A stretch of DNA of 64,000 bases from Alphaproteobacteria bacterium (lineage in GTDB: Bacteria; Pseudomonadota; Alphaproteobacteria; Caulobacterales; Parvularculaceae), in contig WGLT01000003.1 of NCBI GenBank assembly GCA_016125425.1, positions 1 through 64,000 of the forward strand, given 5' to 3'. This document shows, in pieces, positions 1 through 64,000 of this stretch. Numbering within the stretch: the first letter of the stretch is position 1; each line of letters begins with the position of its first letter. The translations under genes were made by a program, and so were the position numbers. The notes beneath the pieces were generated by a model that saw only the letters and a list, made by a program, of their open reading frames with translations, did not search any database and was not told the origin of the DNA.

Positions 1-25
1 GGACGGTCAGCGTCCTTCGTGTTTT
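1..25 (+). terminator. Possible intrinsic terminator of a gene left of the window
   Basis: GGACG at 1-5 and CGTCC at 11-15 form a 5-bp hairpin with a 5-nt loop, followed by the T-rich stretch TTCGTGTTTT. The stem is short and the upstream gene is not visible, so this is only a candidate. Confidence 0.3.
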
Positions 26-151
26 GTAAACCGGATGCTTTCGCGTCTCGCGCGAGCCTCTCCGCCTTCAGTCATAACTCGAGGCGTCACCCGCCTGCGA
101 GAAGGAGAACGCATGCGCGCGCGCAAGACCGCGATCCATTCAGTCCGGGCG

Positions 152-412
152 TCAGCCCGCCATGTCGGCGCTTCCCGGCGCGTGCGGGCCGGGTCCGGCG
201 CGATGCGCCTGCGCCGCCCCGCCCGGGCGCGCGCCCGCGTCCCAGGCCTCGATCGCGAGCCAGAATCCGCCGGCGACGAGGAGGAAAAGCCCCGCGCCAA
301 GCGCGCTCGGCAGGAAGCCGCGCCGCGGCCGCTCCCTGAACAGCGTGCGCCTGGGCAGGCCGCCGCGCAGCGCGCCGCGCATCGCCGCGAGCGGCGGGTC
401 GGGGAGGGTCAT
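152..412 (-). CDS. Hypothetical small single-pass membrane protein
   Basis: This is an 86-residue protein I do not recognise. The N-terminus is rich in Arg and Pro, one hydrophobic helix (about residues 39-58, LGAGLFLLVAGGFWLAIEAW) follows, and the tail is Gly/Ala/His/Pro-rich. The ATG at 412 is preferred over the upstream ATG at 442 because an AGGCG ribosome-binding sequence lies about 7 nt before it. The opposite strand carries a long Arg-rich open frame that reads as a shadow. The membrane helix is the main argument that the minus strand is coding; function is unknown. Confidence 0.5.
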   Translation of the reverse strand: MTLPDPPLAAMRGALRGGLPRRTLFRERPRRGFLPSALGAGLFLLVAGGFWLAIEAWDAGARPGGAAQAHRAGPGPHAPGSADMAG

Positions 413-576
413 AATTTTCGCCTGTGCGATGTCCGTTTGCACGCCCGCTTGCCTCCGCGCCGTCTCCGCCCCGCCAGACTGGCGCGGCGGGCCCTAAGGC
501 GCGCTTTCGCAGGCGCTTCGGATTTGAACGAAACCGCCGCGGGCCGGAAGGCGGCGGGGGGGGGGGAGGACGCGCG

Positions 577-861
577 TTATTGGCTGTCCGCCGCGCCAGT
601 CTGGTCCGCCGCCGCCGGCTTGTGCGCCGGCGTCGGGCCGGCGGCGCCGAGCGCGCCGTCGCCCGAGGCGGCCTGCGCGCGGCACATCGCCTTGCGGGTC
701 TTCCAGTCTATCGGGCCGGCCCATGCCTGATACATGCACTGCTGGTAACGGACCTCATAATCGGCGGACATCGCCGGCGCGGGCTTTTCCGGCTTCGGCG
801 GCGCCGCGCAGGCGGCGGCGGAAACAAGCGCGGCGAGGGCGAGCGCGCGGGAGAAATGCAT
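577..861 (-). CDS. Small hypothetical lipoprotein
   Basis: A 94-residue protein starts with a signal sequence (MHFSRALALAALVSAAAC) ending in a weak lipobox, then a Pro/Lys-rich spacer. A short core has two cysteines (YQQCMYQAWAGPIDWKTRKAMC), and the tail is Ala/Pro-rich. The ATG at 861 is supported by an AAGGAAA ribosome-binding site. It is probably an outer-membrane or periplasmic lipoprotein of unknown role. An 11-base G run lies just past its stop codon. No family was recognised. Confidence 0.65.
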   Translation of the reverse strand: MHFSRALALAALVSAAACAAPPKPEKPAPAMSADYEVRYQQCMYQAWAGPIDWKTRKAMCRAQAASGDGALGAAGPTPAHKPAAADQTGAADSQ

Positions 862-1418
862 GGCGTATTTCCTTTTCGGGCCGGCGTCGTTTTCCGGCGC
901 CGGCGAGAGCGGGATCTTGCGCGCGCGGAGCGCGATCTGCTCAGGGTTCTTCATACGATGTTTACCTTCGTTAACAAAGCGTAAAAAGTGAAAATGGTTA
1001 ATGCGATTTCGCGTTGACGGAGCCGGGCCCTTGTCGTTCAATCATCCGTATCCGCATAAATCCCCTCCTTATGCGGATCAATTGTGCGCTCGCGGCGCGC
1101 CGCGGCGAAGGCGATTGGATACGGCCGGTTTCGACTGCCAGGCGTTTTCGCGCCCCGTTCCGCACGAAGCGTCAATGCGGGAAAGGGCGAAAGGCTTTCG
1201 GTTCGGATCTGGGCGCGAATGGAAGGACGGGCGCGCGGGTTTCGCAACACCCGACGCGCCCGTTCGCTTTTCGGGCCGCCGCGCCGGGCCCGGCCGCCGG
1301 GCTGATCGGCGCAGGGTCGAAACGCCGCATCTCCGAAAAGTGAATGACGGCGCGCCCGCCCGCCATTATCCTGCTTCCGGGCAGGGGCGAGCGGAAAAGA
1401 CCACAAGGAGAAGGTTTC
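862..1418. other. Intergenic region between divergent small secreted-protein genes
   Basis: No convincing gene is seen here; the open frames that cross it are Arg-rich shadows. The segment at 960-1005 is AT-richer than its surroundings and contains GTTAAC and ATGGTTAA (994-1001), the latter being the complement of the CtrA half-site TTAACCAT. It probably holds the promoter of the minus-strand lipoprotein gene. The right part should hold the promoter of the gene at 1419. Confidence 0.4.
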
Positions 1419-1829
1419 ATGCTTCGATTGCTAGGATTGGGCGCGCTTTCAGCCGCGCTCCTCGCCGGTCCGGCGCTCGCAGGAAAACCCGACGCCGAAC
1501 AAAGGCTGGCGCAGTTCGAAAAAACCGGCAAGACGGTGACTTGCCTCAGCCCGCCCATGATCGACGATATCACGCCGCTATCCGATACGCAGTTTCTCGT
1601 GCGCGTCGGGGTGAGCCAGTATTATCTCAACGAGACGCATGGCAAATGCTCGGGCGCGGCCTCGTCTTTCAACCGGCTGCAATACACAATCCATGGCGGG
1701 ATGCTGTGCGAGAACCAGATCGTGACGATCGTGGACAATTCGACCCAGATGCCCGGCGGCGCCTGCGCGCTCGGCGTGTTTCAGGAGTTGAAGAAAAAGC
1801 CGGCGGAGGAAAAGCCGGTCCAGCCCTGA
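1419..1829 (+). CDS. Secreted protein, DUF6491-like
   Basis: A 136-residue protein has a clear signal peptide (MLRLLGLGALSAALLAGPALA). The mature part carries three cysteines in a pattern (TCLSPPMIDDITPLSDTQFL, then LNETHGKCSGA, then MLCENQIVTI) that resembles the DUF6491 family of small periplasmic proteins. That assignment is from memory of the motif layout and is tentative. The ATG at 1419 is preceded by AAGGAGAAGG, which decides the start over an upstream in-frame ATG at 1344. It converges on the HupE/UreJ-like gene, with 25 bp between the two stop codons. Confidence 0.7.
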   Translation: MLRLLGLGALSAALLAGPALAGKPDAEQRLAQFEKTGKTVTCLSPPMIDDITPLSDTQFLVRVGVSQYYLNETHGKCSGAASSFNRLQYTIHGGMLCENQIVTIVDNSTQMPGGACALGVFQELKKKPAEEKPVQP

Positions 1830-1854
1830 GCCTTCGCCGCGCCCGCCGCGCCGT

Positions 1855-2844
1855 TCAGGCGAGAACGACGGCCGCGCGCGCGGCGAGCCAATAGGCCGAC
1901 AGAACGCCGATCGCATAGCCGGCCGCGCGCTCGGGCGAGAGCGGCAGGCGCGCCGCCGCGCCAGGCGCTGCGCGTCTTGCGAGCGTCACCGCCGCGAAGA
2001 TCGCAGCGATGATGATCAGCTGTCCGGCCTCGACGCCGACATTGAAAAAGAACAGCGCCGGCGCGCGCTCCGTTTGCGGAAGGCCAATCTCGCGCAAGGC
2101 CGCGGCGAAGCCGGCGCCGTGCAGGAGGCCGAAGGTCGAGGCGACGAGAACGGGCCGGCGCCAGGCGAGCGTCGTCCTGTCGCCGCGCGCGATCTCGGCT
2201 GCGACGAAGACGATCGACAGCGCGATCAGCGTTTCGACGACCGGCACGGAGACGCGCGCCAGATCAAGCGCGACCAGCGCGAGAGTCAGCGAATGGGCGA
2301 GGGTGAATCCGGTCGCCGTGACGAGAACCCGCCCCGGCGTGCGCGCGAGCACGATCAGCCCCGCAAGAAACAGGATGTGGTCTACGCCCGTCAGAATGTG
2401 TTTGACGCCAAGGATGAAGTAGCTCTTCGAAACGCCGGCGAATGTCTCGCGCGCCGGCGCCCGCCAGCTTGTCGTCGACGGATCGAGAACTTCGGTCGAG
2501 ACCTCGCCCGATCTCCAGGCGACGCGAACGAGAGTCGCAAGAGAGGGATTGAAATACGGCCATTCAATCGTGAGCTCTGCGTCTTTCAATCCGTTGTCGC
2601 AGGCGTAGATCGCGCGCCCGCGCAGGGGATCGTCCGCGCCGGCGGGCGCGATCGCCCGGCAGGGCGCGCCGAGCGCGAGCCGGGGCGCGTTCTCGGGCGC
2701 GACCGATCCCGGCGCATGCCAGGACAGCGCGAAGCGGTTCTGTGCGATTTCGCGAATTTCGACCGCAAGCGGGCGCGCGTCATGCGCATGCGCGGCCCCG
2801 GCGGCGAGAAGCGTAAAAAGGATGATCAGAAAGCGGAGGGTCAT
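1855..2844 (-). CDS. HupE/UreJ-like membrane protein
   Basis: A 329-residue protein begins with a signal peptide ending AAGAAHAH. A periplasmic domain of about 110 residues follows, then about six to seven membrane helices. Helix-borne polar residues match HupE/UreJ_2 proteins: GVKHILTGVDHILF (H149, D155, H156), TLAHS (H184), LLHGAGFA (H242) and FFNVGVEAGQ (N268, E272). HupE and UreJ are nickel permeases or metal-delivery proteins of hydrogenase and urease clusters, but no such enzyme is present here. It is the last gene of a three-gene minus-strand unit and overlaps the PPIase stop by ATGA. Metal transport is inferred from the family; the actual substrate is unknown. Confidence 0.85.
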   Translation of the reverse strand: MTLRFLIILFTLLAAGAAHAHDARPLAVEIREIAQNRFALSWHAPGSVAPENAPRLALGAPCRAIAPAGADDPLRGRAIYACDNGLKDAELTIEWPYFNPSLATLVRVAWRSGEVSTEVLDPSTTSWRAPARETFAGVSKSYFILGVKHILTGVDHILFLAGLIVLARTPGRVLVTATGFTLAHSLTLALVALDLARVSVPVVETLIALSIVFVAAEIARGDRTTLAWRRPVLVASTFGLLHGAGFAAALREIGLPQTERAPALFFFNVGVEAGQLIIIAAIFAAVTLARRAAPGAAARLPLSPERAAGYAIGVLSAYWLAARAAVVLA

Positions 2845-3758
2845 TTCGCTCCCGCCGCTTTCGCCGGCGCCTCTTCGCTCGTCGGGCTCAGGTCGAGAAC
2901 GACCTTATAGCGCTTGACAAGATCGGCGACGATGCGCGCCTCGGCCGCCTGTTCGTTAGCGCGCTGCGCATCCGCCGCGACCTGGCGTCTGACCTCTGCG
3001 AGCGCCGGATACCGGCCCGGCGTCACTTTGGAGACGAAAACCGCATGCGCGCCATAGGGCGACACAACAGGCGCGCGCCAGACTTTGAAAGGCCCCGCGG
3101 GATCGAAGATCGCCTTCGCCGCGTCCGCGCCGAATTGCGATTCGACATAGTCATAGGTGCGTTCGACGTAATTGACGTCGAAGGGGAAGCGCTCGCCTTC
3201 GCCGACCGCGGCTTCGAAGGGGGCCTTTCGGGCGTTGAGCTTGGCCGCCTCCGATTCCGCCGCGCTTCGCGCCGCCTCGGCGCCCCGGTTCGTCTTGGAA
3301 AAGAAGACATGCGTGAATGTGACGGACGGCTGGATATAGTAGTCTTTCCTGTGCGCCTTGAAATAGGCCGCGACTTCTTCGTCGCTCGGCGCGATATCCG
3401 AAACGGCGTTCTGCGCGAGAAAGTCGAATTTCTGGATCAGGCGCTGCTTAATGACATAGTCGCTCGCCTCAAGCCCCATGGATTTCGCTTCGCGGTAGAT
3501 CGCCTCTTCGCGCACATAGTCGTCGATCAGGTCTTTTCGCTGCGCCGGCGACATCGAATCGAAAAGCGCGGCGGCCGTCGACGGTTCGAAGGCTTTCGAA
3601 CGGTACTGGATGAATTCGAGCAGGGCCGGGCGGTCAACGACAATTTGCTTTTCGTCCTGCGGCGGCGGCTTCAAAGCCGAGCCGATGAAAAAGAGGACTG
3701 CGCCGATGACAAGGAAATGCGTCAGCGGGTCTTTGAGGATGGGCTTGATAGCGGCCAT
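2841..3758 (-). CDS. Parvulin-type peptidylprolyl isomerase, membrane-anchored
   Basis: A 305-residue protein has an N-terminal hydrophobic segment (FLVIGAVLFFIGSAL, about residues 14-28) that would anchor it, facing the periplasm. A SurA/PpiD-like helical region follows, and then a C-terminal PpiC/Rotamase_2-like domain (about residues 140-285, including FTHVFFSK and VVSPYGAHAVFVSKV). The start at 3758 lies 8 nt after the DUF3604 stop, without a strong ribosome-binding site, so translation is probably coupled. Its position between a secreted hydrolase and a HupE-like protein suggests a chaperone dedicated to one of them, which is inference. Confidence 0.85.
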   Translation of the reverse strand: MAAIKPILKDPLTHFLVIGAVLFFIGSALKPPPQDEKQIVVDRPALLEFIQYRSKAFEPSTAAALFDSMSPAQRKDLIDDYVREEAIYREAKSMGLEASDYVIKQRLIQKFDFLAQNAVSDIAPSDEEVAAYFKAHRKDYYIQPSVTFTHVFFSKTNRGAEAARSAAESEAAKLNARKAPFEAAVGEGERFPFDVNYVERTYDYVESQFGADAAKAIFDPAGPFKVWRAPVVSPYGAHAVFVSKVTPGRYPALAEVRRQVAADAQRANEQAAEARIVADLVKRYKVVLDLSPTSEEAPAKAAGAK

Positions 3759-3766
3759 CGGGGAGC

Positions 3767-5710
3767 TTACGGCGTATACCAGATCGGCGAGGAATAGGCG
3801 CGTTCCTGTATGGAGGTCGGCAGGCCTTCGGGCGGCGCCTCGCCCAGCGCGACCGAGTCGTAAAGCGAGTTCCGCGGCGTGGGAATTTCGAGTACGCGCA
3901 CGTAATAAAAGGCGCGCTGGTCGGGGTTGAATTCCGGATCCTTCCAGACCGTCGTGAGTTCGGCTTCGCCGATCGTGTTCGTATAAGAGGCCGTCTTGAC
4001 ATCGACCGTATCGCCGACGGGCGGCAGACGACCATTGGCGTCGACGGCGCGATCCCCGCTCCACGCGACATTAAAGACCTTTTCCTGCGCTTTTCCGTCC
4101 GGGCCGATCCAGCCCTTGACCACCTGCACGCGGTCGAGATTGGCGCTCATCGGATCCTTCACCGCGCGAATGAGGAAAGACGGCGCCGCGCCGCCTTGCG
4201 CGCGCGTGAGGTCGCCGCCCATTGGAACGCCCTTGGCGTATCCGACCGCTGCGATGTCGCGCGCGCCGGCGTCGTCAGGCGTGAAGGCGAAGCCGCCGAA
4301 AAAGCGCAATCTGATGTGCGGCCCCGTCGTTCCGTAGACTTCGCGGCGCTTGAACGCGTCGAAGATCGCCTGACGGGTGTTCTCTCGCGCCCACACGGCG
4401 GCGAGTCCGGAGGCGGATATTTGCCATGTCTTCACGCCGACGTCTTTGAAGCCGATCTCGCGATTGGCGGGCGCGCCATCCGGCGGCATCGCCCCGTAGA
4501 AATTGTTCTCTTCCGTGCTCGACAATGCGGTGTGGGAGTCCGTCGCGCCGATCATGCCGAGCTTGAACGGATTGACGCCGAGACTCGATTCGAGCTCGAG
4601 TCCGGTTTTCAATGCGCTTCTGACATAATCGGCGGGCGTCACCGTCGGCGCGTGCTGCGCATGCGTGCGGGCGTCGATGAGCCGGTTGAAGAATTCAAAA
4701 TCTGCAAACTCGTCATTCGGCGAAAGCTCAGGGCGCGTTTCGGAAGTTCCCTTGGTCTGCGTGACTTCGGCGACAGTCTCCCATTCGGCGCGGAGCTTGG
4801 CGATCTCCGGCGTCAGCGGTTTGCCCTCATAATCGACGGTTGCGAACATGCGGCCTTTCGAGAGATTGGAATTGTGCGGGATCGCAACGAAATCGGCGCC
4901 CGTCTCCTGCTTCGTCTTCTCCAGCCATCGCCAGAGATCTTCCGGATTCGGGCTGTCGACCGCGGAAAAGGGAAGGAATTTCCTGGCGACGTCTCCGCCG
5001 GCTGGCGTGAAGACGCAGCGATGCAGGTTCGCGCCGTCGGGCGTCGAGGAATATTCCCAGCCAATGAAAGTCGTGAATTTTCCAGGTTCGTTGTTGCGCT
5101 CGGCGGCGTCGATATTCGATTCCCAGCTTGTGCGAATGACGTCGGGCTGGTTGAGGTCGCCGATCAGGGTGGGATCGCCGGCAAGCCATTCATTGGCCTG
5201 TTCGCGCGCATCGGGAACCGAGACGAGCGCCATGAACCGCCATTTGAGGGCCTTCAATAATCCGACCTTGGGCGGACGGCCGTTCGAATCCTGGAGGCCG
5301 GTTTGATTGATGGCGAGGATGAACAGACCGAACGCATCCTCTCCGCGACCTGAATTTGCGAGTTCGATCAGCTTTCTGCCGAGCCGGGTATGCGTCAGCC
5401 TTTCATCGCCCACTGTCAGAAGTCGATAAGGGACGCCAAGCAATTCGGCGTGATCGGTAACCGCAAGAAAGTCGAGCGGCTCGCGAAGCTGCGCGCGCGC
5501 ATGCGTGTACGGATGGATGACGGGTTCGCCCTTGGCGAAACGATAGGCGGTGTCGGCATCGGCCGTTCGATTTCCGAGGAAATAGGCGTCGACCGACAGA
5601 TTCGTGTGCAGATGCGTATCACCCCACAAAAGCTTGTCGGGATAGTTCTCGGCGTGAACCGGCGCGACGGCCAGCGCTGCGACGAACGCGGCGGCGAAAG
5701 TGCGTATCAT
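3767..5710 (-). CDS. DUF3604 family secreted PHP-like metallohydrolase
   Basis: A 647-residue protein has a signal peptide (MIRTFAAAFVAALAVAPVHA). It carries the full set of PHP-like metal-ligand motifs: WGDTHLHTN (H33, H35), FLAVTDHAE (D86, H87), E219 in IGWEYSS, AIPHNSN (H279), and GATDSHT (D391, H393). This fits the DUF3604 family, whose substrate is not established. A phosphoesterase-type metal-dependent reaction in the periplasm is the reasonable inference. It is the first gene of the DUF3604-PPIase-HupE unit; GGGGGGAGA sits just before the ATG at 5710. Confidence 0.88.
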   Translation of the reverse strand: MIRTFAAAFVAALAVAPVHAENYPDKLLWGDTHLHTNLSVDAYFLGNRTADADTAYRFAKGEPVIHPYTHARAQLREPLDFLAVTDHAELLGVPYRLLTVGDERLTHTRLGRKLIELANSGRGEDAFGLFILAINQTGLQDSNGRPPKVGLLKALKWRFMALVSVPDAREQANEWLAGDPTLIGDLNQPDVIRTSWESNIDAAERNNEPGKFTTFIGWEYSSTPDGANLHRCVFTPAGGDVARKFLPFSAVDSPNPEDLWRWLEKTKQETGADFVAIPHNSNLSKGRMFATVDYEGKPLTPEIAKLRAEWETVAEVTQTKGTSETRPELSPNDEFADFEFFNRLIDARTHAQHAPTVTPADYVRSALKTGLELESSLGVNPFKLGMIGATDSHTALSSTEENNFYGAMPPDGAPANREIGFKDVGVKTWQISASGLAAVWARENTRQAIFDAFKRREVYGTTGPHIRLRFFGGFAFTPDDAGARDIAAVGYAKGVPMGGDLTRAQGGAAPSFLIRAVKDPMSANLDRVQVVKGWIGPDGKAQEKVFNVAWSGDRAVDANGRLPPVGDTVDVKTASYTNTIGEAELTTVWKDPEFNPDQRAFYYVRVLEIPTPRNSLYDSVALGEAPPEGLPTSIQERAYSSPIWYTP

Positions 5711-5740
5711 TCTCCCCCCGTTTCCTTCTTCATTATCTTG

Positions 5741-7168
5741 TCAGCCGGCCGGTCGAAGGACGGCTTTGGTTTCGAGAAACTCTTCGAGGCCCATCGCGCC
5801 CCATTCGCGCCCATTGCCCGATTGCTTGTAGCCTCCAAAGGGCGCGTTGAGGTTTCCTCCCGCGCCGTTCAGGCTGATCTGTCCGGCGCGGATGCGGCCG
5901 CCGACCCTGCGCGCGTGTTCGATATCGCCGGAATAGACGTAGCCGGCGAGACCGTAATCGGTGTCGTTGGCGATGCGGATTGCGTCTTCTTCATCCTTGT
6001 AGGGAAGAATCGACAGCACGGGGCCGAATATCTCCTCGCGCGCGATCGTCATGTCGTTCGAGACGCGGCCGAAAACCGTGGGCTTCGCATAATAGCCGCG
6101 ATTGAGGCCTTCGGGGCGTCCGGTTCCGCCGCAGGCGAGAACGGCGCCCTCTTGGACGCCTTTCTCGATCAGGGCCTGCACCTTGTTCCATTGCGCTTCG
6201 CTCGACAGCGGTCCCATCTGCGTGCCGGGGTCTTTGGGATCGCCGACGCGGATCGCCGAGGCGACGGCCGAAGCGATCGCCATCGCCTTGTCCATCGCGT
6301 CAGCGGGCACGAGCATGCGCGACGGGGCGTTACAGCTCTGCCCCGTATTGCTCATCATCGAGCGCACGCCTGATCTCACCGCTCTTTCAAGATCGGCGTC
6401 CGGCAGAATAATGTTGGCGGATTTGCCGCCCAGCTCTTGCGCGACGCGTTTGACTGTCGGCGCGGCGTTCCGCGCGACCTCTATGCCGGCCCGCGTCGAG
6501 CCGGTGAAGGACACCATGTCGACCTGCGGATGCGAAGACATGGCCGCGCCGACTTCCGGACCAAGGCCGTCCACAAGATTGAAGACGCCTTTCGGAACGC
6601 CGGCGGCGTGGAGTATCTCCGCTATGATGTGGCCCGAAACCGGCGCGATCTCGGACGGTTTGAGCACCATCGCGCAGCCCGCGCCGAGCGCCGGCGCGAC
6701 CTTGCAGGCGATCTGGTTCGCCGGCCAGTTCCATGGCGTAATGAGCGCGCAGACCCCGACCGGTTCGCGCACGAGTTCGAAGCCGACGCGCTCCTCGACG
6801 AAATCGAAATTGCGGAGGACCGCGATCATCGTCTGGAAGTGTCCGACGCCCGAAGCGGCCTGCGCCTCGAGCGCGAGTTTCATGGGCGCGCCCATTTCGT
6901 CGGAAATCGCCTCGGCCAGTTCCTGAAAGCGCGCCATATATTGTTCGACGATCCGCTCGAGGAGGGCGATGCGATCCTTCCGGCTCGTGGCCGCGAAGGA
7001 ATCGAATGCGCGGCGCGCCGCCGTCACGGCCCGGTCGACATCGGCGTTCGTTCCGAGAGCAATGGTCGCGAAGGCCTCCTCGGTCGCGGGATTGATGACA
7101 TCCAGCGTCCGAGCGCCGGATGGCGCGACCCATTCGCCGTCGATGTAGAATTTTTTGAGGTCGCGCAT
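5741..7168 (-). CDS. NAD(P)-dependent aldehyde dehydrogenase
   Basis: A 475-residue aldehyde dehydrogenase superfamily protein of normal length. Visible motifs: PWNWP (N147), FTGSTRAG for the cofactor loop, general base E245 in QELGGK, and catalytic C279 in NTGQSCNAPS. The substrate cannot be read from the sequence. It lies 30 bp upstream of DUF3604 on the same strand and divergent from the alkylsulfatase. It might oxidise a fatty aldehyde formed after alkyl-sulfate cleavage, but that is a context guess only. The ATG at 7168 has a GGAGAG ribosome-binding site. Confidence 0.93.
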   Translation of the reverse strand: MRDLKKFYIDGEWVAPSGARTLDVINPATEEAFATIALGTNADVDRAVTAARRAFDSFAATSRKDRIALLERIVEQYMARFQELAEAISDEMGAPMKLALEAQAASGVGHFQTMIAVLRNFDFVEERVGFELVREPVGVCALITPWNWPANQIACKVAPALGAGCAMVLKPSEIAPVSGHIIAEILHAAGVPKGVFNLVDGLGPEVGAAMSSHPQVDMVSFTGSTRAGIEVARNAAPTVKRVAQELGGKSANIILPDADLERAVRSGVRSMMSNTGQSCNAPSRMLVPADAMDKAMAIASAVASAIRVGDPKDPGTQMGPLSSEAQWNKVQALIEKGVQEGAVLACGGTGRPEGLNRGYYAKPTVFGRVSNDMTIAREEIFGPVLSILPYKDEEDAIRIANDTDYGLAGYVYSGDIEHARRVGGRIRAGQISLNGAGGNLNAPFGGYKQSGNGREWGAMGLEEFLETKAVLRPAG

Positions 7169-7327
7169 CGTCGCTCTCCGTCCAAATCCGACCGTTTAAA
7201 TAACCTGTTGCGGCCGGTGAGGGAAAGCGTCAGGCGCAGTCATAGCGGGCGCGGCGCCGCGATGTGGACGCAGCGTGCGCGGCGCCTATACCTTGGCGCC
7301 GAAAGCCGGACGGAAAGGGGGCTTTTC

Positions 7328-9328
7328 ATGCGCCCGTCATTCATCGCCGCCGCGATTGCGGCGCTTTGTCTCAATGCTTGCGGAGAGCAGGCGCGCACGA
7401 ACGCGCCGTCCGGCGACGCCGCTGCGCCCGCCTTCTCATTGCCGACGCCGGGAGCGGCGACCGAGGCGACGAAGAAGAAGAACGCCGCCTTCGCGAAAGA
7501 ACTGCCTCTGGGCGACAGCCAGGATTTCGAGGACGCAAGGCGCGGATTTCTCGGGGCGATCGACGGCGGCGTGATCAAGAATGAGAACGGCGAGGTCGTC
7601 TGGAGCCAGTCGGATTTCGATTTCCTGAAAGGTCCCGCGCCGGCGACTGTTAATCCCTCGCTCTGGCGACAGGCGCAGCTGAACGCCATTCACGGCCTGT
7701 TTGAAGTGACCGACGGCGTCTACCAGCTGCGCGGCTACGATCTATCCGTGATGACCCTGATCAGAGGCGAGACCGGCTGGATCGTGGTCGATCCCCTGTT
7801 GTCGAAAGAAACGTCGCGCGCCGCGCTGGCGCTCGCCAATGAGAAACTCGGCGCCCGCCCCGTGAAGGCGGTCATATTCACGCACAGCCATGTCGATCAC
7901 TTTGGCGGCGCGCGTGGAGTCGTCTCTGACGACGATGTGGCGTCCGGACGTGTCCGGATTATCGCGCCGGACGGATTCGCCGAGGCGGCGATCGGCGAAA
8001 ATGTGCTCGCCGGAAACGCAATGGCGCGCCGCGCGGCCTTCCAGTTCGGCGCAAATATCCTCCCCGGCCCGTCGGGCCTCGTCGATTCAGGGATCGGAAA
8101 GACGATCTCCAAAGGGGTTGTCGGCTTTATGAAGCCGACCGAGACCGTGAAACACACTGGCGAACGTAAAATAATCGACGGCGTCGAATTTGAATTCGTC
8201 ATGGCGCCCGACACGGAGGCGCCGGCGGAGATATTGTTCTATCTGCCGCAAAAGAAGGCGCTCTGCGTCGCCGAGCTCGCGACGACGACGGATCACAATC
8301 TTCTCACACTGCGCGGCGCGAAAGTGCGCGATGCGCTCGCATGGAGCCGCGCTCTCGATACGGCGCTCGAAATGTTCGGAGACGACGCGCAGGTTCTCTT
8401 CGCTTCGCACAACTGGCCGGTCTGGGGGAATGACCGCGTAAGACGGCGTCTTGAACATCATCGCGATCTCTATCGCTACATTCATGACCAGACGCTGCGG
8501 CTCGCAAATGAAGGCTACGCCATGAATGAAATCGCGGACATGATCGGCGCGCCCGATTTCTTGAAGGCGGACTTTTCAACGCACGGCTATTACGGCGCGA
8601 TCGCCCACAATGCGCGCGCGACCTATCAGCGTTATTTCGGCTGGTGGGACGGCGTGCCCGCTCATCTGGATCCCTTGCCGCCCGAAGAAGAGGCCAGACA
8701 CTATGTCGAACTCGCCGGCGGCGCGGACAAGATGATCGAGAATGCGGAGACTGCCTTCAACAAGGGCGAGTATCGGTGGGTTGCGACGATCATGAATCAG
8801 CTCGTCTTCGCCGAACCGAATAACCGACGGGCGAAAAACCTTCTCGCCGCGGCGTATGAGCAACTCGGTTTCCAGACGGAAAGCGCAATCTGGCGCAATT
8901 ATTATCTTCAGGGCGCCAAGGAGCTGCGCGACGGGGTCGACAAGTCAGGGCGAAGCGACCTCGCCAATCCGGATTTCGTCAAAGCGATCCCGACGCCGGA
9001 TTATTTTGATGCGCTTGCGGTCCGCTTCAATCCGAAGAAAATGAGCGGATCCTTGACGATCAATTTCGAGTTTTCCGACACCGGAGAGAAAATCGGCGTC
9101 AAGATCGCGGACGGCGTCGAAGAGCAGAAAACGGGCGGTTATAAAGACGCCACGGCGACCGTGAAGACGAGCCGCGCCGATCTCGACGACATCACGCTCG
9201 GCCGGGCGACTTTCCAGGGCGAACTCGCCAAGGGGCGGATCAAGGTCGAAGGAAATCCGGTCGATTTTGGACAATATCTTCTCGCGCATGACAAGTTCGA
9301 TCGCTGGTTCAATGTGGTGACGCCTTAG
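7328..9328 (+). CDS. SdsA1-like alkylsulfatase (metallo-beta-lactamase fold)
   Basis: A 666-residue protein of the type III linear alkylsulfatase family, which releases sulfate from primary alkyl sulfates such as SDS. The N-terminus is a lipoprotein signal with lipobox LNAC (C18). The metallo-beta-lactamase zinc motif is THSHVDH (H186, H188, D190, H191). The family dimerisation segment and a C-terminal SCP2-like domain (from about residue 540) follow. The family is about 650 residues, so it is full length. The start ATG at 7328 is chosen because it begins the signal peptide; the open frame extends far upstream as a shadow. Its TAG stop shares one base with the GTG of the TonB receptor gene, so the two are co-translated. 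Confidence 0.93.
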   Translation: MRPSFIAAAIAALCLNACGEQARTNAPSGDAAAPAFSLPTPGAATEATKKKNAAFAKELPLGDSQDFEDARRGFLGAIDGGVIKNENGEVVWSQSDFDFLKGPAPATVNPSLWRQAQLNAIHGLFEVTDGVYQLRGYDLSVMTLIRGETGWIVVDPLLSKETSRAALALANEKLGARPVKAVIFTHSHVDHFGGARGVVSDDDVASGRVRIIAPDGFAEAAIGENVLAGNAMARRAAFQFGANILPGPSGLVDSGIGKTISKGVVGFMKPTETVKHTGERKIIDGVEFEFVMAPDTEAPAEILFYLPQKKALCVAELATTTDHNLLTLRGAKVRDALAWSRALDTALEMFGDDAQVLFASHNWPVWGNDRVRRRLEHHRDLYRYIHDQTLRLANEGYAMNEIADMIGAPDFLKADFSTHGYYGAIAHNARATYQRYFGWWDGVPAHLDPLPPEEEARHYVELAGGADKMIENAETAFNKGEYRWVATIMNQLVFAEPNNRRAKNLLAAAYEQLGFQTESAIWRNYYLQGAKELRDGVDKSGRSDLANPDFVKAIPTPDYFDALAVRFNPKKMSGSLTINFEFSDTGEKIGVKIADGVEEQKTGGYKDATATVKTSRADLDDITLGRATFQGELAKGRIKVEGNPVDFGQYLLAHDKFDRWFNVVTP

Positions 9329-11490
9329 TGAGCGTGCGAACCGAAATCGCCGCTTGTCGACGGGACGCGCCTGGCGGCTCAAGGGCTGGCGTTTCTTGCG
9401 TCGCGGCTTTGCGTTTGGAACGCCGCCGTTTCTGCTCGATCATAGCGAAGCGCAAAATCCGCTCTCTTCAAGGGCGTGCGGCGGCCGGCGCGCTGTTCGC
9501 ATTTTGGTTCGCGCATCCCGCCTGCGCGCATGATGAAATCATCGTCACGGCCGAGAGGCGGGCGCAATCGGCGCTTGATGTTCCGGCCAGCGTGTCGTCG
9601 GTCGACGGGGCCGAACTCCGCCGCATCAACGCCGATCACCCGAGCGAGATTCTAAATCGCGTCCCGGGCGTGCTCATTCATCGCGGCAGCGGCGTCGAAT
9701 ATCTGACCGCCATTCGCTCGCCCGTGCTGACGGGCGGGGCGGGGGCGGGCGATTTTCTCTTTCTTCAGGACGGCGTGCCGCTGCGCTCGGCGGGGTTCGC
9801 CAACGTCAACGAACTCTTCGAGGCGCAAACCGAACTCGCCGCGCGCATGGAAGTCGCGCGCGGGCCGAGCGGCGCGCTCTATGGCGCAAACGCCATTCAC
9901 GGCGTCGTCAATGTCGTCACGCCGGCGGCGAGCGAAAATCTCACCGGCTATCTCGATATTTCGGGCGATACGACGGCCCGCTTTAAAGGATCGGGGCTGG
10001 TCTCAAACGCCTTTGGCGCGCATGGCCTGCTCGCCGGTTTCGCCGCCGAGTCCGAGCATGGGTATCGCGCCAATTCCGGCGCGGATCAACAGAAGATCTT
10101 ATTGCGCGACGACTGGACGCCGGGCGGCGCATGGACGGTTTCGACGATCTTTTCCGGCGTCAATCTCAATCAGGAAACCGCGGGCTATGTCGTCGGGCAT
10201 GACGCTTATAAAGACCCGGCGCTCAGAAGGGCCAATCCGAATCCGGAGGCGTATCGGGACGCGCGATCCGGACGCATCCAGAGCGACGTCAATTATCAGC
10301 CTAACGATAATCTGCTCGTTTCCGTGACGCCTTTTGCGCGCTGGACGCAAATGCGCTTCCTTATGCATTTCGTTCCGGGCGAAGCGACGGAGGAAAACAG
10401 CCACTGGAGCCTCGGCGCGCAATCGGCCGTTTACTGGAGGGCGTCGGACCGCGCCGAGATCATCGCCGGCTTTGACTGGGAGCATACGAAGGGCGACCTG
10501 ACGGAGATTCAGGCGCAGCCGACTGTTTTTTCCTACACGCAGGGCGTTCATTACGATTATTCAGTCGGCGCATGGTCGGCTTCGCCTTTTCTGCAACTGA
10601 CGTATCGACTTGCGCCGCGTCTTAAAGCCGTCATCGCGGGCCGGCTCGACTACACGCGCTACGATTATGTCAACCACACAAGCGACGGGGTCGTTGGCCG
10701 ATTCCTGCGGCCGGCGGACCGCATCGACCAGTTCGCGACCGCGAGTCCCAAGGCGAGCCTTCTTTATCAGCTGAAGCGCTCGTCCGTTTATCTCTCCTAT
10801 GCGCGCGGAGCGCGCCCGCCGCAGACGACGGATTTATACCGTCTACAGATCAACCAGACGACGAACCCGGCCGAACCTGAGACGATCGACTCATGGGAGG
10901 CGGGCTGGAAAGGCGCGATCAGCGAAGGCGTGAGCGTCAATCTCGCCGGCTATTTTATGGCGAAGCGCCATTTCTTCTTTCGCGCCGCCGACGGCTACAA
11001 TGTTTCCGACGGCAAGACCCGGCATGTCGGCGCGGAGGCGTCTCTTACGGCGCGCGTGACCGACGCTTTGACGCTTTACGCTGATGCGAGCTACGGCAGG
11101 CATACCTATCGCTTCGACCGACCGACGCTTTCCTTGCCGCAGGCGAGCGAGTCGATCCGTTTCGGCGACACGGTGGATACCGCGCCGCGCTGGCTCGCCG
11201 GCGGGCGGGCGCTTTGGACGTCGAAATCCGCGCCCCTTACAGCCGAGCTGGAATGGCGCTTTGTCGACAAATACTTCATGGACGCGGCCAACACCGAAGT
11301 CTATCCGGGCTATCACCTTGTAAACTTTCGCGGCGCCTGGCGTGTCTCGAAGCATTTGACCGCGACCGCGACCATCCGCAATTTGCTGAACGTCTATTAC
11401 GCCGAGCGGGCCGACTATGCCTTCGGGACCGAACGCTATTTTCCCGGCGAGCCGCGCGAACTGACGATCGGGTTTAGGGCGACGATATGA
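9328..11490 (+). CDS. TonB-dependent outer-membrane receptor
   Basis: The protein is up to 720 residues. It has a hydrophobic secretion segment (AAAGALFAFWFAHPACA), a TonB-box-like sequence after cleavage (DEIIVTAERR), a plug domain (about residues 85-200, with EVARGPSGALYGANAIHGVVNV), and a 22-strand-type barrel ending in aromatic-rich strands (GFRATI). The start is uncertain: the GTG at 9328 overlaps the alkylsulfatase stop but leaves about 45 residues before the signal segment, and TTG codons at 9409 or 9415 are alternatives. Overlap with the alkylsulfatase suggests uptake of alkyl sulfates or related amphiphiles; siderophore uptake is the default alternative. Confidence 0.9.
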   Translation: MSVRTEIAACRRDAPGGSRAGVSCVAALRLERRRFCSIIAKRKIRSLQGRAAAGALFAFWFAHPACAHDEIIVTAERRAQSALDVPASVSSVDGAELRRINADHPSEILNRVPGVLIHRGSGVEYLTAIRSPVLTGGAGAGDFLFLQDGVPLRSAGFANVNELFEAQTELAARMEVARGPSGALYGANAIHGVVNVVTPAASENLTGYLDISGDTTARFKGSGLVSNAFGAHGLLAGFAAESEHGYRANSGADQQKILLRDDWTPGGAWTVSTIFSGVNLNQETAGYVVGHDAYKDPALRRANPNPEAYRDARSGRIQSDVNYQPNDNLLVSVTPFARWTQMRFLMHFVPGEATEENSHWSLGAQSAVYWRASDRAEIIAGFDWEHTKGDLTEIQAQPTVFSYTQGVHYDYSVGAWSASPFLQLTYRLAPRLKAVIAGRLDYTRYDYVNHTSDGVVGRFLRPADRIDQFATASPKASLLYQLKRSSVYLSYARGARPPQTTDLYRLQINQTTNPAEPETIDSWEAGWKGAISEGVSVNLAGYFMAKRHFFFRAADGYNVSDGKTRHVGAEASLTARVTDALTLYADASYGRHTYRFDRPTLSLPQASESIRFGDTVDTAPRWLAGGRALWTSKSAPLTAELEWRFVDKYFMDAANTEVYPGYHLVNFRGAWRVSKHLTATATIRNLLNVYYAERADYAFGTERYFPGEPRELTIGFRATI

Positions 11491-11571
11491 TTGATCGTGT
11501 CACAAATGATCGCAGAAAATGCAGGCGCGCGCCGGCGCCATTCGATTGTAGCCGTCATGAGAGAGTCTGAA

Positions 11572-12201
11572 ATGCAGCCCTATACGCCGCCCGAATTCGG
11601 AGCGCCGCTGCCGGCGGCGCATCCTTCGCCGGACACGATCGAGCTTCTGCGGTTTCGACGTTCGACTTCGGCTGACCTCTTGACCGGTCCCGGCCCCGAC
11701 GCCCCGACATTAAAGTCGATTCTGGAGATCGCGGCGCGGGTTCCCGATCATCGGCGGGTGAGCCCGTTTCGGTTCATCATTTTTGAAGGAGAAGCGCGCG
11801 CCAAAGCAGGCGATGTTCTCGCCAGGGCTTTCAAGGCGAACGAGCCGGGGGCGGACGAAGCGCGCATAAGCGCTGAACGAGGGCGCTTCATGCGCGCGCC
11901 CGTCGTGATCGCCGTCGTTTCCGCCGTCGACGCGACGCACCGGACGCCGGAATGGGAGCAAATTCTCACCGCGGGCGCCGTCTGCCAGAACATGCTGATC
12001 GCTGCGAGCGCCCACGGCTTCGCCGCCCAATGGATCACCGAATGGTGCGCCTACGACCGCGCCGTGCTGGACGCTTTCGGCCTTGGGCCGACGGAACGAA
12101 TCGCCGGCTACGTTTATCTGGGCAAGGCGAAAGAAGACCCGCGCGAACGCCAGAGGCCTTTGCTCGCCAATCACGTGTCGCGTTTCGGCGAGGGCCGCTA
12201 G
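11572..12201 (+). CDS. Nitroreductase family protein (YdjA-like)
   Basis: A 209-residue FMN-dependent nitroreductase-fold protein. Visible features are LRFRRSTSADLLTGPGP near the N-terminus (FMN-phosphate contacts), RVPDHRRVSPFRFIIFEG, the helix AGAVCQNMLIAASAHGFAAQWIT, and GYVYLGKAKEDP near the C-terminus. The length and layout resemble YdjA/RutE-type oxidoreductases, whose physiological substrates are usually unknown. The ATG at 11572 is chosen because GAGAG lies about 8 nt upstream; the in-frame ATG at 11557 is possible. It follows the TonB receptor by 81 bp. Confidence 0.88.
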   Translation: MQPYTPPEFGAPLPAAHPSPDTIELLRFRRSTSADLLTGPGPDAPTLKSILEIAARVPDHRRVSPFRFIIFEGEARAKAGDVLARAFKANEPGADEARISAERGRFMRAPVVIAVVSAVDATHRTPEWEQILTAGAVCQNMLIAASAHGFAAQWITEWCAYDRAVLDAFGLGPTERIAGYVYLGKAKEDPRERQRPLLANHVSRFGEGR

Positions 12202-12303
12202 ATGTTTCGATTGCGGATTTTTGCGGACCCGGCCGCCATTGGAGAAGACCTTCGAGTGCTTTAGTATTCCGACATTCGGCTGAAGAGGAGATCAAAAACC
12301 GCA

Positions 12304-12879
12304 ATGCCCCTTCCACGCTACTCGACCGGAGCGATCGCGCTCCACTGGATCATCGCTGTTCTATTGATCGGCCAGCTTGCAGGCGGCCTGTGGATGGGAA
12401 CCATTCCGGAGGACAACAGGCAATTGATCTTTCAGGTCTTGCAGATTCATAAGTCCGTCGGCATTACAATATTGCTTCTTACAATCGTTCGTATTTTTTG
12501 GCGACTGACTCATAAGGCCCCGCCTTTGCCCGACGTAATGGCGGCTTGGGAGAAGTTTGTCGCGAGAGTCGTGCATGTCGCTTTCTACGTCATATTGCTT
12601 GCGTTGCCGATTTTCGGATGGGCGATGATATCGTCATCCGCGCGCAAGGTGCCGACTGTGCTCTTCGGAATGATTCCATGGCCCAATTTGCCTCTTCCCG
12701 CGAATAAGCCTCTTCATGAATTTTTTGAGGAGGCGCATGAATATACCGCCTTTGTCGCGATCGCGCTGATTGTCATTCATGTGGCTGGAGCGCTGAAGCA
12801 TTATTTCAGCAGCAATCGCGGCGTTCTTTCTCGGATGATCCCCATAATCGAGCCGTCGGCAAAGGAAAAGAAAGCCTAG
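12304..12879 (+). CDS. Cytochrome b561 (YceJ/CybB-like)
   Basis: A 191-residue four-helix membrane cytochrome. Haem-ligand histidines are visible in ALHWII (helix 1), QIHKSVG (helix 2), and VIHVAGALKHYF (helix 4). Such proteins pass electrons between quinone and acceptors in the inner membrane. It is 5 bp upstream of a YceI gene, the same pairing as yceJ-yceI of E. coli, so joint function is likely. Third-codon-position GC is visibly lower than in neighbours (many ATT, TTG, CTT codons), which may signal transfer. Confidence 0.92.
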   Translation: MPLPRYSTGAIALHWIIAVLLIGQLAGGLWMGTIPEDNRQLIFQVLQIHKSVGITILLLTIVRIFWRLTHKAPPLPDVMAAWEKFVARVVHVAFYVILLALPIFGWAMISSSARKVPTVLFGMIPWPNLPLPANKPLHEFFEEAHEYTAFVAIALIVIHVAGALKHYFSSNRGVLSRMIPIIEPSAKEKKA

Positions 12880-12884
12880 CGGAG

Positions 12885-13451
12885 ATGAAGAGCGTTAGTT
12901 CTCACCTTATCCTGTTATGTTTGGTCGCTGGTGTCTTCGGCTCCGGCGCTTCGCCGACGTCAAGCAAATGGACTGTTGATTATGCAAAGAGCACGCTTGG
13001 ATTCTCCGCAATTGAGGCTGGCAAGTCATTTCAGGGAAAATTCAAGCGGTTTGACGCATCAATAAGCTTTGATCCCGCCAACCTTGCCGACGCGTCAATC
13101 GACGTTTCCGTCGATATGAATTCGGCGGAGACTGGCGACATGCAGCGTGATATCGCATTGCCGGAAGATGATTGGTTCGCCGCGAAGAAATATCCTGCTG
13201 CGCGGTTTGTATCGAGAAATATTGTAAAAGTCGGCGAGAAATATATTGCGCACGGAGCGCTAACGATTCGTGATACGACAAAACCGCTGGATCTTCCTTT
13301 CTCGCTCGAAATTCATGAAAACAAGGCGCACGCTGTCGGCGAGGTCCGGCTCCTGCGAACTGATTTCGGAGTCGGGCAAGGCGGCTTTTCCGATGACGAA
13401 TGGGTTGGCTATGACGTCATAGTAACCATTGACATTACGGCGTCAAGGTAA
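12885..13451 (+). CDS. YceI family periplasmic protein
   Basis: A 188-residue protein has a signal peptide (LILLCLVAGVFGSGASP) and the YceI/lipocalin-like domain. This starts WTVDYAKSTLGFSAIEAGK, continues with FKRFDASISFDPANLADASI, and ends with GYDVIVTIDITAS. The YceI fold binds isoprenoid or polyprenoid lipids in characterised members. It is translated with the b561 gene 5 bp upstream and shares its lower GC content. A role in quinone or isoprenoid handling next to the cytochrome is inference. Confidence 0.92.
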   Translation: MKSVSSHLILLCLVAGVFGSGASPTSSKWTVDYAKSTLGFSAIEAGKSFQGKFKRFDASISFDPANLADASIDVSVDMNSAETGDMQRDIALPEDDWFAAKKYPAARFVSRNIVKVGEKYIAHGALTIRDTTKPLDLPFSLEIHENKAHAVGEVRLLRTDFGVGQGGFSDDEWVGYDVIVTIDITASR

Positions 13452-13452
13452 A

Positions 13453-13480
13453 AACAAAGCGAGGTCGCGTCAGGCGACCT
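13453..13480 (-). terminator. Intrinsic terminator at the 3' end of cobT
   Basis: AGGTCGC at 13462-13468 pairs with GCGACCT at 13474-13480 around a 5-nt loop. Read on the minus strand, the hairpin contains the cobT stop codon and is followed by CGCTTTGTTTTT. It would end the rib-folE-cobT transcript. The plus-strand YceI gene converges here. Confidence 0.6.
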
Positions 13481-15323
13481 GGCCGAATCGGCGGCGCGCC
13501 TGCCGGACAGCGTCATCTTCATCGAACAGCTCGGCGAGTTTGTCGACCATTGCGCCGCCGAGCTGTTCGACGTCGACAATTGTCAGGGCGCGGCGATAAT
13601 AACGCGTCACATCGTGACCGATTCCGATGGCGAGCAGCTCAATCGGCGAGCGGGTTTCGATCCGGGCGATGACGTCCCGGAGATGGCGTTCGAGATAAGC
13701 CCCGCCGTTGGCGGAAGACGTCGTATCGTCAACCGGCGCGCCGTCTGAAATAACCATCAGAATACGGCGCGATTCCGGGCGACCCATCAGGCGCTCATGC
13801 GCCCACAACAACGCTTCGCCGTCGATATTCTCCTTGAGAAGGCCTTCCTTCATCATCAGGCCGAGCGAGGCGCGCGCGCGCCGCCATGGCGCGTCGGCCG
13901 CTTTATAAATAATGTGTCGAAGGTCGTTGAGGCGCCCGGGCTTTGGCGGGCGTCCGTCTGCGACCCATTTCTCGCGCGACTGACCGCCCTTCCATGCGCG
14001 GGTGGTGAAGCCGAGGATCTCGACTTTGACTCCGCAGCGTTCGAGCGTGCGCGCGAGAATATCGCCGCAGATCGCGGCGATAGTGATCGGCCTGCCGCGC
14101 ATCGAGCCGGAATTGTCAATCAAAAGCGTGACGACCGTATCGCGAAACTCTTGTTCTCGTTCCTGCTTGAACGAAAGCGGCTGCATCGGATCGACGACGA
14201 CGCGCGCGAGCCGCGCAGCGTCGAGGACGCCTTCGTCGAGATCGAAATCCCAACTGCGGTTCTGCTGGGCGAGCAATTTGCGCTGCAGCTTGTTCGCCAG
14301 GCGCGAGACGACATTGTGGAAATTCTCAAGCTGCCGGTCGAGCGTTCGCCGGAGTCGCGCGAGCTCTTCCGGATCGCAGAGATCGGCCGCATTCGCCGTT
14401 TCGTCGAATTCCTTGGTATAGGCTTTGTAGATTTCGCCGCTGTCGCCCTCGAAGCGCGAGCGGATCGCTGAAATCCTGGCGTTGTCGGCGGCGCCGTCGG
14501 CGTCCTCTTCGAGCTGCTCCATGTCCTGTTCGGAGACCTCGCCTTCAGCGCCTTCTTCTTCGCCGCTTTCGGGAAGGCCTTCCTCAGGCGTTTCGGAAGC
14601 GCCGTCATCGGAATCCTCCGACACATCTTCTTTGTCCTGCGCGTCGTCCTCGCCTCTGGCGCTCTGATCGCCCTTTTGGCCGCCTTCCTCATCGTCCTCG
14701 AGGTCCAGATCGCGCAGGACGGCGCGGGAAAGCTTTGCGAACGCCGCCTGGTCTTCGAGATCGACCGACGCCGCGAGCGCGTTGAGCGACGCGCCGGCCC
14801 GGCGTTCGAGATCAGCGCGCCAAGCGTCCAGAAGACGTTGGGCGGCTTTCGGAGAAGCCCGTCCCGTCAGTCGTTCGCGCAGCAGCAGGGCCGCGAGGTC
14901 GGCGAGCGGCGCTTCATTCTCGGGCAGGGCGGGAAAACCCCGATCGATCATGCTCTTTTCGAGCGCGGCGTCGAGATTGTCGCCGACTCCTCTCAACGCT
15001 CTGGCGCCGATCGCTTCACATCGGGCGTTTTCGAGCGCCGTGAACACCGCCTGCGCTTCGCCGCCTTTCGGGGCGTAAAGCGCGTGAGAAACCTCGTCAT
15101 GATGAGCGAGACGGAGCGCCGCCGCATCCGCTTCGCCGCGAGCGACGGCGGCGGCTTCCGGATCGAGCACGCGCGCGGGCAGCGGAATGCGGGCCTTCTT
15201 TCCTTGCACGCTCGCATGATCGCCGCCGAAGGCGACCTCAATGTCTTTTTTCGCCGAGAGCGCGCGCGTCGTCTGCAGGAGAGCCCGCTTGAAGTCTTCC
15301 CGGATTTTCTCTTTCGGCGTCAT
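13470..15323 (-). CDS. cobT: Cobaltochelatase subunit CobT
   Basis: A 617-residue protein of the aerobic cobaltochelatase CobNST complex, which inserts cobalt into hydrogenobyrinate diamide in cobalamin synthesis. The N-terminal CobT domain spans about 1-205. A long acidic Glu/Asp linker follows (about 208-280), and then a VWA domain with MIDAS motif DNSGSM (D403). The ATG at 15323 aligns with family starts but has no clear ribosome-binding site; an in-frame start at 15392 would overlap folE. CobS and CobN are not in the window. It sits 52 bp behind folE and may be read from the riboflavin operon. Confidence 0.95.
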
Positions 15324-15375
15324 GAGGAGCACCAGATAAGCGGTCGGATCCGCGCAGGCAAATCCGTCCGGCGAC

Positions 15376-15987
15376 CTATGCCGGCTGGCCAATCAGCCGG
15401 AAGAACCGCGCCTCGAGCGCTGGGTCCTGCCGGAATTCGCCAGTGAGAGTCTGGGTGACGCAAGACACCCCGGTCTTGTGGACGCCGCGCGTGGTCATGC
15501 ATTGGTGTTCCGCATCGATAAGGACGGCGACGCCGCGCGGCTGCAACGCTTCTTCGACCGCGCGCGCAATCTGGTTCGTCAGCGTTTCCTGACTTTGGAG
15601 ACGGCGCGCATAGGCGTCCACGACGCGAGCGAGCTTGGAGATGCCGACGACGCGGTTTCCCGGCAAGTAAGCGACATGCGCGACGCCGATGAGCGGCTGG
15701 ATGTGATGTTCGCAATGCGACTCGAAGCGGATGTTTTTCATCAGAACGATGTCGTTGTAGCCTTCGACTTCTTCAAAGGTGCGCGACAGAATTTCAATCG
15801 GATCATCGGCGTAGCCGGATAAAAACTCCTCATAGGCGTCGATGAAACGCCGCGGCGTATCGATGAGGCCTTCGCGCGCCGGGTTCTCGCCGAAATAGGC
15901 GAGCAGCGTGCGAACCGCGTCTTCGGCCTCTTCCCGGTCGGGGCGGGTCGGCGCGACGGTTTTCAATGCGACAGTTTCCGCGGACAT
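15376..15987 (-). CDS. folE: GTP cyclohydrolase I (FolE)
   Basis: A 203-residue enzyme that converts GTP to 7,8-dihydroneopterin triphosphate, the first step of folate synthesis. Zinc ligands and active site are visible: SHCEHH (C92, H94/H95) and EHQCMTTRG (C163), plus the type I signature around [12 protein letters not shown]. The start follows the ribH stop with no intervening base, so the two are translationally coupled. FolE and the riboflavin pathway both draw on GTP, which may explain its inclusion in this operon. Confidence 0.97.
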
Positions 15988-16461
15988 TTACGCCTCCTCG
16001 ATGGAGCGGCAGAGATTGGCCATTTCGATCGCCGCGAGAGCGGCCTCCGCGCCCTTGTTTCCAGCTTTCGTTCCGGCGCGTTCGATCGCCTGTTCAATGG
16101 TGTCGACCGTCAGTACGCCGAAGGCGACCGGAACGCCCGTATCGTGAGCGACCGCGGCGACGCCGCGCGCGGCTTCGCCGGCGACATAGTCGAAATGCGG
16201 AGTCGCGCCGCGAATGACGCAGCCGAGCGCGACGATGGCGTCATAGCGGCCGGTCGCAGCGAGCTTTCTCGCGGCGAAGGGAACCTCATAGGCGCCTGGC
16301 GCGACGGCGATATCAATCCGGCCTTCATCGACGCCGTGTCGGCGCAGCGCGTCTTTCGCCCCGTCGAGCAGCCGGTCGACAATGAAGTCGTTCCAGCGCG
16401 TTGCGACAATTGCGACTCGAAGTCCGGCTCCGGAAAGGGCGCCCTCGAATGTTTTTGACAT
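15988..16461 (-). CDS. ribH: 6,7-dimethyl-8-ribityllumazine synthase (RibH)
   Basis: A 157-residue lumazine synthase that condenses the RibB product with 5-amino-6-ribitylaminouracil. Family motifs: [45 protein letters not shown] (catalytic His), and [24 protein letters not shown]. The ATG at 16461 has GGAG upstream; the open frame runs further but upstream residues overlap ribB. It is 13 bp downstream of ribB. Confidence 0.97.
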
Positions 16462-16474
16462 CGGAACTCCTCGC

Positions 16475-17122
16475 TTATCCGGCTGCGCGGCGCAGCGACG
16501 CATCGCATTCGCGAGCAAGCCGGTAATCGCGCAGCGCTTTGACGGAGACGATTTTGAGATTGTGGCGGGCCGCGAATTGTTCGAGATCGGGCAGGCGCGC
16601 CATTTCTCCGTCGTCCTTCATCACTTCGCAGATCATCGCCGCCGGCGTCAGTCCTGCGAGACGCGAGAGATCGACGCTCGCCTCGGTTTGCCCTCCGCGC
16701 TCGATGACGCCGCCCTCACGCGCGCGGAGGGGAAAAATATGCCCGGGCGTCACGATGTCCGCGCGGGTCGATCTGGGATCAATCAATGTTCTGATCGTAT
16801 GCGCGCGATCCGACGCCGATATGCCGGTTGAAACGCCTCGGGCGGCTTCGACAGAGATGGTGAACGCCGTGCCGAAGCCCGACCGGTTTTCCTCTTCAGG
16901 CACCATCAGGGGAAGGCCGAAGCGGTCGATCAAGGCGCCAGACATCGCGCAACAGATCAGTCCGCGTCCTTCTTTGGCGCAGAAATTCACGGCGGCCGGC
17001 GTTACGAAGTCGGCTGCGATGGCGAGGTCGCCTTCATTCTCGCGGTCTTCGTCGTCGACAATGATCACGAACTCGCCGGTCTTGTAGGCGGCGATCGCCT
17101 CGGGAATGGATGCAAGCGGCAT
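16475..17122 (-). CDS. ribB: 3,4-dihydroxy-2-butanone-4-phosphate synthase (RibB)
   Basis: A 215-residue DHBP synthase that makes the four-carbon unit of riboflavin from ribulose 5-phosphate. The acidic active-site loop [11 protein letters not shown] (about residues 23-33), [15 protein letters not shown] and [10 protein letters not shown] are all present. It is the single-domain form: no GTP cyclohydrolase II (RibA) domain is fused, and no ribA lies in the window. The start codon shares one base with the ribE stop (TGATG), so the genes are coupled. Confidence 0.97.
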
Positions 17123-17775
17123 CAGCGCGCTCCCTCTTTTATGAAACCATGGTCTTCAAGAAACTCGTGCGTAACAGGAGCCGGCCGGCCGGCGCCGGCG
17201 AGACGCTCGACATATTTCGCGAGGATGTCGACTTCGAGATTGACGCGCGCGCCAGGCTTTTTCCGCGGCAGGACGAGTTTGCCTTGCGAAAAGGCGATGA
17301 GCGTCACGTCGAACCAGTCAGCGCCTGTATGAACAACGGTCAGCGAGGCGCCGTCGACGGCGATATAACCCTTCGGCGCGATGTAACGCATCAGCGAAGG
17401 CGGCGCGGATACGGTCATCCAGAGGGCGTCTCTGTCGGGACGGAACGAGCGGATGACACCCGTCGCGTCGACATGGCCCTGCACATAATGACCCCCGAGC
17501 CGAGTCGTCGGCAGGCAGGCGCGCTCCAGCGCCACTTCGTCGCCGGGGACGAGATCGCCGAGATTGGTTTTTGCAAGCGTCTCCGGCGCGAGACCGACGC
17601 AGAATTTCTCCTTGTCGAAGCGCGTCACGGTCAGGCAGACGCCGTTCACGGCTATCGACGCGCCGAGCGCCGCATCGCTCAGCACTTCGCGCGCGGCGAT
17701 CGTCAACTGATAACCGCCCTTGGCGCGCGCGACTTCGCTGATCACGCCGGTTTCTTCAATAAGACCTGTAAACAT
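17122..17775 (-). CDS. ribE: Riboflavin synthase alpha subunit (RibE)
   Basis: A 217-residue enzyme with the two tandem lumazine-binding repeats, starting [10 protein letters not shown] (repeat 1) and [11 protein letters not shown] (repeat 2, about residue 97). It dismutates two lumazine molecules into riboflavin. The ATG at 17775 overlaps the ribD TGA by one base; a GTG one codon earlier is possible. Third-step neighbours on both sides confirm the assignment. Confidence 0.97.
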
Positions 17776-18875
17776 CACAGGCCCCTGTTGATCCGGCCGC
17801 GCGCCAGAATGTCAGCGCCAAGCGTTTCCGTTTCGAGATCGCAGAGCCGCAGGGCGTCGGCGATGCGCGCGACGCCTTCGCCGGCGATTGCGGGCTTGCC
17901 CGCGCCGATCACGATGGGGGCGATGAACGCCCAAACCTCGTCAACGAGCCTCGCGTCGAAAAATGCGCCGAGAACTTGCGACCCGCCTTCAACCATGACG
18001 CCGCAACAGCCGCGGATTTTGAGTTCGCCGAGCAGCTCTTGCAGGTCGGGACGTCCTTGTGCGTCAGCGCTGAGGACAACGGCGTCGACGCCATGCCGCC
18101 GGTAGGCGTCGAGACGGGCGTGGGGCGCGGCGCTCGTCGCCGCAAGAAGGGCCCCGCGCCCGGTGCGGTCAAAGACGGCGGCCCCGGGAGACGTCCGGCC
18201 GGCGGAATCGAGGACGACACGAAGGGGATAAGAGGTTTCGCCGATCTCCGGACGCGCTGTCAGCGAAGGATCGTCCGCAATGACCGTCCCGGCGCCGACG
18301 ATGATCGCATCCGCCGACCGGCGCAGCTCATGCGCGCGCGCGCGCGCCGCCGGACCGGTGATCCATTTGCTGTCGCCGGTTTTCGTCGCGATGCGTCCGT
18401 CGAGACTCATCGCGAATTTCGCGACGACATAAGGCCGGCCGGCGCGGATTGCGTGCAGCCAGAAGCGGTTGAGATAAGCCGCCTCTTTCGCGCACACCTC
18501 GCCGCGCACATTGAGGCCTTTCGCGCGGAGCCGCTCAGCGCCGCCCGCCGCTTTCGGATTGGGATCGGGCAGGGCGTAGACGACTTCGGCAACGCCGGCG
18601 TTGAGGAGCGCTTCGGTGCAAGGCGGCGTTCTGCCGTGATGCGCGCAAGGCTCAAGCGTGACGTAAGCGGTCGCGCCCTTCGCATTCGGGCCGGCGGCGG
18701 CGATCGCTTCGACTTCGGCGTGAGGCTCGCCGGCTCGGCTGTGCCAGCCTTCGCCGACGATTTCGCCGTTCCTGACGAGGACGCAGCCGACCATGGGGTT
18801 GGGCGAAGTCGCGCCAAGTCCTCGTTTGGCGAGATCCAGCGCGCGCATCATGTATCGGCGGTCGTCGTCGACCAT
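17775..18875 (-). CDS. ribD: Bifunctional riboflavin deaminase/reductase (RibD)
   Basis: A 366-residue fusion of a zinc cytidine-deaminase-like domain (ligands in PHAEVE, H52 and E54; LEPCAHHGRTPPC, C77 and C86) with a C-terminal reductase domain (VAKFAMSLDGRIATKTGDSKWI, about 150-366). It carries out two steps after GTP ring opening. The ATG at 18875 directly abuts the T tract of the riboswitch terminator, so the GGGG of the terminator arm is the only ribosome-binding candidate. It is the first gene of ribD-ribE-ribB-ribH-folE. Confidence 0.97.
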   Translation of the reverse strand: MVDDDRRYMMRALDLAKRGLGATSPNPMVGCVLVRNGEIVGEGWHSRAGEPHAEVEAIAAAGPNAKGATAYVTLEPCAHHGRTPPCTEALLNAGVAEVVYALPDPNPKAAGGAERLRAKGLNVRGEVCAKEAAYLNRFWLHAIRAGRPYVVAKFAMSLDGRIATKTGDSKWITGPAARARAHELRRSADAIIVGAGTVIADDPSLTARPEIGETSYPLRVVLDSAGRTSPGAAVFDRTGRGALLAATSAAPHARLDAYRRHGVDAVVLSADAQGRPDLQELLGELKIRGCCGVMVEGGSQVLGAFFDARLVDEVWAFIAPIVIGAGKPAIAGEGVARIADALRLCDLETETLGADILARGRINRGL

Positions 18876-18905
18876 AAAAAACCCCGAACCAGAACGGATT
18901 CGGGG
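18876..18905 (-). terminator. Riboswitch terminator abutting the ribD start codon
   Basis: On the minus strand CCCCGAA (18905-18899) and TTCGGGG (18888-18882) form a 7-bp hairpin with a 10-nt loop, followed by six T residues and then at once the ribD ATG. It is the expected expression platform of the upstream FMN riboswitch. The 3' arm also holds the only purine-rich ribosome-binding candidate, so hairpin formation could block both elongation and initiation. Confidence 0.85.
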
Positions 18906-18984
18906 CGTATCGGACCTGCATGCCAGCCGCGCCGGCGCGCGCGAAAGGCGCGTTCCAGGCGCAGGCCTTTCCATGCCTGCCGGA

Positions 18985-19132
18985 CCTTCTCTCATCCGGA
19001 CTTTGACCGTCGGCTCTGGAGTCTCACCAGATCCTGCCTTGCGCCGCCCTGGTGGGCCCTGCTCGGCTCGCGGGCTTGTCGGCGTTTCGCCGCATCACCG
19101 CCGGTGGGGACTTTCACCCCGCCCCGAAGATC
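18985..19132 (-). promoter_or_regulatory. FMN riboswitch (RFN element)
   Basis: The minus strand carries the conserved RFN blocks in order: ATCTTCGGGGCGGGGTGAAA, GTCCCCACCGGCGGTGATG, AAGCCCGCGAGC, then GATCTGGTGAGACTCCAGAG, CCGACGGTCAAAGTCCGGAT and GAGAGAAGG. All are at expected spacing, and the element lies directly upstream of ribD. FMN binding to this class represses riboflavin synthesis genes. Confidence 0.97.
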
Positions 19133-19160
19133 CTATCTCGCGGATATCTCCGCGCCTCGA

Positions 19161-19189
19161 TATATAGCGCTCGCAGCAATTAGGTTCAA
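19161..19189 (-). promoter_or_regulatory. Sigma-70-type promoter of the rib operon
   Basis: On the minus strand TTGAAC (19189-19184) and TATATA (19166-19161) are separated by exactly 17 bp. The predicted transcription start falls about 20 nt before the riboswitch. The -35 box overlaps the 5' end of the divergent agmatine deiminase open frame, which argues for that gene starting further in, at 19219. Confidence 0.75.
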
Positions 19190-19218
19190 TGCGCTTCGGC
19201 GCCTGTCCAGATGAGGGA

Positions 19219-20274
19219 ATGATGCGCCGACAGCCCGCCGAATGGTCGCCTCACGAAGCCGTGTGGATCGGCTGGCCGAGCGCCGCCGATCTATGGGAGG
19301 AAGATCTGGAACCGGCCCGTGAGGAGGTCGCCGAATTCATCCGCGCGATCTTGTTCCCGGGCGGGGAAGCGCGCGGCGAACATGTGAACCTCCTGGCGCG
19401 CGGCGCCGAAGCGATCGCAGCGGCGGAGAAAATGCGGAACGCATTGCCGGATCGTGCCATGCTGAGCGTGCGCTCGGCGCCGATCGGCGACATCTGGCTT
19501 CGCGACACCGGACCGATATTTGTTGAGGACAATGGGCGGTCCGCGGCGAGCGCATTCCGCTTCAATGGTTGGGGAGGCAAATATGAACTGCCCCAAGACG
19601 ACTGCATCGCCGACATCGTCGCCGGCATGGCCGACATCCGCCTGCTTCGGTTCGACGAATTGATCGCAGAAGGCGGCGCGCTCGAAGCGGACGGCGAGGG
19701 GACGGTCATCACGACCCGGCAATGCCTGCTGAACGCGAACCGCAATCCGGGGCTGACGGAAAGCGACGTCGAGACCATTCTCAAAGCAGCGCTCGGCGCC
19801 GAAAAAGTGATCTGGCTCGACGAGGGCCTTCTCGGCGATCATACGGACGGGCATGTCGACAATCTCGCCCGGTTCGTCTCCCCCGGAAAAGTCGTTTGCA
19901 TGCGCCCGACCGGCGATAACGATCCGAACGCGCATATTCTGGCTTCGATACGGCGCGTTCTTTCGTCGGCGACGGATGCGGCCGGCCGCAGGCTGGAAGT
20001 GATCGATATTCCTTCGCCAGGGCGCGCGCTGCTCGACGGCGAGCCGGTCGCGGCGAGCCATATGAATTTCTATATCGCCAATCAATCCGTGGTGATGCCG
20101 ACCTATGTCGATTTGACGGGAGACGCGGCGGCCGCCGAAGAGGCGTTGTCCGTTCTCAAATCCGCAATCGACCGGCCCTTTGCGCATGCCATCGGGTCAG
20201 CCCATTTATTGACCGGGGGCGGATCGTTCCACTGCATTTCACAACAGCAGCCGGCGAAGCGGGTTCACGCCTGA
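19219..20274 (+). CDS. aguA: Agmatine deiminase
   Basis: A 351-residue peptidylarginine-deiminase-type hydrolase converting agmatine to N-carbamoylputrescine and ammonia. Visible signatures: MMRRQPAEWSPHEAVWIGWP, GDIWLRDTGP (substrate-binding Asp), GDHTDGHVDN (catalytic His), and the C-terminal GGGSFHCISQQQP with nucleophile C339. The ATG at 19219 (or 19222) follows GAGGGA; the ATG at 19189 would overlap the rib promoter. No downstream carbamoylputrescine amidase is present in the window. Confidence 0.93.
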   Translation: MMRRQPAEWSPHEAVWIGWPSAADLWEEDLEPAREEVAEFIRAILFPGGEARGEHVNLLARGAEAIAAAEKMRNALPDRAMLSVRSAPIGDIWLRDTGPIFVEDNGRSAASAFRFNGWGGKYELPQDDCIADIVAGMADIRLLRFDELIAEGGALEADGEGTVITTRQCLLNANRNPGLTESDVETILKAALGAEKVIWLDEGLLGDHTDGHVDNLARFVSPGKVVCMRPTGDNDPNAHILASIRRVLSSATDAAGRRLEVIDIPSPGRALLDGEPVAASHMNFYIANQSVVMPTYVDLTGDAAAAEEALSVLKSAIDRPFAHAIGSAHLLTGGGSFHCISQQQPAKRVHA

Positions 20275-20297
20275 CGCGCGACGCGGCGAGGAAGCCG

Positions 20298-21308
20298 ATG
20301 CGGAAAGCCTTGCTCATCCTGCTGACTGCGACGATCGCTCCTACGGTCGCCGCCGCCCAAAGCGCCAGCAAGTTCCCGGGAACGGCGGAAGACACGCTCA
20401 GCACGTGGTCTTTCGTCGTGGAAAACGACTATTTCGCCAACACAGACGAAAACTATACGAACGGGCTAAGGCTCGCCTATGTGTCCGGCCAGAGAGAACC
20501 GGAGGGGCTTTCCGCTTTCATTGCGCGGAAAATCCTTGGCGCCGGGAGGGATGCGCGCATCCGCAAGGGATTTGCATTCGGTCAGTCGATTTTCACCCCG
20601 CAGGATCTGTCCGCGACGGCGCCCCTTCCGGAACAGCATCCGTATGCGGGCTGGCTTTACGGCGAATATATGGTCGTGGTCCAGCAGGACGATCGGATCG
20701 ATCAATTCACGATCGAGGCCGGCGTCATCGGCCCGAGCGCCGGCGGCGAATTCGTGCAAAATCACTGGCATACGCTGATCGGCGGCGAGACGGCGAAGGG
20801 CTGGGACAATCAAATCGGCGACGAACCGGGGCTCGTGCTGTCCTACGATCATCAAAGGCGCGCGCTCCTCGAATTCGGCGACGCCGGTTTCGGCGCCGAT
20901 CTGACGCCGAGCTTCGGGTTCTCGATCGGCAATATTCAGGACAATGCGCGCGTCGGCCTGACGATGCGGATCGGCCGGGATCTGACCAATGACTACGGAC
21001 CGCCGCGCGTGCGCCCGTCTCTCGCCGGCGCGGGTTATTTCTCGCCGACGCATCACTTCAGCTGGTATTTCTTTGCAGGCGCGGAAGCGCGCGCCGTCGC
21101 CTATGACGCATTTCTCGACGGAAGGATGTTCCATCCGGGCGATCCCAGCGTGCCGAGCAAAGCATTTGTCGGGGATTTTCAGGGCGGGCTCGTCACGCAG
21201 ATCCGGCGCGTACAGATCGCCTACACTTATGTTCTGAGAACGGAAGAGTTCACAGGGCAGGACGGCGCTCAGCAATTTGCGGCGATCAGCCTTTCAGCCA
21301 AGTTTTGA
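20298..21308 (+). CDS. LpxR-like lipid A 3'-O-deacylase (DUF2219)
   Basis: A 336-residue outer-membrane beta-barrel protein with a signal peptide (LLILLTATIAPTVAAA). The LpxR-family catalytic regions are visible: FVVENDYF (N43, D44), DENYTNGLRL (T54), HPYAGWLYGEY, and FVQNHWHTLIGGETAKGWDNQI. The protein ends in an outer-membrane-type aromatic residue (SLSAKF). LpxR removes the 3' acyloxyacyl chain of lipid A in enteric bacteria; here substrate identity is inferred. GAGGAAG precedes the ATG. It lies 23 bp after agmatine deiminase, with no obvious functional link. Confidence 0.88.
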   Translation: MRKALLILLTATIAPTVAAAQSASKFPGTAEDTLSTWSFVVENDYFANTDENYTNGLRLAYVSGQREPEGLSAFIARKILGAGRDARIRKGFAFGQSIFTPQDLSATAPLPEQHPYAGWLYGEYMVVVQQDDRIDQFTIEAGVIGPSAGGEFVQNHWHTLIGGETAKGWDNQIGDEPGLVLSYDHQRRALLEFGDAGFGADLTPSFGFSIGNIQDNARVGLTMRIGRDLTNDYGPPRVRPSLAGAGYFSPTHHFSWYFFAGAEARAVAYDAFLDGRMFHPGDPSVPSKAFVGDFQGGLVTQIRRVQIAYTYVLRTEEFTGQDGAQQFAAISLSAKF

Positions 21309-21313
21309 TATTG

Positions 21314-21898
21314 TCAGCGGGCGCCCCAAATTTCCTTGACTCGCTGGTCCCGGCCGCAGCCTTGCCGGTAATATCGATAATGAAGCGGGTTCTTTTTGTA
21401 ATAGTCCTGATGGTAGTCTTCAGCCGGCCAGAATTTCAGCCGCTCCCGCACGGGCGTGACAAGTTTCTTCCCGAGAAGCTTTTCCGCGTCTGAAATCGCC
21501 GCCTCAGCGGTCTCGCGCTCATCGGGCGTCGCGACAAATATGGCGGTTGTGTAGGAATGGCCGCGATCGCAGAACTGACCGCCGGCGTCGAACGGGTCGA
21601 TATGACGAAGGAAGTAGTCGACAAGCTGGCGATAGGTGATGATCGAGGGATCGTAGAAGACCTCTACCGATTCGAGATGATCATCATGATCGCGATAGGT
21701 GGGATTGTCCTGCTCACCGCCTGAATATCCCGAGACGGCCTCTTTTACGCCGTTGAGGTGCTCGAAATCTGACTCGACGCACCAGAAGCAGCCGCCCGCG
21801 AATATGGCCGTCGCTTCGCCGCCCGCCGCGGCGGCGGCGCCGGGACCGGACGCCGTCAAAATCGCGATGACCGCCGCAATCTTCCAGATCGCCCGCAT
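21314..21898 (-). CDS. msrA: Peptide-methionine (S)-S-oxide reductase MsrA, exported
   Basis: A 194-residue protein with a signal peptide (IWKIAAVIAILTASGPGAAAAA) ahead of the MsrA domain. Signatures: GCFWCVESDFEHLNGV with catalytic Cys, SGYSGG, DPFDAGGQFCDRG, and the resolving-type Cys near the C-terminus (RQGCGR). Export implies repair of oxidised periplasmic proteins. GGAGG precedes the ATG at 21898, which decides the start over the upstream ATG at 21970. It converges on the LpxR gene with 5 bp between stops. Confidence 0.95.
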   Translation of the reverse strand: MRAIWKIAAVIAILTASGPGAAAAAGGEATAIFAGGCFWCVESDFEHLNGVKEAVSGYSGGEQDNPTYRDHDDHLESVEVFYDPSIITYRQLVDYFLRHIDPFDAGGQFCDRGHSYTTAIFVATPDERETAEAAISDAEKLLGKKLVTPVRERLKFWPAEDYHQDYYKKNPLHYRYYRQGCGRDQRVKEIWGAR

Positions 21899-22054
21899 TT
21901 GCTGTCCCTCCTCCGGTCCCTCCAGGCCGCGTAACGGCTTATACCCCATTCGCCCGCCAGGAAACGTCACAACCCCGTCAGTTCACGTCGGCTCGCAAAA
22001 GCGATAGGTTGGCGCGCCCGCGGCGGGGCGCGGGCGCGTTTTGGGGATGCGAGT

Positions 22055-24193
22055 ATGTTTCGACGAGACCCATTCGCCGGCGCGCGGAGATATGCGCCGC
22101 CGAAGATAAAGTCGCTTGCGCAGAAAATTCGCCAGCACGGCAAGACGCGGATCGACGGATACGCCTGGCTGAGGGCGGACAATTGGCGCGAGGTGCTCGC
22201 CGATCCGGGGCTGCTTCCGACCGAGATTCGCAGCGCATTGGAGGCCGAGAACGCCTATTACGAAAAGGTGACGGGCGATCTCAAGAAGCTCCGCGCAAAG
22301 CTCTATGCGGAAATGCGCGGGCGCATCAAGGAAGACGACTCGAGCGTGCCGCTCCCGGACGGCCCCTGGCGTTATTGGACCGAATATCGGACCGGCGGGG
22401 AATATCCGATATTCAAGCGCGCGCCGCGCGAGGGAGGCGAACCGGAAACGCTATTCGACGGGGACGCGGAAAAGGGCGACTCCGCCTTTTTCAGCATCGG
22501 GGCGGTTATCCACAGTCCGGATCACCGGCTCATCGCATGCGCCCTCGACCGCGTCGGCTCCGAAAATTACCAAATCCGCGTGCGTGAGATCACAACGGGC
22601 GAAGAATATGAGGAGACGATCGAACGCACGACGGGCGAGGTCGTGTGGACGGCGGACAGCCAGGCGTTCTTCTATGTCGAGCGCGACGACCAGCAGCGAC
22701 CGCGGCGCGTGAAGCTGCATCGGCTGGGGCGAGGCGCGGCGGACGATATTCTCGTCTACGATGAACCGGATGAGGCGTTCTTTGTCGGCGTCGGCGAGAC
22801 GCAAAGCCGCGCTTTTGCGCTGATCGAATCGCACACCCATGCGACAAGCGAAGTGCGGTTCATTCCTCTGGATGCGCCCGAGACCGCGCCGCAACTGATC
22901 GCGAAACGCGAAGAAGGCGTCGAATATTCGGTGGAGCACCGGGGCGGCGAATTCTTCATTCTCACAAATGTCGATGGCGCGGTCGATTTCAAAATCGTCA
23001 CCGCGCCGACGGCTGCGCCGGGGCGCGAGAATTGGAGAGATTATATCCCTCATCGCGCAGGCGCGTTCATCAAGTCATTTGTCGTTTACAAGCGATTCCT
23101 CGTGCGTCTTGAATTGAAAGACGCGCTGCCGCGCCTGGTGATTGAATCAAAGGATGGCGCAGTCCATGAAATCGCCTTTGACGAGCCCGCCTTCGCGCTC
23201 GGTTTCGCGGGCGGCAATGAATACGACCCGCAACTGCTGCGGTTCTTTTATACGTCGCCGTCTACGCCCGCGGAGACTTATGATTATGACATGGAGAGCC
23301 GTGCGCGGACGCTGCTTAAGACACAGGAAATTCCGAGCGGTCATGACAAGTCGCGCTATATTGTCGAGCGCATTGAAGCGAAGGCGCCCGACGGCGCCAG
23401 CGTGCCGGTTACGGTGTTGCGGCTCGCCAATTCGAAGCTCAACCGTAAATCCCCGCTCTTGCTATATGGATACGGCGCTTACGGTTTGACGGTCGCCGCC
23501 GACTTCTCGGCGACGGCGTTGTCTCTGGTCGATCGGGGCGCCGTTTATGCGATCGCGCATGTGCGCGGCGGGGCCGAGCGCGGCCGGCGATGGTATCTCG
23601 ACGGCAAGCTGGAGAATAAAACCAACACTTTCACCGATTTTATCGCGGCGGCCGAAGCGCTGATTGCGCGGCGCTATACCCGCGCCGGCAAGATCGCCGC
23701 TTTCGGCGGCAGCGCGGGCGGACTTCTTGTCGGAGCGGCGGTCAATCGCCGACCTGATTTGTTCAGCGCCGTGCTTGCGGCGGTTCCTTTTGTCGACGTC
23801 CTCAATACGATTTCAGATGAGAGCCTGCCTCTTACTCAGCTCGAATGGCCGGAATGGGGCAATCCGGTCGCGAGCGCCGAGGCGTTCGAGCGGATTGCGT
23901 CCTACTCGCCTTATGAAAACGTCCGCGGGAAAAAGTATCCGCCCGTCATGGCGACAGGCGGCATCGCCGATTCGCGGGTCACCTATTGGGAGCCGGCCAA
24001 ATGGATCGCCCAGCTTCAGCGCGTCGCGAAAGGCGGACCATTCGTCCTGCGCATGAATATGGAGGCGGGGCACGCCGGGGCCGCGGCGCGCTTTGAGCGG
24101 CTTGACGAACAGGCGCATCTCTACGCCTTCGCCCTGAAAGCGATGGGACTTAAAAACGCCAAGCCGATCGCCAGGCGGTCAAAAAGGCGCTGA
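22055..24193 (+). CDS. ptrB: Oligopeptidase B (S9A serine peptidase)
   Basis: A 712-residue cytosolic peptidase that cleaves small peptides after Lys or Arg. An N-terminal beta-propeller region (about 70-400) precedes the alpha/beta-hydrolase domain. The triad is visible: Ser in FGGSAGGLLVG, Asp in GIADSRVTYWEPAKW, and His in MEAGHAGAAAR; also YGYGAYG. No signal peptide is seen. It ends 3 bp from the convergent purB stop. The length is normal for the family. Confidence 0.95.
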   Translation: MFRRDPFAGARRYAPPKIKSLAQKIRQHGKTRIDGYAWLRADNWREVLADPGLLPTEIRSALEAENAYYEKVTGDLKKLRAKLYAEMRGRIKEDDSSVPLPDGPWRYWTEYRTGGEYPIFKRAPREGGEPETLFDGDAEKGDSAFFSIGAVIHSPDHRLIACALDRVGSENYQIRVREITTGEEYEETIERTTGEVVWTADSQAFFYVERDDQQRPRRVKLHRLGRGAADDILVYDEPDEAFFVGVGETQSRAFALIESHTHATSEVRFIPLDAPETAPQLIAKREEGVEYSVEHRGGEFFILTNVDGAVDFKIVTAPTAAPGRENWRDYIPHRAGAFIKSFVVYKRFLVRLELKDALPRLVIESKDGAVHEIAFDEPAFALGFAGGNEYDPQLLRFFYTSPSTPAETYDYDMESRARTLLKTQEIPSGHDKSRYIVERIEAKAPDGASVPVTVLRLANSKLNRKSPLLLYGYGAYGLTVAADFSATALSLVDRGAVYAIAHVRGGAERGRRWYLDGKLENKTNTFTDFIAAAEALIARRYTRAGKIAAFGGSAGGLLVGAAVNRRPDLFSAVLAAVPFVDVLNTISDESLPLTQLEWPEWGNPVASAEAFERIASYSPYENVRGKKYPPVMATGGIADSRVTYWEPAKWIAQLQRVAKGGPFVLRMNMEAGHAGAAARFERLDEQAHLYAFALKAMGLKNAKPIARRSKRR

Positions 24194-24196
24194 CCG

Positions 24197-25504
24197 CTAA
24201 GCCTCGCCGAACACGCGTTTGAAGATCGTGTCGACGTGCTTGGTATGCACGCCAAGATCGAACAGAAGTTCGAGTTCGCCGGCCGGTATGCGCTTCGTCA
24301 CATCTTCATCGAGTTGAAGGTTGTCGAGAAATGCGCCTTCGCCTCTCCACGCCGGCATGGCGTTGCGCTGAACCAGCCGGTAGGCTTCCTCGCGCGAAAC
24401 GCCGGCCTGAGTCAGCGCCAGCATCACGCGTTGAGAGTGTACGAGCCCGGCGAGCTTGTCCAAATTCTCCTTCATGCGATCGGGATAGACGACAAGATTC
24501 TCAATGATGTTCGCGAGCCGGTGAAGCGCGAAGTCGAGATGCACGGTCGCGTCCGGAGCGATGCCGCGCTCAACGGACGAATGCGAGATGTCGCGTTCGT
24601 GCCAGAGCGCGACATTCTCGAGCGCCGGCACGACGCACATGCGCACAAGGCGAGCAAGGCCGGTGATGTTCTCCGACAAGACAGGATTGCGCTTGTGCGG
24701 CATCGCCGAAGAGCCTTTCTGGCCCTTCGAAAAATATTCTTCCGCTTCGAGCACTTCCGTACGCTGAAGATGACGAATTTCGGTAGCGACCCGCTCGATC
24801 GAGGATGCGATCACTGCGAGGGCTGCGAAAAACGCCGCATGGCGATCCCGCGGAATCACCTGAGTCGAGACAGGTTCCACCTCAAGGCCCATCTTCTCGG
24901 CGACATAGGCTTCGACGGAAGGATCGACATTAGCGAAGGTGCCGACGGCTCCTGAAATGGCGCAAACGGCGATCTCGCGCCGCGCCGCTTCGAGCCGCGC
25001 CTTGCCGCGCGCGAACTCCGCGTAGAAGCTCGCGAGCTTGAGCCCGAACGTTGTCGGCTCGGCGTGAATGCCGTGGCTGCGGCCGACGCAGAGGGTCATT
25101 TTGTGTTCGAAGGCCCGGGTTTTGAAGACCGCGAGCACGCGATCCATCGCGGCGAGCAGCAGGTCCGTCGCGCGTGCGAGCTGCACGGAAAGGCAGGTGT
25201 CCAGCACGTCGGAGGACGTCATGCCCTGATGGACGAAGCGCGCCTCCGGCCCGACAATCTCGGCGAGATGGGTGAGGAAAGCGATAACGTCGTGCTTCAC
25301 CTCGCGCTCGATCTCATCGATGCGATCGATATTGAATTCGGCGTTTTTTCCGCGCTCCCAGACCTTCTTGGCGGCCTCTTCGGGAATGACGCCGAGCGCA
25401 GCCATCCGGTCGGCGGCGTGCGCCTCGATTTCGAACCAAATCCGGTATTTCGTCTGCGGCGACCAGATCGCAGCCATATCGGGCCGCGTATAGCGCGGAA
25501 TCAT
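24197..25504 (-). CDS. purB: Adenylosuccinate lyase (PurB)
   Basis: A 435-residue fumarase/aspartase-superfamily enzyme. It acts twice in purine synthesis, on SAICAR and on adenylosuccinate, releasing fumarate. The signature GSSAMPHKRNP, the catalytic GMTSSDVLDT and the GRSHGIHAEP motifs are present. The start at 25504 (MIPRYTRPDMAAIW) matches family N-termini; the open frame extends to 25849 without coding character. Confidence 0.97.
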   Translation of the reverse strand: MIPRYTRPDMAAIWSPQTKYRIWFEIEAHAADRMAALGVIPEEAAKKVWERGKNAEFNIDRIDEIEREVKHDVIAFLTHLAEIVGPEARFVHQGMTSSDVLDTCLSVQLARATDLLLAAMDRVLAVFKTRAFEHKMTLCVGRSHGIHAEPTTFGLKLASFYAEFARGKARLEAARREIAVCAISGAVGTFANVDPSVEAYVAEKMGLEVEPVSTQVIPRDRHAAFFAALAVIASSIERVATEIRHLQRTEVLEAEEYFSKGQKGSSAMPHKRNPVLSENITGLARLVRMCVVPALENVALWHERDISHSSVERGIAPDATVHLDFALHRLANIIENLVVYPDRMKENLDKLAGLVHSQRVMLALTQAGVSREEAYRLVQRNAMPAWRGEGAFLDNLQLDEDVTKRIPAGELELLFDLGVHTKHVDTIFKRVFGEA

Positions 25505-26009
25505 TCGGGGGCGCTCCTTGCCATGCGAAAAGCGCGACGTACGCCGCCCGGGACGTGTTGTCAAAGCCAGCTCGCCAGCCGCCCGCAGTGGGGGAGGGAG
25601 AGCGCTTTTTCCATATGGAATCGATGCTTGTGTCCGCAGACCGGGACGAGACCGTGCGCGCGATAGGCAAGACTTCCGTCGGAATGATGACCGAGATTCC
25701 GGGACGGCGCCGGGGGCGTTTTGACTAAACCGGCGCGGCCAGGGCGTCGGCTGCGAGAACACATGTGACTCCCGGCGCGGGGCGTTCGACCCGCGGAGAT
25801 TCCTGTCATGCCGTATTGCACAATCATTGATGAATGCCGAAATACGCAAAGAACAAGCAGCCGCGAAGGAAGTCGGCGCAGGCGCGCGGGGCTTCTTGCG
25901 GCGAGTCGAATGGAAGCTGCGGCGAGCCGTCCGGAAAAGCGCTTGCGCAAAGGCGCCGCTGCGGTCATCGGTTTTTTTTCAATCAGCCGGTTGGAAGGGG
26001 AGAAGACGA
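25505..26009. other. Intergenic region between divergent purB and the M3 peptidase gene
   Basis: About 500 bp with no gene I can support. Several short open frames on both strands are Arg/Pro/Cys-rich and lack ribosome-binding sites. It should contain the divergent promoters of purB and of the peptidase gene. I saw no clear terminator, repeat or structured RNA. Confidence 0.4.
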
Positions 26010-28183
26010 ATGGGGAAGGGATTGGGCCTTCTTGGATGCGCTTCGGCGGCGGCCGTAATGGCTGCGCTCGCCGTTCCCGATGCGATCGCGCAAGAAAAGA
26101 ACAACGAGTCAACTTCTACTGAAAGGGCGGCGGCGACGGTGACGATGGACGATCCGATGCTGGCTCCCTGGACGGGGCCGTTCGGTGGCGTTCCGCCGTT
26201 CGACAAGGTTGACACGGCGAAATTCGTCCCGGCGTTCGAGGCCGCCTTCGTCGCAGGCAAGGCCGAAATTGACGTGATTACCTCAAACCCGGAACCGGCG
26301 AACTTTGAGAATACGATAGCGGCGCTCGAAGACGCCGGTCGTCCCCTGGGGAGGCTGCAAACGCTCTTTGGCGTTTATGACTCGACGATGAGCACCGGCG
26401 ATATGCCGAAAATCGCCGGAGAGGTCTATCCGAAGCTCGCCGCCTATTATGCTCGATCGCCCAGAACGCCGCGCTCTTCAAGCGTGTTGAGGCTGTGTAC
26501 AAGGGCAAGTCGTTCAAGAAATTGAACAAGGTCCAGCAGCGGCTTGTCGAAAACGACTACAAGCAATTCGTCCGCAATGGCGTCAATCTCAATCAGGACG
26601 ACAAGGCGAAACTGTCGGACATCAATCAACGGCTCGCAAAGCTTTACAATGACTTCTCCCAAAATGTGCTCGCGGACGAGGCGGGTTACATAACCTGGAT
26701 TACGAACAAGAAGGATCTCGCGGGACTGCCCGACTCTGTTGTCGCCGCCATGGCGAGCGCGGCGAAGGAGCACGGCAAGCCCGGCCAATGGGCGGTCACC
26801 AATACGCGCTCGTCGATGGATCCGTTCCTGACCTATGCGGATAATCGCGAACTGCGGAAAAAGGTTTGGACGAACTATTACAATCGCGGCGATAATGGCG
26901 GCGAGCACGATAACAATGCGATTATCGCCGAGATATTGAAGCTTCGCGCCGCGAAGGCCAAGCTTCTCGGTTTCCCGACATATGCGCATTGGAAGCTTGA
27001 ACCGGAAATGGCGAAGACGCCGGAAAACGCCATGAAGCTGATGATGGCCGTATGGCCGAAGGCCGTCGAACGGGTTCGCGAAGAAGTCGCGGACATGCAG
27101 AAGATCGCGGACGCCGAAGGAAAAGGCGTTATGATCGAGCCTTGGGACTATCGTTATTACGCCGAGAAGGCGCGCAAAGCGAAATACGACCTCGATATGA
27201 ATGAGGTGAAGCCGTATCTGCAACTGGACAAACTGCGCGACGCGATGATGTGGGCGGCGGGACGGCTCTACGGCCTGCAATTCAAGCCGATTTCAGGCGT
27301 GCCTGTCTATCACGGCGATATGCAAGTGTATGAAGTTCTCGACGCCAAGGGCGGACATAAAGGCCTGTGGTACTTCGATCCCTATGCGCGCGCAGGAAAG
27401 CAGTCCGGCGCCTGGATGAACGCCTACCGCACGCAGGAGAAGTTCAAGAGCGACGTTACCCCCATCGTCTCGAACAATTCGAATTTCGTCAAAACCGAGC
27501 ACGGCCAGCCGGTGCTTATTTCGTGGGACGACGCCACGACCATGTTCCATGAGTTCGGCCATGCGATTCATGGCCTCATGTCGGACGTCGAATATCCGTC
27601 GCAAGCCGGAACAAGCGTTCCGCGAGATTTCGTGGAATTCCCATCGCAGTTGAACGAACACTGGCTGATGACGCCGGAGATTCTTCAAAATTATCTGGTC
27701 AACTATAAGACGGGCGAGCCGATGCCGGACGCGCTTGTCGAGAAAATCAAGAAGGCGAAGACGTTCAACCAGGGATTCATTACGGTTGAATATCTCGCAG
27801 CCGCCATCGTTGACATGAAAGCCCATCTGGCCGGCGATGCGGATATCGACGCTGACCGCTTCGAGCGGGAGACGCTGGAATCGATCGGTATGCCGAAGGA
27901 AATCGTCATGCGGCATCGCATGCCGCAATTCCAGCATATCTTCTCCGGCGACGGCTATTCCGCAGGCTATTACAGCTATTTGTGGGCGGACGCGTTGACC
28001 GCCGACGCGGCCGAGGCTTTCGAGAAAGCAGGAATGTACGATCCGGAGACGGCCAGGCGCTATGCCGACTGCATCCTGTCCAAGGGCGATACGATCGCTC
28101 AGGACGAGGAATTTCGCTGCTTTATGGGCCGCGACGTCGACACCAATGCGCTCTTGAGGGATCGCGGTTTCCCGGTAGACTGA
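26010..28183 (+). pseudogene. Exported M3 family peptidase (Dcp-like), split by a one-base frameshift
   Basis: The reading frame from ATG 26010 (GGGGAG upstream; signal peptide CASAAAVMAALAVPDAIA) encodes the M3 N-terminus as far as YPKLAAYY at about 26450. It then runs off to a stop at 26525 (171 residues). From 26453 the family sequence resumes in another frame, SIAQNAALFKRVEAVYKGKS, and continues to 28183. It includes the zinc motif HEFGHAIH and the C-terminal M3 signature region. Restoring one base between 26450 and 26453 gives one 724-residue protein, normal for a peptidyl-dipeptidase Dcp. There is no homopolymer at the break. The rest is undamaged, so an assembly error or a very recent mutation is likely; programmed shifting is less so. 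Confidence 0.88.
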
Positions 28184-28188
28184 CAGGA

Positions 28189-28494
28189 ATGACGATCAAG
28201 GCGTCAATTTTCGCAGTCGCCGTCCTTGCGGCGGCGACTGCCGAAGCGTCCTCCGGAGGACGCGGCTACGAAGACGCCGTATCCTGCAAAGCGCTGTCAG
28301 AGCTCGCCTCGAATGTCGGAGACGAGGACAGCAAGATCGCGATCGCCAATATCGACGCAAAAATCACCGAAAACGGCTCTCCGGGCCAGGCGAGCGCCGA
28401 TGTTCAGTATGCGCGCTTGAACTGGCGGGCATCGTCCGATCTTGCGACGTTGCAATCCGAATGGCGAAAATGCGTCGCAGCGTGGAAAGATTAA
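28189..28494 (+). CDS. Hypothetical small secreted protein
   Basis: A 101-residue protein has a signal peptide (KASIFAVAVLAAATAEA). The mature domain of about 80 residues carries two cysteines (DAVSCKALSEL and EWRKCVAAWKD), suggesting a single disulfide. AGGA precedes the ATG. It starts 5 bp after the M3 peptidase stop, so it is probably co-transcribed with it. No family was recognised. Confidence 0.7.
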   Translation: MTIKASIFAVAVLAAATAEASSGGRGYEDAVSCKALSELASNVGDEDSKIAIANIDAKITENGSPGQASADVQYARLNWRASSDLATLQSEWRKCVAAWKD

Positions 28495-28507
28495 ACGGAA
28501 GCGCGGG

Positions 28508-29542
28508 CTACCAGTCCAGAATGACCTTTCCCGACTGGCCAGACCGCATCACGTCAAATCCTTTCTGATAATCTGCGATAGGAAAGTGATGGGTGATGAT
28601 GGGGTTCAGATCGAGTCCGGCCTGCAACAGCGCGCTCATCTTGTACCAGGTCTCGAACATGCGCCGGCCATAGATGCCCTTAATCTCGAGCCCCTTGAAA
28701 ATAACCTTGTCCCAATCAATTCCGGCGCCGTTCGGCATGATTCCGAGCATGGCGATCCGCCCGCCATGGTTCATCGTCTCCAGCATCGACGCGAAGGCCG
28801 CCGGAACGCCGGACATTTCGAGTCCGACGTCGAAGCCTTCGGTCATGCCGAGATCCGCCATGACATCGCGAAGATTTGTGTTGGAGACATTGACGGCGCG
28901 GGTCGCGCCCATCTTCTTCGCGAGGCCCAGCCGATAGTCGTTGACGTCCGTGATCACGACATGCCTGGCGCCGACAAATCGCGCGACTGCTGCGGCCATA
29001 ACGCCGATCGGGCCGGCTCCGGTGATGAGAACGTCTTCGCCGACCAGATCGAAGGCGAGCGCGGTGTGCACCGCGTTGCCGAACGGGTCGAATATCGCGC
29101 CGAGCGCGTCCGGAATCCCGTCGGAAAGTTTGTAGACGTTAAACGCCGGCACGGAGACATATTCGGCGAATGCGCCGGGCCGGTTGACGCCGATTCCCAC
29201 CGTATTGCGGCAAAGATGACGCTGGCCGGCGCGGCAGTTCCGGCAATAGCCGCAAGTGACGTGGCCTTCGGCGGATACGCGGTCGCCGATCTTCAGTCCG
29301 GAGTGTTCGGGGTGGACTTCGGAACCGATATCGACGACCTCGCCCATGAATTCATGGCCCACGGCCATCGGCACCGGGATGGTCTTCTGCGCCCAGGCGT
29401 CCCAGTTATAGATGTGAACGTCAGTCCCGCAGATCGCCGACTTTTTCACCTTGATCAAAACATCATTGGGGCCGATTTCGGGTTTGGCGATCTCGGCGAT
29501 CCAAATGCCTTTTTCGGGTTTGGCTTTGATCAACGCTTTCAT
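28508..29542 (-). CDS. tdh: L-threonine 3-dehydrogenase
   Basis: A 344-residue zinc-dependent medium-chain dehydrogenase that oxidises L-threonine to 2-amino-3-ketobutyrate with NAD. Catalytic zinc ligands lie in [11 protein letters not shown] and [10 protein letters not shown]. Structural zinc cysteines are in [15 protein letters not shown]. The Rossmann motif is [18 protein letters not shown]. The Tdh-typical N-terminus [15 protein letters not shown] fixes the start at 29542. The partner Kbl is absent from the window. Its start overlaps the stop of a small upstream gene by ATGA. Confidence 0.95.
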
Positions 29543-29868
29543 GAAGGAGCGCCCTGGCTGAGGATTTCGAGTTTGAGATAGTTTTGCGGCGCGACGAGGA
29601 ACGCGATCATTGCAAGGAACGGCGCCCATGCCGCGTCGGCGATGCGGTTGCTAACGCGGATTTTCGCTCCCGGATACAGCCTCGTCGCATCCAGCGCATT
29701 GCTCTTCGCCCAGTCCATGTGCGCGGTGATTGCTCGCGCGCCGTCGGGGATCACAATCTCTTTGGTTTCGCCTGCGCGCAAATAGGCGGCCAGCCGGCCG
29801 TCCGCCTTGACGAGATAGGCGCGGGCGCTGTCGGCGGACTGCTTCGGACGACTGAGAGTGATCTTCAT
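29539..29868 (-). CDS. Hypothetical small protein with C-terminal membrane segment
   Basis: A 109-residue protein has a soluble N-terminal part ([20 protein letters not shown], containing [17 protein letters not shown]) and a hydrophobic C-terminal helix ([17 protein letters not shown]). No family was recognised. An upstream ATG at 29898 is also possible; neither start has a strong ribosome-binding site. The stop overlaps the tdh start by four bases, so the pair is translationally coupled. Confidence 0.65.
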
Positions 29869-29916
29869 GGCGTTGAGTTCGCGATCGCGGAGGCGCATAG
29901 CACGACTGACCGGCGT

Positions 29917-30915
29917 CTAGCCAAGCAATTCGACGGCTTTCGGCGCGAAATAGGTGATGACGCCGTCAGCGCCGGCCCGTTTGATCGACGTCAACGCCTC
30001 CATCATCACCCGATCGCCGTCAAGCCAGCCATTCTGCGCCGCCGCCATGATCATGGCGTATTCGCCTGAAACCTGGAATGCGAAAGTGGGGACCTTGAAC
30101 GTGTCTTTCACCCGACGGACGATATCGAGATAGGGCAGGGCCGGTTTGACCATCACGCTATCGGCGCCTTCCGAGATATCGAGCGCGACCTCGCGAAGCG
30201 CTTCGTCGGAATTTGCAGGGTCCATCTGGTAAGTGCGCTTGTCGCCTTTCAGGACCCCGGAGGACCCGATCGCGTCGCGGTATGGCCCGTAAAACCCTGA
30301 GGCGTATTTGGCCGCGTAAGCCATGATCTGGGTGTTGTGTAATCCTTCGGCGTCAAGCGCGGCCCGAATGGCGCCGACCCGCCCGTCCATCATGTCCGAG
30401 GGAGCGATGATGTCGTAACCGGCCCGCGCCTCCGCGACCGCCTGGCGGGTCAGCAACTCCACGGTTTCATCATTGACGATTTCGCCGTCGCGCATAAGGC
30501 CGTCATGGCCATGATCCGTATAGGGATCAAGCGCCACGTCGGCCATCAGGCCGACTTCTGGGACCGCGTCCTTGATCGTCCGCGCCGCACGGCACATCAA
30601 ATTGTCGGGGTCCGCGGCGAGCGCCGCGTCGGCGCTTCTTTCCTCCCGCCCGGTATAGGGGAAGAGCGCAAGGGCCGGCACGCCCGCCGCGCGCGCTTCC
30701 CGGGCCGCCTCGACGGCTTTATCTATCGACAGGCGGCAGACGCCGGGCATGGAGGCGACGGGCTCGCGGATCGATTCGCCATCGCGGATGACGATCGCCC
30801 AGATCAAATCCGACGGACACAGCCGGTTCTCGGCGACGAGTCGACGCGACCAGTCCGTCATGCGCAGACGACGCATTCTCGTCGCCGGAAACCGCTGAAA
30901 TGCTGCAGAAGTCAT
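29917..30915 (-). CDS. hemB: Delta-aminolevulinic acid dehydratase (HemB)
   Basis: A 332-residue porphobilinogen synthase, joining two aminolevulinate molecules in haem and cobalamin synthesis. Active-site lysines lie in SDSVMVKPALPYLD-type sequence and near GFYGPYRDA. The metal-site region reads DVALDPYTDHGHDG, with Asp or Ala where zinc-type enzymes have Cys, so it belongs to the non-zinc, magnesium-type group common in alphaproteobacteria. GGAAG precedes ATG 30915. It is divergent from the LdtR-like regulator gene. Confidence 0.96.
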   Translation of the reverse strand: MTSAAFQRFPATRMRRLRMTDWSRRLVAENRLCPSDLIWAIVIRDGESIREPVASMPGVCRLSIDKAVEAAREARAAGVPALALFPYTGREERSADAALAADPDNLMCRAARTIKDAVPEVGLMADVALDPYTDHGHDGLMRDGEIVNDETVELLTRQAVAEARAGYDIIAPSDMMDGRVGAIRAALDAEGLHNTQIMAYAAKYASGFYGPYRDAIGSSGVLKGDKRTYQMDPANSDEALREVALDISEGADSVMVKPALPYLDIVRRVKDTFKVPTFAFQVSGEYAMIMAAAQNGWLDGDRVMMEALTSIKRAGADGVITYFAPKAVELLG

Positions 30916-30973
30916 CGTCTGTCTTCCTTTGGGACAGATCGTACCGTCCCTGTTCGATAATGGCACTCTCTAA

Positions 30974-30989
30974 AATTTGACTTCAAATT
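30974..30989. promoter_or_regulatory. Inverted repeat, candidate MarR-type operator
   Basis: AATTTG-ACTT-CAAATT is a perfect palindrome with 6-bp arms in the hemB-ldtR divergent intergenic region. MarR-family proteins often bind such sites near their own genes. The factor is inferred from position only. Confidence 0.45.
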
Positions 30990-31001
30990 GAACGGTCCGG
31001 C

Positions 31002-31040
31002 TTAACGGCGCTTTAGAGGTTCATGGCTACAAGATGAACC
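31002..31040. promoter_or_regulatory. CtrA-like near-match and inverted repeat upstream of ldtR
   Basis: TTAA-CGGCGCT-TTAG at 31002-31016 differs by one base from the CtrA box TTAA-N7-TTAA. Immediately downstream GGTTCAT (31018-31024) and ATGAACC (31034-31040) form a perfect 7-bp inverted repeat with a 9-nt gap. Both lie within 65 bp of the ldtR start. Protein identity is inference. Confidence 0.35.
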
Positions 31041-31065
31041 CGAGCAGGTTGCGTGAGGCTTTAAC

Positions 31066-31602
31066 ATGGCGGTCCACCAGGGGGCGAGAAAGAGCGAAAT
31101 GATCGGCTATGAGCCGAACGGCGCGGCGAACGCAAGCGCTGAAGATCTTCGTTCTTCATATCTTCAACTTCTTCATCTGGTGGAGCGGCTTCACCGTCAG
31201 CTTCTCGACGTCATCAAGGACGAACTTGAGCGTCTCGGCCAGACTGACATCAATTCGGTTCAGGCTCTGCTCCTTTACAATATCGGCGACTCCGAGCTGA
31301 CGCCCGGCGAGCTTCGTTCGCGCGGCCACTATCTCGGCTCCAATGTCTCCTACAACCTCAAGCAGCTGATCGACAAAGGCTATATCCGGGATCAACGCTC
31401 GAATGTGGACCGACGCTCGAAGCGCGTCTCCCTGACGCAGGCGGGCCTTGAGGTCCGCGACCGGCTCGCCGCCCTTTATGACCGGCAGTTGGGGTCGGTC
31501 GAACAGGTGGGCGGCGTCGACATCGCTCTTGTCGAAACCACCAACAAGACGCTTCAGCGCCTGGAGCGGTTCTGGGCCGATCAGGTTCGCTTCCGTCTCT
31601 AG
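31066..31602 (+). CDS. ldtR: LdtR-like MarR family transcriptional regulator
   Basis: A 178-residue winged-helix protein. The recognition region reads LTPGELRSRGHYLGSNVSYN and is followed by the wing RDQRSNVDRRSKRVSLTQAG. The layout and the flanking helices (SYLQLLHLVERLHRQLLDVI) resemble LdtR of Hyphomicrobiales, which controls an L,D-transpeptidase gene. No such target is in this window. GAGG precedes ATG 31066. Two inverted repeats in the upstream region suggest autoregulation. Confidence 0.82.
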   Translation: MAVHQGARKSEMIGYEPNGAANASAEDLRSSYLQLLHLVERLHRQLLDVIKDELERLGQTDINSVQALLLYNIGDSELTPGELRSRGHYLGSNVSYNLKQLIDKGYIRDQRSNVDRRSKRVSLTQAGLEVRDRLAALYDRQLGSVEQVGGVDIALVETTNKTLQRLERFWADQVRFRL

Positions 31603-31996
31603 GCGCGGGCCGCGTTTTTGCGAATCATTCTTAATTTCTGACCGCGGTCCGAAAGCGCCGGCCCGAAGCGCCCTGATTCGCGCGAAGTATTTTTAAAGTA
31701 TTCACGAAATAAGAGAAGATTGCTCTCCAGGCGAGAAAGCGCGTTGCTTTCTGTTATTCTCCGTAAGGGGAGAATTAGCGGAGCAACCGTTCCTTACACC
31801 AAGTTTGTATTCGGGCCTGCGTCCGAAAATCTTGATGCGGATCGCCGGCGAACAATGTCAGCATCGTGTGCGTCTTCGAGCCACGCTTATTAAAGTCTCG
31901 CAAAGCGCGAGATTTAATCGCATAAAGAAAACTCCTGACGGCGGGCGCGACGGAAGATTTGCGCTTCAATGGGTATGTTAAGGCGCAACGGGCGCG
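31603..31996. other. Intergenic region between convergent ldtR and mucR
   Basis: About 390 bp without a supportable gene; a 64-codon open frame on the minus strand has no ribosome-binding site. ATTCTCC (31756-31762) and GGAGAAT (31769-31775) form a perfect 7-bp inverted repeat with a 6-nt loop. The segment 31680-31720 is AT-rich (AAGTATTTTTAAAGTATTC). A transcription end for both flanking genes would be expected here, but no textbook terminator is visible. Confidence 0.4.
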
Positions 31997-32476
31997 CTAG
32001 GCGGCTCTTTTCGATCGCGTACGCTTTTTCGAGGCTTTTGCAGGCGCCGCTTTGCGGCCGCTTCCGGCGCGGGCGGTGCCCAGGCCGATCTGCTTTGCGA
32101 AATCCGACCGACGCTTCGCATAATTGGGAGCGACCATCGGATAATCCGCGGGAAGTCCCCATTTTCTGCGGTAATCTTCAGGGGAAAGGCCGTATTGAGT
32201 ACGCAAATAGCGCTTCAGCATTTTGAGTTTTTTGCCATCCTCGAGGCAGATGATGTAGTCGGGAGTAATCGACTTCTTCACGGGCACCGCCGGCTCCTGG
32301 CTGCCGGCGCTCGCTGTGCCTCCTTTAGCGAGCGCCCTGACAGCATCATGGACCTCTTGCAGAAGCGCGGGCAGTTTGTCTGCGGGAACTGAATTGTTGC
32401 TCACAAACGCCGCCACGATGTCTGTCGCGAGGTGAAGGGTCTCACCCGCGTCGAGGCCATTAATCTCTTCAACCAT
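31997..32476 (-). CDS. mucR: MucR/Ros family transcriptional regulator
   Basis: A 159-residue regulator. The Ros/MucR DNA-binding region is ITPDYIICLEDGKKLKMLKR followed by YLRTQYGLSPEDYRRKWGLP and YPMVAPNYAKRRSDFAKQIG, with a Lys/Arg-rich tail (KASKKRTRSKRAA). In Ros the zinc ligands are C-x2-C and two His. Here only the first Cys remains and the other positions are Asp, Tyr and Gln/Tyr, so the finger is probably zinc-free, as known for some Mesorhizobium homologues. AAGGAG precedes the ATG. MucR proteins act as H-NS-like regulators of AT-rich promoters. Confidence 0.93.
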   Translation of the reverse strand: MVEEINGLDAGETLHLATDIVAAFVSNNSVPADKLPALLQEVHDAVRALAKGGTASAGSQEPAVPVKKSITPDYIICLEDGKKLKMLKRYLRTQYGLSPEDYRRKWGLPADYPMVAPNYAKRRSDFAKQIGLGTARAGSGRKAAPAKASKKRTRSKRAA

Positions 32477-32915
32477 TTTTATATTCTCCTTCGAGGAAGC
32501 ATACCCCTGTTGGCGGGGCCCTTCTAATCTCGAATTGTCGCTAGATCGAGTCGTGCGTTCCGTCGCCGACTACGATCGATAAGTCCGCGTTGGCTTCGGC
32601 GCGGACGATTCAGTCGGCCATTCAGCTGTGAAGATGTTTAGCATAAAACAAAACAAAATTAAAAGATAGTTGAGGTTTTAATTATTGGAAATCGTGATCG
32701 CGCAAAACGAGAGCTGATAGCGGAAACTTTTTAACGTCAATTTCTGGCGAACATACATAAAAACAAACAGCGCGTTACAAGTTGTCACACTCTGCCGCGT
32801 CGAGCCCGCGATTGTCGCCGCATTGCGGGCGAAGGGGACGCCGCGTATAGGGAACCGAGCCCGCCGGGCGGACCCCCGGCGCTGGCCGCGGACCACCCCG
32901 AGGAGCCTGAATCAC
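32477..32915. promoter_or_regulatory. Divergent mucR-glyA intergenic region with AT-rich tract
   Basis: About 440 bp without genes. The segment at 32635-32775 is strongly AT-rich against a GC-rich background, with runs such as AAACAAAACAAAATTAAAAG and GGTTTTAATTATTGG. It lies upstream of mucR. MucR-type proteins bind AT-rich DNA with T-A steps and are commonly autoregulated, so this is a likely autoregulatory target. The right end (32820-32915) is GC-rich and leads into glyA. Confidence 0.5.
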
Positions 32916-34202
32916 ATGAGCGTAACCGCCGCCGAAATCCGGCGCCAATCAGACAGCCCGCTCGAGGCGGCCGATCCAGAGGTTTTCGCCGCGATCGGCG
33001 GAGAGCTTCGACGTCAGCAGAGCCAGATTGAGCTCATCGCATCGGAGAATATTGTCTCCCGGGCGGTGCTGGAGGCCCAAGGATCGGTTCTCACCAACAA
33101 ATATGCGGAAGGCTATCCGGGCCGACGCTACTATGGCGGCTGCGAGTTCGTCGACGAGGTGGAAGAACTCGCGATCGAACGCGCAAAAAGGCTGTTTGAT
33201 TGCGCGGAAGCGATCGTCCAGCCGCATTCCGGCAGCCAGGCGAACCAATGCGTCTTTATGGCTTTGATGAAGCCGGGCGACACCTTTCTCGGCATGGATT
33301 TGTCGGCTGGCGGCCATCTGACCCATGGAAGCAAGGCGAACCAATCCGGCAAATGGTTCAACGCCGTTCATTACGGCGTGAGGCGCGAAGACGGCAGAAT
33401 CGATTTTGAAGACGTGGCGCGTCAGGCGGAGCGCCACAAGCCGAAGGTGATCATCGCCGGCGGCAGCGCCTATTCCCGCATCATTGATTTCAAGATGTTC
33501 AGGGAGATTGCGGACTCCGTCGGCGCGACTCTCATGGTCGACATGGCCCACTTCGCCGGCTTGGTGGCGGGGGGCGTCTATCCCAATCCGCTGGATCACG
33601 CGCATGTCGTCACGAGCACGACTCACAAGACGCTGCGGGGCCCGCGCGGCGGTCTCGTGCTTTCGAACGATCCGGATATAGCGAAAAAAGTCCGCTCGGC
33701 GTTGTTCCCGGGTCTCCAGGGCGGACCGCTTATGCATGTCATTGCGGCCAAAGCCGTCGCGTTCGGAGAAGCGCTCCATCCCTCGTTCAGACAATACGCC
33801 AAGGCTGTGGTCGCGAATGCGCAGGCGCTGGCGAGCGTGTTGGCGGAGGCCGGCTACGCCGTCGTCTCGGACGGGACGGACACCCATCTTGCGCTGATCG
33901 ATCTGCGGCCGAAGAACGTCAAAGGCAATGCGGCCGAGCAGAGCCTCGAGCGGGCGGGGATCACCTGCAACAAGAACGGCGTTCCCTTCGACGAGGAAAA
34001 GCCGACGATCACATCAGGCATTAGAATCGGCTCGCCGGCCGGCACCACGCGCGGGTTTGGCGTCGCGGAGTTTCGCGAAGTCGGCCATATGATGGCGGAA
34101 GTCCTCGACGGTCTCGCTGAAGGAGGCGATAATACGTCGCACGAACGCGCGGTGCGCGAGCGGGTCTCGGCGCTGACGGACCGCTTTCCGATCTATCGAT
34201 GA
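32916..34202 (+). CDS. glyA: Serine hydroxymethyltransferase
   Basis: A 428-residue PLP enzyme interconverting serine and glycine with tetrahydrofolate. Signatures: [32 protein letters not shown], the PLP-lysine region [16 protein letters not shown], and [15 protein letters not shown]. The ATG at 32916 (MSVTAAEI) follows AGGAG by about 11 nt. It is followed by nrdR, nusB and thiL on the same strand. Confidence 0.97.
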
Positions 34203-34237
34203 TCGCACGGCGCTAGAGCTTCAGGAACGACGCCGTC

Positions 34238-34705
34238 ATGCGATGCCCGTTCTGCGGATGTGAAGACACCCAAGTGAAGGACTCCAGGTCCGCAGAAGAC
34301 GGGTCGTCGATCCGTCGGCGCCGCCAGTGCGCGGCGTGCGGGGGCCGCTTTACGACCTTCGAGCGCGTGCAGCTTCGCGAACTCATCGTCGTCAAAAGCT
34401 CCGGACGCAAGGTCGCCTTTGATCGAGACAAGCTCGTTCGCTCGATTCTCGTCGCCACGCGCAAGCGAAACGTCGACCCTGAACGTATCGATCAAATGGT
34501 TTCCGGCGTCATCCGCCGGCTTGAAGCGACCGGCGACGCCGAGATCCCGTCGAAACTCATCGGCGAAATGGTGATGGAAGGCCTCGCCAATCTCGACGAT
34601 GTCGCTTATGTGCGCTACGCGTCCGTTTACAAGGATTTTCGCGAGGCGCGAGACTTCGAACAATTTCTGGGCGCGTTGGAAGGCGAAGAGCGCGAAAACG
34701 GCTGA
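34238..34705 (+). CDS. nrdR: Transcriptional repressor NrdR
   Basis: A 155-residue regulator of ribonucleotide reductase genes. The N-terminal zinc ribbon is CPFCGCED with CAACGGRF (two CxxC pairs), followed by an ATP-cone ([20 protein letters not shown]). Normal length. It binds dATP/ATP and NrdR boxes at nrd promoters; no nrd operon is in this window. It lies 35 bp after glyA. Confidence 0.97.
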
Positions 34706-34731
34706 CCGGCGCAGACGCCAGGGCTCACGAC

Positions 34732-35196
34732 ATGCAAAGAGCGGACAATCCAAGACGCGCGGCGGCGAGGCTGGCTGCGGTTCAGGCCCTCTATCAGATG
34801 GAGACGGCCGGCGCCGGCGTCGAAAGCGTGATTCTCGAATTCAACGCCCACCGCTTCGGAGGCGATCCGGATTCCGGCGTTTTGCATGACGCGGACACCG
34901 AATTCTTCGCCGACATCATCCGCGGCGTCATCGAATTGCAGCGGCGCATCGACACTGTCATCGAACGACACCTTGCGGACAAATGGCGCCTGGGACGGCT
35001 CGATGCGACAGCGAGAGCGATTTTGCGCGCCGGCGCCTATGAGCTCATTCGCCGGGAAGACGTGCCGTTTCGCGTCGTCATAGACGAATATGTGGAGATC
35101 GCGAATTCGTTTTTCGACGGAGAGGAGCCGAAATTCGTGAACGCGGTCCTGGACGGCGTGGCGCGAGAGACGAGGCGGGAAAAGACGGCGGGATAG
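34732..35196 (+). CDS. nusB: Transcription antitermination factor NusB
   Basis: A 154-residue all-helical RNA-binding protein of the rRNA antitermination complex. It starts [20 protein letters not shown] and contains [20 protein letters not shown] and [21 protein letters not shown] near the C-terminus, all typical of NusB. It starts 26 bp after nrdR and its TAG stop shares a base with the thiL GTG. In many relatives riboflavin genes sit between nrdR and nusB; here they do not. Confidence 0.96.
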
Positions 35197-36182
35197 TGAT
35201 CGGCGAATTCGAGATCATACGGAAATTCTTCGCGCCGCTGGCCGGCGACGCGTCCGGGGCGTTCGGTCTTTTGGATGACGCCGCCGTCATCGGCGAAAAC
35301 GAGTTTGTCATGACCAAAGACCTGATGGTCGGGGGGCTGCATTTCCTGTCGGACGATCCGCTCGATCAAGTTGCAAGGAAACTGCTGCGCGTGAACCTCT
35401 CGGACCTCGCGGCGAAGGGCGCGCAACCTGTCGGATACTTTCTCGGTTGCGTTTGGCCGGCCAAAACCAAAGAGCGCGATATTGACTCATTCGCGAAAGG
35501 GCTGGCGGCCGATCAGGAGTTATTCCGTATCCGCCTTTATGGCGGCGACACGACGCGGCATGTCGATGTGGCGGCGCCCCTTGTCCTGTCGGCGACCTTT
35601 TTCGGAAAGCCGCCGCGCCAGGGAATCGTTCGCCGCGAAGGGGCGAGTCTCGGCGACGATCTGTGGGTGACAGGCACAATCGGCGACGCCGGGCTCGGGC
35701 TCGCCGCTTCGGCCAAACCGAAATCCTTTCCGGAGTCGGCCTTGAGCCATCTGATTGGCAGATATCGTCTGCCGGAGCCGCGGTTATCATTAGGCGGCGC
35801 ATTGCCGGGCCTTGCGAGCGCGGCGATTGATGTGTCGGACGGGCTTGTCGCCGACGCCGGACATATCGCCAAACGCGCCGGCCTGCGCGCCGAAATCGAC
35901 GTTTGCGCGATTCCGTATTCGGACGCCGCCCGGGCGTGGCTCGAAAAAGCGGCGAACAAGGACAAAGCCCATGCGCGGCTGGCGACCGCAGGCGATGATT
36001 ATGAAATCCTGTTCTCGGCCCCGACATCGCGCCGGCGCGCGGTGGAGATGGCCTCCAAACTCACCAAGACGCCTGTCGCGCGCATCGGAACATTCGTGAA
36101 AGGCGAGGGCGTGGCCCTGATCGGTCGCGACGGGGAAATCGAAGTGTCCTCGGCCGGATTCGACCATTTCGCACGGGGCTGA
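35196..36182 (+). CDS. thiL: Thiamine-monophosphate kinase (ThiL)
   Basis: A 328-residue PurM/ThiL-fold ATP-dependent kinase making thiamine diphosphate. Motifs: DDAAVIGENEFVMTKDLMVGG, VNLSDLAAKGAQPVGYFLG, YGGDTTRH, AIDVSDGLVADAGHI and TAGDDYEILF. The GTG start at 35196 overlaps the nusB stop by one base, indicating coupling. Normal length. Confidence 0.96.
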   Translation: MIGEFEIIRKFFAPLAGDASGAFGLLDDAAVIGENEFVMTKDLMVGGLHFLSDDPLDQVARKLLRVNLSDLAAKGAQPVGYFLGCVWPAKTKERDIDSFAKGLAADQELFRIRLYGGDTTRHVDVAAPLVLSATFFGKPPRQGIVRREGASLGDDLWVTGTIGDAGLGLAASAKPKSFPESALSHLIGRYRLPEPRLSLGGALPGLASAAIDVSDGLVADAGHIAKRAGLRAEIDVCAIPYSDAARAWLEKAANKDKAHARLATAGDDYEILFSAPTSRRRAVEMASKLTKTPVARIGTFVKGEGVALIGRDGEIEVSSAGFDHFARG

Positions 36183-36257
36183 TCCCCGCGAACGCCGATC
36201 TTCGATTTACTTCTCCCTGCTCCATGGTTAACGTTTCAGCGGGTAGCGGAGGGGAAC

Positions 36258-36620
36258 ATGCGAAAATCCATCTTGGCCTGCGTCGCTGCGGCGGCGCTTG
36301 CGGCGACTGGCGCGTCTGCGGCCGGCGTCGCCTCCGGCATCGGCATCAATCGGTGCGGGGATCTCTATAACGCCTACGCCACTGCCTCCGCCGGGGGACA
36401 GCAAGCTTTGATCATCGCGGTCGGGCAGTGGGCCTATGGCTATATGACAGGGCGCAATTCCGAGCAGCCCAAGGCGAACTGGAAGGATCTCGGCGCGCTG
36501 GACGTCGATTCCGGCGCCGGCCTCGTTTTGAAGCAGTGCGCGAGCCACCCCTCGCTTTATGTGATCGAAGTCGTCGATGCGATATACGACGCGCTCCCTT
36601 ATGCGAACGTATCGTCCTAG
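36258..36620 (+). CDS. Small periplasmic protein, HdeA/Tai-like cysteine pattern
   Basis: A 120-residue protein has a signal peptide (MRKSILACVAAAALAATGASA). Two mature cysteines occur in a common layout of small helical periplasmic proteins: NRCGDLYNAYATA near the start and LKQCASHPSLYVIEVVDAIY near the end. HdeA-like and Rap1a/Tai-immunity-like proteins share this pattern, but I cannot assign either. ATGGTTAA, the complement of a CtrA half-site, lies at 36224-36231 just before the gene. Confidence 0.65.
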   Translation: MRKSILACVAAAALAATGASAAGVASGIGINRCGDLYNAYATASAGGQQALIIAVGQWAYGYMTGRNSEQPKANWKDLGALDVDSGAGLVLKQCASHPSLYVIEVVDAIYDALPYANVSS

Positions 36621-36744
36621 CGCGGGCGCGTGAGAGGGCGGCCCCGCCGGGCCTCTTGCCTTTGACCGCCGGCTCGTCTAGACGACGCCCTCCGCCGCCG
36701 GATCTGCGTCCGGCGGCTCGATGTCGACGTTCGAGGATTGATCG

Positions 36745-36927
36745 ATGGCCGTTCCGAAGCGAAAGACAACCCCGGCAAAACGCGGAATGCGCCGCTCGCA
36801 TGACCGTTTGGGCGCTGCGACCTATATCGAAGACAAGGATTCCGGCGAGCTTCGGCGGCCGCACCATATCGATCTGAAAACCGGCAAGTATCGCGGCCGC
36901 CAGGTGCTTGAGCCCCGCGAAGACTGA
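36745..36927 (+). CDS. rpmF: 50S ribosomal protein L32
   Basis: A 60-residue basic protein beginning [20 protein letters not shown], the standard L32 signature, and ending [12 protein letters not shown]. It is part of the large ribosomal subunit. No zinc cysteines are present. The usual neighbour plsX is absent; enolase and an unknown lipoprotein gene follow. Confidence 0.97.
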
Positions 36928-36998
36928 TGCGGGCGCGCGGGTCGCCGCTTGCCGACTGATATCGCCGCCGCCCTGCCGAAAATTGCCTTGCCGACCTC

Positions 36999-37027
36999 CC
37001 TCCTGTAACAAGGAGGCGGGTTTGGGG
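36999..37027 (+). terminator. Weak hairpin downstream of rpmF, possible terminator
   Basis: CCTCCT (36999-37004) pairs with AGGAGG (37011-37016) around a 6-nt loop and is followed by CGGGTTTGGGG. The T run is short, so this is a tentative terminator for rpmF. Confidence 0.35.
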
Positions 37028-37139
37028 CTTCACGCGCGCCGCGCTTTCACGACGGCCAGGCGAGCCGTCGCGCGAAGGGCGGGCGAGGGATTGGCGAGGG
37101 CGATCGCCTTGCGGCCATTCCCGCAACGGCGAGGAAGCC

Positions 37140-37811
37140 ATGGGAACATCTTTCAGACTCGCATGGGCGGCGGGGGCGGCGGCGCTGCTCTTCGGCTGCG
37201 AAACCTATCCGTATGCCTCCGGATTTTCGGTTTGCGACGATCGCGCCGGACAATGCTACCGCGCCTGTGAGGCTTACGCCGGCGGCCCCGGCTATTCGGC
37301 CTGTCATGCCGATTGCGATTATGAGGCTGATCAGTGTTTCGCATCGGCCTACGGACCTTATTACAGCGCTTATCCCAGCTATGCCTATCTGGATCCGTGG
37401 TATGGAAGATATGGAGTCTGGTATCCTCAAAGGGGATACGTCTTTTCTCTGAATGTCTACAACCGGTATCCCCATCGGCATCCGGCCCATCCGCGAAATT
37501 ACACGCCGCGATATGAGCATTATTGGCGCGATCGAGATCACGACCGCGCTGATCACGACCGCTCGTATCGCGGTCAGCCGCCGCGCGGCGGGGCGCTGAC
37601 CGGCGGCCGGCCCGGTCATGACGACGGGGGCCGCCGTCCTCCGCCCGTCTCGGGCGGCCAGCCCCATCCGCGGACGGTCGCGCCTGCGCCGAGATCAGGG
37701 GCGCAACCAAAAGCTGTTCCGGCCGAGAAGAGGACAGCCCCCGGTCGCAAGGACGAGGCGCTGGAACGGCCCAATCCGCGCAGCGACAGGCGCTTCCAAC
37801 AACCTCGATAA
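37140..37811 (+). CDS. Hypothetical lipoprotein with Cys-rich head and Tyr/His/Pro-rich body
   Basis: A 223-residue protein. The signal sequence ends in lipobox LLFGC (C20). A Cys-rich segment with six cysteines in about 35 residues (CDDRAGQCYRACEAYA, then SACHADCDYEADQC) comes next. A Tyr-rich stretch and a His/Arg/Asp-rich stretch (HYWRDRDHDRADHDRSYRGQ) follow, and the tail is Pro/Arg-rich and low-complexity. It could bind metal or sit in the envelope, but no family was recognised. The Arg/Pro tail makes the opposite strand open as well; the lipobox and cysteines favour this strand. Confidence 0.7.
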   Translation: MGTSFRLAWAAGAAALLFGCETYPYASGFSVCDDRAGQCYRACEAYAGGPGYSACHADCDYEADQCFASAYGPYYSAYPSYAYLDPWYGRYGVWYPQRGYVFSLNVYNRYPHRHPAHPRNYTPRYEHYWRDRDHDRADHDRSYRGQPPRGGALTGGRPGHDDGGRRPPPVSGGQPHPRTVAPAPRSGAQPKAVPAEKRTAPGRKDEALERPNPRSDRRFQQPR

Positions 37812-37844
37812 GAGGCGGTTGCGCCGGGCCCGGGCAAGGCTTAG

Positions 37845-39155
<1,311 letters not shown>

Positions 39156-39167
39156 CGCAATTCGCGG

Positions 39168-39182
39168 TTAAGCTTTTATTAA
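39168..39182. promoter_or_regulatory. Perfect CtrA-type box upstream of the ftsB-like gene
   Basis: TTAA-GCTTTTA-TTAA matches the CtrA consensus TTAA-N7-TTAA exactly. It lies 49 bp upstream of the FtsB-like start codon, a place where CtrA activates or represses promoters in Caulobacter. Binding is inferred. Confidence 0.6.
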
Positions 39183-39231
39183 TCAAGATCGATTCTGCTC
39201 GCTGAGTCGCGGGGCGAGGCGTTTTGGCGTC

Positions 39232-39576
39232 ATGCGTAGTTTATCGAGGTTTTTCAAGGACGTAGTGCTGCCCGTCTTCTTCGCCTGCTGGATCGGCTAT
39301 CTGGCTTATGGGGCGGTGGCCGGCGCGGCGAGCTATCGCACGTTGAATGAATTGCGCCAGGAAGAGGCGACAAAGCGCGCCGAGCTCGATGCGCTCAAGG
39401 CGCGTCATGAGGCGCTCGCGCGGCGAGCCAAGCTCCTTAATCCGCATTCGCTCGATCCGGACATGGTCGATGAGGAAATCCGGACCGTTCTTGGCTATGC
39501 GCGCCCCGGCGATTTCGTCGTGCCGCGCGACGAGCTCGAGCGCGTTCTCCGCAGCGAGAGATCCTCAGGAAAATAG
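39232..39576 (+). CDS. ftsB: FtsB/DivIC-like septum formation initiator
   Basis: A 114-residue bitopic protein with one membrane helix (VLPVFFACWIGYLAYGAVAG, about residues 12-31). A coiled coil (ELRQEEATKRAELDALKARHEALARRAKLL) follows. The tail LDPDMVDEEIRTVLGYARPGDFV is typical of alphaproteobacterial FtsB-like proteins located between eno and pdhA. FtsB works with FtsL and FtsQ in the divisome. The symbol is by family and context. Confidence 0.88.
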   Translation: MRSLSRFFKDVVLPVFFACWIGYLAYGAVAGAASYRTLNELRQEEATKRAELDALKARHEALARRAKLLNPHSLDPDMVDEEIRTVLGYARPGDFVVPRDELERVLRSERSSGK

Positions 39577-39646
39577 CCGCGGCCGCCGCCTTGTTTCGAA
39601 GCCGCGCGGCGCGTAGACAACGCTTTCGACCAAAGGGAGATAACCC

Positions 39647-40669
39647 ATGGCGAAGGCCGCGCGACAAAAGAAACAAGAAGCCGCTGCAGACAAGCCGCGG
39701 TCGAATCTTTCGGCGACGAAAGACGAGCTTCTCAAATACTACCGGGATATGCTGCTGATCCGCCGTTTTGAAGAACGCGCAGGACAGCTTTACGGCATGG
39801 GGCATATCGGCGGCTTCTGCCATCTCTATATCGGGCAAGAAGCGGTTGTCGTCGGCGTCGAGGCGGTGAAGCAGGAGGGCGACCAGACCATCACCGGCTA
39901 TCGCGATCACGGGCATATGCTGGCCTGCGGCATGGATCCAAAAGGCGTCATGGCGGAGCTCACCGGACGGGCGGGCGGCTATTCGAAGGGCAAGGGCGGC
40001 TCGATGCACATGTTCTCCAAGGACGCCGAATTCTACGGCGGTCACGGCATCGTCGGCGCGCAGATTCCGCTGGGCTCGGGACTCGCCTTCGCCAATCGAT
40101 ATCGCGGCGAGAAGCGCGTGAGCCTGACCTATTTCGGCGACGGCGCTTCGAACCAGGGACAGGTGTTTGAAGCCATGAATATGGCGCAGCTCTGGAAGCT
40201 TCCTGTCGTCTTCATCATTGAAAATAATCAGTATGCGATGGGAACGAGCGTGCAGCGTTCGCATTCCGACACGCATCTTTATCGCCGAGGCGCGGCGTTC
40301 GGCATTCCCGGCATGGAGGTCGACGGCATGGATGTCGTCGCTGTCCGCGAAGCCGCGCGCGACGCCATTGCGCATGCGCGCGAAGGCGAGGGGCCTTTTA
40401 TCCTCGAGATGAAGACTTATCGCTATCGCGGGCATTCGATGTCGGACCCGGCAAAATACCGGACGCGCGAAGAGGTCGAGGACGTCAGAGAGCACAACGA
40501 TCCGATCAAGCGGTGCGAACAGCGCATTCTCAGCGGCGGATTCGCTGATGAGGCGGCTCTGAAGGAGATCGACAAGCAGGTTCGGGCGATCGTTAAGGAA
40601 GCCGCGGAGTTCGCCCTCGAGAGCCCGGAGCCGGCGCCCGAGGAGCTTTACGCGGACGTATACGCCTGA
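39647..40669 (+). CDS. pdhA: Pyruvate dehydrogenase E1 component, alpha subunit
   Basis: A 340-residue thiamine-diphosphate-dependent E1 alpha subunit. Motifs: RRFEERAGQLYGMGHIGGFC, GRAGGYSKGKGGSMHMF, the ThDP motif GDGASNQGQVFEAMNMAQLW to IIENN, and the phosphorylation-loop equivalent YRYRGHSMSDPAKYR. The partner pdhB and E2 genes normally follow directly. Here a 317-bp intergenic region and a TadG-like gene follow instead, so the operon is interrupted. Confidence 0.96.
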   Translation: MAKAARQKKQEAAADKPRSNLSATKDELLKYYRDMLLIRRFEERAGQLYGMGHIGGFCHLYIGQEAVVVGVEAVKQEGDQTITGYRDHGHMLACGMDPKGVMAELTGRAGGYSKGKGGSMHMFSKDAEFYGGHGIVGAQIPLGSGLAFANRYRGEKRVSLTYFGDGASNQGQVFEAMNMAQLWKLPVVFIIENNQYAMGTSVQRSHSDTHLYRRGAAFGIPGMEVDGMDVVAVREAARDAIAHAREGEGPFILEMKTYRYRGHSMSDPAKYRTREEVEDVREHNDPIKRCEQRILSGGFADEAALKEIDKQVRAIVKEAAEFALESPEPAPEELYADVYA

Positions 40670-40986
40670 CCTTCGTCCGCCGTTCGTGCCGGGACGGCGC
40701 AAACACAGTCTCCAGTCCGTCTCCGTCGCGAGCGCAAAGCCGCGCTCCATAAAATTTTCGCTGCTTTGTTTCCAAAAATCGGAAATGGGCGCTTCGTTAA
40801 TTTAAGGATGCCTGCGCGGCGGAAAGGCGATGCGTCCGGCCGCGTGTGACGGTTACAATACGGCGCATACACGCGTTTTTCTGCAAACCAAGTTAACCAA
40901 CATTCCTTACACGCAGTTAACACATCGACATCTATGTTAGCGCCCGGACATGCGGCGTAGTGCGTGGTTTTTTCGGGGAGTGTTCA
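40670..40986. promoter_or_regulatory. Intergenic region upstream of the Tad-like genes
   Basis: No gene is seen. The right half is AT-richer, with TTAATTTAA near 40798 and two GTTAAC palindromes at 40892-40897 and 40916-40921. The first reads TTAACCA, close to the CtrA half-site TTAACCAT. It probably contains the promoter of the TadG-like operon. No terminator for pdhA is evident. Confidence 0.4.
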
Positions 40987-43284
40987 ATGTCGCAAAGGAA
41001 GATCTCGAACGGGCGATCCGCGTCTTCAGGATCCCTGTCTTCCGTCGGTCAGCTTCTCGCCCGCTACCGGCGCGCGCGCGGCGGCAACATCATCATCCTC
41101 TATTCATTTCTCTTTGCGGTGCTGATGCTGTTTGTCGGCGGCGCGGTTGACTTCACGCGCTATAACGCCGTTCACGCCGACATGGTTGAATCGATGGATG
41201 CGGCCGGTCTGGCGATCGCGCAGATCGACGCAATGAACGGACCCGATATTTCCGGGCTGTCCGGCAGCGCGCGCACCGCCTATCTGAAACAGAAGGGCAT
41301 CGAGTTCTTCAATCAGAATTTCAAACATGCGAGCTCCGTACAGGATCTCAACATCGATTTTGATATCGACACCGCAACAATCACGCCGAAGGCGAGCGGC
41401 ACGATGAAGACGCTCTTTCTCGGCATCGGCCAAACCCTGTTGAATGGGGGGGCAGGCAATCTTTCGCAGCTTTCGCTTGCGACCGACACCGAGATCACGC
41501 GGCACGGCGCTGGCAAGATTGAATTGGCGCTCGTTCTCGACCAGACGGGGTCTATGGCGCAGAAGGCGAGCTATACCGACACCGTTACGAAGATCGAAAG
41601 TCTCAAGACGGCGGTGAGCAATCTGCTCGACACGCTCTATGGAAGCGAGACGACGAGCAACAACGTCAAAGTCGGCGTCGTTCCGTTCAACGCCTATGTG
41701 AATCCTGGCGCGGCGTCGAGCTGGCAGTCCACCTGGGGCGACCTCAATGCGGCGTCCTATTATCACGGCGCGCATTTCATCCATGTCAATGGCAGCGGCG
41801 CGATCGACACCAGCGCCACGGCGACTGCTGTCGATCCGAACGGGGTTCCTGAAGTCATCGATCCGACCAAGAAGGTCAATCACTACGACCTCTATAATTC
41901 GTCGAGCTCCCTGCATTGGGCGGGATGCGTCGAGGCGCGGCCTTATCCTCTCGACGAGCTCGATACCGCGCCCGGCGAGTCAATCTCCACCTCGGTGATT
42001 TCGGACGCGCTGCAAGTGCCGGCCGATCTGCAAACGACCACCGGAACTTATGATGCGCTCGAGAAATCGGCGTTCGAGGAGATGCCGACGCCGCAACTGT
42101 CGAATACGCAGCTTGCAAGCATCGACAATTCCCGCTGGGTGCCGCTGTTCAACCCCGACGGGCCCAACTGCGACTATTCTGCGTGCAACTGGGGCGATCC
42201 GGCGGTCAGCGTCTCGACGACCTATTCGCTCGGCGGCGTGAGCCGCACAGCGACAGGGTACGGCTACTGGTTCACTGATCCTGACAATATCAGCGGCGTC
42301 AGCGAAAACGCCTATGACAATCGGCGGTTTGTCTACGACCACAACTATACGACCGTCGGCGGCGGCGCGAATTTCGGACACTATCTCGATGTTGTTGAGG
42401 GATTTCAACTTGCAACGAGCGCCGTCAATTATTCTGATCTCAACGCCTACTGGCAAAGCGTGAAAACGCGTCTTGCCGAACTCGGCGCGAACAATCCCGC
42501 GTCCAAAGAGGATCAGTGCCAGTACAAGCAGGTCAGGCACGGTCACGGGAGAAACGCGTACTACACCTGGGAGACCGTCTGCACGACCTATGTCACGCAG
42601 GGCGATGAGTACATCCTTCGCAACGCCTATGTCGGCTGGTGGGACAGCTCGGCTGGAAAATACACGGGAAAATACGATCAGAGCCCGAGCATTTACGTCA
42701 ATTCGAATGGCGATGAAACGCAGGGGCCCAACAAGGATTGCCCGTTGAAGATTCTGCCGCTGACAAATGACCGCACCAAAGTCGACGCCGAGATGGCGAA
42801 TCTCTATCCGTACGGCAACACGAACTCCGCAAACGGCGCGATCTGGGGCGTCCGGCTCTTGTCGCCTCAAGCTCCCTTTACGGAGGGCGCGCAGTTCACC
42901 GACGGCGACTGGACAAAAGCCATGGTCATCATGACCGACGGTCAGAACACGGCTTCATCGGCGAACACGTCGTGGAAGTCGGATCTGACGGCCTATGGCT
43001 ACGCCCGCGAAGAGCGTATGGGCGTCGGCATGGATAGCGCCAGCAAGATGCGCGACGAATACGACCAGAAGCTTATCCGTATCTGCCACCGCGCCAAGGA
43101 CGAAGGAATTGTCGTCTATACGATTATCTTCGGTCTTAACGACACAAATCTGGAGAACGTCTTCAAGGCATGCGCCACGAAACCGACGGCGCCCTATTAT
43201 TACAAGGCGCCCTCCGCACAGGATCTGCAAAACGCTTTTGGCGACATTGCGCAGGATCTTGTGAAACTGCATGTGAGCAAATAG
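40987..43284 (+). CDS. TadG-like pilus assembly protein with VWA domain
   Basis: A 765-residue protein. The N-terminal Tad-type segment (RARGGNIIILYSFLFAVLML, helix about residues 33-52) precedes VDFTRYNAVHADMVESMDAAGLA, as in TadE/TadG proteins. A VWA domain follows, with MIDAS DQTGS (D185) and a later VIMTDGQNTA. Between these lies a long extracellular-type insert with cysteines, rich in Tyr, Asn and Ser. GGGGAG precedes ATG 40987. It heads a three-gene TadG-TadE-TadE cluster; no Tad secretion ATPase or secretin is in the window. Confidence 0.87.
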   Translation: MSQRKISNGRSASSGSLSSVGQLLARYRRARGGNIIILYSFLFAVLMLFVGGAVDFTRYNAVHADMVESMDAAGLAIAQIDAMNGPDISGLSGSARTAYLKQKGIEFFNQNFKHASSVQDLNIDFDIDTATITPKASGTMKTLFLGIGQTLLNGGAGNLSQLSLATDTEITRHGAGKIELALVLDQTGSMAQKASYTDTVTKIESLKTAVSNLLDTLYGSETTSNNVKVGVVPFNAYVNPGAASSWQSTWGDLNAASYYHGAHFIHVNGSGAIDTSATATAVDPNGVPEVIDPTKKVNHYDLYNSSSSLHWAGCVEARPYPLDELDTAPGESISTSVISDALQVPADLQTTTGTYDALEKSAFEEMPTPQLSNTQLASIDNSRWVPLFNPDGPNCDYSACNWGDPAVSVSTTYSLGGVSRTATGYGYWFTDPDNISGVSENAYDNRRFVYDHNYTTVGGGANFGHYLDVVEGFQLATSAVNYSDLNAYWQSVKTRLAELGANNPASKEDQCQYKQVRHGHGRNAYYTWETVCTTYVTQGDEYILRNAYVGWWDSSAGKYTGKYDQSPSIYVNSNGDETQGPNKDCPLKILPLTNDRTKVDAEMANLYPYGNTNSANGAIWGVRLLSPQAPFTEGAQFTDGDWTKAMVIMTDGQNTASSANTSWKSDLTAYGYAREERMGVGMDSASKMRDEYDQKLIRICHRAKDEGIVVYTIIFGLNDTNLENVFKACATKPTAPYYYKAPSAQDLQNAFGDIAQDLVKLHVSK

Positions 43285-43289
43285 GCGTC

Positions 43290-43904
43290 ATGAATCGTCC
43301 CGCGTCATTTCCTTTGCTTTGTCGTAGCGGCGAGACGAAACGGCCGGCGCTTCGTCTCGGGCGGTTTCTGCGCGGCCGGCAAGGCACGGCGGCCATCGAA
43401 TTCGCGATCGTCGTGCCGGTCTTTCTGGCGCTTATGATGTCGACATTTGAGGTCGGCTGGTACTATTTCGTGAACGCTGCTCTCGACGGCGCAACGGTGA
43501 GCGTCGCACGATATATCAGGACCGGCCAGGCGCAGAACGGCGGCTACCAGTCGCAGGCCGACAGGGACGCGTTCTTTGCGAACGAAGTCTGTCCGAAACT
43601 TTCATTTCTCGGCGACTGCAATTCTCGTCTGACAGCGGAAGTGATGACGTTCAGCTCTTTTTCGGATCTTGCCGCGGATACGACCCCCATGACATGCAGG
43701 GATGACAATCCGACGCAGATTGCAAATCTGCCGTTTCAGCCGGGCAGCGACGACTCGATCGTTCGTGTTCGGCTTTGTTTCATCTACAACACGCTCAACC
43801 CGCTTATCGGTCTCAATCTGTCTCGAACGAGCGACGGCAAGCGGAAGGTGATTTCGTCCTACATCCTGCGTGTCGAACCCTATTCCAAGAATATCAGCGG
43901 CTAG
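43290..43904 (+). CDS. TadE-like pseudopilin family protein
   Basis: A 204-residue protein with the TadE N-terminal motif GRQGTAAIEFAIVVPVFLAL (processing site just before the helix) and one membrane helix. The C-terminal domain of about 150 residues has four cysteines (EVCPKLSFLGDC, MTCRDD, RLCFIYN) likely forming disulfides. It begins 5 bp after the TadG-like stop. TadE-like proteins are minor pseudopilins of Flp/Tad pili. Confidence 0.87.
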   Translation: MNRPASFPLLCRSGETKRPALRLGRFLRGRQGTAAIEFAIVVPVFLALMMSTFEVGWYYFVNAALDGATVSVARYIRTGQAQNGGYQSQADRDAFFANEVCPKLSFLGDCNSRLTAEVMTFSSFSDLAADTTPMTCRDDNPTQIANLPFQPGSDDSIVRVRLCFIYNTLNPLIGLNLSRTSDGKRKVISSYILRVEPYSKNISG

Positions 43905-43916
43905 GGAGCGGCTGGA

Positions 43917-44528
43917 ATGCATATGCCGATCATGAAAGCCTCCTGGGTCCGCAAGACAGCGCGCGTGCTGCGTAACGGCGTGCGCTCGCGTACTGGCCTT
44001 GCGGCGACAGAGTTCGCTTTGATCCTGCCGATTATGACACTGACCTTCTTCGGCATGCTCGAAGCGTCGGATGCGCTGATGGAGAATCGTCGTGTCGCCA
44101 ATGCGGCCAATGCGCTCGCCGACCTTGTTTCACAGGAGACGGAGGTCACGACATCTGATATCGATAATGTCATGGAAGGCGTTACGGTGATGCTTGAACC
44201 GACCGCCAATTCAACCATCGATATGAGAATCTCCAGCGTTTATGTTGATCCAGGCGATCCAAACAGACTTTTGGTGGATTGGAGCCGCGATAATAATGGC
44301 GGCACGCCCTACGCTTCAGGCGTCGTATATGATAAAATCGACGCCTCGCTGGTTTCGCCCTCGGCGTCGCTGATCGTGGTTGAGATGTATTTCGACTATG
44401 TCTCCAGCTTGACGCACAAGGTTATTCCGGCGCCGGTGCGTTTCGACCGCATCGTCACGCGCTGGCCGCGCCAGAGCGCGAAAGTGATTTTGTGCGGGAG
44501 CAGTCCTCTGCCGGCGTGCTCGACTTGA
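43917..44528 (+). CDS. TadE-like pseudopilin family protein
   Basis: A 203-residue protein with the same TadE motif (SRTGLAATEFALILPIMTLT, about residues 24-43) and one membrane helix. The helix continues into ANALADLVSQETEVTTSDID, common in TadE/G proteins. Two cysteines lie at the extreme C-terminus (CGSSPLPAC). It follows the previous TadE-like gene by 12 bp, making a single operon. The specific role is unknown. Confidence 0.85.
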   Translation: MHMPIMKASWVRKTARVLRNGVRSRTGLAATEFALILPIMTLTFFGMLEASDALMENRRVANAANALADLVSQETEVTTSDIDNVMEGVTVMLEPTANSTIDMRISSVYVDPGDPNRLLVDWSRDNNGGTPYASGVVYDKIDASLVSPSASLIVVEMYFDYVSSLTHKVIPAPVRFDRIVTRWPRQSAKVILCGSSPLPACST

Positions 44529-44613
44529 TGGGATCAAGGCTTTGCGCGGCGCGCATACTTTTGGCGACCGGAATCGTCTAAAATGAGCAAAGCGCGAGGA
44601 GTGGGCCGGGCGG

Positions 44614-45714
44614 ATGCGTGCGAAAACGCTTCTCCATATCCTGCCCTCATTTGGGCGCGGCGGCCAACAAACCCGCCTCGTCTCCATCATCGCGCATGGC
44701 CGGCCGTCGTTTCGCCACAAGATCGTCAGTCTTCGCGACGACTTCTCGGCAAGGGCGAGTTTGCCTGACGGCGCCGCCGAGTTTGAATTCTTTTCTCTGC
44801 GCATGGCCGGGGGCGTGAGCGTCGACAATCTGGCGCGCCTGGCCAGGCTTATGCGGGAATCGACTCCGGATTTGCTGTGCACCTATAATTTTGGAGCAAT
44901 TGAGGCGGCGCTCGCCAATCGCCTCGGGCCGAAATATCCGCATATTCACTATGAGGATGGATTTGGCGGCGACGAAACGATCGAAAGACAAAAGGCGCGC
45001 CGTAAACTCGCCCGACGTTTCATCCTCGCTAAAAGCTACGTTGTCGTGCCGTCGAGGGCGCTTCAGTCCGCAGCGACGACAGCTTGGGGATTACGCCAGG
45101 ACAAGGTCCGGCTCATCTTCAATGGAATTGACCTCGCGCGATTTCATCCGGGAGCGCGACAGTCAGGCGAAAACGATCCTGTTATCGTCGGCGCCATGGG
45201 CGCCCTTCGCCCTGAAAAGAACTTCGCCCGCCTCATAACAGCTTTTGAAAACGCGGGCGCATGCCGGGCGCGCCTTGTCATCTACGGCGACGGGCCGGAG
45301 CGCTCGGATTTGGAGCGTCGCGCCGCCGGGCGCGGCGAGCGCATTATATTGGCGGGCGCGACCGATCGGCCGGAAGCCGCTTATTTGACCTTCGATCTCT
45401 TCGCTTTGTCGTCGGACACGGAACAGGCCCCGCTCAGCGTGATGGAGGCCATGGCGAGCGGGCTTGCGATCGCAGCGCCCGATATCGGCGATATTCGCGA
45501 TATGGTTTCACAGGAAAACCGGGAATATATCACGCCCGCCGGCGACATGGCGGGGCTCGCATCCGCGCTTGCGCGGCTCATCGGCGATCCCGGACTGAGG
45601 CGGCGGCTCGGCGCGGCGAACGCCGCGCGGGCGAGGGAATTATTCGCGCTCGAACCCATGATCGACAAACACGAGGCGTTGTTCGATGAAGCGCTCGCCC
45701 GGGGGCGCCTATGA
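44614..45714 (+). CDS. GT4-type glycosyltransferase of the exosortase A locus
   Basis: A 366-residue GT-B fold glycosyltransferase. The N-terminal acceptor domain contains ILPSFGRGGQQTRLVSII. The C-terminal donor domain contains VIVGAMGALRPEKNFARLIT, the GDGPERSDLE motif, and E-x7-E-type ALSSDTEQAPLSVMEAMASG. It resembles sugar transferases associated with XrtA/PEP-CTERM exopolysaccharide loci; sugar and acceptor are unknown. Its stop overlaps the next start by ATGA. Confidence 0.88.
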   Translation: MRAKTLLHILPSFGRGGQQTRLVSIIAHGRPSFRHKIVSLRDDFSARASLPDGAAEFEFFSLRMAGGVSVDNLARLARLMRESTPDLLCTYNFGAIEAALANRLGPKYPHIHYEDGFGGDETIERQKARRKLARRFILAKSYVVVPSRALQSAATTAWGLRQDKVRLIFNGIDLARFHPGARQSGENDPVIVGAMGALRPEKNFARLITAFENAGACRARLVIYGDGPERSDLERRAAGRGERIILAGATDRPEAAYLTFDLFALSSDTEQAPLSVMEAMASGLAIAAPDIGDIRDMVSQENREYITPAGDMAGLASALARLIGDPGLRRRLGAANAARARELFALEPMIDKHEALFDEALARGRL

Positions 45715-46835
45715 CCGACCTCATCGTCCGGCCTCTTTCCGATACGGACGCGTTTTTGGCGGCGTACCGCGCGCTGTTTCCCCGTTGCGAGGGCGCCGGC
45801 ATTTTTCAGTCGCCGCCATGGATGGAACTCTGGATTGAAAGCGTTCCCGCGGAGATCAATCTCTGGACGGTTGAGGCGCGGCGCGACGGCGAAACCGTCC
45901 TTCTGGGCGTGTTCGGCGCCCGGGCGCGCCGCCCTTTCGCGGTTTTGGCGCCAAAATGCGCCAGGCTATTTGAATTCGATCTTCCGCATTATGATGCAGT
46001 CTATACGGAGTATAATGATTTTCTTGTGGCCGCCGATGCGCCTTCGGAGATTCGCGAGCACGCCTTGCTCGCTGCGGCTGAACAATTGGGGCCGCTGGAC
46101 GAACTGGTCATACGCAATGCGCGCGAAACTCTCGTATCAGCCGGAAGGCGACTCGCACAGGCGCAGGGGCGGAAAATCCGGATTTTGAGGACGCAACCGA
46201 CATTCACAGTCAATCTCAGCTCGGTGCGAGCGGCCGGCGGCGATTATTTGGCGACGCGAAGCGCCGCATTTCGTCGGCAGATCCGCCGATCGGCCGCGCT
46301 TTACGAGGCGCGCGGCGCGCTCTCCTTAAGGCTGGCGGCGGGCGCCGCCGAACGTGAGCGCGCTTGGTCGGCGCTGACCCGCCTTCACAAGCGGGCGCGG
46401 ACGGCGCGGGGCGCCGGCGGAGCGTTCGGGAACGAGGCGTTTTCGTCATTTCATCGAAAATTCTGCGAGCGGTTTCCTGAAAACGCGCATCTCATGGAGT
46501 TGCGCGCGGGCGATGACGTGATCGCGGTCTTGTACAATCTGATATTTGAAGGCAGGGCGTACAGCTACCAAAGCGGATTCGCGCCTGAGGCGGACAATCG
46601 GCTGAAGCCGGGACTGCTCGCGCATTGCATGGCGATTGACTTCTATGCAGAGCGCGGCGCGCAGACCTATGATCTTCTTGCAGGCGATGCGCCCTACAAA
46701 AGGCGGCTCGCCGACGAGTCGGAGACATTGACAAGTTTTTCGATTGATTTGGCGAACGGCGCTGTATCCAGGGCGCGCTCTTTTATCAGAAGCGCGCGAA
46801 CTGCTTTGCAGTCTCTAGGAATGCGTCGAACATGA
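45711..46835 (+). CDS. FemAB/CelD-like GNAT acyltransferase of the exosortase A locus
   Basis: A 374-residue protein with a C-terminal acetyltransferase-6-type GNAT domain (RKFCERFPENAHLMELRAGD, then YSYQSGFAPEADNRLKPGLL and YDLLAGDAPYKRRL). FemAB-like proteins of this type regularly accompany exosortase A and exopolysaccharide genes, probably acylating a surface polymer or carrier. Start overlaps the glycosyltransferase stop by four bases. The last 50 bp overlap the 3' end of the convergent amidotransferase gene. Confidence 0.85.
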   Translation: MTDLIVRPLSDTDAFLAAYRALFPRCEGAGIFQSPPWMELWIESVPAEINLWTVEARRDGETVLLGVFGARARRPFAVLAPKCARLFEFDLPHYDAVYTEYNDFLVAADAPSEIREHALLAAAEQLGPLDELVIRNARETLVSAGRRLAQAQGRKIRILRTQPTFTVNLSSVRAAGGDYLATRSAAFRRQIRRSAALYEARGALSLRLAAGAAERERAWSALTRLHKRARTARGAGGAFGNEAFSSFHRKFCERFPENAHLMELRAGDDVIAVLYNLIFEGRAYSYQSGFAPEADNRLKPGLLAHCMAIDFYAERGAQTYDLLAGDAPYKRRLADESETLTSFSIDLANGAVSRARSFIRSARTALQSLGMRRT

Positions 46836-48678
46836 TAAGCGTCCACAATTCCTGTCCGCAGTCAGCGCTTCCGCGTTTGTGGGCGCGGATCATCGACTCA
46901 ACGCTTTTCGGGTTAAAATAGCCGGAACGGCGCCAGCGTTCCGATTGCTCGAGCCGCGCGATCGGACCGGCGGGGTCCCGAAGCCATTGGGCTATCGGCG
47001 GAGAAAAGCCCTGTTTGTCGCGGTCGATGATTTCGGAAGGCAGGCGCGCGCGCATCGCCTCCTTCAACACATATTTGCCGCGGCCTTTGCGAAGTTTGAA
47101 TTCGATGGGCAAACGGCAGGCCCATTCGACGAGCCTGTGATCGAGGAAAGGGGCGCGAACTTCAAGACCGTGCGCCATAGAGGCTCGGTCGATCTTTGTC
47201 AGCATGCGGGCGGGGAGCCAGACCGAAAAATCGGCGCGCTGCGCAGCCAGCAAGGCCGGTTCGTCGCGATCCTCCATGGTTGCCTCAACCGCGCGCTCAA
47301 ATCGATAGTCTCCGAGCGATTGTTTGAAGTCCTCTGACATGAGGGCGCGTATGCGGTCCGGGACATTCGCGGCGACAGCCTGCGCATAGGCGCCGGGCCG
47401 GCTGCGCCCGAGCGCCTGGAATGTCGTTTTCATGCGCAATATGCGCGGCGCCCAATCCATCTTCGGATAGAGCGCGCCGGCGGCGCCGAATATCGCGCTG
47501 CGAAAACCGAAGGGGGCGGTCCGGCGGATGCGCTCCTCACGCACAAAGAACGGGTAGCGGCGATATCCTGCGAAGACTTCATCGCCGCCATCGCCGGACA
47601 GCGCGACTTTGACCCGTTCGCGCGTTATTTTCGCCAGAACGAAGGTCGGAAGAGCGGACGGGTCGGCGAAGGGCTCTCCATAACAGCGCGCGATCGCGTC
47701 GATGAGTTCGGCGGCATCGAGCGAAACGACGGCTTCGAAATGTTCAGCGCCGTAGCGATCCGCCACTATCCGCGCATGAGGGCGTTCGTCATGGGCGGCG
47801 TGTTCGAAACCGATGGCGCAGGTCTTCACGGCCTCACCGGCCTGGGCCATCGCAGCGACAATTGCGGAGGAATCAAGCCCGCCGGACAGAAACGCGCCAA
47901 GCGGGACGTCTGATGTCAGTTCGCCGCCAACCGCCGCGTCCAGGAGGGCGCGCAATTGTTCTGTGGCTTCATCGAAGGTCAGGCCTGCGTCAGGCTCAAG
48001 CGGCGGGCGCCAGTATACGGAGAGTTTCGGCGCGCCGCCCCGCGTGACGGATAAAATCGACGCGGGAGGAAGACTTTTGATCCGGGAAAAGATGGAATCA
48101 GGTCCGGGCGCGAAACCATAAAACAGATAGTCGGCGACGGCGGCGTCGTTCAGCTCGACGGGCACGAGGCCGCTTTTTGCGAGCGCCGTGATTTCCGAAG
48201 CGAACAACAGCCATCCGTCATCCGTTTCGGCGTAATAAAGCGGTTTCTCGCCGAGCCGGTCGCGGCACAAGGTCAGCGCGCCGCTCGTCGCGTCCCAGTA
48301 GGCGAATGCGAACATGCCGAGGAGTCGGTCAATGAAGGGCGAACCTTCGAGCGCGAGGCCTTCGGCGAGAACTTCGGTGTCGGAGCGCGTGGAAAGAGTC
48401 ACGCCCTTTGCGGCGAGTTCGGCGGCGAGCGCACGGTAATTATAGATTTCGCCGTTGAAGTTAAGGACGCCCCGGCCATGCGCTGTTCTGAAGGGCTGGG
48501 CGCCGCCCTTGCGGTCGATAACGGCGAGGCGGCGATGCGCCAGACCGACGCCGGGAGCGACAAACATCCCTTCGCCATCCGGCCCCCTGTGCGCCAGAGC
48601 GGCGGACATGCGCTCGAGCGCAGCGCGGTCAATCTCCCGCGTCGCTTTCAGATCGATTATGCCGGCGACGCCGCACAT
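46786..48678 (-). CDS. Asparagine-synthase-like amidotransferase of the exosortase A locus
   Basis: A 630-residue class II glutamine amidotransferase. The N-terminal Cys2 nucleophile (MCGVAGIIDL) is intact, the Ntn domain includes RGVLNFNGEIYNYRAL, and the asparagine-synthase ATP-pyrophosphatase domain has the P-loop FLSGGLDSSAIVA (about residue 263) and ALSGDGGDEVFAGYRRY. Position 3 bp after xrtA indicates the exosortase-associated amidotransferase rather than housekeeping AsnB. The likely role is amidation of a polymer building block; the substrate is unknown. Confidence 0.9.
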   Translation of the reverse strand: MCGVAGIIDLKATREIDRAALERMSAALAHRGPDGEGMFVAPGVGLAHRRLAVIDRKGGAQPFRTAHGRGVLNFNGEIYNYRALAAELAAKGVTLSTRSDTEVLAEGLALEGSPFIDRLLGMFAFAYWDATSGALTLCRDRLGEKPLYYAETDDGWLLFASEITALAKSGLVPVELNDAAVADYLFYGFAPGPDSIFSRIKSLPPASILSVTRGGAPKLSVYWRPPLEPDAGLTFDEATEQLRALLDAAVGGELTSDVPLGAFLSGGLDSSAIVAAMAQAGEAVKTCAIGFEHAAHDERPHARIVADRYGAEHFEAVVSLDAAELIDAIARCYGEPFADPSALPTFVLAKITRERVKVALSGDGGDEVFAGYRRYPFFVREERIRRTAPFGFRSAIFGAAGALYPKMDWAPRILRMKTTFQALGRSRPGAYAQAVAANVPDRIRALMSEDFKQSLGDYRFERAVEATMEDRDEPALLAAQRADFSVWLPARMLTKIDRASMAHGLEVRAPFLDHRLVEWACRLPIEFKLRKGRGKYVLKEAMRARLPSEIIDRDKQGFSPPIAQWLRDPAGPIARLEQSERWRRSGYFNPKSVESMIRAHKRGSADCGQELWTLIMFDAFLETAKQFARF

Positions 48679-48681
48679 GGA

Positions 48682-50220
48682 TTATTCGACAGGCCGGGCG
48701 TCGATGCGCGCAAGCCAGGCCGACAGCGGTTCGGCGTCGACGAGAAACGCCCGGATGTCCGTCGCCGACTCTTCGGTCGGCGCGGCGAGAAAGATAACGC
48801 CGCCTCGAGGATTGCGGCCCTGAAGGCGCGCTTTGGCCTGGGCGATCTTGAGCGCGACGGCGCTATCAAATACCTGCCCGCCGAGCCAATAGACTTCGAT
48901 CGCGTCAAGCGCGCCGCCGTCGTCGCCTCTCATGCGGTCGATGCGATAGACTCCCGAGCGGCCGAACGCCTTCAACGGCGCCTTTAATGTCTCGATTGTT
49001 CGCCAGCTCACTCCATCGTCCGGACGCGTCGCATATCCGGCGATCTCAGCGCCGCGCCGGTCATAGGCGAAATAGCCGGCGGCGAGGAAAACCTGCATCG
49101 CCCCGGAGCGATAGGTCGCATAAAGTCTGCGATCCGCGCCCTTAAGGGCCGGACGCCAGGCGCGCGACGGGGCGGCGAGACTCCATCCGGGCGCGTTCAC
49201 CAGCGGCAGAGAGACCGGCGCGGCCACAGAAGGGGCGCGTAAAACAACCAGCCGGTCGTAACCCGCAGCCAGTGCGATCAACGCCAGCGCTCCGGCGAAA
49301 ACAAGGCTGGTCTTGCGTCTGTGGAGCGGTGATTCCTCGCGCATTGCCGGACGGGGAGGAACTTCGCGAACATCGGCGAAGCGGCGCGCGCCCGCGATCA
49401 GCGCGACAAGCATCGCGCCATAAAAGAACCAGCCAAATAGAATGTGATCGTCTGCGATATTGAGCTTTCCGTCTGTCGCCGCTGCAACGAAAATGACGAC
49501 GAAAGCGCGCAATATATTCGCGATCAGCGCGAGCGTTATTGCAATGATCGCGAATAGGATAATTTTCACGGGCTTCCTGAATGTCATCCAGGAATAAATC
49601 GCAACGACCATCGCGGCGGCGAGAAGAAAATTCAATCCGGCGCAGGCGTCGGCGATCTCGAATCCGCCCGTCGCCGTGCTCAAAACCACGCCGTCGCGGG
49701 TTGTCTCCACGCCGGAGAAGTTCAAGAGCGCCGTCACCGCCCGCGCGGCGGCGTGCTGAAGAAGAGGCAGCAATGACTCGCCGAACGGCGCCATGAAGAA
49801 AAGGAAAGCGAGAGGAAACGCCCACGCCCGCGCGCACGCCAAACCGAAAATCGCGGCGGCGCCGGCGATCAGGATACAGACAAAACCAAGAGAGGCGATC
49901 AGTTCCGCCCCGGCCGCTTCGCCGACAAGCCAGATCATCGCCGCGCCCGCAAGCAGAGGCAGCGCGCCTGCGGACGCGCGGGGCGCCGGCGCGGGCGTCG
50001 AGGCCGCCATCCACAGCGCAGCCGGCGCGACCAGGAATCCATGGTGGTAGGCGGAGGAAGTCAGCCAGACATTCGCCATTGCGCGCAGCGTCGGCCACAG
50101 CGCCAAAGAGACGGCGACGGCGAATGCTGCGAAATAGGCCGCGGCGGGCGCCAGCTGTTTCGCTCTCCCGTCGGGGACAGCGATGTCTCCTGCATGAATG
50201 CTCGCGCGCGCGCCGGTCAT
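48682..50220 (-). CDS. xrtA: Exosortase A with C-terminal EpsI-type domain
   Basis: A 512-residue protein. The N-terminal part (about 1-290) has eight or so membrane helices and the exosortase catalytic residues: C193 in IADACAGLNFLLA, R238 in IANILRAF, and H259 in ADDHILFGW. The C-terminal part (about 310-512) resembles the EpsI/DUF3485 domain (WRPALKGADRRLYATYRSGA, YWLGGQVFDS). Exosortases process PEP-CTERM proteins at the inner membrane. No protein with a PEP-CTERM tail is in this window, so its substrates are elsewhere. Confidence 0.92.
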   Translation of the reverse strand: MTGARASIHAGDIAVPDGRAKQLAPAAAYFAAFAVAVSLALWPTLRAMANVWLTSSAYHHGFLVAPAALWMAASTPAPAPRASAGALPLLAGAAMIWLVGEAAGAELIASLGFVCILIAGAAAIFGLACARAWAFPLAFLFFMAPFGESLLPLLQHAAARAVTALLNFSGVETTRDGVVLSTATGGFEIADACAGLNFLLAAAMVVAIYSWMTFRKPVKIILFAIIAITLALIANILRAFVVIFVAAATDGKLNIADDHILFGWFFYGAMLVALIAGARRFADVREVPPRPAMREESPLHRRKTSLVFAGALALIALAAGYDRLVVLRAPSVAAPVSLPLVNAPGWSLAAPSRAWRPALKGADRRLYATYRSGAMQVFLAAGYFAYDRRGAEIAGYATRPDDGVSWRTIETLKAPLKAFGRSGVYRIDRMRGDDGGALDAIEVYWLGGQVFDSAVALKIAQAKARLQGRNPRGGVIFLAAPTEESATDIRAFLVDAEPLSAWLARIDARPVE

Positions 50221-50306
50221 TGAAATCCGCCTGCCAAAGACGGAATTCTACGCTGGCAGGGCTTCCTGAACGTTAACCCTGCCTGCGTCCCGGCGGTATG
50301 GCGGTC

Positions 50307-52253
50307 TTAACGGTTTTTTCGTCCTTTAATCAGGGCGTCGACGACCGTGGGGTCAGCGAGCGTCGAAGTGTCGCCAAGCGAGTCGAAATCATTTTCGGCG
50401 ATCTTGCGAAGTATGCGCCGCATGATCTTGCCCGACCGGGTTTTCGGCAAGCTGTCGGTGAAGTGCAGGAGGTCGGGCTTCGCAATCGGGCCGATTTCGA
50501 CTTTGACTGTTTCGGATATTTCCGCGTGGAGATCGTCCGAAGGGGCCGCCCCCTCTTTTAAGGTGACATAGGCGTAGATTCCCTGTCCCTTGACGTCGTG
50601 CGGATATCCGACGACGGCCGCTTCGGCGACTTTCGGGTGGGCGACGAGCGCGCTCTCAATTTCCGCCGTACCAAGACGATGCCCGGAGACATTGATGACG
50701 TCATCGACGCGTCCGGTCACCCAATAATAGCCGTCGGCGTCGCGCCGCGCGCCGTCCCCCGTGAAGTACATTCCCGGATAGGTTTTGAAGTAGGTGTCGA
50801 TGAATCGCTGATGATCGCCGTAGACCGTTCGCATCTGGCCGGGCCATGAGCCGAGCAGAACGAGATTCCCTTGCGCTTCGCCTTCAAGCAGATGGCCTTC
50901 GGCGTCGACGAGTCCGGCCATGACGCCAGGCAAGGGCTTGGTCGCCGAACCGGGCTTCAGCGTTGTGGCGCCGGGCAGGGGCGAGATCAAAATCCCGCCT
51001 GTTTCCGTCTGCCACCATGTGTCGACGATGGGGCAGCGGCCTTCGCCGACAACGCGATGATACCAGAGCCAGGCTTCCGGATTAATCGGCTCGCCGACGC
51101 TCCCCAACAGGCGCAGAGACGAACGATCGGCGGCGCGCACGAAGTCTTCGCTCTCGCGCATCAGCGCGCGGATGGCGGTCGGCGCGGTGTAGAATATATT
51201 GACTTTGTGCTTCTCGACGACTTTCCAGAAACGCGAGTGGTCGGGAAAGCTGGGCACGCCCTCGAACATGACAGTCGTCGCCCCGTTCGAAAGCGGTCCG
51301 TAAATGATATAGGAGTGCCCCGTCACCCAGCCGATGTCAGCGGTGCACCAGAAGATTTCGCCCGGCCGGTAATCGAACACGGCGTCAAAGGTCCACGCCG
51401 CATGAACGAGATAGCCGCCGGTTGTGTGCAGAACGCCTTTTGGTTTTCCGGTCGAACCGGACGTATAGAGAATAAAGAGCGGATCCTCCGCATTCATTTT
51501 CTCGTAGGGACAATAGGGTGAGACGTCGTCGCGCGCTTCGGCGCGCCAGAAGAGGTCTCGTCCCGCCTGCATAGGAACATCCGCGCCCGTTCGTTCGACC
51601 GTCAGGACAAGGCGGACGCCTCTGGGTCTGGCGAGAGCCGTGTCCACATTGACCTTCAGCGGAATCCTTTTGCCGCCGCGCACGCCTTCGTCGGCCGTGA
51701 TGACCGCGACGGCGCCGCAATCTTCGATCCGGCTTGCGAGCGATTCAGGCGAGAAGCCGCCAAAAACGACGGAATGAACCGCGCCGATCCGCGCGCAAGC
51801 CAGCATGGCGTAGGCGGCTTCCGGGATCATCGGCATATAGATGACGACGCGATCGCCGCGATTGACTCCCCGCGCCTTCAGGAGGTTCGCCATCCGGCAT
51901 GTTTCCTCGAACGCCTCGCCATAGGTGATCTTGCGGCTCGCCGTCGGGTCATCGCCTTCCCAAATGATGGCGATGTCGTCCTTGCGCGCGGGAAGATGCC
52001 GGTCAAGACAATTGGCGCAGGCGTTCAGCTCGCCGTCCGCGAACCATCGAATGTGGAGGTCGTCGGCGTCGAACGATATATCCGAGACGGTTTTAAACGG
52101 CTTGATCCAGTCGATCCGCTTTGCGATTTCCGCCCAATAGGCGTCGGGATCGCGCGCGGCCGCCTCCCGCATGCGGGCTTCCTTCTCGGCGTCGATATGC
52201 GCCTTGCGCGCAAAGTCGGGTGAAGGGGCGAAAGTTCGGCTCTCTGACGTCAT
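50307..52253 (-). CDS. acs: Acetyl-CoA synthetase (AMP-forming)
   Basis: A 648-residue enzyme activating acetate through acetyl-AMP. Signatures: [20 protein letters not shown] (P-loop), [26 protein letters not shown], and the regulatory lysine motif [11 protein letters not shown] near the C-terminus, the usual target of reversible acetylation. Full length. GAGGGAA precedes ATG 52253. It is 86 bp upstream of xrtA, probably a separate transcription unit. Confidence 0.98.
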
Positions 52254-52379
52254 GGGCGTTCCCTCTCGGCGCCCTTACGCTGTCGAGGCGCGGGCGCATT
52301 CGCGAATGAAGGGGAGCTTAGGGCAAGGCCGGGCGGCGCGCAAAAGGGCGCGGCCATTCGAAACGGCGCGACCGGTCAG

Positions 52380-53792
52380 CTATCGAGCCGAAGGATCGGG
52401 GACGACAAAGCAGGTGATCTTGCGCGCCTTGAGCGTGGCGCACGCCGCAGCGGCGTCGTCCGGCCCAAGCGAGGTGAAACGCGCCCGGTAAAGTTTGGAT
52501 CCGTTTGCGGAGTCGACCGGCTGAACGATGCGCGGCCGATCCATCAGGTCGCCGGCCGAAGCCGCTTCCTCAAGCTCGCGTTCGGCCATCATTCTCGAAG
52601 TGAATGCGCCGATCTGCACGCTCCAGCCCGAACCGACGATGGGCTCGGCGTCGCCTTCGCCGAACGTGCCCTGGTCCGGCGTCATCGAATCGAGGCGCGC
52701 CCGCTGGAATTCATTGAGATCCTTGGAGTTGGCGGATGCGATCAAGGCGCCGAGCACGTCATCTTCCGCCTCGTCGCCTGCGTCCATATTGTCGTCGTCC
52801 TGGTCGTCGCCGGCATTGGTGTCGAACTCGGCCGAAGCTTCGACGATCTTCGCGCGGAGCGCGTCGCTATTGCCGACGGTGGGCGCGGCCGGCTGCGTTT
52901 TCGCCAGTCCAGCCACAAGCGTCGGCTTGAGGCGCGGCGTCGGCGTTTCGCGTACAAGCGCCGCGATCATGGTCGGATGTTTTTCAATCCTGTCGAAGGC
53001 GTTCGTCAGAAGCAGCCGCATATGCGCATCGCGAGTCCGGACCGACCGTCCGCCCATGACGACGCCAATGAGGCGGTTTCCGTCGCGGACAGCGCTCGTC
53101 ACCAGATTGAAGCCGGACATGCGCGTATAGCCCGTCTTCAGACCGTCGGCGCCCTCAAACGTCCGGGTGAGGGAGTTATGCGTCAGATAGTGACGGCCGT
53201 TCCATGTGAAATCGATCGTGTCGAAATACGGATAGTATTCGGGAAAGTCCTGGATCAGCCGACGGGCGAGGATCGCCAAATCGTGCGCGGTCGTCTTCTG
53301 TCGCGCGTTGGGCAGGCCCGAGGCGTTGCGAAATGTTGTATTGCGCATGCCGATTTGATGCGCCGTCTCCGTCATTTTCTGAGCGAACCGCCATTCGGAG
53401 TCCGCGATGTTTTCGGCGATGGCGACCGCGACGTCATTGGCCGACTTGACCACGATCGCCTTGATCGCGGTGTCGACATCGATTGTCGTGCCGGCTTTCA
53501 GCCCGAGTTTCGAAGGCGGCTGGCCGGCCGCATGCGCCGAAACCGTGAGTTCGGATTCGGGGGTGAGGCGGCCAGCTTTCATCTCCTCAAAGAGGAGGTA
53601 AAGCGTCATCATTTTGGTTAACGAGGCCGGATAGCGCGGCGCGTCCGCATAGCGGCTGTACAGAATGTCGCCCGACTCGGCGTGCATGACAAAGGCGGCG
53701 TATTTCGTACTGCTTGCGCGAGCCGGCGCAAAAGCGCCGACGGCGAACAAGCATGATGCGATTATAAGCAGAAAAGAACGCCACACCGCCAT
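52380..53792 (-). CDS. D-alanyl-D-alanine carboxypeptidase with SPOR domain
   Basis: A 470-residue exported class C low-molecular-weight PBP. Signal peptide FLLIIASCLFAVGAFAPARA. Catalytic motifs: SLTK (S57, K60), SAN in VVKSANDVAV, and KTG in DGLKTGYT. An acidic linker (about residues 325-345) leads to a C-terminal SPOR domain (GWSVQIGAFTSRMMAERELE onward), which binds denuded glycan at division sites. So it likely trims peptidoglycan pentapeptides at the septum. GAGG precedes ATG 53792; a TTG at 53810 is less likely. Confidence 0.93.
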   Translation of the reverse strand: MAVWRSFLLIIASCLFAVGAFAPARASSTKYAAFVMHAESGDILYSRYADAPRYPASLTKMMTLYLLFEEMKAGRLTPESELTVSAHAAGQPPSKLGLKAGTTIDVDTAIKAIVVKSANDVAVAIAENIADSEWRFAQKMTETAHQIGMRNTTFRNASGLPNARQKTTAHDLAILARRLIQDFPEYYPYFDTIDFTWNGRHYLTHNSLTRTFEGADGLKTGYTRMSGFNLVTSAVRDGNRLIGVVMGGRSVRTRDAHMRLLLTNAFDRIEKHPTMIAALVRETPTPRLKPTLVAGLAKTQPAAPTVGNSDALRAKIVEASAEFDTNAGDDQDDDNMDAGDEAEDDVLGALIASANSKDLNEFQRARLDSMTPDQGTFGEGDAEPIVGSGWSVQIGAFTSRMMAERELEEAASAGDLMDRPRIVQPVDSANGSKLYRARFTSLGPDDAAAACATLKARKITCFVVPDPSAR

Positions 53793-53948
53793 CGCGCGAG
53801 CCTCGCCCAATCATGCGCGTTTTGCAATATGCCAGGAAGCGCCGCCCCTCGTCATGACGCCGGCTGCTCCGCTCACAGAACAACCCTGAGCAAGCGTCGT
53901 GCCGCCCGACGGCGACGGGAAACCATTATTTGCGAACGCAGTAAATCA

Positions 53949-53968
53949 ATGGTTAATGAGGCTTAATT
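53949..53968. promoter_or_regulatory. CtrA half-site-like sequence in the dacC-phasin intergenic region
   Basis: ATGGTTAA (53949-53956) is the complement of the CtrA half-site TTAACCAT. It is followed by a second TTAA at 53963-53966 with 6 bp between the TTAA cores, one short of the full consensus. It lies between a septal carboxypeptidase gene and the phasin gene. Binding is inference. Confidence 0.3.
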
Positions 53969-53983
53969 TTCTCCAAAAGCGGT

Positions 53984-54002
53984 ATTTGTGCGCCGCACAA
54001 AT
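53984..54002. promoter_or_regulatory. Perfect 19-bp palindrome, candidate PhaR operator
   Basis: ATTTGTGCGCCGCACAAAT is a perfect palindrome with 9-bp arms around one central base. Its core TGC-GCC-GCA fits the TGC-N3-GCA type of site described for PhaR, the regulator of phasin genes in alphaproteobacteria. It lies about 105 bp before the phasin start. PhaR as the binder is inference. Confidence 0.6.
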
Positions 54003-54033
54003 GCCCTTGACGCGTATGCCGGCCCGGAATATG

Positions 54034-54046
54034 CTGCGCCGCACAA
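54034..54046. promoter_or_regulatory. Second copy of the phasin operator half
   Basis: CTGCGCCGCACAA repeats 12 bases (TGCGCCGCACAA) of the palindrome at 53984-54002. It contains CTGC-GCC-GCAC, close to the PhaR-type CTGC-N3-GCAG. It lies 60 bp before the phasin start, 46 bp from the first copy, so cooperative binding on about the same helix face is possible. Confidence 0.5.
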
Positions 54047-54106
54047 GAATGCGTCGCTACCCCTCCGTCACGCATCGGAGAGATGGAACCCGACAAGGAG
54101 ATGACC

Positions 54107-54553
54107 ATGGCTACTGCCAAGAAGACCGCTGCGCCGGAAAGCGGTTTTGAGACGATCTCTGCCGTAAGCCCTGACGCCTTGAAAAAAGGCTTCGAAAAAT
54201 TCGCCAAGAGCATGAGCGACTTCGCGGACTTTCAGAAGAGTTCGCTGGACGCAATGCTGACATCGGCCGGGTCTCTCGCCAAAGCTGTCGAGAAGGCGGC
54301 GTCCGAGAATTCCGCCTTCGCCAAGGCCACATATGAGGACGGCGTGGCCGCCGCGCGGGCGGCCGCCGCCTCGAAAAGCGTCCAGGAAGCGTTCGACATC
54401 CAGAGCGACTATATGCGTTCGGCTTTCGAGAAGGGCTTGAACCAGTTCAATAAAATGGCCGATCATTGGATCTCGACCTCGAAGGAGGTCTCAGAACCCC
54501 TGACGGCCCGTTACGGCGAATTCGTGGAAATTGTCCAATCCTACCGTCCCTGA
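54107..54553 (+). CDS. Phasin family protein
   Basis: A 148-residue, all-helical amphipathic protein (FEKFAKSMSDFADFQKSSLD, ALTSAGSLAKAVEKAASENS-like and AAARAAAASKSVQEAFDIQS segments). It is without signal or membrane helix, typical of the phasin family coating polyhydroxyalkanoate granules. The ATG at 54107 lies 6 nt after AAGGAG; an ATG two codons earlier is also in frame. No PHA synthase is in the window, so a storage role is inferred from family. A strong terminator follows directly. Confidence 0.9.
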   Translation: MATAKKTAAPESGFETISAVSPDALKKGFEKFAKSMSDFADFQKSSLDAMLTSAGSLAKAVEKAASENSAFAKATYEDGVAAARAAAASKSVQEAFDIQSDYMRSAFEKGLNQFNKMADHWISTSKEVSEPLTARYGEFVEIVQSYRP

Positions 54554-54577
54554 AGCCGGACCCGTTTGATTTTCGGA

Positions 54578-54608
54578 ACAAAGCCCGGCGCGCTGCGCCG
54601 GGCTTTGT
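54578..54608 (+). terminator. Intrinsic terminator of the phasin gene
   Basis: ACAAAGCCCGGCGC (54578-54591) and its exact complement (54595-54608) form a 14-bp hairpin with a 3-nt loop. It lies 25 bp after the phasin stop. The arm itself ends in CTTTGT and is followed by CGTTTCC. Confidence 0.85.
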
Positions 54609-54717
54609 CGTTTCCGGGGGAGGGGCGTCGGTGAAAAAGCAGACGAGTTACCGTCTTTTCAACCGACGGCGGATACATATTTAATGAGGACGCTCCCCAA
54701 TCAGGGGAGAGTGACGG

Positions 54718-55059
54718 GTGTTGCTCGCAATGGCTGAAAAACAGGACAACCAGCAAGGCCCCGGCATCGGCGTGGGCGTTGTCACCAAGACCTCGCCCAA
54801 GACGAAACGGCCTTCGCTCTATAAGGTCATCCTGCTGAACGACGATTATACGCCGCAGGAATTCGTTGTGTGGCTTCTTCAGGTCGTCTTCAAAAAGCCG
54901 CCTGAGGAGGCGATCCGCATCATGCTGCACGTGCACCAGACGGGCGTCGGCGTGTGCGGCGTTTATACTTATGAAGTCGCGGAGACAAAGGTGGCGCAGG
55001 TGATGGAGTTGTCGCGGCGCAACCAGCATCCGCTGCAGTGCACGATGGAACGGGAGTGA
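54718..55059 (+). CDS. clpS: ATP-dependent Clp protease adaptor ClpS
   Basis: A 113-residue N-end-rule adaptor. The core [21 protein letters not shown] provides the N-degron pocket and the ClpA-binding surface. [21 protein letters not shown] and a C-terminal [10 protein letters not shown] complete the domain. The GTG at 54718 has GGGGAG 8 nt upstream; an ATG at 54730 is in frame but worse placed. It is 3 bp upstream of clpA. Confidence 0.96.
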
Positions 55060-55062
55060 CAG

Positions 55063-57393
55063 GTGGCGTCCTTTAGCAGAAACCTAGACCAGGCCCTCCA
55101 TCGCGCGATCGCGTTGGCGACGGAACGCGAACACGAACTGGCGACTCTGGAGCACCTCTTGCTGGCGCTGACCGAAGATCAGGACGCGGCGGCGGTGATG
55201 CGCGCCTGCAATGTCGACGTCGAACTCCTCCAGCGCAATCTCTATGAATTCATCGAGAATGATCTCGCAAACCTGAAACTCGAAAACGGCGAACAGGCGA
55301 AACCGACCGCCAGTTTCCAGCGCGTCATTCAGCGGGCGGTCATTCACGTCCAATCCTCCGGCCGCGAAGAAGTGACCGGCGCGAATGTGCTGGTCGCGCT
55401 GTTCGCCGAGCGGGAGTCGCACGCCGCCCATTTCCTGCAACAGCAGGACATGACGCGTTTCGACGCGGTGAACTATATCTCGCACGGGCTCGCCAAGCGG
55501 CCGGGCGAGAATGTCTCGCGCGCGCCCCGGGGCGCGTCCGAGGACGGCGAGACGGGAGCGAAGCCCGGCGAAAGCGCGCTCGCGGCGTATTGCGTCAATC
55601 TCAACGACAAAGCGCGCCAAGGTAAGATCGACCCCTTGATCGGCCGGGAGGCGGAGATTGAGCGGTCAATCCAGATTCTGTGCCGGCGACGGAAAAACAA
55701 TCCGCTGCTTGTCGGCGATCCCGGCGTCGGTAAGACAGCGATCGCGGAAGGTCTCGCCCGCAAGATCGTCGACGAAGACGTGCCGGAAGTGTTGGCCGAC
55801 GCCACGATCTTCGCGCTCGATATGGGCGCATTGCTCGCCGGCACGCGTTATCGCGGCGATTTCGAGGAACGGATCAAATCGGTGCTCAAGGAGCTCGAAG
55901 AGCATGACGATGCAATCCTTTTCATCGACGAAATACATACGGTGATCGGCGCGGGCGCGACGTCAGGCGGAGCAATGGATGCGTCGAATCTTCTCAAACC
56001 CGCGTTGCAATCTGGCGTTCTGCGTTGCATGGGCTCGACGACCTACAAGGAATACCGTCAGCACTTCGAAAAGGACCGCGCGCTCGCCCGACGCTTCCAG
56101 AAGATCGATGTGACCGAACCGACGGTCGACGACACGGTTCAGATCCTGACGGGACTGAAACCCTATTTCGAGGAACATCACTCGGTTGAGTACACGCCGG
56201 AAGCGATCAAGGCCGCGGCGGAGCTGTCGTCGAAATACATGACGGACCGCAAATTGCCCGACAAGGCGATCGATGTGATCGACGAAGCAGGCGCGCGACA
56301 AATGCTGTTTCCGGTCGAAACCCGCAAAAAGATCATCGGCGAAGAAGAGATCGAGGAAGTGGTCGCCAAAATGGCGCGCATTCCGCCAAAATCCGTCTCC
56401 AAATCCGACACGGAGCGGCTCAAGAACCTCGCCGAGGATTTGCGGCGCGTCGTTTTCGGCCAGGATGCGGCGATCGATCAACTCGCCGCCGCGATCAAGC
56501 TTTCCCGCGCCGGCCTGCGCGAGCCGAACAAGCCGATCGGCAGCTATCTCTTCGCCGGGCCTACGGGCGTCGGCAAAACGGAAGTGGCCAAGCAGCTCGC
56601 TTTCGCGCTCGGCGTGGAGCTCATTCGCTTCGACATGTCGGAATATATGGAGCGCCACACCGTGTCGCGCCTGATCGGGGCGCCTCCGGGCTATGTCGGT
56701 TTCGACCAGGGCGGCCTTCTGACCGATGCGATCGACCAGCATCCGCATTCGGTTCTGCTCCTGGATGAGATCGAGAAGGCGCATCCGGAAATCTTCAATA
56801 TCCTCCTTCAGGTAATGGATAACGGCCAGCTTACCGACACCAACGGCCGAAAAGTCGATTTCCGCAACGTCATCATCATCATGACGACGAACGCCGGCGC
56901 GCAGGACGCCGCCAAAAACGCAATCGGTTTCGCGGGCGGCAAACGCATCGACGAAACCGACGCCGCGATCAAACGCATGTTCTCTCCCGAGTTTCGCAAC
57001 AGGCTGGACGCGGTCGTTCACTTCGCCGGCCTCTCGGCGGCGATCATCGACCGCATCGTCGAGAAATTCGTGCTTCAGCTTGAAGCGCAGCTCGCCGATC
57101 GCAGCGTAACGTTCGAACTCGATCCGGAGGCGACCAGATGGCTGGCCGAACGCGGATTTGACGACGAAATGGGCGCGCGGCCCTTGTCGCGGATTATTCA
57201 GGAACACGTCAAGAAGCCGATCGCCGATGAGATTCTCTTCGGCGCGCTCAAAAACGGCGGCGTCGTTAAAGTCACCGTCGACGGGGCGGACAAGACAAAA
57301 CTCGCCTTTGAGTTTATTCCCGATCCAGAAAAGCCGTCAGGGGATGAAGCGGGCGGCGGGCAGGGCGTTCCCGCTCTCGTCGGCAAATCATAA
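55063..57393 (+). CDS. clpA: ATP-dependent Clp protease ATPase subunit ClpA
   Basis: A 776-residue class I Clp/Hsp100 unfoldase. The N-domain (about 1-145) is followed by AAA-1 with Walker A GDPGVGKT (about residue 217) and AAA-2 with Walker A GPTGVGKT (about residue 498). It has no long middle domain, distinguishing it from ClpB. It feeds substrates to ClpP, guided by ClpS from the gene directly upstream. GTG start at 55063. Confidence 0.97.
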   Translation: MASFSRNLDQALHRAIALATEREHELATLEHLLLALTEDQDAAAVMRACNVDVELLQRNLYEFIENDLANLKLENGEQAKPTASFQRVIQRAVIHVQSSGREEVTGANVLVALFAERESHAAHFLQQQDMTRFDAVNYISHGLAKRPGENVSRAPRGASEDGETGAKPGESALAAYCVNLNDKARQGKIDPLIGREAEIERSIQILCRRRKNNPLLVGDPGVGKTAIAEGLARKIVDEDVPEVLADATIFALDMGALLAGTRYRGDFEERIKSVLKELEEHDDAILFIDEIHTVIGAGATSGGAMDASNLLKPALQSGVLRCMGSTTYKEYRQHFEKDRALARRFQKIDVTEPTVDDTVQILTGLKPYFEEHHSVEYTPEAIKAAAELSSKYMTDRKLPDKAIDVIDEAGARQMLFPVETRKKIIGEEEIEEVVAKMARIPPKSVSKSDTERLKNLAEDLRRVVFGQDAAIDQLAAAIKLSRAGLREPNKPIGSYLFAGPTGVGKTEVAKQLAFALGVELIRFDMSEYMERHTVSRLIGAPPGYVGFDQGGLLTDAIDQHPHSVLLLDEIEKAHPEIFNILLQVMDNGQLTDTNGRKVDFRNVIIIMTTNAGAQDAAKNAIGFAGGKRIDETDAAIKRMFSPEFRNRLDAVVHFAGLSAAIIDRIVEKFVLQLEAQLADRSVTFELDPEATRWLAERGFDDEMGARPLSRIIQEHVKKPIADEILFGALKNGGVVKVTVDGADKTKLAFEFIPDPEKPSGDEAGGGQGVPALVGKS

Positions 57394-57444
57394 GCGCGTC
57401 CGGACATTTCATTCCGCGACGGGCGCCGGAGGGCGAGAGCGATT

Positions 57445-58134
57445 ATGGCGGATGTTAACGCAGAAGCGCGCGCGCATTATGAGGCGCATGGTTACGCCCA
57501 TTTGAAGGGCGTTGCGTCGCCGGAAGTGGCGAAGAACCTGCTCGGTCTTTTCCATCACCATTTGACGACAAAACCGGACGCTTTGCAGAAAAATCTATCG
57601 AAGCCGGGCGTGAATGTGCTCCCGGCGTTTGAAATTTACGGCTATCGCTTTGCGCCGCTTCTCGGATTTCATTGGGGATTGACGTCGCGCGTGTGCGAAG
57701 CGACCGGAAAAAGGCTCGCGCCCACTTACGCGTTCTTCCGCGTTTACCCGAAAGGCGATCGGTGTACGGTTCATTCCGATCGGCCCGCTTGCGAGCATTC
57801 CATGTCGATGCCGCTCGCCTATGCGGACAATATTATCTGGAACTTCGAGATCGGGAAAAATCACTACGACTTCGATGCTGCGCTCAATCTCGGCAAAGCC
57901 GACGATTTCGGCGGCGAAGAGTTCACATCGCTCAAATTGGCGCCCGGCGACGCCATACTCTATAGCGGTCCGCATCGACGCCACGGGCGGATCTCGCCGA
58001 ATCCGAATGCATGGTCGGCGCATCTTTTTTTGCATTGGGTTGATCTGGACGGGCCCTGGAGCGAATGGGCTTTCGACAGACAGGTTCTGCCTCAGGCCGG
58101 GGCGTTCAGCTTTCCGGCCAAAGCGCCGGCCTGA
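57445..58134 (+). CDS. 2OG-Fe(II) oxygenase-like protein
   Basis: A 229-residue protein with a cupin-type layout. The prolyl-4-hydroxylase-like segment FFRVYPKGDRCTVHSDRPAC carries the iron motif HxD (H110, D112). Near the C-terminus LAPGDAILYSGPHRRHGR supplies the distal His (H177 or H180) and the 2-oxoglutarate-binding Arg. The substrate is unknown; related proteins hydroxylate peptides or small molecules. It begins 52 bp after clpA and may belong to that transcript. Confidence 0.75.
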   Translation: MADVNAEARAHYEAHGYAHLKGVASPEVAKNLLGLFHHHLTTKPDALQKNLSKPGVNVLPAFEIYGYRFAPLLGFHWGLTSRVCEATGKRLAPTYAFFRVYPKGDRCTVHSDRPACEHSMSMPLAYADNIIWNFEIGKNHYDFDAALNLGKADDFGGEEFTSLKLAPGDAILYSGPHRRHGRISPNPNAWSAHLFLHWVDLDGPWSEWAFDRQVLPQAGAFSFPAKAPA

Positions 58135-58146
58135 CGGCCGGATGCC

Positions 58147-58581
58147 TCAAAGCGCTGCGGCGATTTTTGCGGCGATTTCCGTCAACACCGCCGTATCGGC
58201 GGGAGCGCCGCCGGCGTGCGGCCGGACAGGCGCGCCTGCATAGACCGGAATGATGTGGAAGTGAATATGGAAGATTGTCTGGCCGGATTCCGATCCGTTG
58301 AACTGAACGATCCGCACGCCATCCGGCTCCAGAGCCTTGTCGATCGCTTTCGCCACTTTTTGAACGCCGAGCGTCAGCCCCGATAATTCGTCCGGGTCGA
58401 TATCGAAAATCATGGTCGCTTTGGCGCGCTTGGGAATGACAAGCGAATGGCCCTTCGACTGCGGAAAGATGTCCATGAAGGCGAGGATGTCGTCGTCTTC
58501 GCAGATCTTCACGCATGGCATGTCGCCGCGCAGGATTTTGGCGAAGATGTTGTCCGGATCGTATTTGATGCGTTTGGTCAT
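58147..58581 (-). CDS. HIT family nucleotide-binding protein
   Basis: A 144-residue histidine-triad hydrolase. It begins DNIFAKILRGDMPCVKICED, contains DIFPQSKGHSLVIPKRAKAT and ends the core with the triad HIHFHIIP. HIT proteins of this branch hydrolyse AMP-linked phosphoramidates or dinucleoside polyphosphates. It is the last of a minus-strand run dinB-ridA-FemAB-DUF2007-HIT with short gaps. Confidence 0.93.
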   Translation of the reverse strand: MTKRIKYDPDNIFAKILRGDMPCVKICEDDDILAFMDIFPQSKGHSLVIPKRAKATMIFDIDPDELSGLTLGVQKVAKAIDKALEPDGVRIVQFNGSESGQTIFHIHFHIIPVYAGAPVRPHAGGAPADTAVLTEIAAKIAAAL

Positions 58582-58589
58582 ATCGTCTT

Positions 58590-58814
58590 CTAATCGCTTC
58601 TTGACGGTGACGAATTAATTTCCGCGAGCAGGCGTCTTGCCGCGACAACATCTCCGGCTGGCGCGACTACGCGATAACCGTTGAAACGCAGACCCCCGGG
58701 CAGAACGGAATGCATATGCGCATCGGCGAGTTCGGCGTCGATGCCGTTCGCCTGAAGAAAGCCGACGACGACTTTGGCTTCGGCGAGGCTCTGAAATTTC
58801 TCGACTTCTTCCAA
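58590..58814 (-). CDS. DUF2007 family putative signal-transducing protein
   Basis: A 74-residue small domain (VEKFQSLAEAKVVVGFLQAN, then AHMHSVLPGGLRFNGYRVVA and a C-terminal AARRLLAEI) matching DUF2007-type proteins, which resemble PII-like small folds. The function of the family is unknown. The start is a TTG at 58814, since no ATG is in frame at the proper distance. It is separated by 7 to 8 bp from both flanking genes. Confidence 0.8.
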   Translation of the reverse strand: MEEVEKFQSLAEAKVVVGFLQANGIDAELADAHMHSVLPGGLRFNGYRVVAPAGDVVAARRLLAEINSSPSRSD

Positions 58815-58821
58815 TGGCGCG

Positions 58822-59976
58822 TCACCCCTTCCTGAAGGGTTTATAGTCGCTCAGCAGCCGGATTTCCTCGGCGTTATTCGCCCGCTCGGCTGCGAGGTAA
58901 CGCGCGACGGCGGACCTCAGCCCGGGGTCTGCGATCCAGTGCGCCGACCGCGTTTCAACCGGCTCATAGCCTCTCGCAATCTTGTGTTCTCCCTGCGCGC
59001 CCGCCTCGACCCGCGCGAGGCCGTATTCGATCGCATAATCAATGGCTTGATAATAGCATAGTTCGAAATGCAGGAAAGGATGATCCTCCGTGCAACCCCA
59101 ATAGCGTCCGTAGAGCGCATCGCCGCCAATGAGATTGAGGGCGCCGGCGACCGCCCGTCCGCCATTATACGCAAGAACAAGCAGAATCCTGTCCGCCATG
59201 CGCTCGCCGATGAGACTGAAGAAAGTCCTCGTCAGGTAGGGTCGTCCCCATTTGCGGCTTCCGGTATCCTGATAAAACGCCCAAAACGCATCCCAATGGG
59301 TCTCGGTTATCTCCGTCCCGGCGACGCGCCGGATTAGCAGTCCGCTGTCTGCAACCGCCTGGCGCTCGCGTCTGATCGCCTTGCGCTTTCGGGAAGAGAG
59401 CGCGGCGAGGAAGCCTTCAAAAGTCTCGTAGCCGCGATTGAACCAATGATATTGCACGCCGCGTCGCGGCAGAAAGCCGAGATCCTGCAACAGAGAGTCA
59501 TCGTCCTCGGTCGCAAAATTCACATGCGCGGACGACAGTTCGAGCTGTTTGCAGGCTTCGATCAAACCCGCGCCGAGCGCGCGTTTGCCGGTCCTGTCCC
59601 CGGCGAGAAGACGCGGCCCGGGAACCGGCGTGAAGGGCGCTGCGCAAAGAAGTTTCGGGTAGTAGCGCCCGCCCGCTCGTTCAAAAGCGTCCGCCCAATG
59701 ATGATCGAACACATATTCGCCCTGGCTATGCCCTTTGACATAAAGCGGCGCCGCCCCGAGCGCGCGTCCGGTTTGCTCGATCACGAGGTGTATCGGCGCC
59801 CAGCCGGTTCCCGGCCCGACAGAGCCGGAGTCTTCGAGCGAAGACAGAAAGTCGAACGAGATAAACGGATTGCGGGCGTTTTCGCAGGCCGCGGCGCATT
59901 CGTCCCACGCCGTGCGGCCGATTTCGCGGATCGACGAAACCGTCCGGGCGGAGAGCATGTCGCTCCCATCCGCCAT
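58822..59976 (-). CDS. FemAB-like GNAT family protein (DUF482 type)
   Basis: A 384-residue protein of the peptidogalycan-biosynthesis/FemAB-like group. Characteristic stretches: ARNPFISFDFLSSLEDSGSV near the N-terminus, GYETFEGFLAALSSRKRKAI in the middle, RYWGCTEDHPFLHFELCYYQ, and EAGAQGEHKIARGYEPVETR. The biochemical role is not known. The ATG at 59976 shares a base with the ridA-like stop; an ATG at 59958 is possible. Confidence 0.87.
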   Translation of the reverse strand: MADGSDMLSARTVSSIREIGRTAWDECAAACENARNPFISFDFLSSLEDSGSVGPGTGWAPIHLVIEQTGRALGAAPLYVKGHSQGEYVFDHHWADAFERAGGRYYPKLLCAAPFTPVPGPRLLAGDRTGKRALGAGLIEACKQLELSSAHVNFATEDDDSLLQDLGFLPRRGVQYHWFNRGYETFEGFLAALSSRKRKAIRRERQAVADSGLLIRRVAGTEITETHWDAFWAFYQDTGSRKWGRPYLTRTFFSLIGERMADRILLVLAYNGGRAVAGALNLIGGDALYGRYWGCTEDHPFLHFELCYYQAIDYAIEYGLARVEAGAQGEHKIARGYEPVETRSAHWIADPGLRSAVARYLAAERANNAEEIRLLSDYKPFRKG

Positions 59977-60437
59977 CAGGCGATCTCGAAAACGCCGTCG
60001 ACTTCAACGGCTGCGCCCAATGGCAGGCTCGGCGCGCCGACGGCGGCGCGCGCATGGCGTCCGATCTCTCCGAATACCGCCACCATCAGATCCGATGCGC
60101 CGTTCACGACTTTCGGGTGGTCGATAAAATCCGGCGTGCAATTGACGAAGCCGCCAAGCTTGACCACGCGCTTCACGCGATCGAGATCATGATCAGTTGC
60201 GGCCGAGAGTTGCGCGAGCAGATTGACGCCGCATGCGAACGCCGCTTCGACGCCTTCGTCTATGGTCATTCCGCCGCCGAGCGTGCCCCGGATAAGCCCG
60301 TTCGGCCCTATTGAAACTTGCCCTGAAATGAAAACGAGATGACCGGTGATGATATAAGGCGCATAATTCGCGACGGGCGCGGCCGGCGCCGGCAAGGCGA
60401 TGCCGAGATCTGCAAGCTTTCGCTCAATCCGTCCCAT
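59976..60437 (-). CDS. RidA family protein
   Basis: A 153-residue YjgF/RidA-fold protein. GHLVFISGQVSIGPNGLIRG, the core Arg in HARAAVGAPSLPLGAAVEVD, and the length (longer than RidA proper) suggest the YjgH/RidA-like subgroup. RidA hydrolyses reactive enamines and imines; activity here is inferred. GGGA-type ribosome-binding sequence precedes ATG 60437. It is coupled to the downstream FemAB-like gene by a TGATG overlap. Confidence 0.9.
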   Translation of the reverse strand: MGRIERKLADLGIALPAPAAPVANYAPYIITGHLVFISGQVSIGPNGLIRGTLGGGMTIDEGVEAAFACGVNLLAQLSAATDHDLDRVKRVVKLGGFVNCTPDFIDHPKVVNGASDLMVAVFGEIGRHARAAVGAPSLPLGAAVEVDGVFEIA

Positions 60438-60484
60438 CGGGAGTCCTTTCCTCTTGATACAGCGGGCGCACAGGCGATGGTCTA

Positions 60485-61771
60485 TCAATCGTTGCGGCTG
60501 CGCAATGCGCGGCCGGCCGCAATCGCTGACATTCCGAACTTTTCCCTGATCGCGTCGATGGCGCGCTCCTGAGCGGCCGCTTTTCTGTCAGGGCGCTCGA
60601 ACAGGTCCGGTTGAGGCGCGTCGATGTCCGCAGGGGATAAGTCCGAATAGCCGACCCCGATCAGGCGGAAGGCTGCGCCGTCCGCGGCGGCGGCGAGAAG
60701 CGGCCGCGTCGCCCCGAAAGCCGTGCGCGCGAGATTGCTCGGCGCGTCCAGCCTGGCGCGGCGCGTCAGGGTTTTGAAGCCGGCCGTCTTGAGTTTCAGC
60801 GTCACAACGCGTCCGGCGAGGTTTTTGGATTTCATGCGCGCCGACAGCGTTTCGCAAAGCTCCCACAGGCGGTCTTCAAGCCATTTCGGGTCGCGCATGT
60901 CCCGCGCGAATGTCGTCTCGCTGGAGACGCTTTTTGTCTGCCGGAGCGGTTGGACGGGCCGCGGGTCTTCGCCGCGGCAAAGCCGGGCGAGGCGAAGGCC
61001 GATCTCGCCATAGCGCCGCGCCAGGGTCTGCTCATCGAGGCTTTGAAGCTGGCCGATGGTCGAGAGACCGTCTCTTTCAAGACGCGCCGTCGTCGCTTCG
61101 CCGACGCCCCAAATCAGGCGGATCGGCTGGCGGGCGAGGAAGCGGACCGCTTCGCCTTTGCCGATGACGCTGAAGCCGCGGGGTTTGTCGAGATCAGAGG
61201 CGATCTTGGCGAGAAACTTGTTGCAGCTGAGACCGATGGATACGGACACGCCGATATCCCTTTCGATTTCCTGCTGCAGGCGCGCCAGCGTCTGCGCGGG
61301 CGCGAGGCCGTGAATGCGCGCCGTTCCCGACAGGTCCAGAAAGGCTTCATCGATTGAAAGCGGCTCGACGAGCGGGGTCAGCGCCTCCATGCGATTGCGG
61401 ACCTCTCGGCCGACCGCGGCGTATTTCTCCATGTTCGGACGAATGACGACCGCGTCCGGGCAAGCCTGAAGCGCCTTGAACATGGGCATGGCGGAGCGCA
61501 CGCCATAGGTTCGGGCGATATAGCAGCAGGTGGATACGACGCCGCGCGGCCCGCCGCCGACAATGACCGGCCGGTCGGCAAGGCTCGGGTCGTCCCTCTT
61601 TTCGATCGCAGCGTAGAATGCGTCGCAATCAAGATGGGCGATCGAAAGGTCGAACAGCTCGGCATGGGAGATGATTCGACTCGATTCGCAGGCCTGGCAG
61701 CGGCCATCGCGTCCGATTCGCGCCGCCAGGCAGTTTCGGCAAAACCCGGGAACTGGAGCAGGAGGAGGCAC
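60485..61771 (-). CDS. dinB: DNA polymerase IV (DinB)
   Basis: A 428-residue Y-family translesion polymerase. Catalytic acidic motifs are AHLDCDAFYAAIE and SIDEAFLDLSG. An N-terminal Cys cluster (FCRNCLAARIGRDGRCQAC) forms the small zinc ribbon seen in alphaproteobacterial DinB. The finger/palm GVRSAMPMFKALQACPDAVV and a little-finger domain complete it. The start is a GTG at 61771. Divergent from divK, as in Caulobacter and rhizobial relatives. Confidence 0.95.
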   Translation of the reverse strand: MPPPAPVPGFCRNCLAARIGRDGRCQACESSRIISHAELFDLSIAHLDCDAFYAAIEKRDDPSLADRPVIVGGGPRGVVSTCCYIARTYGVRSAMPMFKALQACPDAVVIRPNMEKYAAVGREVRNRMEALTPLVEPLSIDEAFLDLSGTARIHGLAPAQTLARLQQEIERDIGVSVSIGLSCNKFLAKIASDLDKPRGFSVIGKGEAVRFLARQPIRLIWGVGEATTARLERDGLSTIGQLQSLDEQTLARRYGEIGLRLARLCRGEDPRPVQPLRQTKSVSSETTFARDMRDPKWLEDRLWELCETLSARMKSKNLAGRVVTLKLKTAGFKTLTRRARLDAPSNLARTAFGATRPLLAAAADGAAFRLIGVGYSDLSPADIDAPQPDLFERPDRKAAAQERAIDAIREKFGMSAIAAGRALRSRND

Positions 61772-61909
61772 TTAGAACCCTGATCTATGGTCTTTTTTCC
61801 GCCGGGGACAGGCCCGGGAGCCGACAGGATAAACATTCAATTAATACCTTTCAGGCGATAGTTGCGGAAGCGTTCACTCCGGCCTCGTGAACGCCCGTCG
61901 AAGGTTTAT

Positions 61910-62308
61910 ATGGTTGTGATGGAGAAGCTGGACCTGGCGGCGCTTCCGAAGACCGTCCTGATCGTTGAGGACAACGAGCTGAACATGAAGCTGTTTCATG
62001 ATCTGCTCGAAGCGCACGGCTATGACACTTTGCAGGCCCGCACCGGCCCGGAGGCGCTCGAACTCGCCGAGGCGCATCATCCGGACCTCATACTCATGGA
62101 CATTCAATTGCCGGAAATCTCGGGCCTTCAGGTCACGCAGCAAATTAAGAAAAACGAAACACTTTCTAATATTCCGGTAATTGCGGTCACCGCATTTGCG
62201 ATGAAAGGCGATGAAGAAAGGATTCGGGCAGGCGGATGCGAAGATTATATCGCCAAGCCGATCTCCGTCGCGGAATTTCTTGAGAAAGTGAAAAGGTATT
62301 TGGACTAG
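61910..62308 (+). CDS. divK: Single-domain response regulator DivK
   Basis: A 132-residue receiver-only protein. The phospho-acceptor is D64 in [17 protein letters not shown]; the acidic pair is in LIVEDNELN, and the conserved Thr and Lys lie in AVTAFA and YIAKPIS. DivK controls DivL-CckA-CtrA signalling in alphaproteobacteria. The ATG at 61910 follows GAAGG; an ATG three codons later is possible. It lies 41 bp before pleD, the classic divK-pleD order. Confidence 0.96.
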
Positions 62309-62349
62309 GTTCAATTCGTCGAAACTTGAACCCAGTTTACGGGGGCCCC

Positions 62350-63732
62350 ATGACGGCGCGCGTCTTGGTCGTCGATGACCTCGAACCGAATGTCAAACTG
62401 CTCGAAGCCAAGCTCAGGGCGGAATATTTTGACGTTATCAGCGCACTTTCCGGCCGGGAAGCGATCGAGAAAGCGAAGACCGAACAACCTGACATCATCC
62501 TGCTCGATGTGATGATGCCGGGGCTCGATGGCTTTGAAACCTGCCGTATTATCAAGAGCACGCCGGAGACGGCGCACATTCCCGTTGTGATGGTCACGGC
62601 GCTGGAACAGCAGGCCGACCGCGTGGCGGGCCTGGAAGCCGGCGCCGATGATTTTCTGACGAAGCCCGTCGAGGACATTGCGTTGTTCGCGCGGGTTCGC
62701 AGTCTGACGCGTCTGAAAATGATGACGGACGAGCTGCGGCTGCGCTACGCGACCGGGAAAGGCTTGGGCGTCGTTGAAAATATCGATATCGCCAGCATTC
62801 TCGAAAAAGGCGACAAACCGCGCCTTCTTATCATCGACGACCAGCTTGAGCAGGCGGAACGCCTGAAAGGCACGCTCGGCGATGATTTCCTGGTTTCGCT
62901 GGAAGGCGATCCCGAAGTCGCGCTGAGCCGCGTACGGACCGCCGATTTTGATCTCGTCATAGTGAACATGGCTCTTGAAGCCATGGATCCCTTGCGCCTG
63001 TGCTCGTCGATCCGTTCGTTTGAAGAAACGCGGCTCACGCCGGTTCTCGTGATCGTGCGTCAGGGAGATACGCGAAAGCTCGTTCGGGCTCTCGATATCG
63101 GCGTGAACGATTATCTGACGCGTCCGGTTGAGAAAAACGAATTGATGGCGCGCGTGAACACGCAGATCAAACGCAAGCGTTTCGTCGAGCATTTGCGCTC
63201 TTCTTTCCAGGCGAGTCTGGAAATGGCGGTCACGGATCAGCTTACCGGCCTTTATAATCGTCGTTATCTCGCCAGCCATCTGGCCGCAATGTTCGATCGC
63301 GCCTTGTGGACGGGTCGGCCTCTGTCGGTGATGATCCTCGATATCGACCACTTCAAGGCGATCAACGACACTTACGGTCATGACGTCGGCGACCGAGTGA
63401 TCCAGAACATCGCCGAACGCATTCGCTCATCCATTCGCGGGATCGATTTGGCGTGCCGGTATGGCGGCGAGGAGTTCCTGATCGCCATGCCGGACACCGA
63501 AAAAGACTTCGCCCGCATTGTCGCCGAACGGCTTCGTCAGGAAATCGCGACGCATAAAGTCACAGTGAATGGCGGACGCGACCAGCTTCAGGTGACCGTG
63601 TCGATCGGTATCGCGTCGACCGCGGACGGCGAAAACGAAGATACGTCGCAGAAACTTATCAAGCGCGCCGATCAGGCGCTCTATGGGGCGAAGTCAGGCG
63701 GGCGCAATCGCGTGATCCTCGACGCCGCCTGA
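62350..63732 (+). CDS. pleD: Diguanylate cyclase response regulator PleD
   Basis: A 460-residue protein: receiver 1 (phospho-acceptor D53 in DIILLDVMMPG), receiver 2 that lacks the acceptor Asp (LVIVNMALEAMD), and a GGDEF domain with active site GGEEF (about residues 372-376). The inhibitory I-site RGID (363-366) is present, so product inhibition is expected. PleD makes cyclic di-GMP at the stalked or old pole. The ATG at 62350 is chosen over a TTG at 62326. Confidence 0.97.
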   Translation: MTARVLVVDDLEPNVKLLEAKLRAEYFDVISALSGREAIEKAKTEQPDIILLDVMMPGLDGFETCRIIKSTPETAHIPVVMVTALEQQADRVAGLEAGADDFLTKPVEDIALFARVRSLTRLKMMTDELRLRYATGKGLGVVENIDIASILEKGDKPRLLIIDDQLEQAERLKGTLGDDFLVSLEGDPEVALSRVRTADFDLVIVNMALEAMDPLRLCSSIRSFEETRLTPVLVIVRQGDTRKLVRALDIGVNDYLTRPVEKNELMARVNTQIKRKRFVEHLRSSFQASLEMAVTDQLTGLYNRRYLASHLAAMFDRALWTGRPLSVMILDIDHFKAINDTYGHDVGDRVIQNIAERIRSSIRGIDLACRYGGEEFLIAMPDTEKDFARIVAERLRQEIATHKVTVNGGRDQLQVTVSIGIASTADGENEDTSQKLIKRADQALYGAKSGGRNRVILDAA

Positions 63733-63797
63733 GACGCCTTTCATGTTGGCCGCCGGTCATGCGCGCGCATCCGGAACGGGCGGCCGCGGAAAACAAA

Positions 63798-63820
63798 AAA
63801 CCGCCCGGATCGGGCGGTTT
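63798..63820 (-). terminator. Intrinsic terminator of rpmG
   Basis: AAACCGCCCG (63798-63807) and CGGGCGGTTT (63811-63820) form a perfect 10-bp hairpin with a 3-nt loop. On the minus strand it is followed by TTTGTTTTCC, giving a T tract for rpmG. It may also stop pleD transcripts from the other side. Confidence 0.85.
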
Positions 63821-63845
63821 CGACGGTTCAGGGGCAAGGCCGATC

Positions 63846-64000
63846 TTACTTGATCTTGCCTTCCTTGAATTCGACGTGCTTGCGCGCGACCGGGTCGTAT
63901 TTTTTCAGCACGAGTTTCTCCGTCATCGTCCGCGAGTTTTTCTTGGTCACGTAGAAATATCCCGTGCCGGCGGTCGAGTTGAGGCGGATCTTGACGGTCG
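63846..64000 (-). CDS. rpmG: 50S ribosomal protein L33 (5' end outside the window)
   Basis: The minus strand ends in TAA at 63848-63846 and reads [20 protein letters not shown], then [20 protein letters not shown] and [10 protein letters not shown], the L33 sequence. About 51 of some 55 residues are inside the window; the start lies to the right of 64000. It lacks the zinc cysteines of the other L33 type. The divK-pleD-rpmG order is typical of alphaproteobacteria. Confidence 0.95.

Follow-up and report, generated by a model that had tools for sequence, protein, structure and literature searches.

Three adjacent genes, encoding a DUF3604 protein, a parvulin and a HupE/UreJ-2 membrane protein, form a unit that our genome comparisons support as real and widely conserved, with its order kept in several phyla, and not as a product of chance. 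We identified them in a 64,000-nucleotide stretch of alphaproteobacterial DNA (Parvularculaceae; contig WGLT01000003.1, positions 1 to 64,000), hereafter the window. The genes share the minus strand, with an 8-bp gap between DUF3604 and parvulin (3759–3766) and a 4-bp overlap between parvulin and HupE (2841–2844), as a preliminary description of this DNA had reported (Table 1). That description omitted the aldehyde dehydrogenase gene just upstream of DUF3604. Because this gene ends 30 bp before DUF3604 on the same strand, the operon may exceed three genes, and the aldehyde dehydrogenase is possibly its first.

Table 1. Features of the locus, in window coordinates.
Feature	Position	Strand	Length	Family match and remarks
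DUF3604 protein	3767–5710	−	647 aa	PF12228, 757.6 bits (cut-off 20.4)
Parvulin	2841–3758	−	305 aa	PF13145 Rotamase_2, 46.3 bits (cut-off 27); ATG at 3758
HupE/UreJ-2 protein	1855–2844	−	329 aa	PF13795 HupE_UreJ_2, 143 bits (cut-off 24.5)
Aldehyde dehydrogenase	5741–7168	−		PF00171, 520 bits; 30 bp upstream of DUF3604
TonB-dependent receptor	9460–11490			Family search of window

The DUF3604 protein begins with a Sec-type signal peptide, read by eye as MIRTFAAAFVAALAVAPVHA, followed by a PHP-like domain (residues ~25–464) and a C-terminal beta-sandwich (~465–647). Comparison of its AlphaFold model (pLDDT 90.7) by VIA returned the PHP structures 2anu (Z 16.5, 202 aligned residues, 3.1 Å) and 3e38 (Z 16.4, 231 aligned residues, 3.6 Å), with RNase AM (7ug9, Z 8.9) next and the PHP part of PolIII alpha (4iqj) at Z 7.0. 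VIA alone gave matches: Foldseek with the same model found none at E ≤ 0.001, a sequence search of the PDB gave two chance rows at E 0.4, and a profile search of the PDB gave none. The metal-ligand set proposed earlier (H33, H35, D86, H87, H279, D391 and H393) is complete in the window protein and unchanged in 65 of 65 aligned sequences (alignment A1, the window protein plus 64 of the 111 proteins of suitable length). D41, E219 and H230, absent from that set, are equally invariant. We take the HxH … DH … E … H … DxH pattern to be that of PHP proteins, assigning the ligands from known PHP motifs. By its predicted fold and its complete, invariant set of metal-ligand motifs the protein looks PHP-like, and we propose it as the candidate client enzyme of the unit.

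The second gene had been read as a parvulin PPIase, and its PF13145 score upholds that family membership (46.3 against 27 bits). The protein carries an N-terminal hydrophobic helix, by eye a membrane anchor, with the motif KDPLTHFL (family consensus KEPLxHFL), and a sequence profile finds PEB4 (3rfw), HP0175, SurA and PrsA as its relatives in the PDB. Both active-site histidines, H150 and H238, presumably the catalytic pair, are present in the window protein. Across 40 aligned parvulins (alignment A3, the window plus 39 of 40) the second His occurs in 40 and the first in 26; since Gln takes the first position in 14 of 40, isomerase action is open to doubt for some family members. A dedicated chaperone fits better, and this is the role that we propose for the protein.

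The third protein has the two-domain anglerase architecture, a periplasmic domain joined to PF13795. Its signal peptide ends in AHA, with cleavage before HDARP (by eye), and leads into a beta-sandwich (~22–130) and a membrane domain (~135–328) carrying H149-x5-D155-H156, H184 and H242 (structure model, pLDDT 92). The H-x5-DH element is, we assume, a metal motif. H149, D155, H156, H184, H242, N268 and E272 do not vary across alignment A2 (41 rows: the window plus 40 of 45, picked by length, motif variants not among them), which bears out the conserved His, Asp and Asn noted previously. The residue after signal cleavage, His in the window, is His in 30 and Asp in 11 of these 41. By VIA the N-terminal domain aligns with ZrgA (Z 9.2), PA4063 (Z 8.3) and Ang-1 (9gce; Z 7.1, 98 residues, 3.3 Å, 8% identity). 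The highest-ranking VIA row for the model, 7vcf (Z 10.4), is a TOC-TIC chain of chloroplasts that aligns over the helices, which we take to reflect a common helical arrangement; Foldseek with the model gave nothing at E ≤ 0.001, and the HupE profile gave one match among PDB sequences, at E = 1. Read with the anglerase paper (PMC12537917), the comparisons support a periplasmic domain of metal-binding type. Hydrogenase (PF00374) and urease (PF00449) have 0 matches across the whole genome (96.9% complete), extending the absence already pointed out, and a HupE serving either enzyme was rejected on that count. Nickel is not supported as its metal; the nearest studied relatives bind Cu over Ni (Ang-1) or Zn (ZrgA, PA4063).

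Within the class, the parvulin subfamily sits almost exclusively beside HupE. Of the 28 strong parvulin loci in 240 class genomes, our own among them, 27 adjoin a HupE/UreJ-2 gene on the same strand; 25 lie within 3 kb of DUF3604. Both genes occur in 22 genomes, DUF3604 only in 3, parvulin only in 1 (G187, where weak DUF3604 matches are present) and neither in 214 (Fisher 7e-27, uncorrected for kinship). The genome-wide co-occurrence search suggested in the preliminary description has thus been run, and the genes co-occur clearly beyond chance. Strong parvulins scored at least 136 bits with a subfamily profile from A3, the next matches reaching at most 89 bits and two pieces at G007:C324 being merged; this profile replaced the Rotamase_2 search, which matches 237 of 240 genomes and is therefore useless for linkage. 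DUF3604 matches were kept above 170 bits, with split hits merged (G123:C17, G150:C3). The resulting count drops 16 of 41 genomes with weak matches alone (mostly frames of 746–831 aa) and smaller fragments such as G007:C562 and G202:C133, and keeps a 123-residue contig-end piece in G124. DUF3604 copies number at least 57 in the 240 genomes, 28 of them near a parvulin, with at least five per parvulin–HupE pair in G091 and at least four in G009 and G143; copy numbers are lower bounds, the best five DUF3604 and best nine parvulin candidates per genome having been scored.

The arrangement recurs in GTDB. Half of the sampled DUF3604 loci (40 of 80, the best 80 of 372) have the parvulin in their flanks, in a sample that favours close relatives because its peptide patterns were drawn from the window DUF3604 itself. 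Among these 40 loci, a HupE-type gene lies directly downstream on the same strand in 40 (39 canonical, plus the variant L102) and DUF3604 directly upstream on the same strand in 32. Where the DUF3604 flanks lack the trio (39 genomes), 36 genomes have a strong parvulin match and 29 an adjacent parvulin–HupE pair. In the class genomes, nine families vary among sampled members in DUF3604 or parvulin; by hand inspection, six of them (f6, f15, f25, f42, f52, f96) change both genes together, and in f69, f93 and f126 the two do not vary together. No fourth gene is constant in the best 80 of 372 loci: sulfatase occurs in 11, one aldehyde dehydrogenase cluster in 9, not constant elsewhere, and TonB receptor in 7, counts lowered by crude neighbour picking, which recovered DUF3604 itself in 77 loci and parvulin in 36, window included.

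A diverged second trio was found at seven loci, its PHP-like member being 741–774 aa long. Among the units compared, lone HupE proteins left out, 21 of 21 second-type parts have their nearest relative in another second-type unit. The units were sorted by a parvulin score below 100 bits, so the parvulin separation is partly by construction; the HupE separation is looser, a first-type unit ranking third for L183, fifth for L185 and sixth for L189. One second-type locus has PHP and parvulin without HupE (L195), and another parvulin and HupE without PHP (L188). The parts of first-type units (n = 44; DUF3604 within 3.5 kb, one unit with a cut HupE dropped) co-diverge, with r of 0.63 for DUF3604–parvulin, 0.53 for DUF3604–HupE and 0.75 for parvulin–HupE, values reached by 0 of 2000 permutations and not controlled for the species tree.

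Apart from a few members, the HupE proteins compared have an intact H-x5-DH membrane site. The HupE-like partners in L102, L206, L207 and L209 (Bacteroidota; Christiangramia, Robertkochia) have no H-x5-DH, H-x6-H pair or HG motif and sit directly after the parvulin; the variant in L202 (a Gemmatimonadota MAG) lies upstream and keeps both His and AHG, with V for D. The beta-sandwich region aligns in these variants too, including L209 and L202, which were outside the profile training; profile scores on the Christiangramia variants are partly circular, because L102, L108 and L115 were among the training sequences. DUF3604 proteins from four of the five variant genomes (L102, L108, L109, L117) are within the 65 aligned and keep all ligands, so not every lineage needs the permease site to be intact. 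The adjacency survey counted parvulin pieces of at least 108 bits, and 16 of 51 had no HupE match near; 15 of the 16 were inspected, a second piece at G267:C115 being left out, and four of these are the loci with HupE-like variants (L202, L206, L207 and L209). The parvulin locus ends at a contig edge in L201, L204, L212 and L218. The HupE profile finds no HupE in L203, L205, L208, L211 and L213: the L208 parvulin adjoins a DUF3604 piece, and the other four have neither DUF3604 nor HupE adjacent by profile. DUF3604–parvulin stands without HupE in L215 (G174), with a P450 gene next on the opposite strand, and without adjacent HupE in L210, directly followed by an aldehyde dehydrogenase gene, a cut copy of which follows the parvulin in L214. 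G052 has DUF3604 with no parvulin and no HupE match.

We read the trio, with perhaps slightly better than an even chance of being right, as a unit dedicated to the export and maturation of a PHP-family metalloenzyme of the periplasm. DUF3604 would be exported by Sec and fold outside the cytoplasm, the membrane-tethered parvulin would keep its unfolded chain at the membrane, and the anglerase-type HupE would handle a transition metal, be it Zn, Mn/Fe, Cu or Ni, on the periplasmic side of the membrane and help to load the PHP metal site; a single parvulin–HupE pair could serve several DUF3604 paralogues per genome. The interpretation given in the preliminary description is partly supported, namely as to the unit, the PHP-like metal site and the metal-binding-type HupE domain. 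HupE is no more than a candidate source of the DUF3604 metal, because five HupE-like variants lack or alter H-x5-DH and the published anglerase model is one of cytoplasmic uptake. The motif-less HupE variants, Asp for the terminal His (11 of 41) and Gln in the parvulins (14 of 40) all count against simple metal supply. A bolder generalization, which we hold to be on the improbable side, is a new class of maturation systems in which secreted PHP metalloenzymes (DUF3604 and the second family) each have a tethered parvulin and an anglerase-HupE that hands over metal during periplasmic folding; the anglerase domain would then be a metallochaperone and not merely uptake bait.

The same variants lend some weight to a scaffold reading, under which the parvulin and the HupE-type protein would together build a membrane assembly for the folding, anchoring or docking of DUF3604, and the permease site would have another purpose or be dispensable. 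Partners without H-x5-DH still directly follow the parvulin (L102, L206, L207, L209), their beta-sandwich aligns even so (L209 and L202 included), and the parvulin has chaperone relatives. However, H149, D155, H156, H184 and H242 are invariant in 41 canonical HupE proteins, so strong selection acts on the membrane site in most lineages, and we consider the scaffold unlikely. Metal acquisition is somewhat less likely again. Here DUF3604 would cleave a periplasmic organic compound, metal set loose by this or available there would be captured by the beta-sandwich and imported by HupE, and the parvulin would fold the parts, as might suit the uptake proposed for anglerases (PMC12537917), the resemblance of the HupE N-terminal domain to ZrgA and PA4063, and the TonB-dependent receptor in the window (Table 1). 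Yet the largest TonB-receptor cluster covers 7 of 80 loci (the best 80 of 372), none with the trio nearby, although diverse receptors may split over clusters; HupE variants without the site exist, and several DUF3604 paralogues per pair suggest many clients, not a single uptake route. That the genes are only ecological or operon hitch-hikers, serving one lifestyle with no action on each other, we regard as quite improbable: DUF3604 neighbourhoods are otherwise variable and hold catabolic genes (sulfatase, aldehyde dehydrogenase, acyl-CoA enzymes), but gene order is the same in several phyla, there are two parallel trios, and genome-level linkage is near-obligate.

In the open-access (PMC) literature searched we found no description of the DUF3604–parvulin–HupE trio, and the family name DUF3604 turned up there in a single paper, as one row of a Chlamydia table. 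New here are the anglerase architecture of the HupE partner, the diverged second trio and the presence of at least five DUF3604 copies per pair. The metal choice of periplasmic metalloenzymes is largely open, and the trio offers a direct, simple test system; it would give the DUF3604 family a first lead on function and link HupE proteins of anglerase type to a definite enzyme partner.

Each component has known counterparts. DUF3604 resembles the PHP proteins TM0559 (2anu) and BVU_3505 (3e38) in predicted fold; unlike them it is exported, spans ~650 aa and ends in a beta-sandwich, and its sequence match to the PDB is not significant. Membership of the CehA/McbA metallohydrolases (carbaryl hydrolase type, NCBIfam NF038032) was rejected: the score is 22.3 bits where the curated cut-off requires 80, and the weak likeness lies around the first ligand motifs. 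The parvulin matches SurA, PrsA, PEB4 and HP0175 by sequence profile, and differs from them in its conserved KEPLxHFL helix, its linkage to HupE genes and the change of the first catalytic His to Gln in 14 of 40. The zinc-binding ZrgA of V. cholerae and PA4063 of P. aeruginosa share the fold of the HupE N-terminal domain and are separate proteins not known to carry a HupE membrane domain.

The Ang-1–HupE/UreJ-2 'anglerase' architecture was published in 2025 (Nat Commun; PMC12537917). The paper proposes that anglerases capture metal for uptake into the cytoplasm, a model under which a periplasmic enzyme would receive no metal directly, and names as frequent Ang-1 neighbours DUF4198, indigoidine A-like and PfkB proteins together with proteins of unknown function; the terms 'DUF3604', 'prolyl' and 'PPIase' are absent from its main text. 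Residue 1 of anglerases is there 100% His, whereas the present HupE family has Asp in 11 of 41, and likeness of the HupE domain to anglerase 9gce is modest (Z 7.1). Anglerases and the window HupE share a signal peptide, an N-terminal His after cleavage, a periplasmic beta-sandwich and the PF13795 membrane domain, and the predicted membrane site given there for MmAng-2a (His194, His201, His229) has the spacing, 7 and 28, of H149, H156 and H184 in the window protein (PMC12537917).

DUF3604, the parvulin and HupE/UreJ-2 belong together. Among the best 80 of 372 DUF3604 loci in GTDB genomes, a choice favoring close relatives, 40 had a parvulin gene within their flanks; a HupE-type gene directly followed the parvulin in all 40, and DUF3604 directly preceded it in 32. 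Going by record titles, these 40 loci include some from Alpha-, Gamma- and Deltaproteobacteria, genera of Bacteroidota and one planctomycete. Among the free-living, non-pathogenic carriers are Kordiimonas aquimaris (L066) and an Alteraurantiacibacter species (L096). Among the matches scored in 240 genomes of the class, the parvulin subfamily profile gave 28 strong loci (≥136 bits); HupE adjoined 27 of them in the same orientation, and a DUF3604 gene lay no more than 3 kb from 25. By content, 22 genomes carried DUF3604 and parvulin, 3 DUF3604 only, 1 parvulin only and 214 neither (Fisher 7e-27, uncorrected for kinship), and in two of the three DUF3604-only genomes the gene was present as contig-end pieces. 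Nine families had members differing in either gene; in six the two changed together, and in three they did not. Where a DUF3604 locus lacked the trio, the genome mostly had it elsewhere: across 39 such genomes, 36 held a strong parvulin match elsewhere, 29 an adjacent parvulin-HupE pair and 38 some HupE/UreJ-2 match. These counts bear out the preliminary description, which had treated the three genes as a unit, and its 8-bp gap and 4-bp overlap in the window were both correct. The unit is real and widespread. The open-access papers searched held no description of it; the family of each part is known, and their combination is new.

Features of the trio, its variants and their neighborhoods (L, locus compared)
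Locus	Coordinates	Strand	Feature	Remark
Window	1855-5710	(-)	DUF3604 (647 aa), parvulin (305 aa), HupE/UreJ-2 (329 aa)	
Window		(-)	Aldehyde dehydrogenase gene	Stops 30 bp short of DUF3604, on its upstream side
Window		(+)	Alkyl-sulfatase-like metallo-beta-lactamase, TonB receptor	Beyond aldehyde dehydrogenase gene, divergent
Window	1419-1829		Small protein	Convergent with HupE gene
L181	3506-7927		Second trio	
L182	2010-6314		Second trio	
L183	4091-8800		Second trio	Divergent
L184	3866-8388		Second trio	
L185	2-3226		Second trio	Cut at contig end
L186	2975-6780		Second trio	Cut at contig end
L189	4341-8701		Second trio	
L102	2770-4893		HupE-like, 707-717 aa	Beside parvulin
L206	4429-6555		HupE-like, 707-717 aa	Beside parvulin
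L207	4435-6561		HupE-like, 707-717 aa	Beside parvulin
L209	4218-6371		HupE-like, 707-717 aa	Beside parvulin
L202	2253-4361		Milder HupE-like variant, 702 aa	Gemmatimonadota MAG; both His kept, only Asp changed
L210	253-4799		Parvulin, then aldehyde dehydrogenase	In place of HupE; DUF3604 upstream of parvulin
L214	3085-4909		Parvulin, then aldehyde dehydrogenase	In place of HupE
L215	646-3432		DUF3604, parvulin	HupE not adjoining
L162	1871-2790		Parvulin gene split over two reading frames	Adjoins HupE gene
L159	424-3714		HupE/UreJ-2, copper amine oxidase	Same strand, HupE gene first

Window positions 5741-11490, spanning the aldehyde dehydrogenase, metallo-beta-lactamase and TonB receptor genes, are possibly a single catabolic region. 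Because an aldehyde dehydrogenase gene adjoins DUF3604 in the window and comes after the parvulin in L210, where DUF3604 is also present, and in L214, the two enzymes may act on a common substrate. The small protein on the other side of the trio has a sub-threshold DUF6491 match (24.5 versus 27.5 bits).

All 65 aligned DUF3604 proteins keep H33, H35, D41, D86, H87, E219, H230, H279, D391 and H393. Two PHP-family structures match the predicted structure (pLDDT 90.7), 2anu at Z 16.5 and 3e38 at Z 16.4, with RNase AM next at Z 8.9. The C-terminal part of the model is a beta-sandwich; Foldseek alone returned no significant match for this model. Because the ten residues are invariant and the model matches PHP-family structures, the earlier reading of DUF3604 as a PHP-like protein is supported. 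Membership of CehA/McbA was ruled out by score.

The window parvulin is related to PEB4, HP0175, SurA and PrsA, and its N-terminal hydrophobic helix carries the family-conserved motif KEPLxHFL. The putative second active-site His is kept in 40/40 aligned parvulins, and the putative first is replaced by Gln in 14/40; from sequence, the Gln-bearing proteins likely act as chaperones without isomerase activity. The split parvulin gene of L162 (contig G007:C324) has no DUF3604 visible nearby.

Several observations weigh against simple metal supply. The preliminary description had HupE supplying metal and the PPIase folding, with DUF3604 as client. In four Christiangramia and Robertkochia loci (L102, L206, L207, L209), the HupE-like partner keeps the N-terminal beta-sandwich and many membrane helices, carries a long C-terminal part, and lacks both H-x5-DH, the membrane metal motif of HupE, and any His pair at that spacing. 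Every putative DUF3604 ligand is nonetheless kept in four of the five variant-HupE genomes; in these lineages either metal takes another route or the membrane partner does not pass metal. Parvulins also occur with no HupE match beside them (L203, L205, L208, L210, L211, L213, L214, L215); the L215 genome has its HupE match in a second-type trio ~20 kb off on the same contig. Mature residue 1 of the HupE family is His in only 30/41 aligned proteins and Asp in 11/41. Motif-less HupE partners, Asp for His1 and Gln for the parvulin His lower the version with metal supply by HupE and isomerization by the PPIase, but not the version with dedicated helpers. Maturation is preferred over a metal-uptake route mainly because several DUF3604 copies accompany one helper pair: G009, G143 and G091 are single genomes with at least four or five copies and one parvulin-HupE pair. 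The 240 genomes hold at least 57 DUF3604 copies against at least 28 parvulin loci, and the pair looks like a common set of helpers for several DUF3604 clients.

A second trio, sorted by parvulin scores below 100 bits, comprises a PHP-like protein (741-774 aa where complete) adjoining its own parvulin and its own HupE (~400-440 aa where complete). Two PHP-like proteins scanned (L181, L183) are weakly like DUF3604 (98 and 82 bits), and three of four scanned gave CehA/McbA matches, all below cut-off. By eye, a His stands at the likely cleavage site in 7/7 second-type HupE proteins. Within the compared units, the nearest relative was second-type in 21/21 comparisons (7 units, 3 proteins each), and therefore, judging by sequence relationships, the second trio probably diverged as a set; separation from the first type is looser for HupE and, for the parvulin, partly by construction. 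Incomplete forms exist (L195 without HupE, L188 without the PHP-like protein), and several genomes, including G123, G150, G227 and G238, carry both kinds.

HupE/UreJ-2 proteins with an N-terminal His also occur beside other genes: a copper amine oxidase (L159), after a DUF4331 gene (L149) and before a CorA gene (L157). The window HupE had been described as a metal permease; it also carries a ~110-residue periplasmic domain, a beta-sandwich at residues 21-132. With the cleavage site read by eye, this domain starts with His right after the signal peptide (AHA|HDARP). In the HupE model (pLDDT 92), it resembles ZrgA (Z 9.2), PA4063 (Z 8.3) and, modestly, Ang-1 (9gce, Z 7.1). Franco Cairo and colleagues (2025, PMC12537917) name this architecture anglerase and describe an Ang-1 domain that binds Cu and Ni (Kd 74 and 220 nM). 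The window HupE has the same arrangement of periplasmic domain, His after the signal peptide and HupE/UreJ-2 membrane part, and its H149, H156 and H184 are spaced identically to His194, His201 and His229 of the membrane site predicted there for MmAng-2a (PMC12537917).
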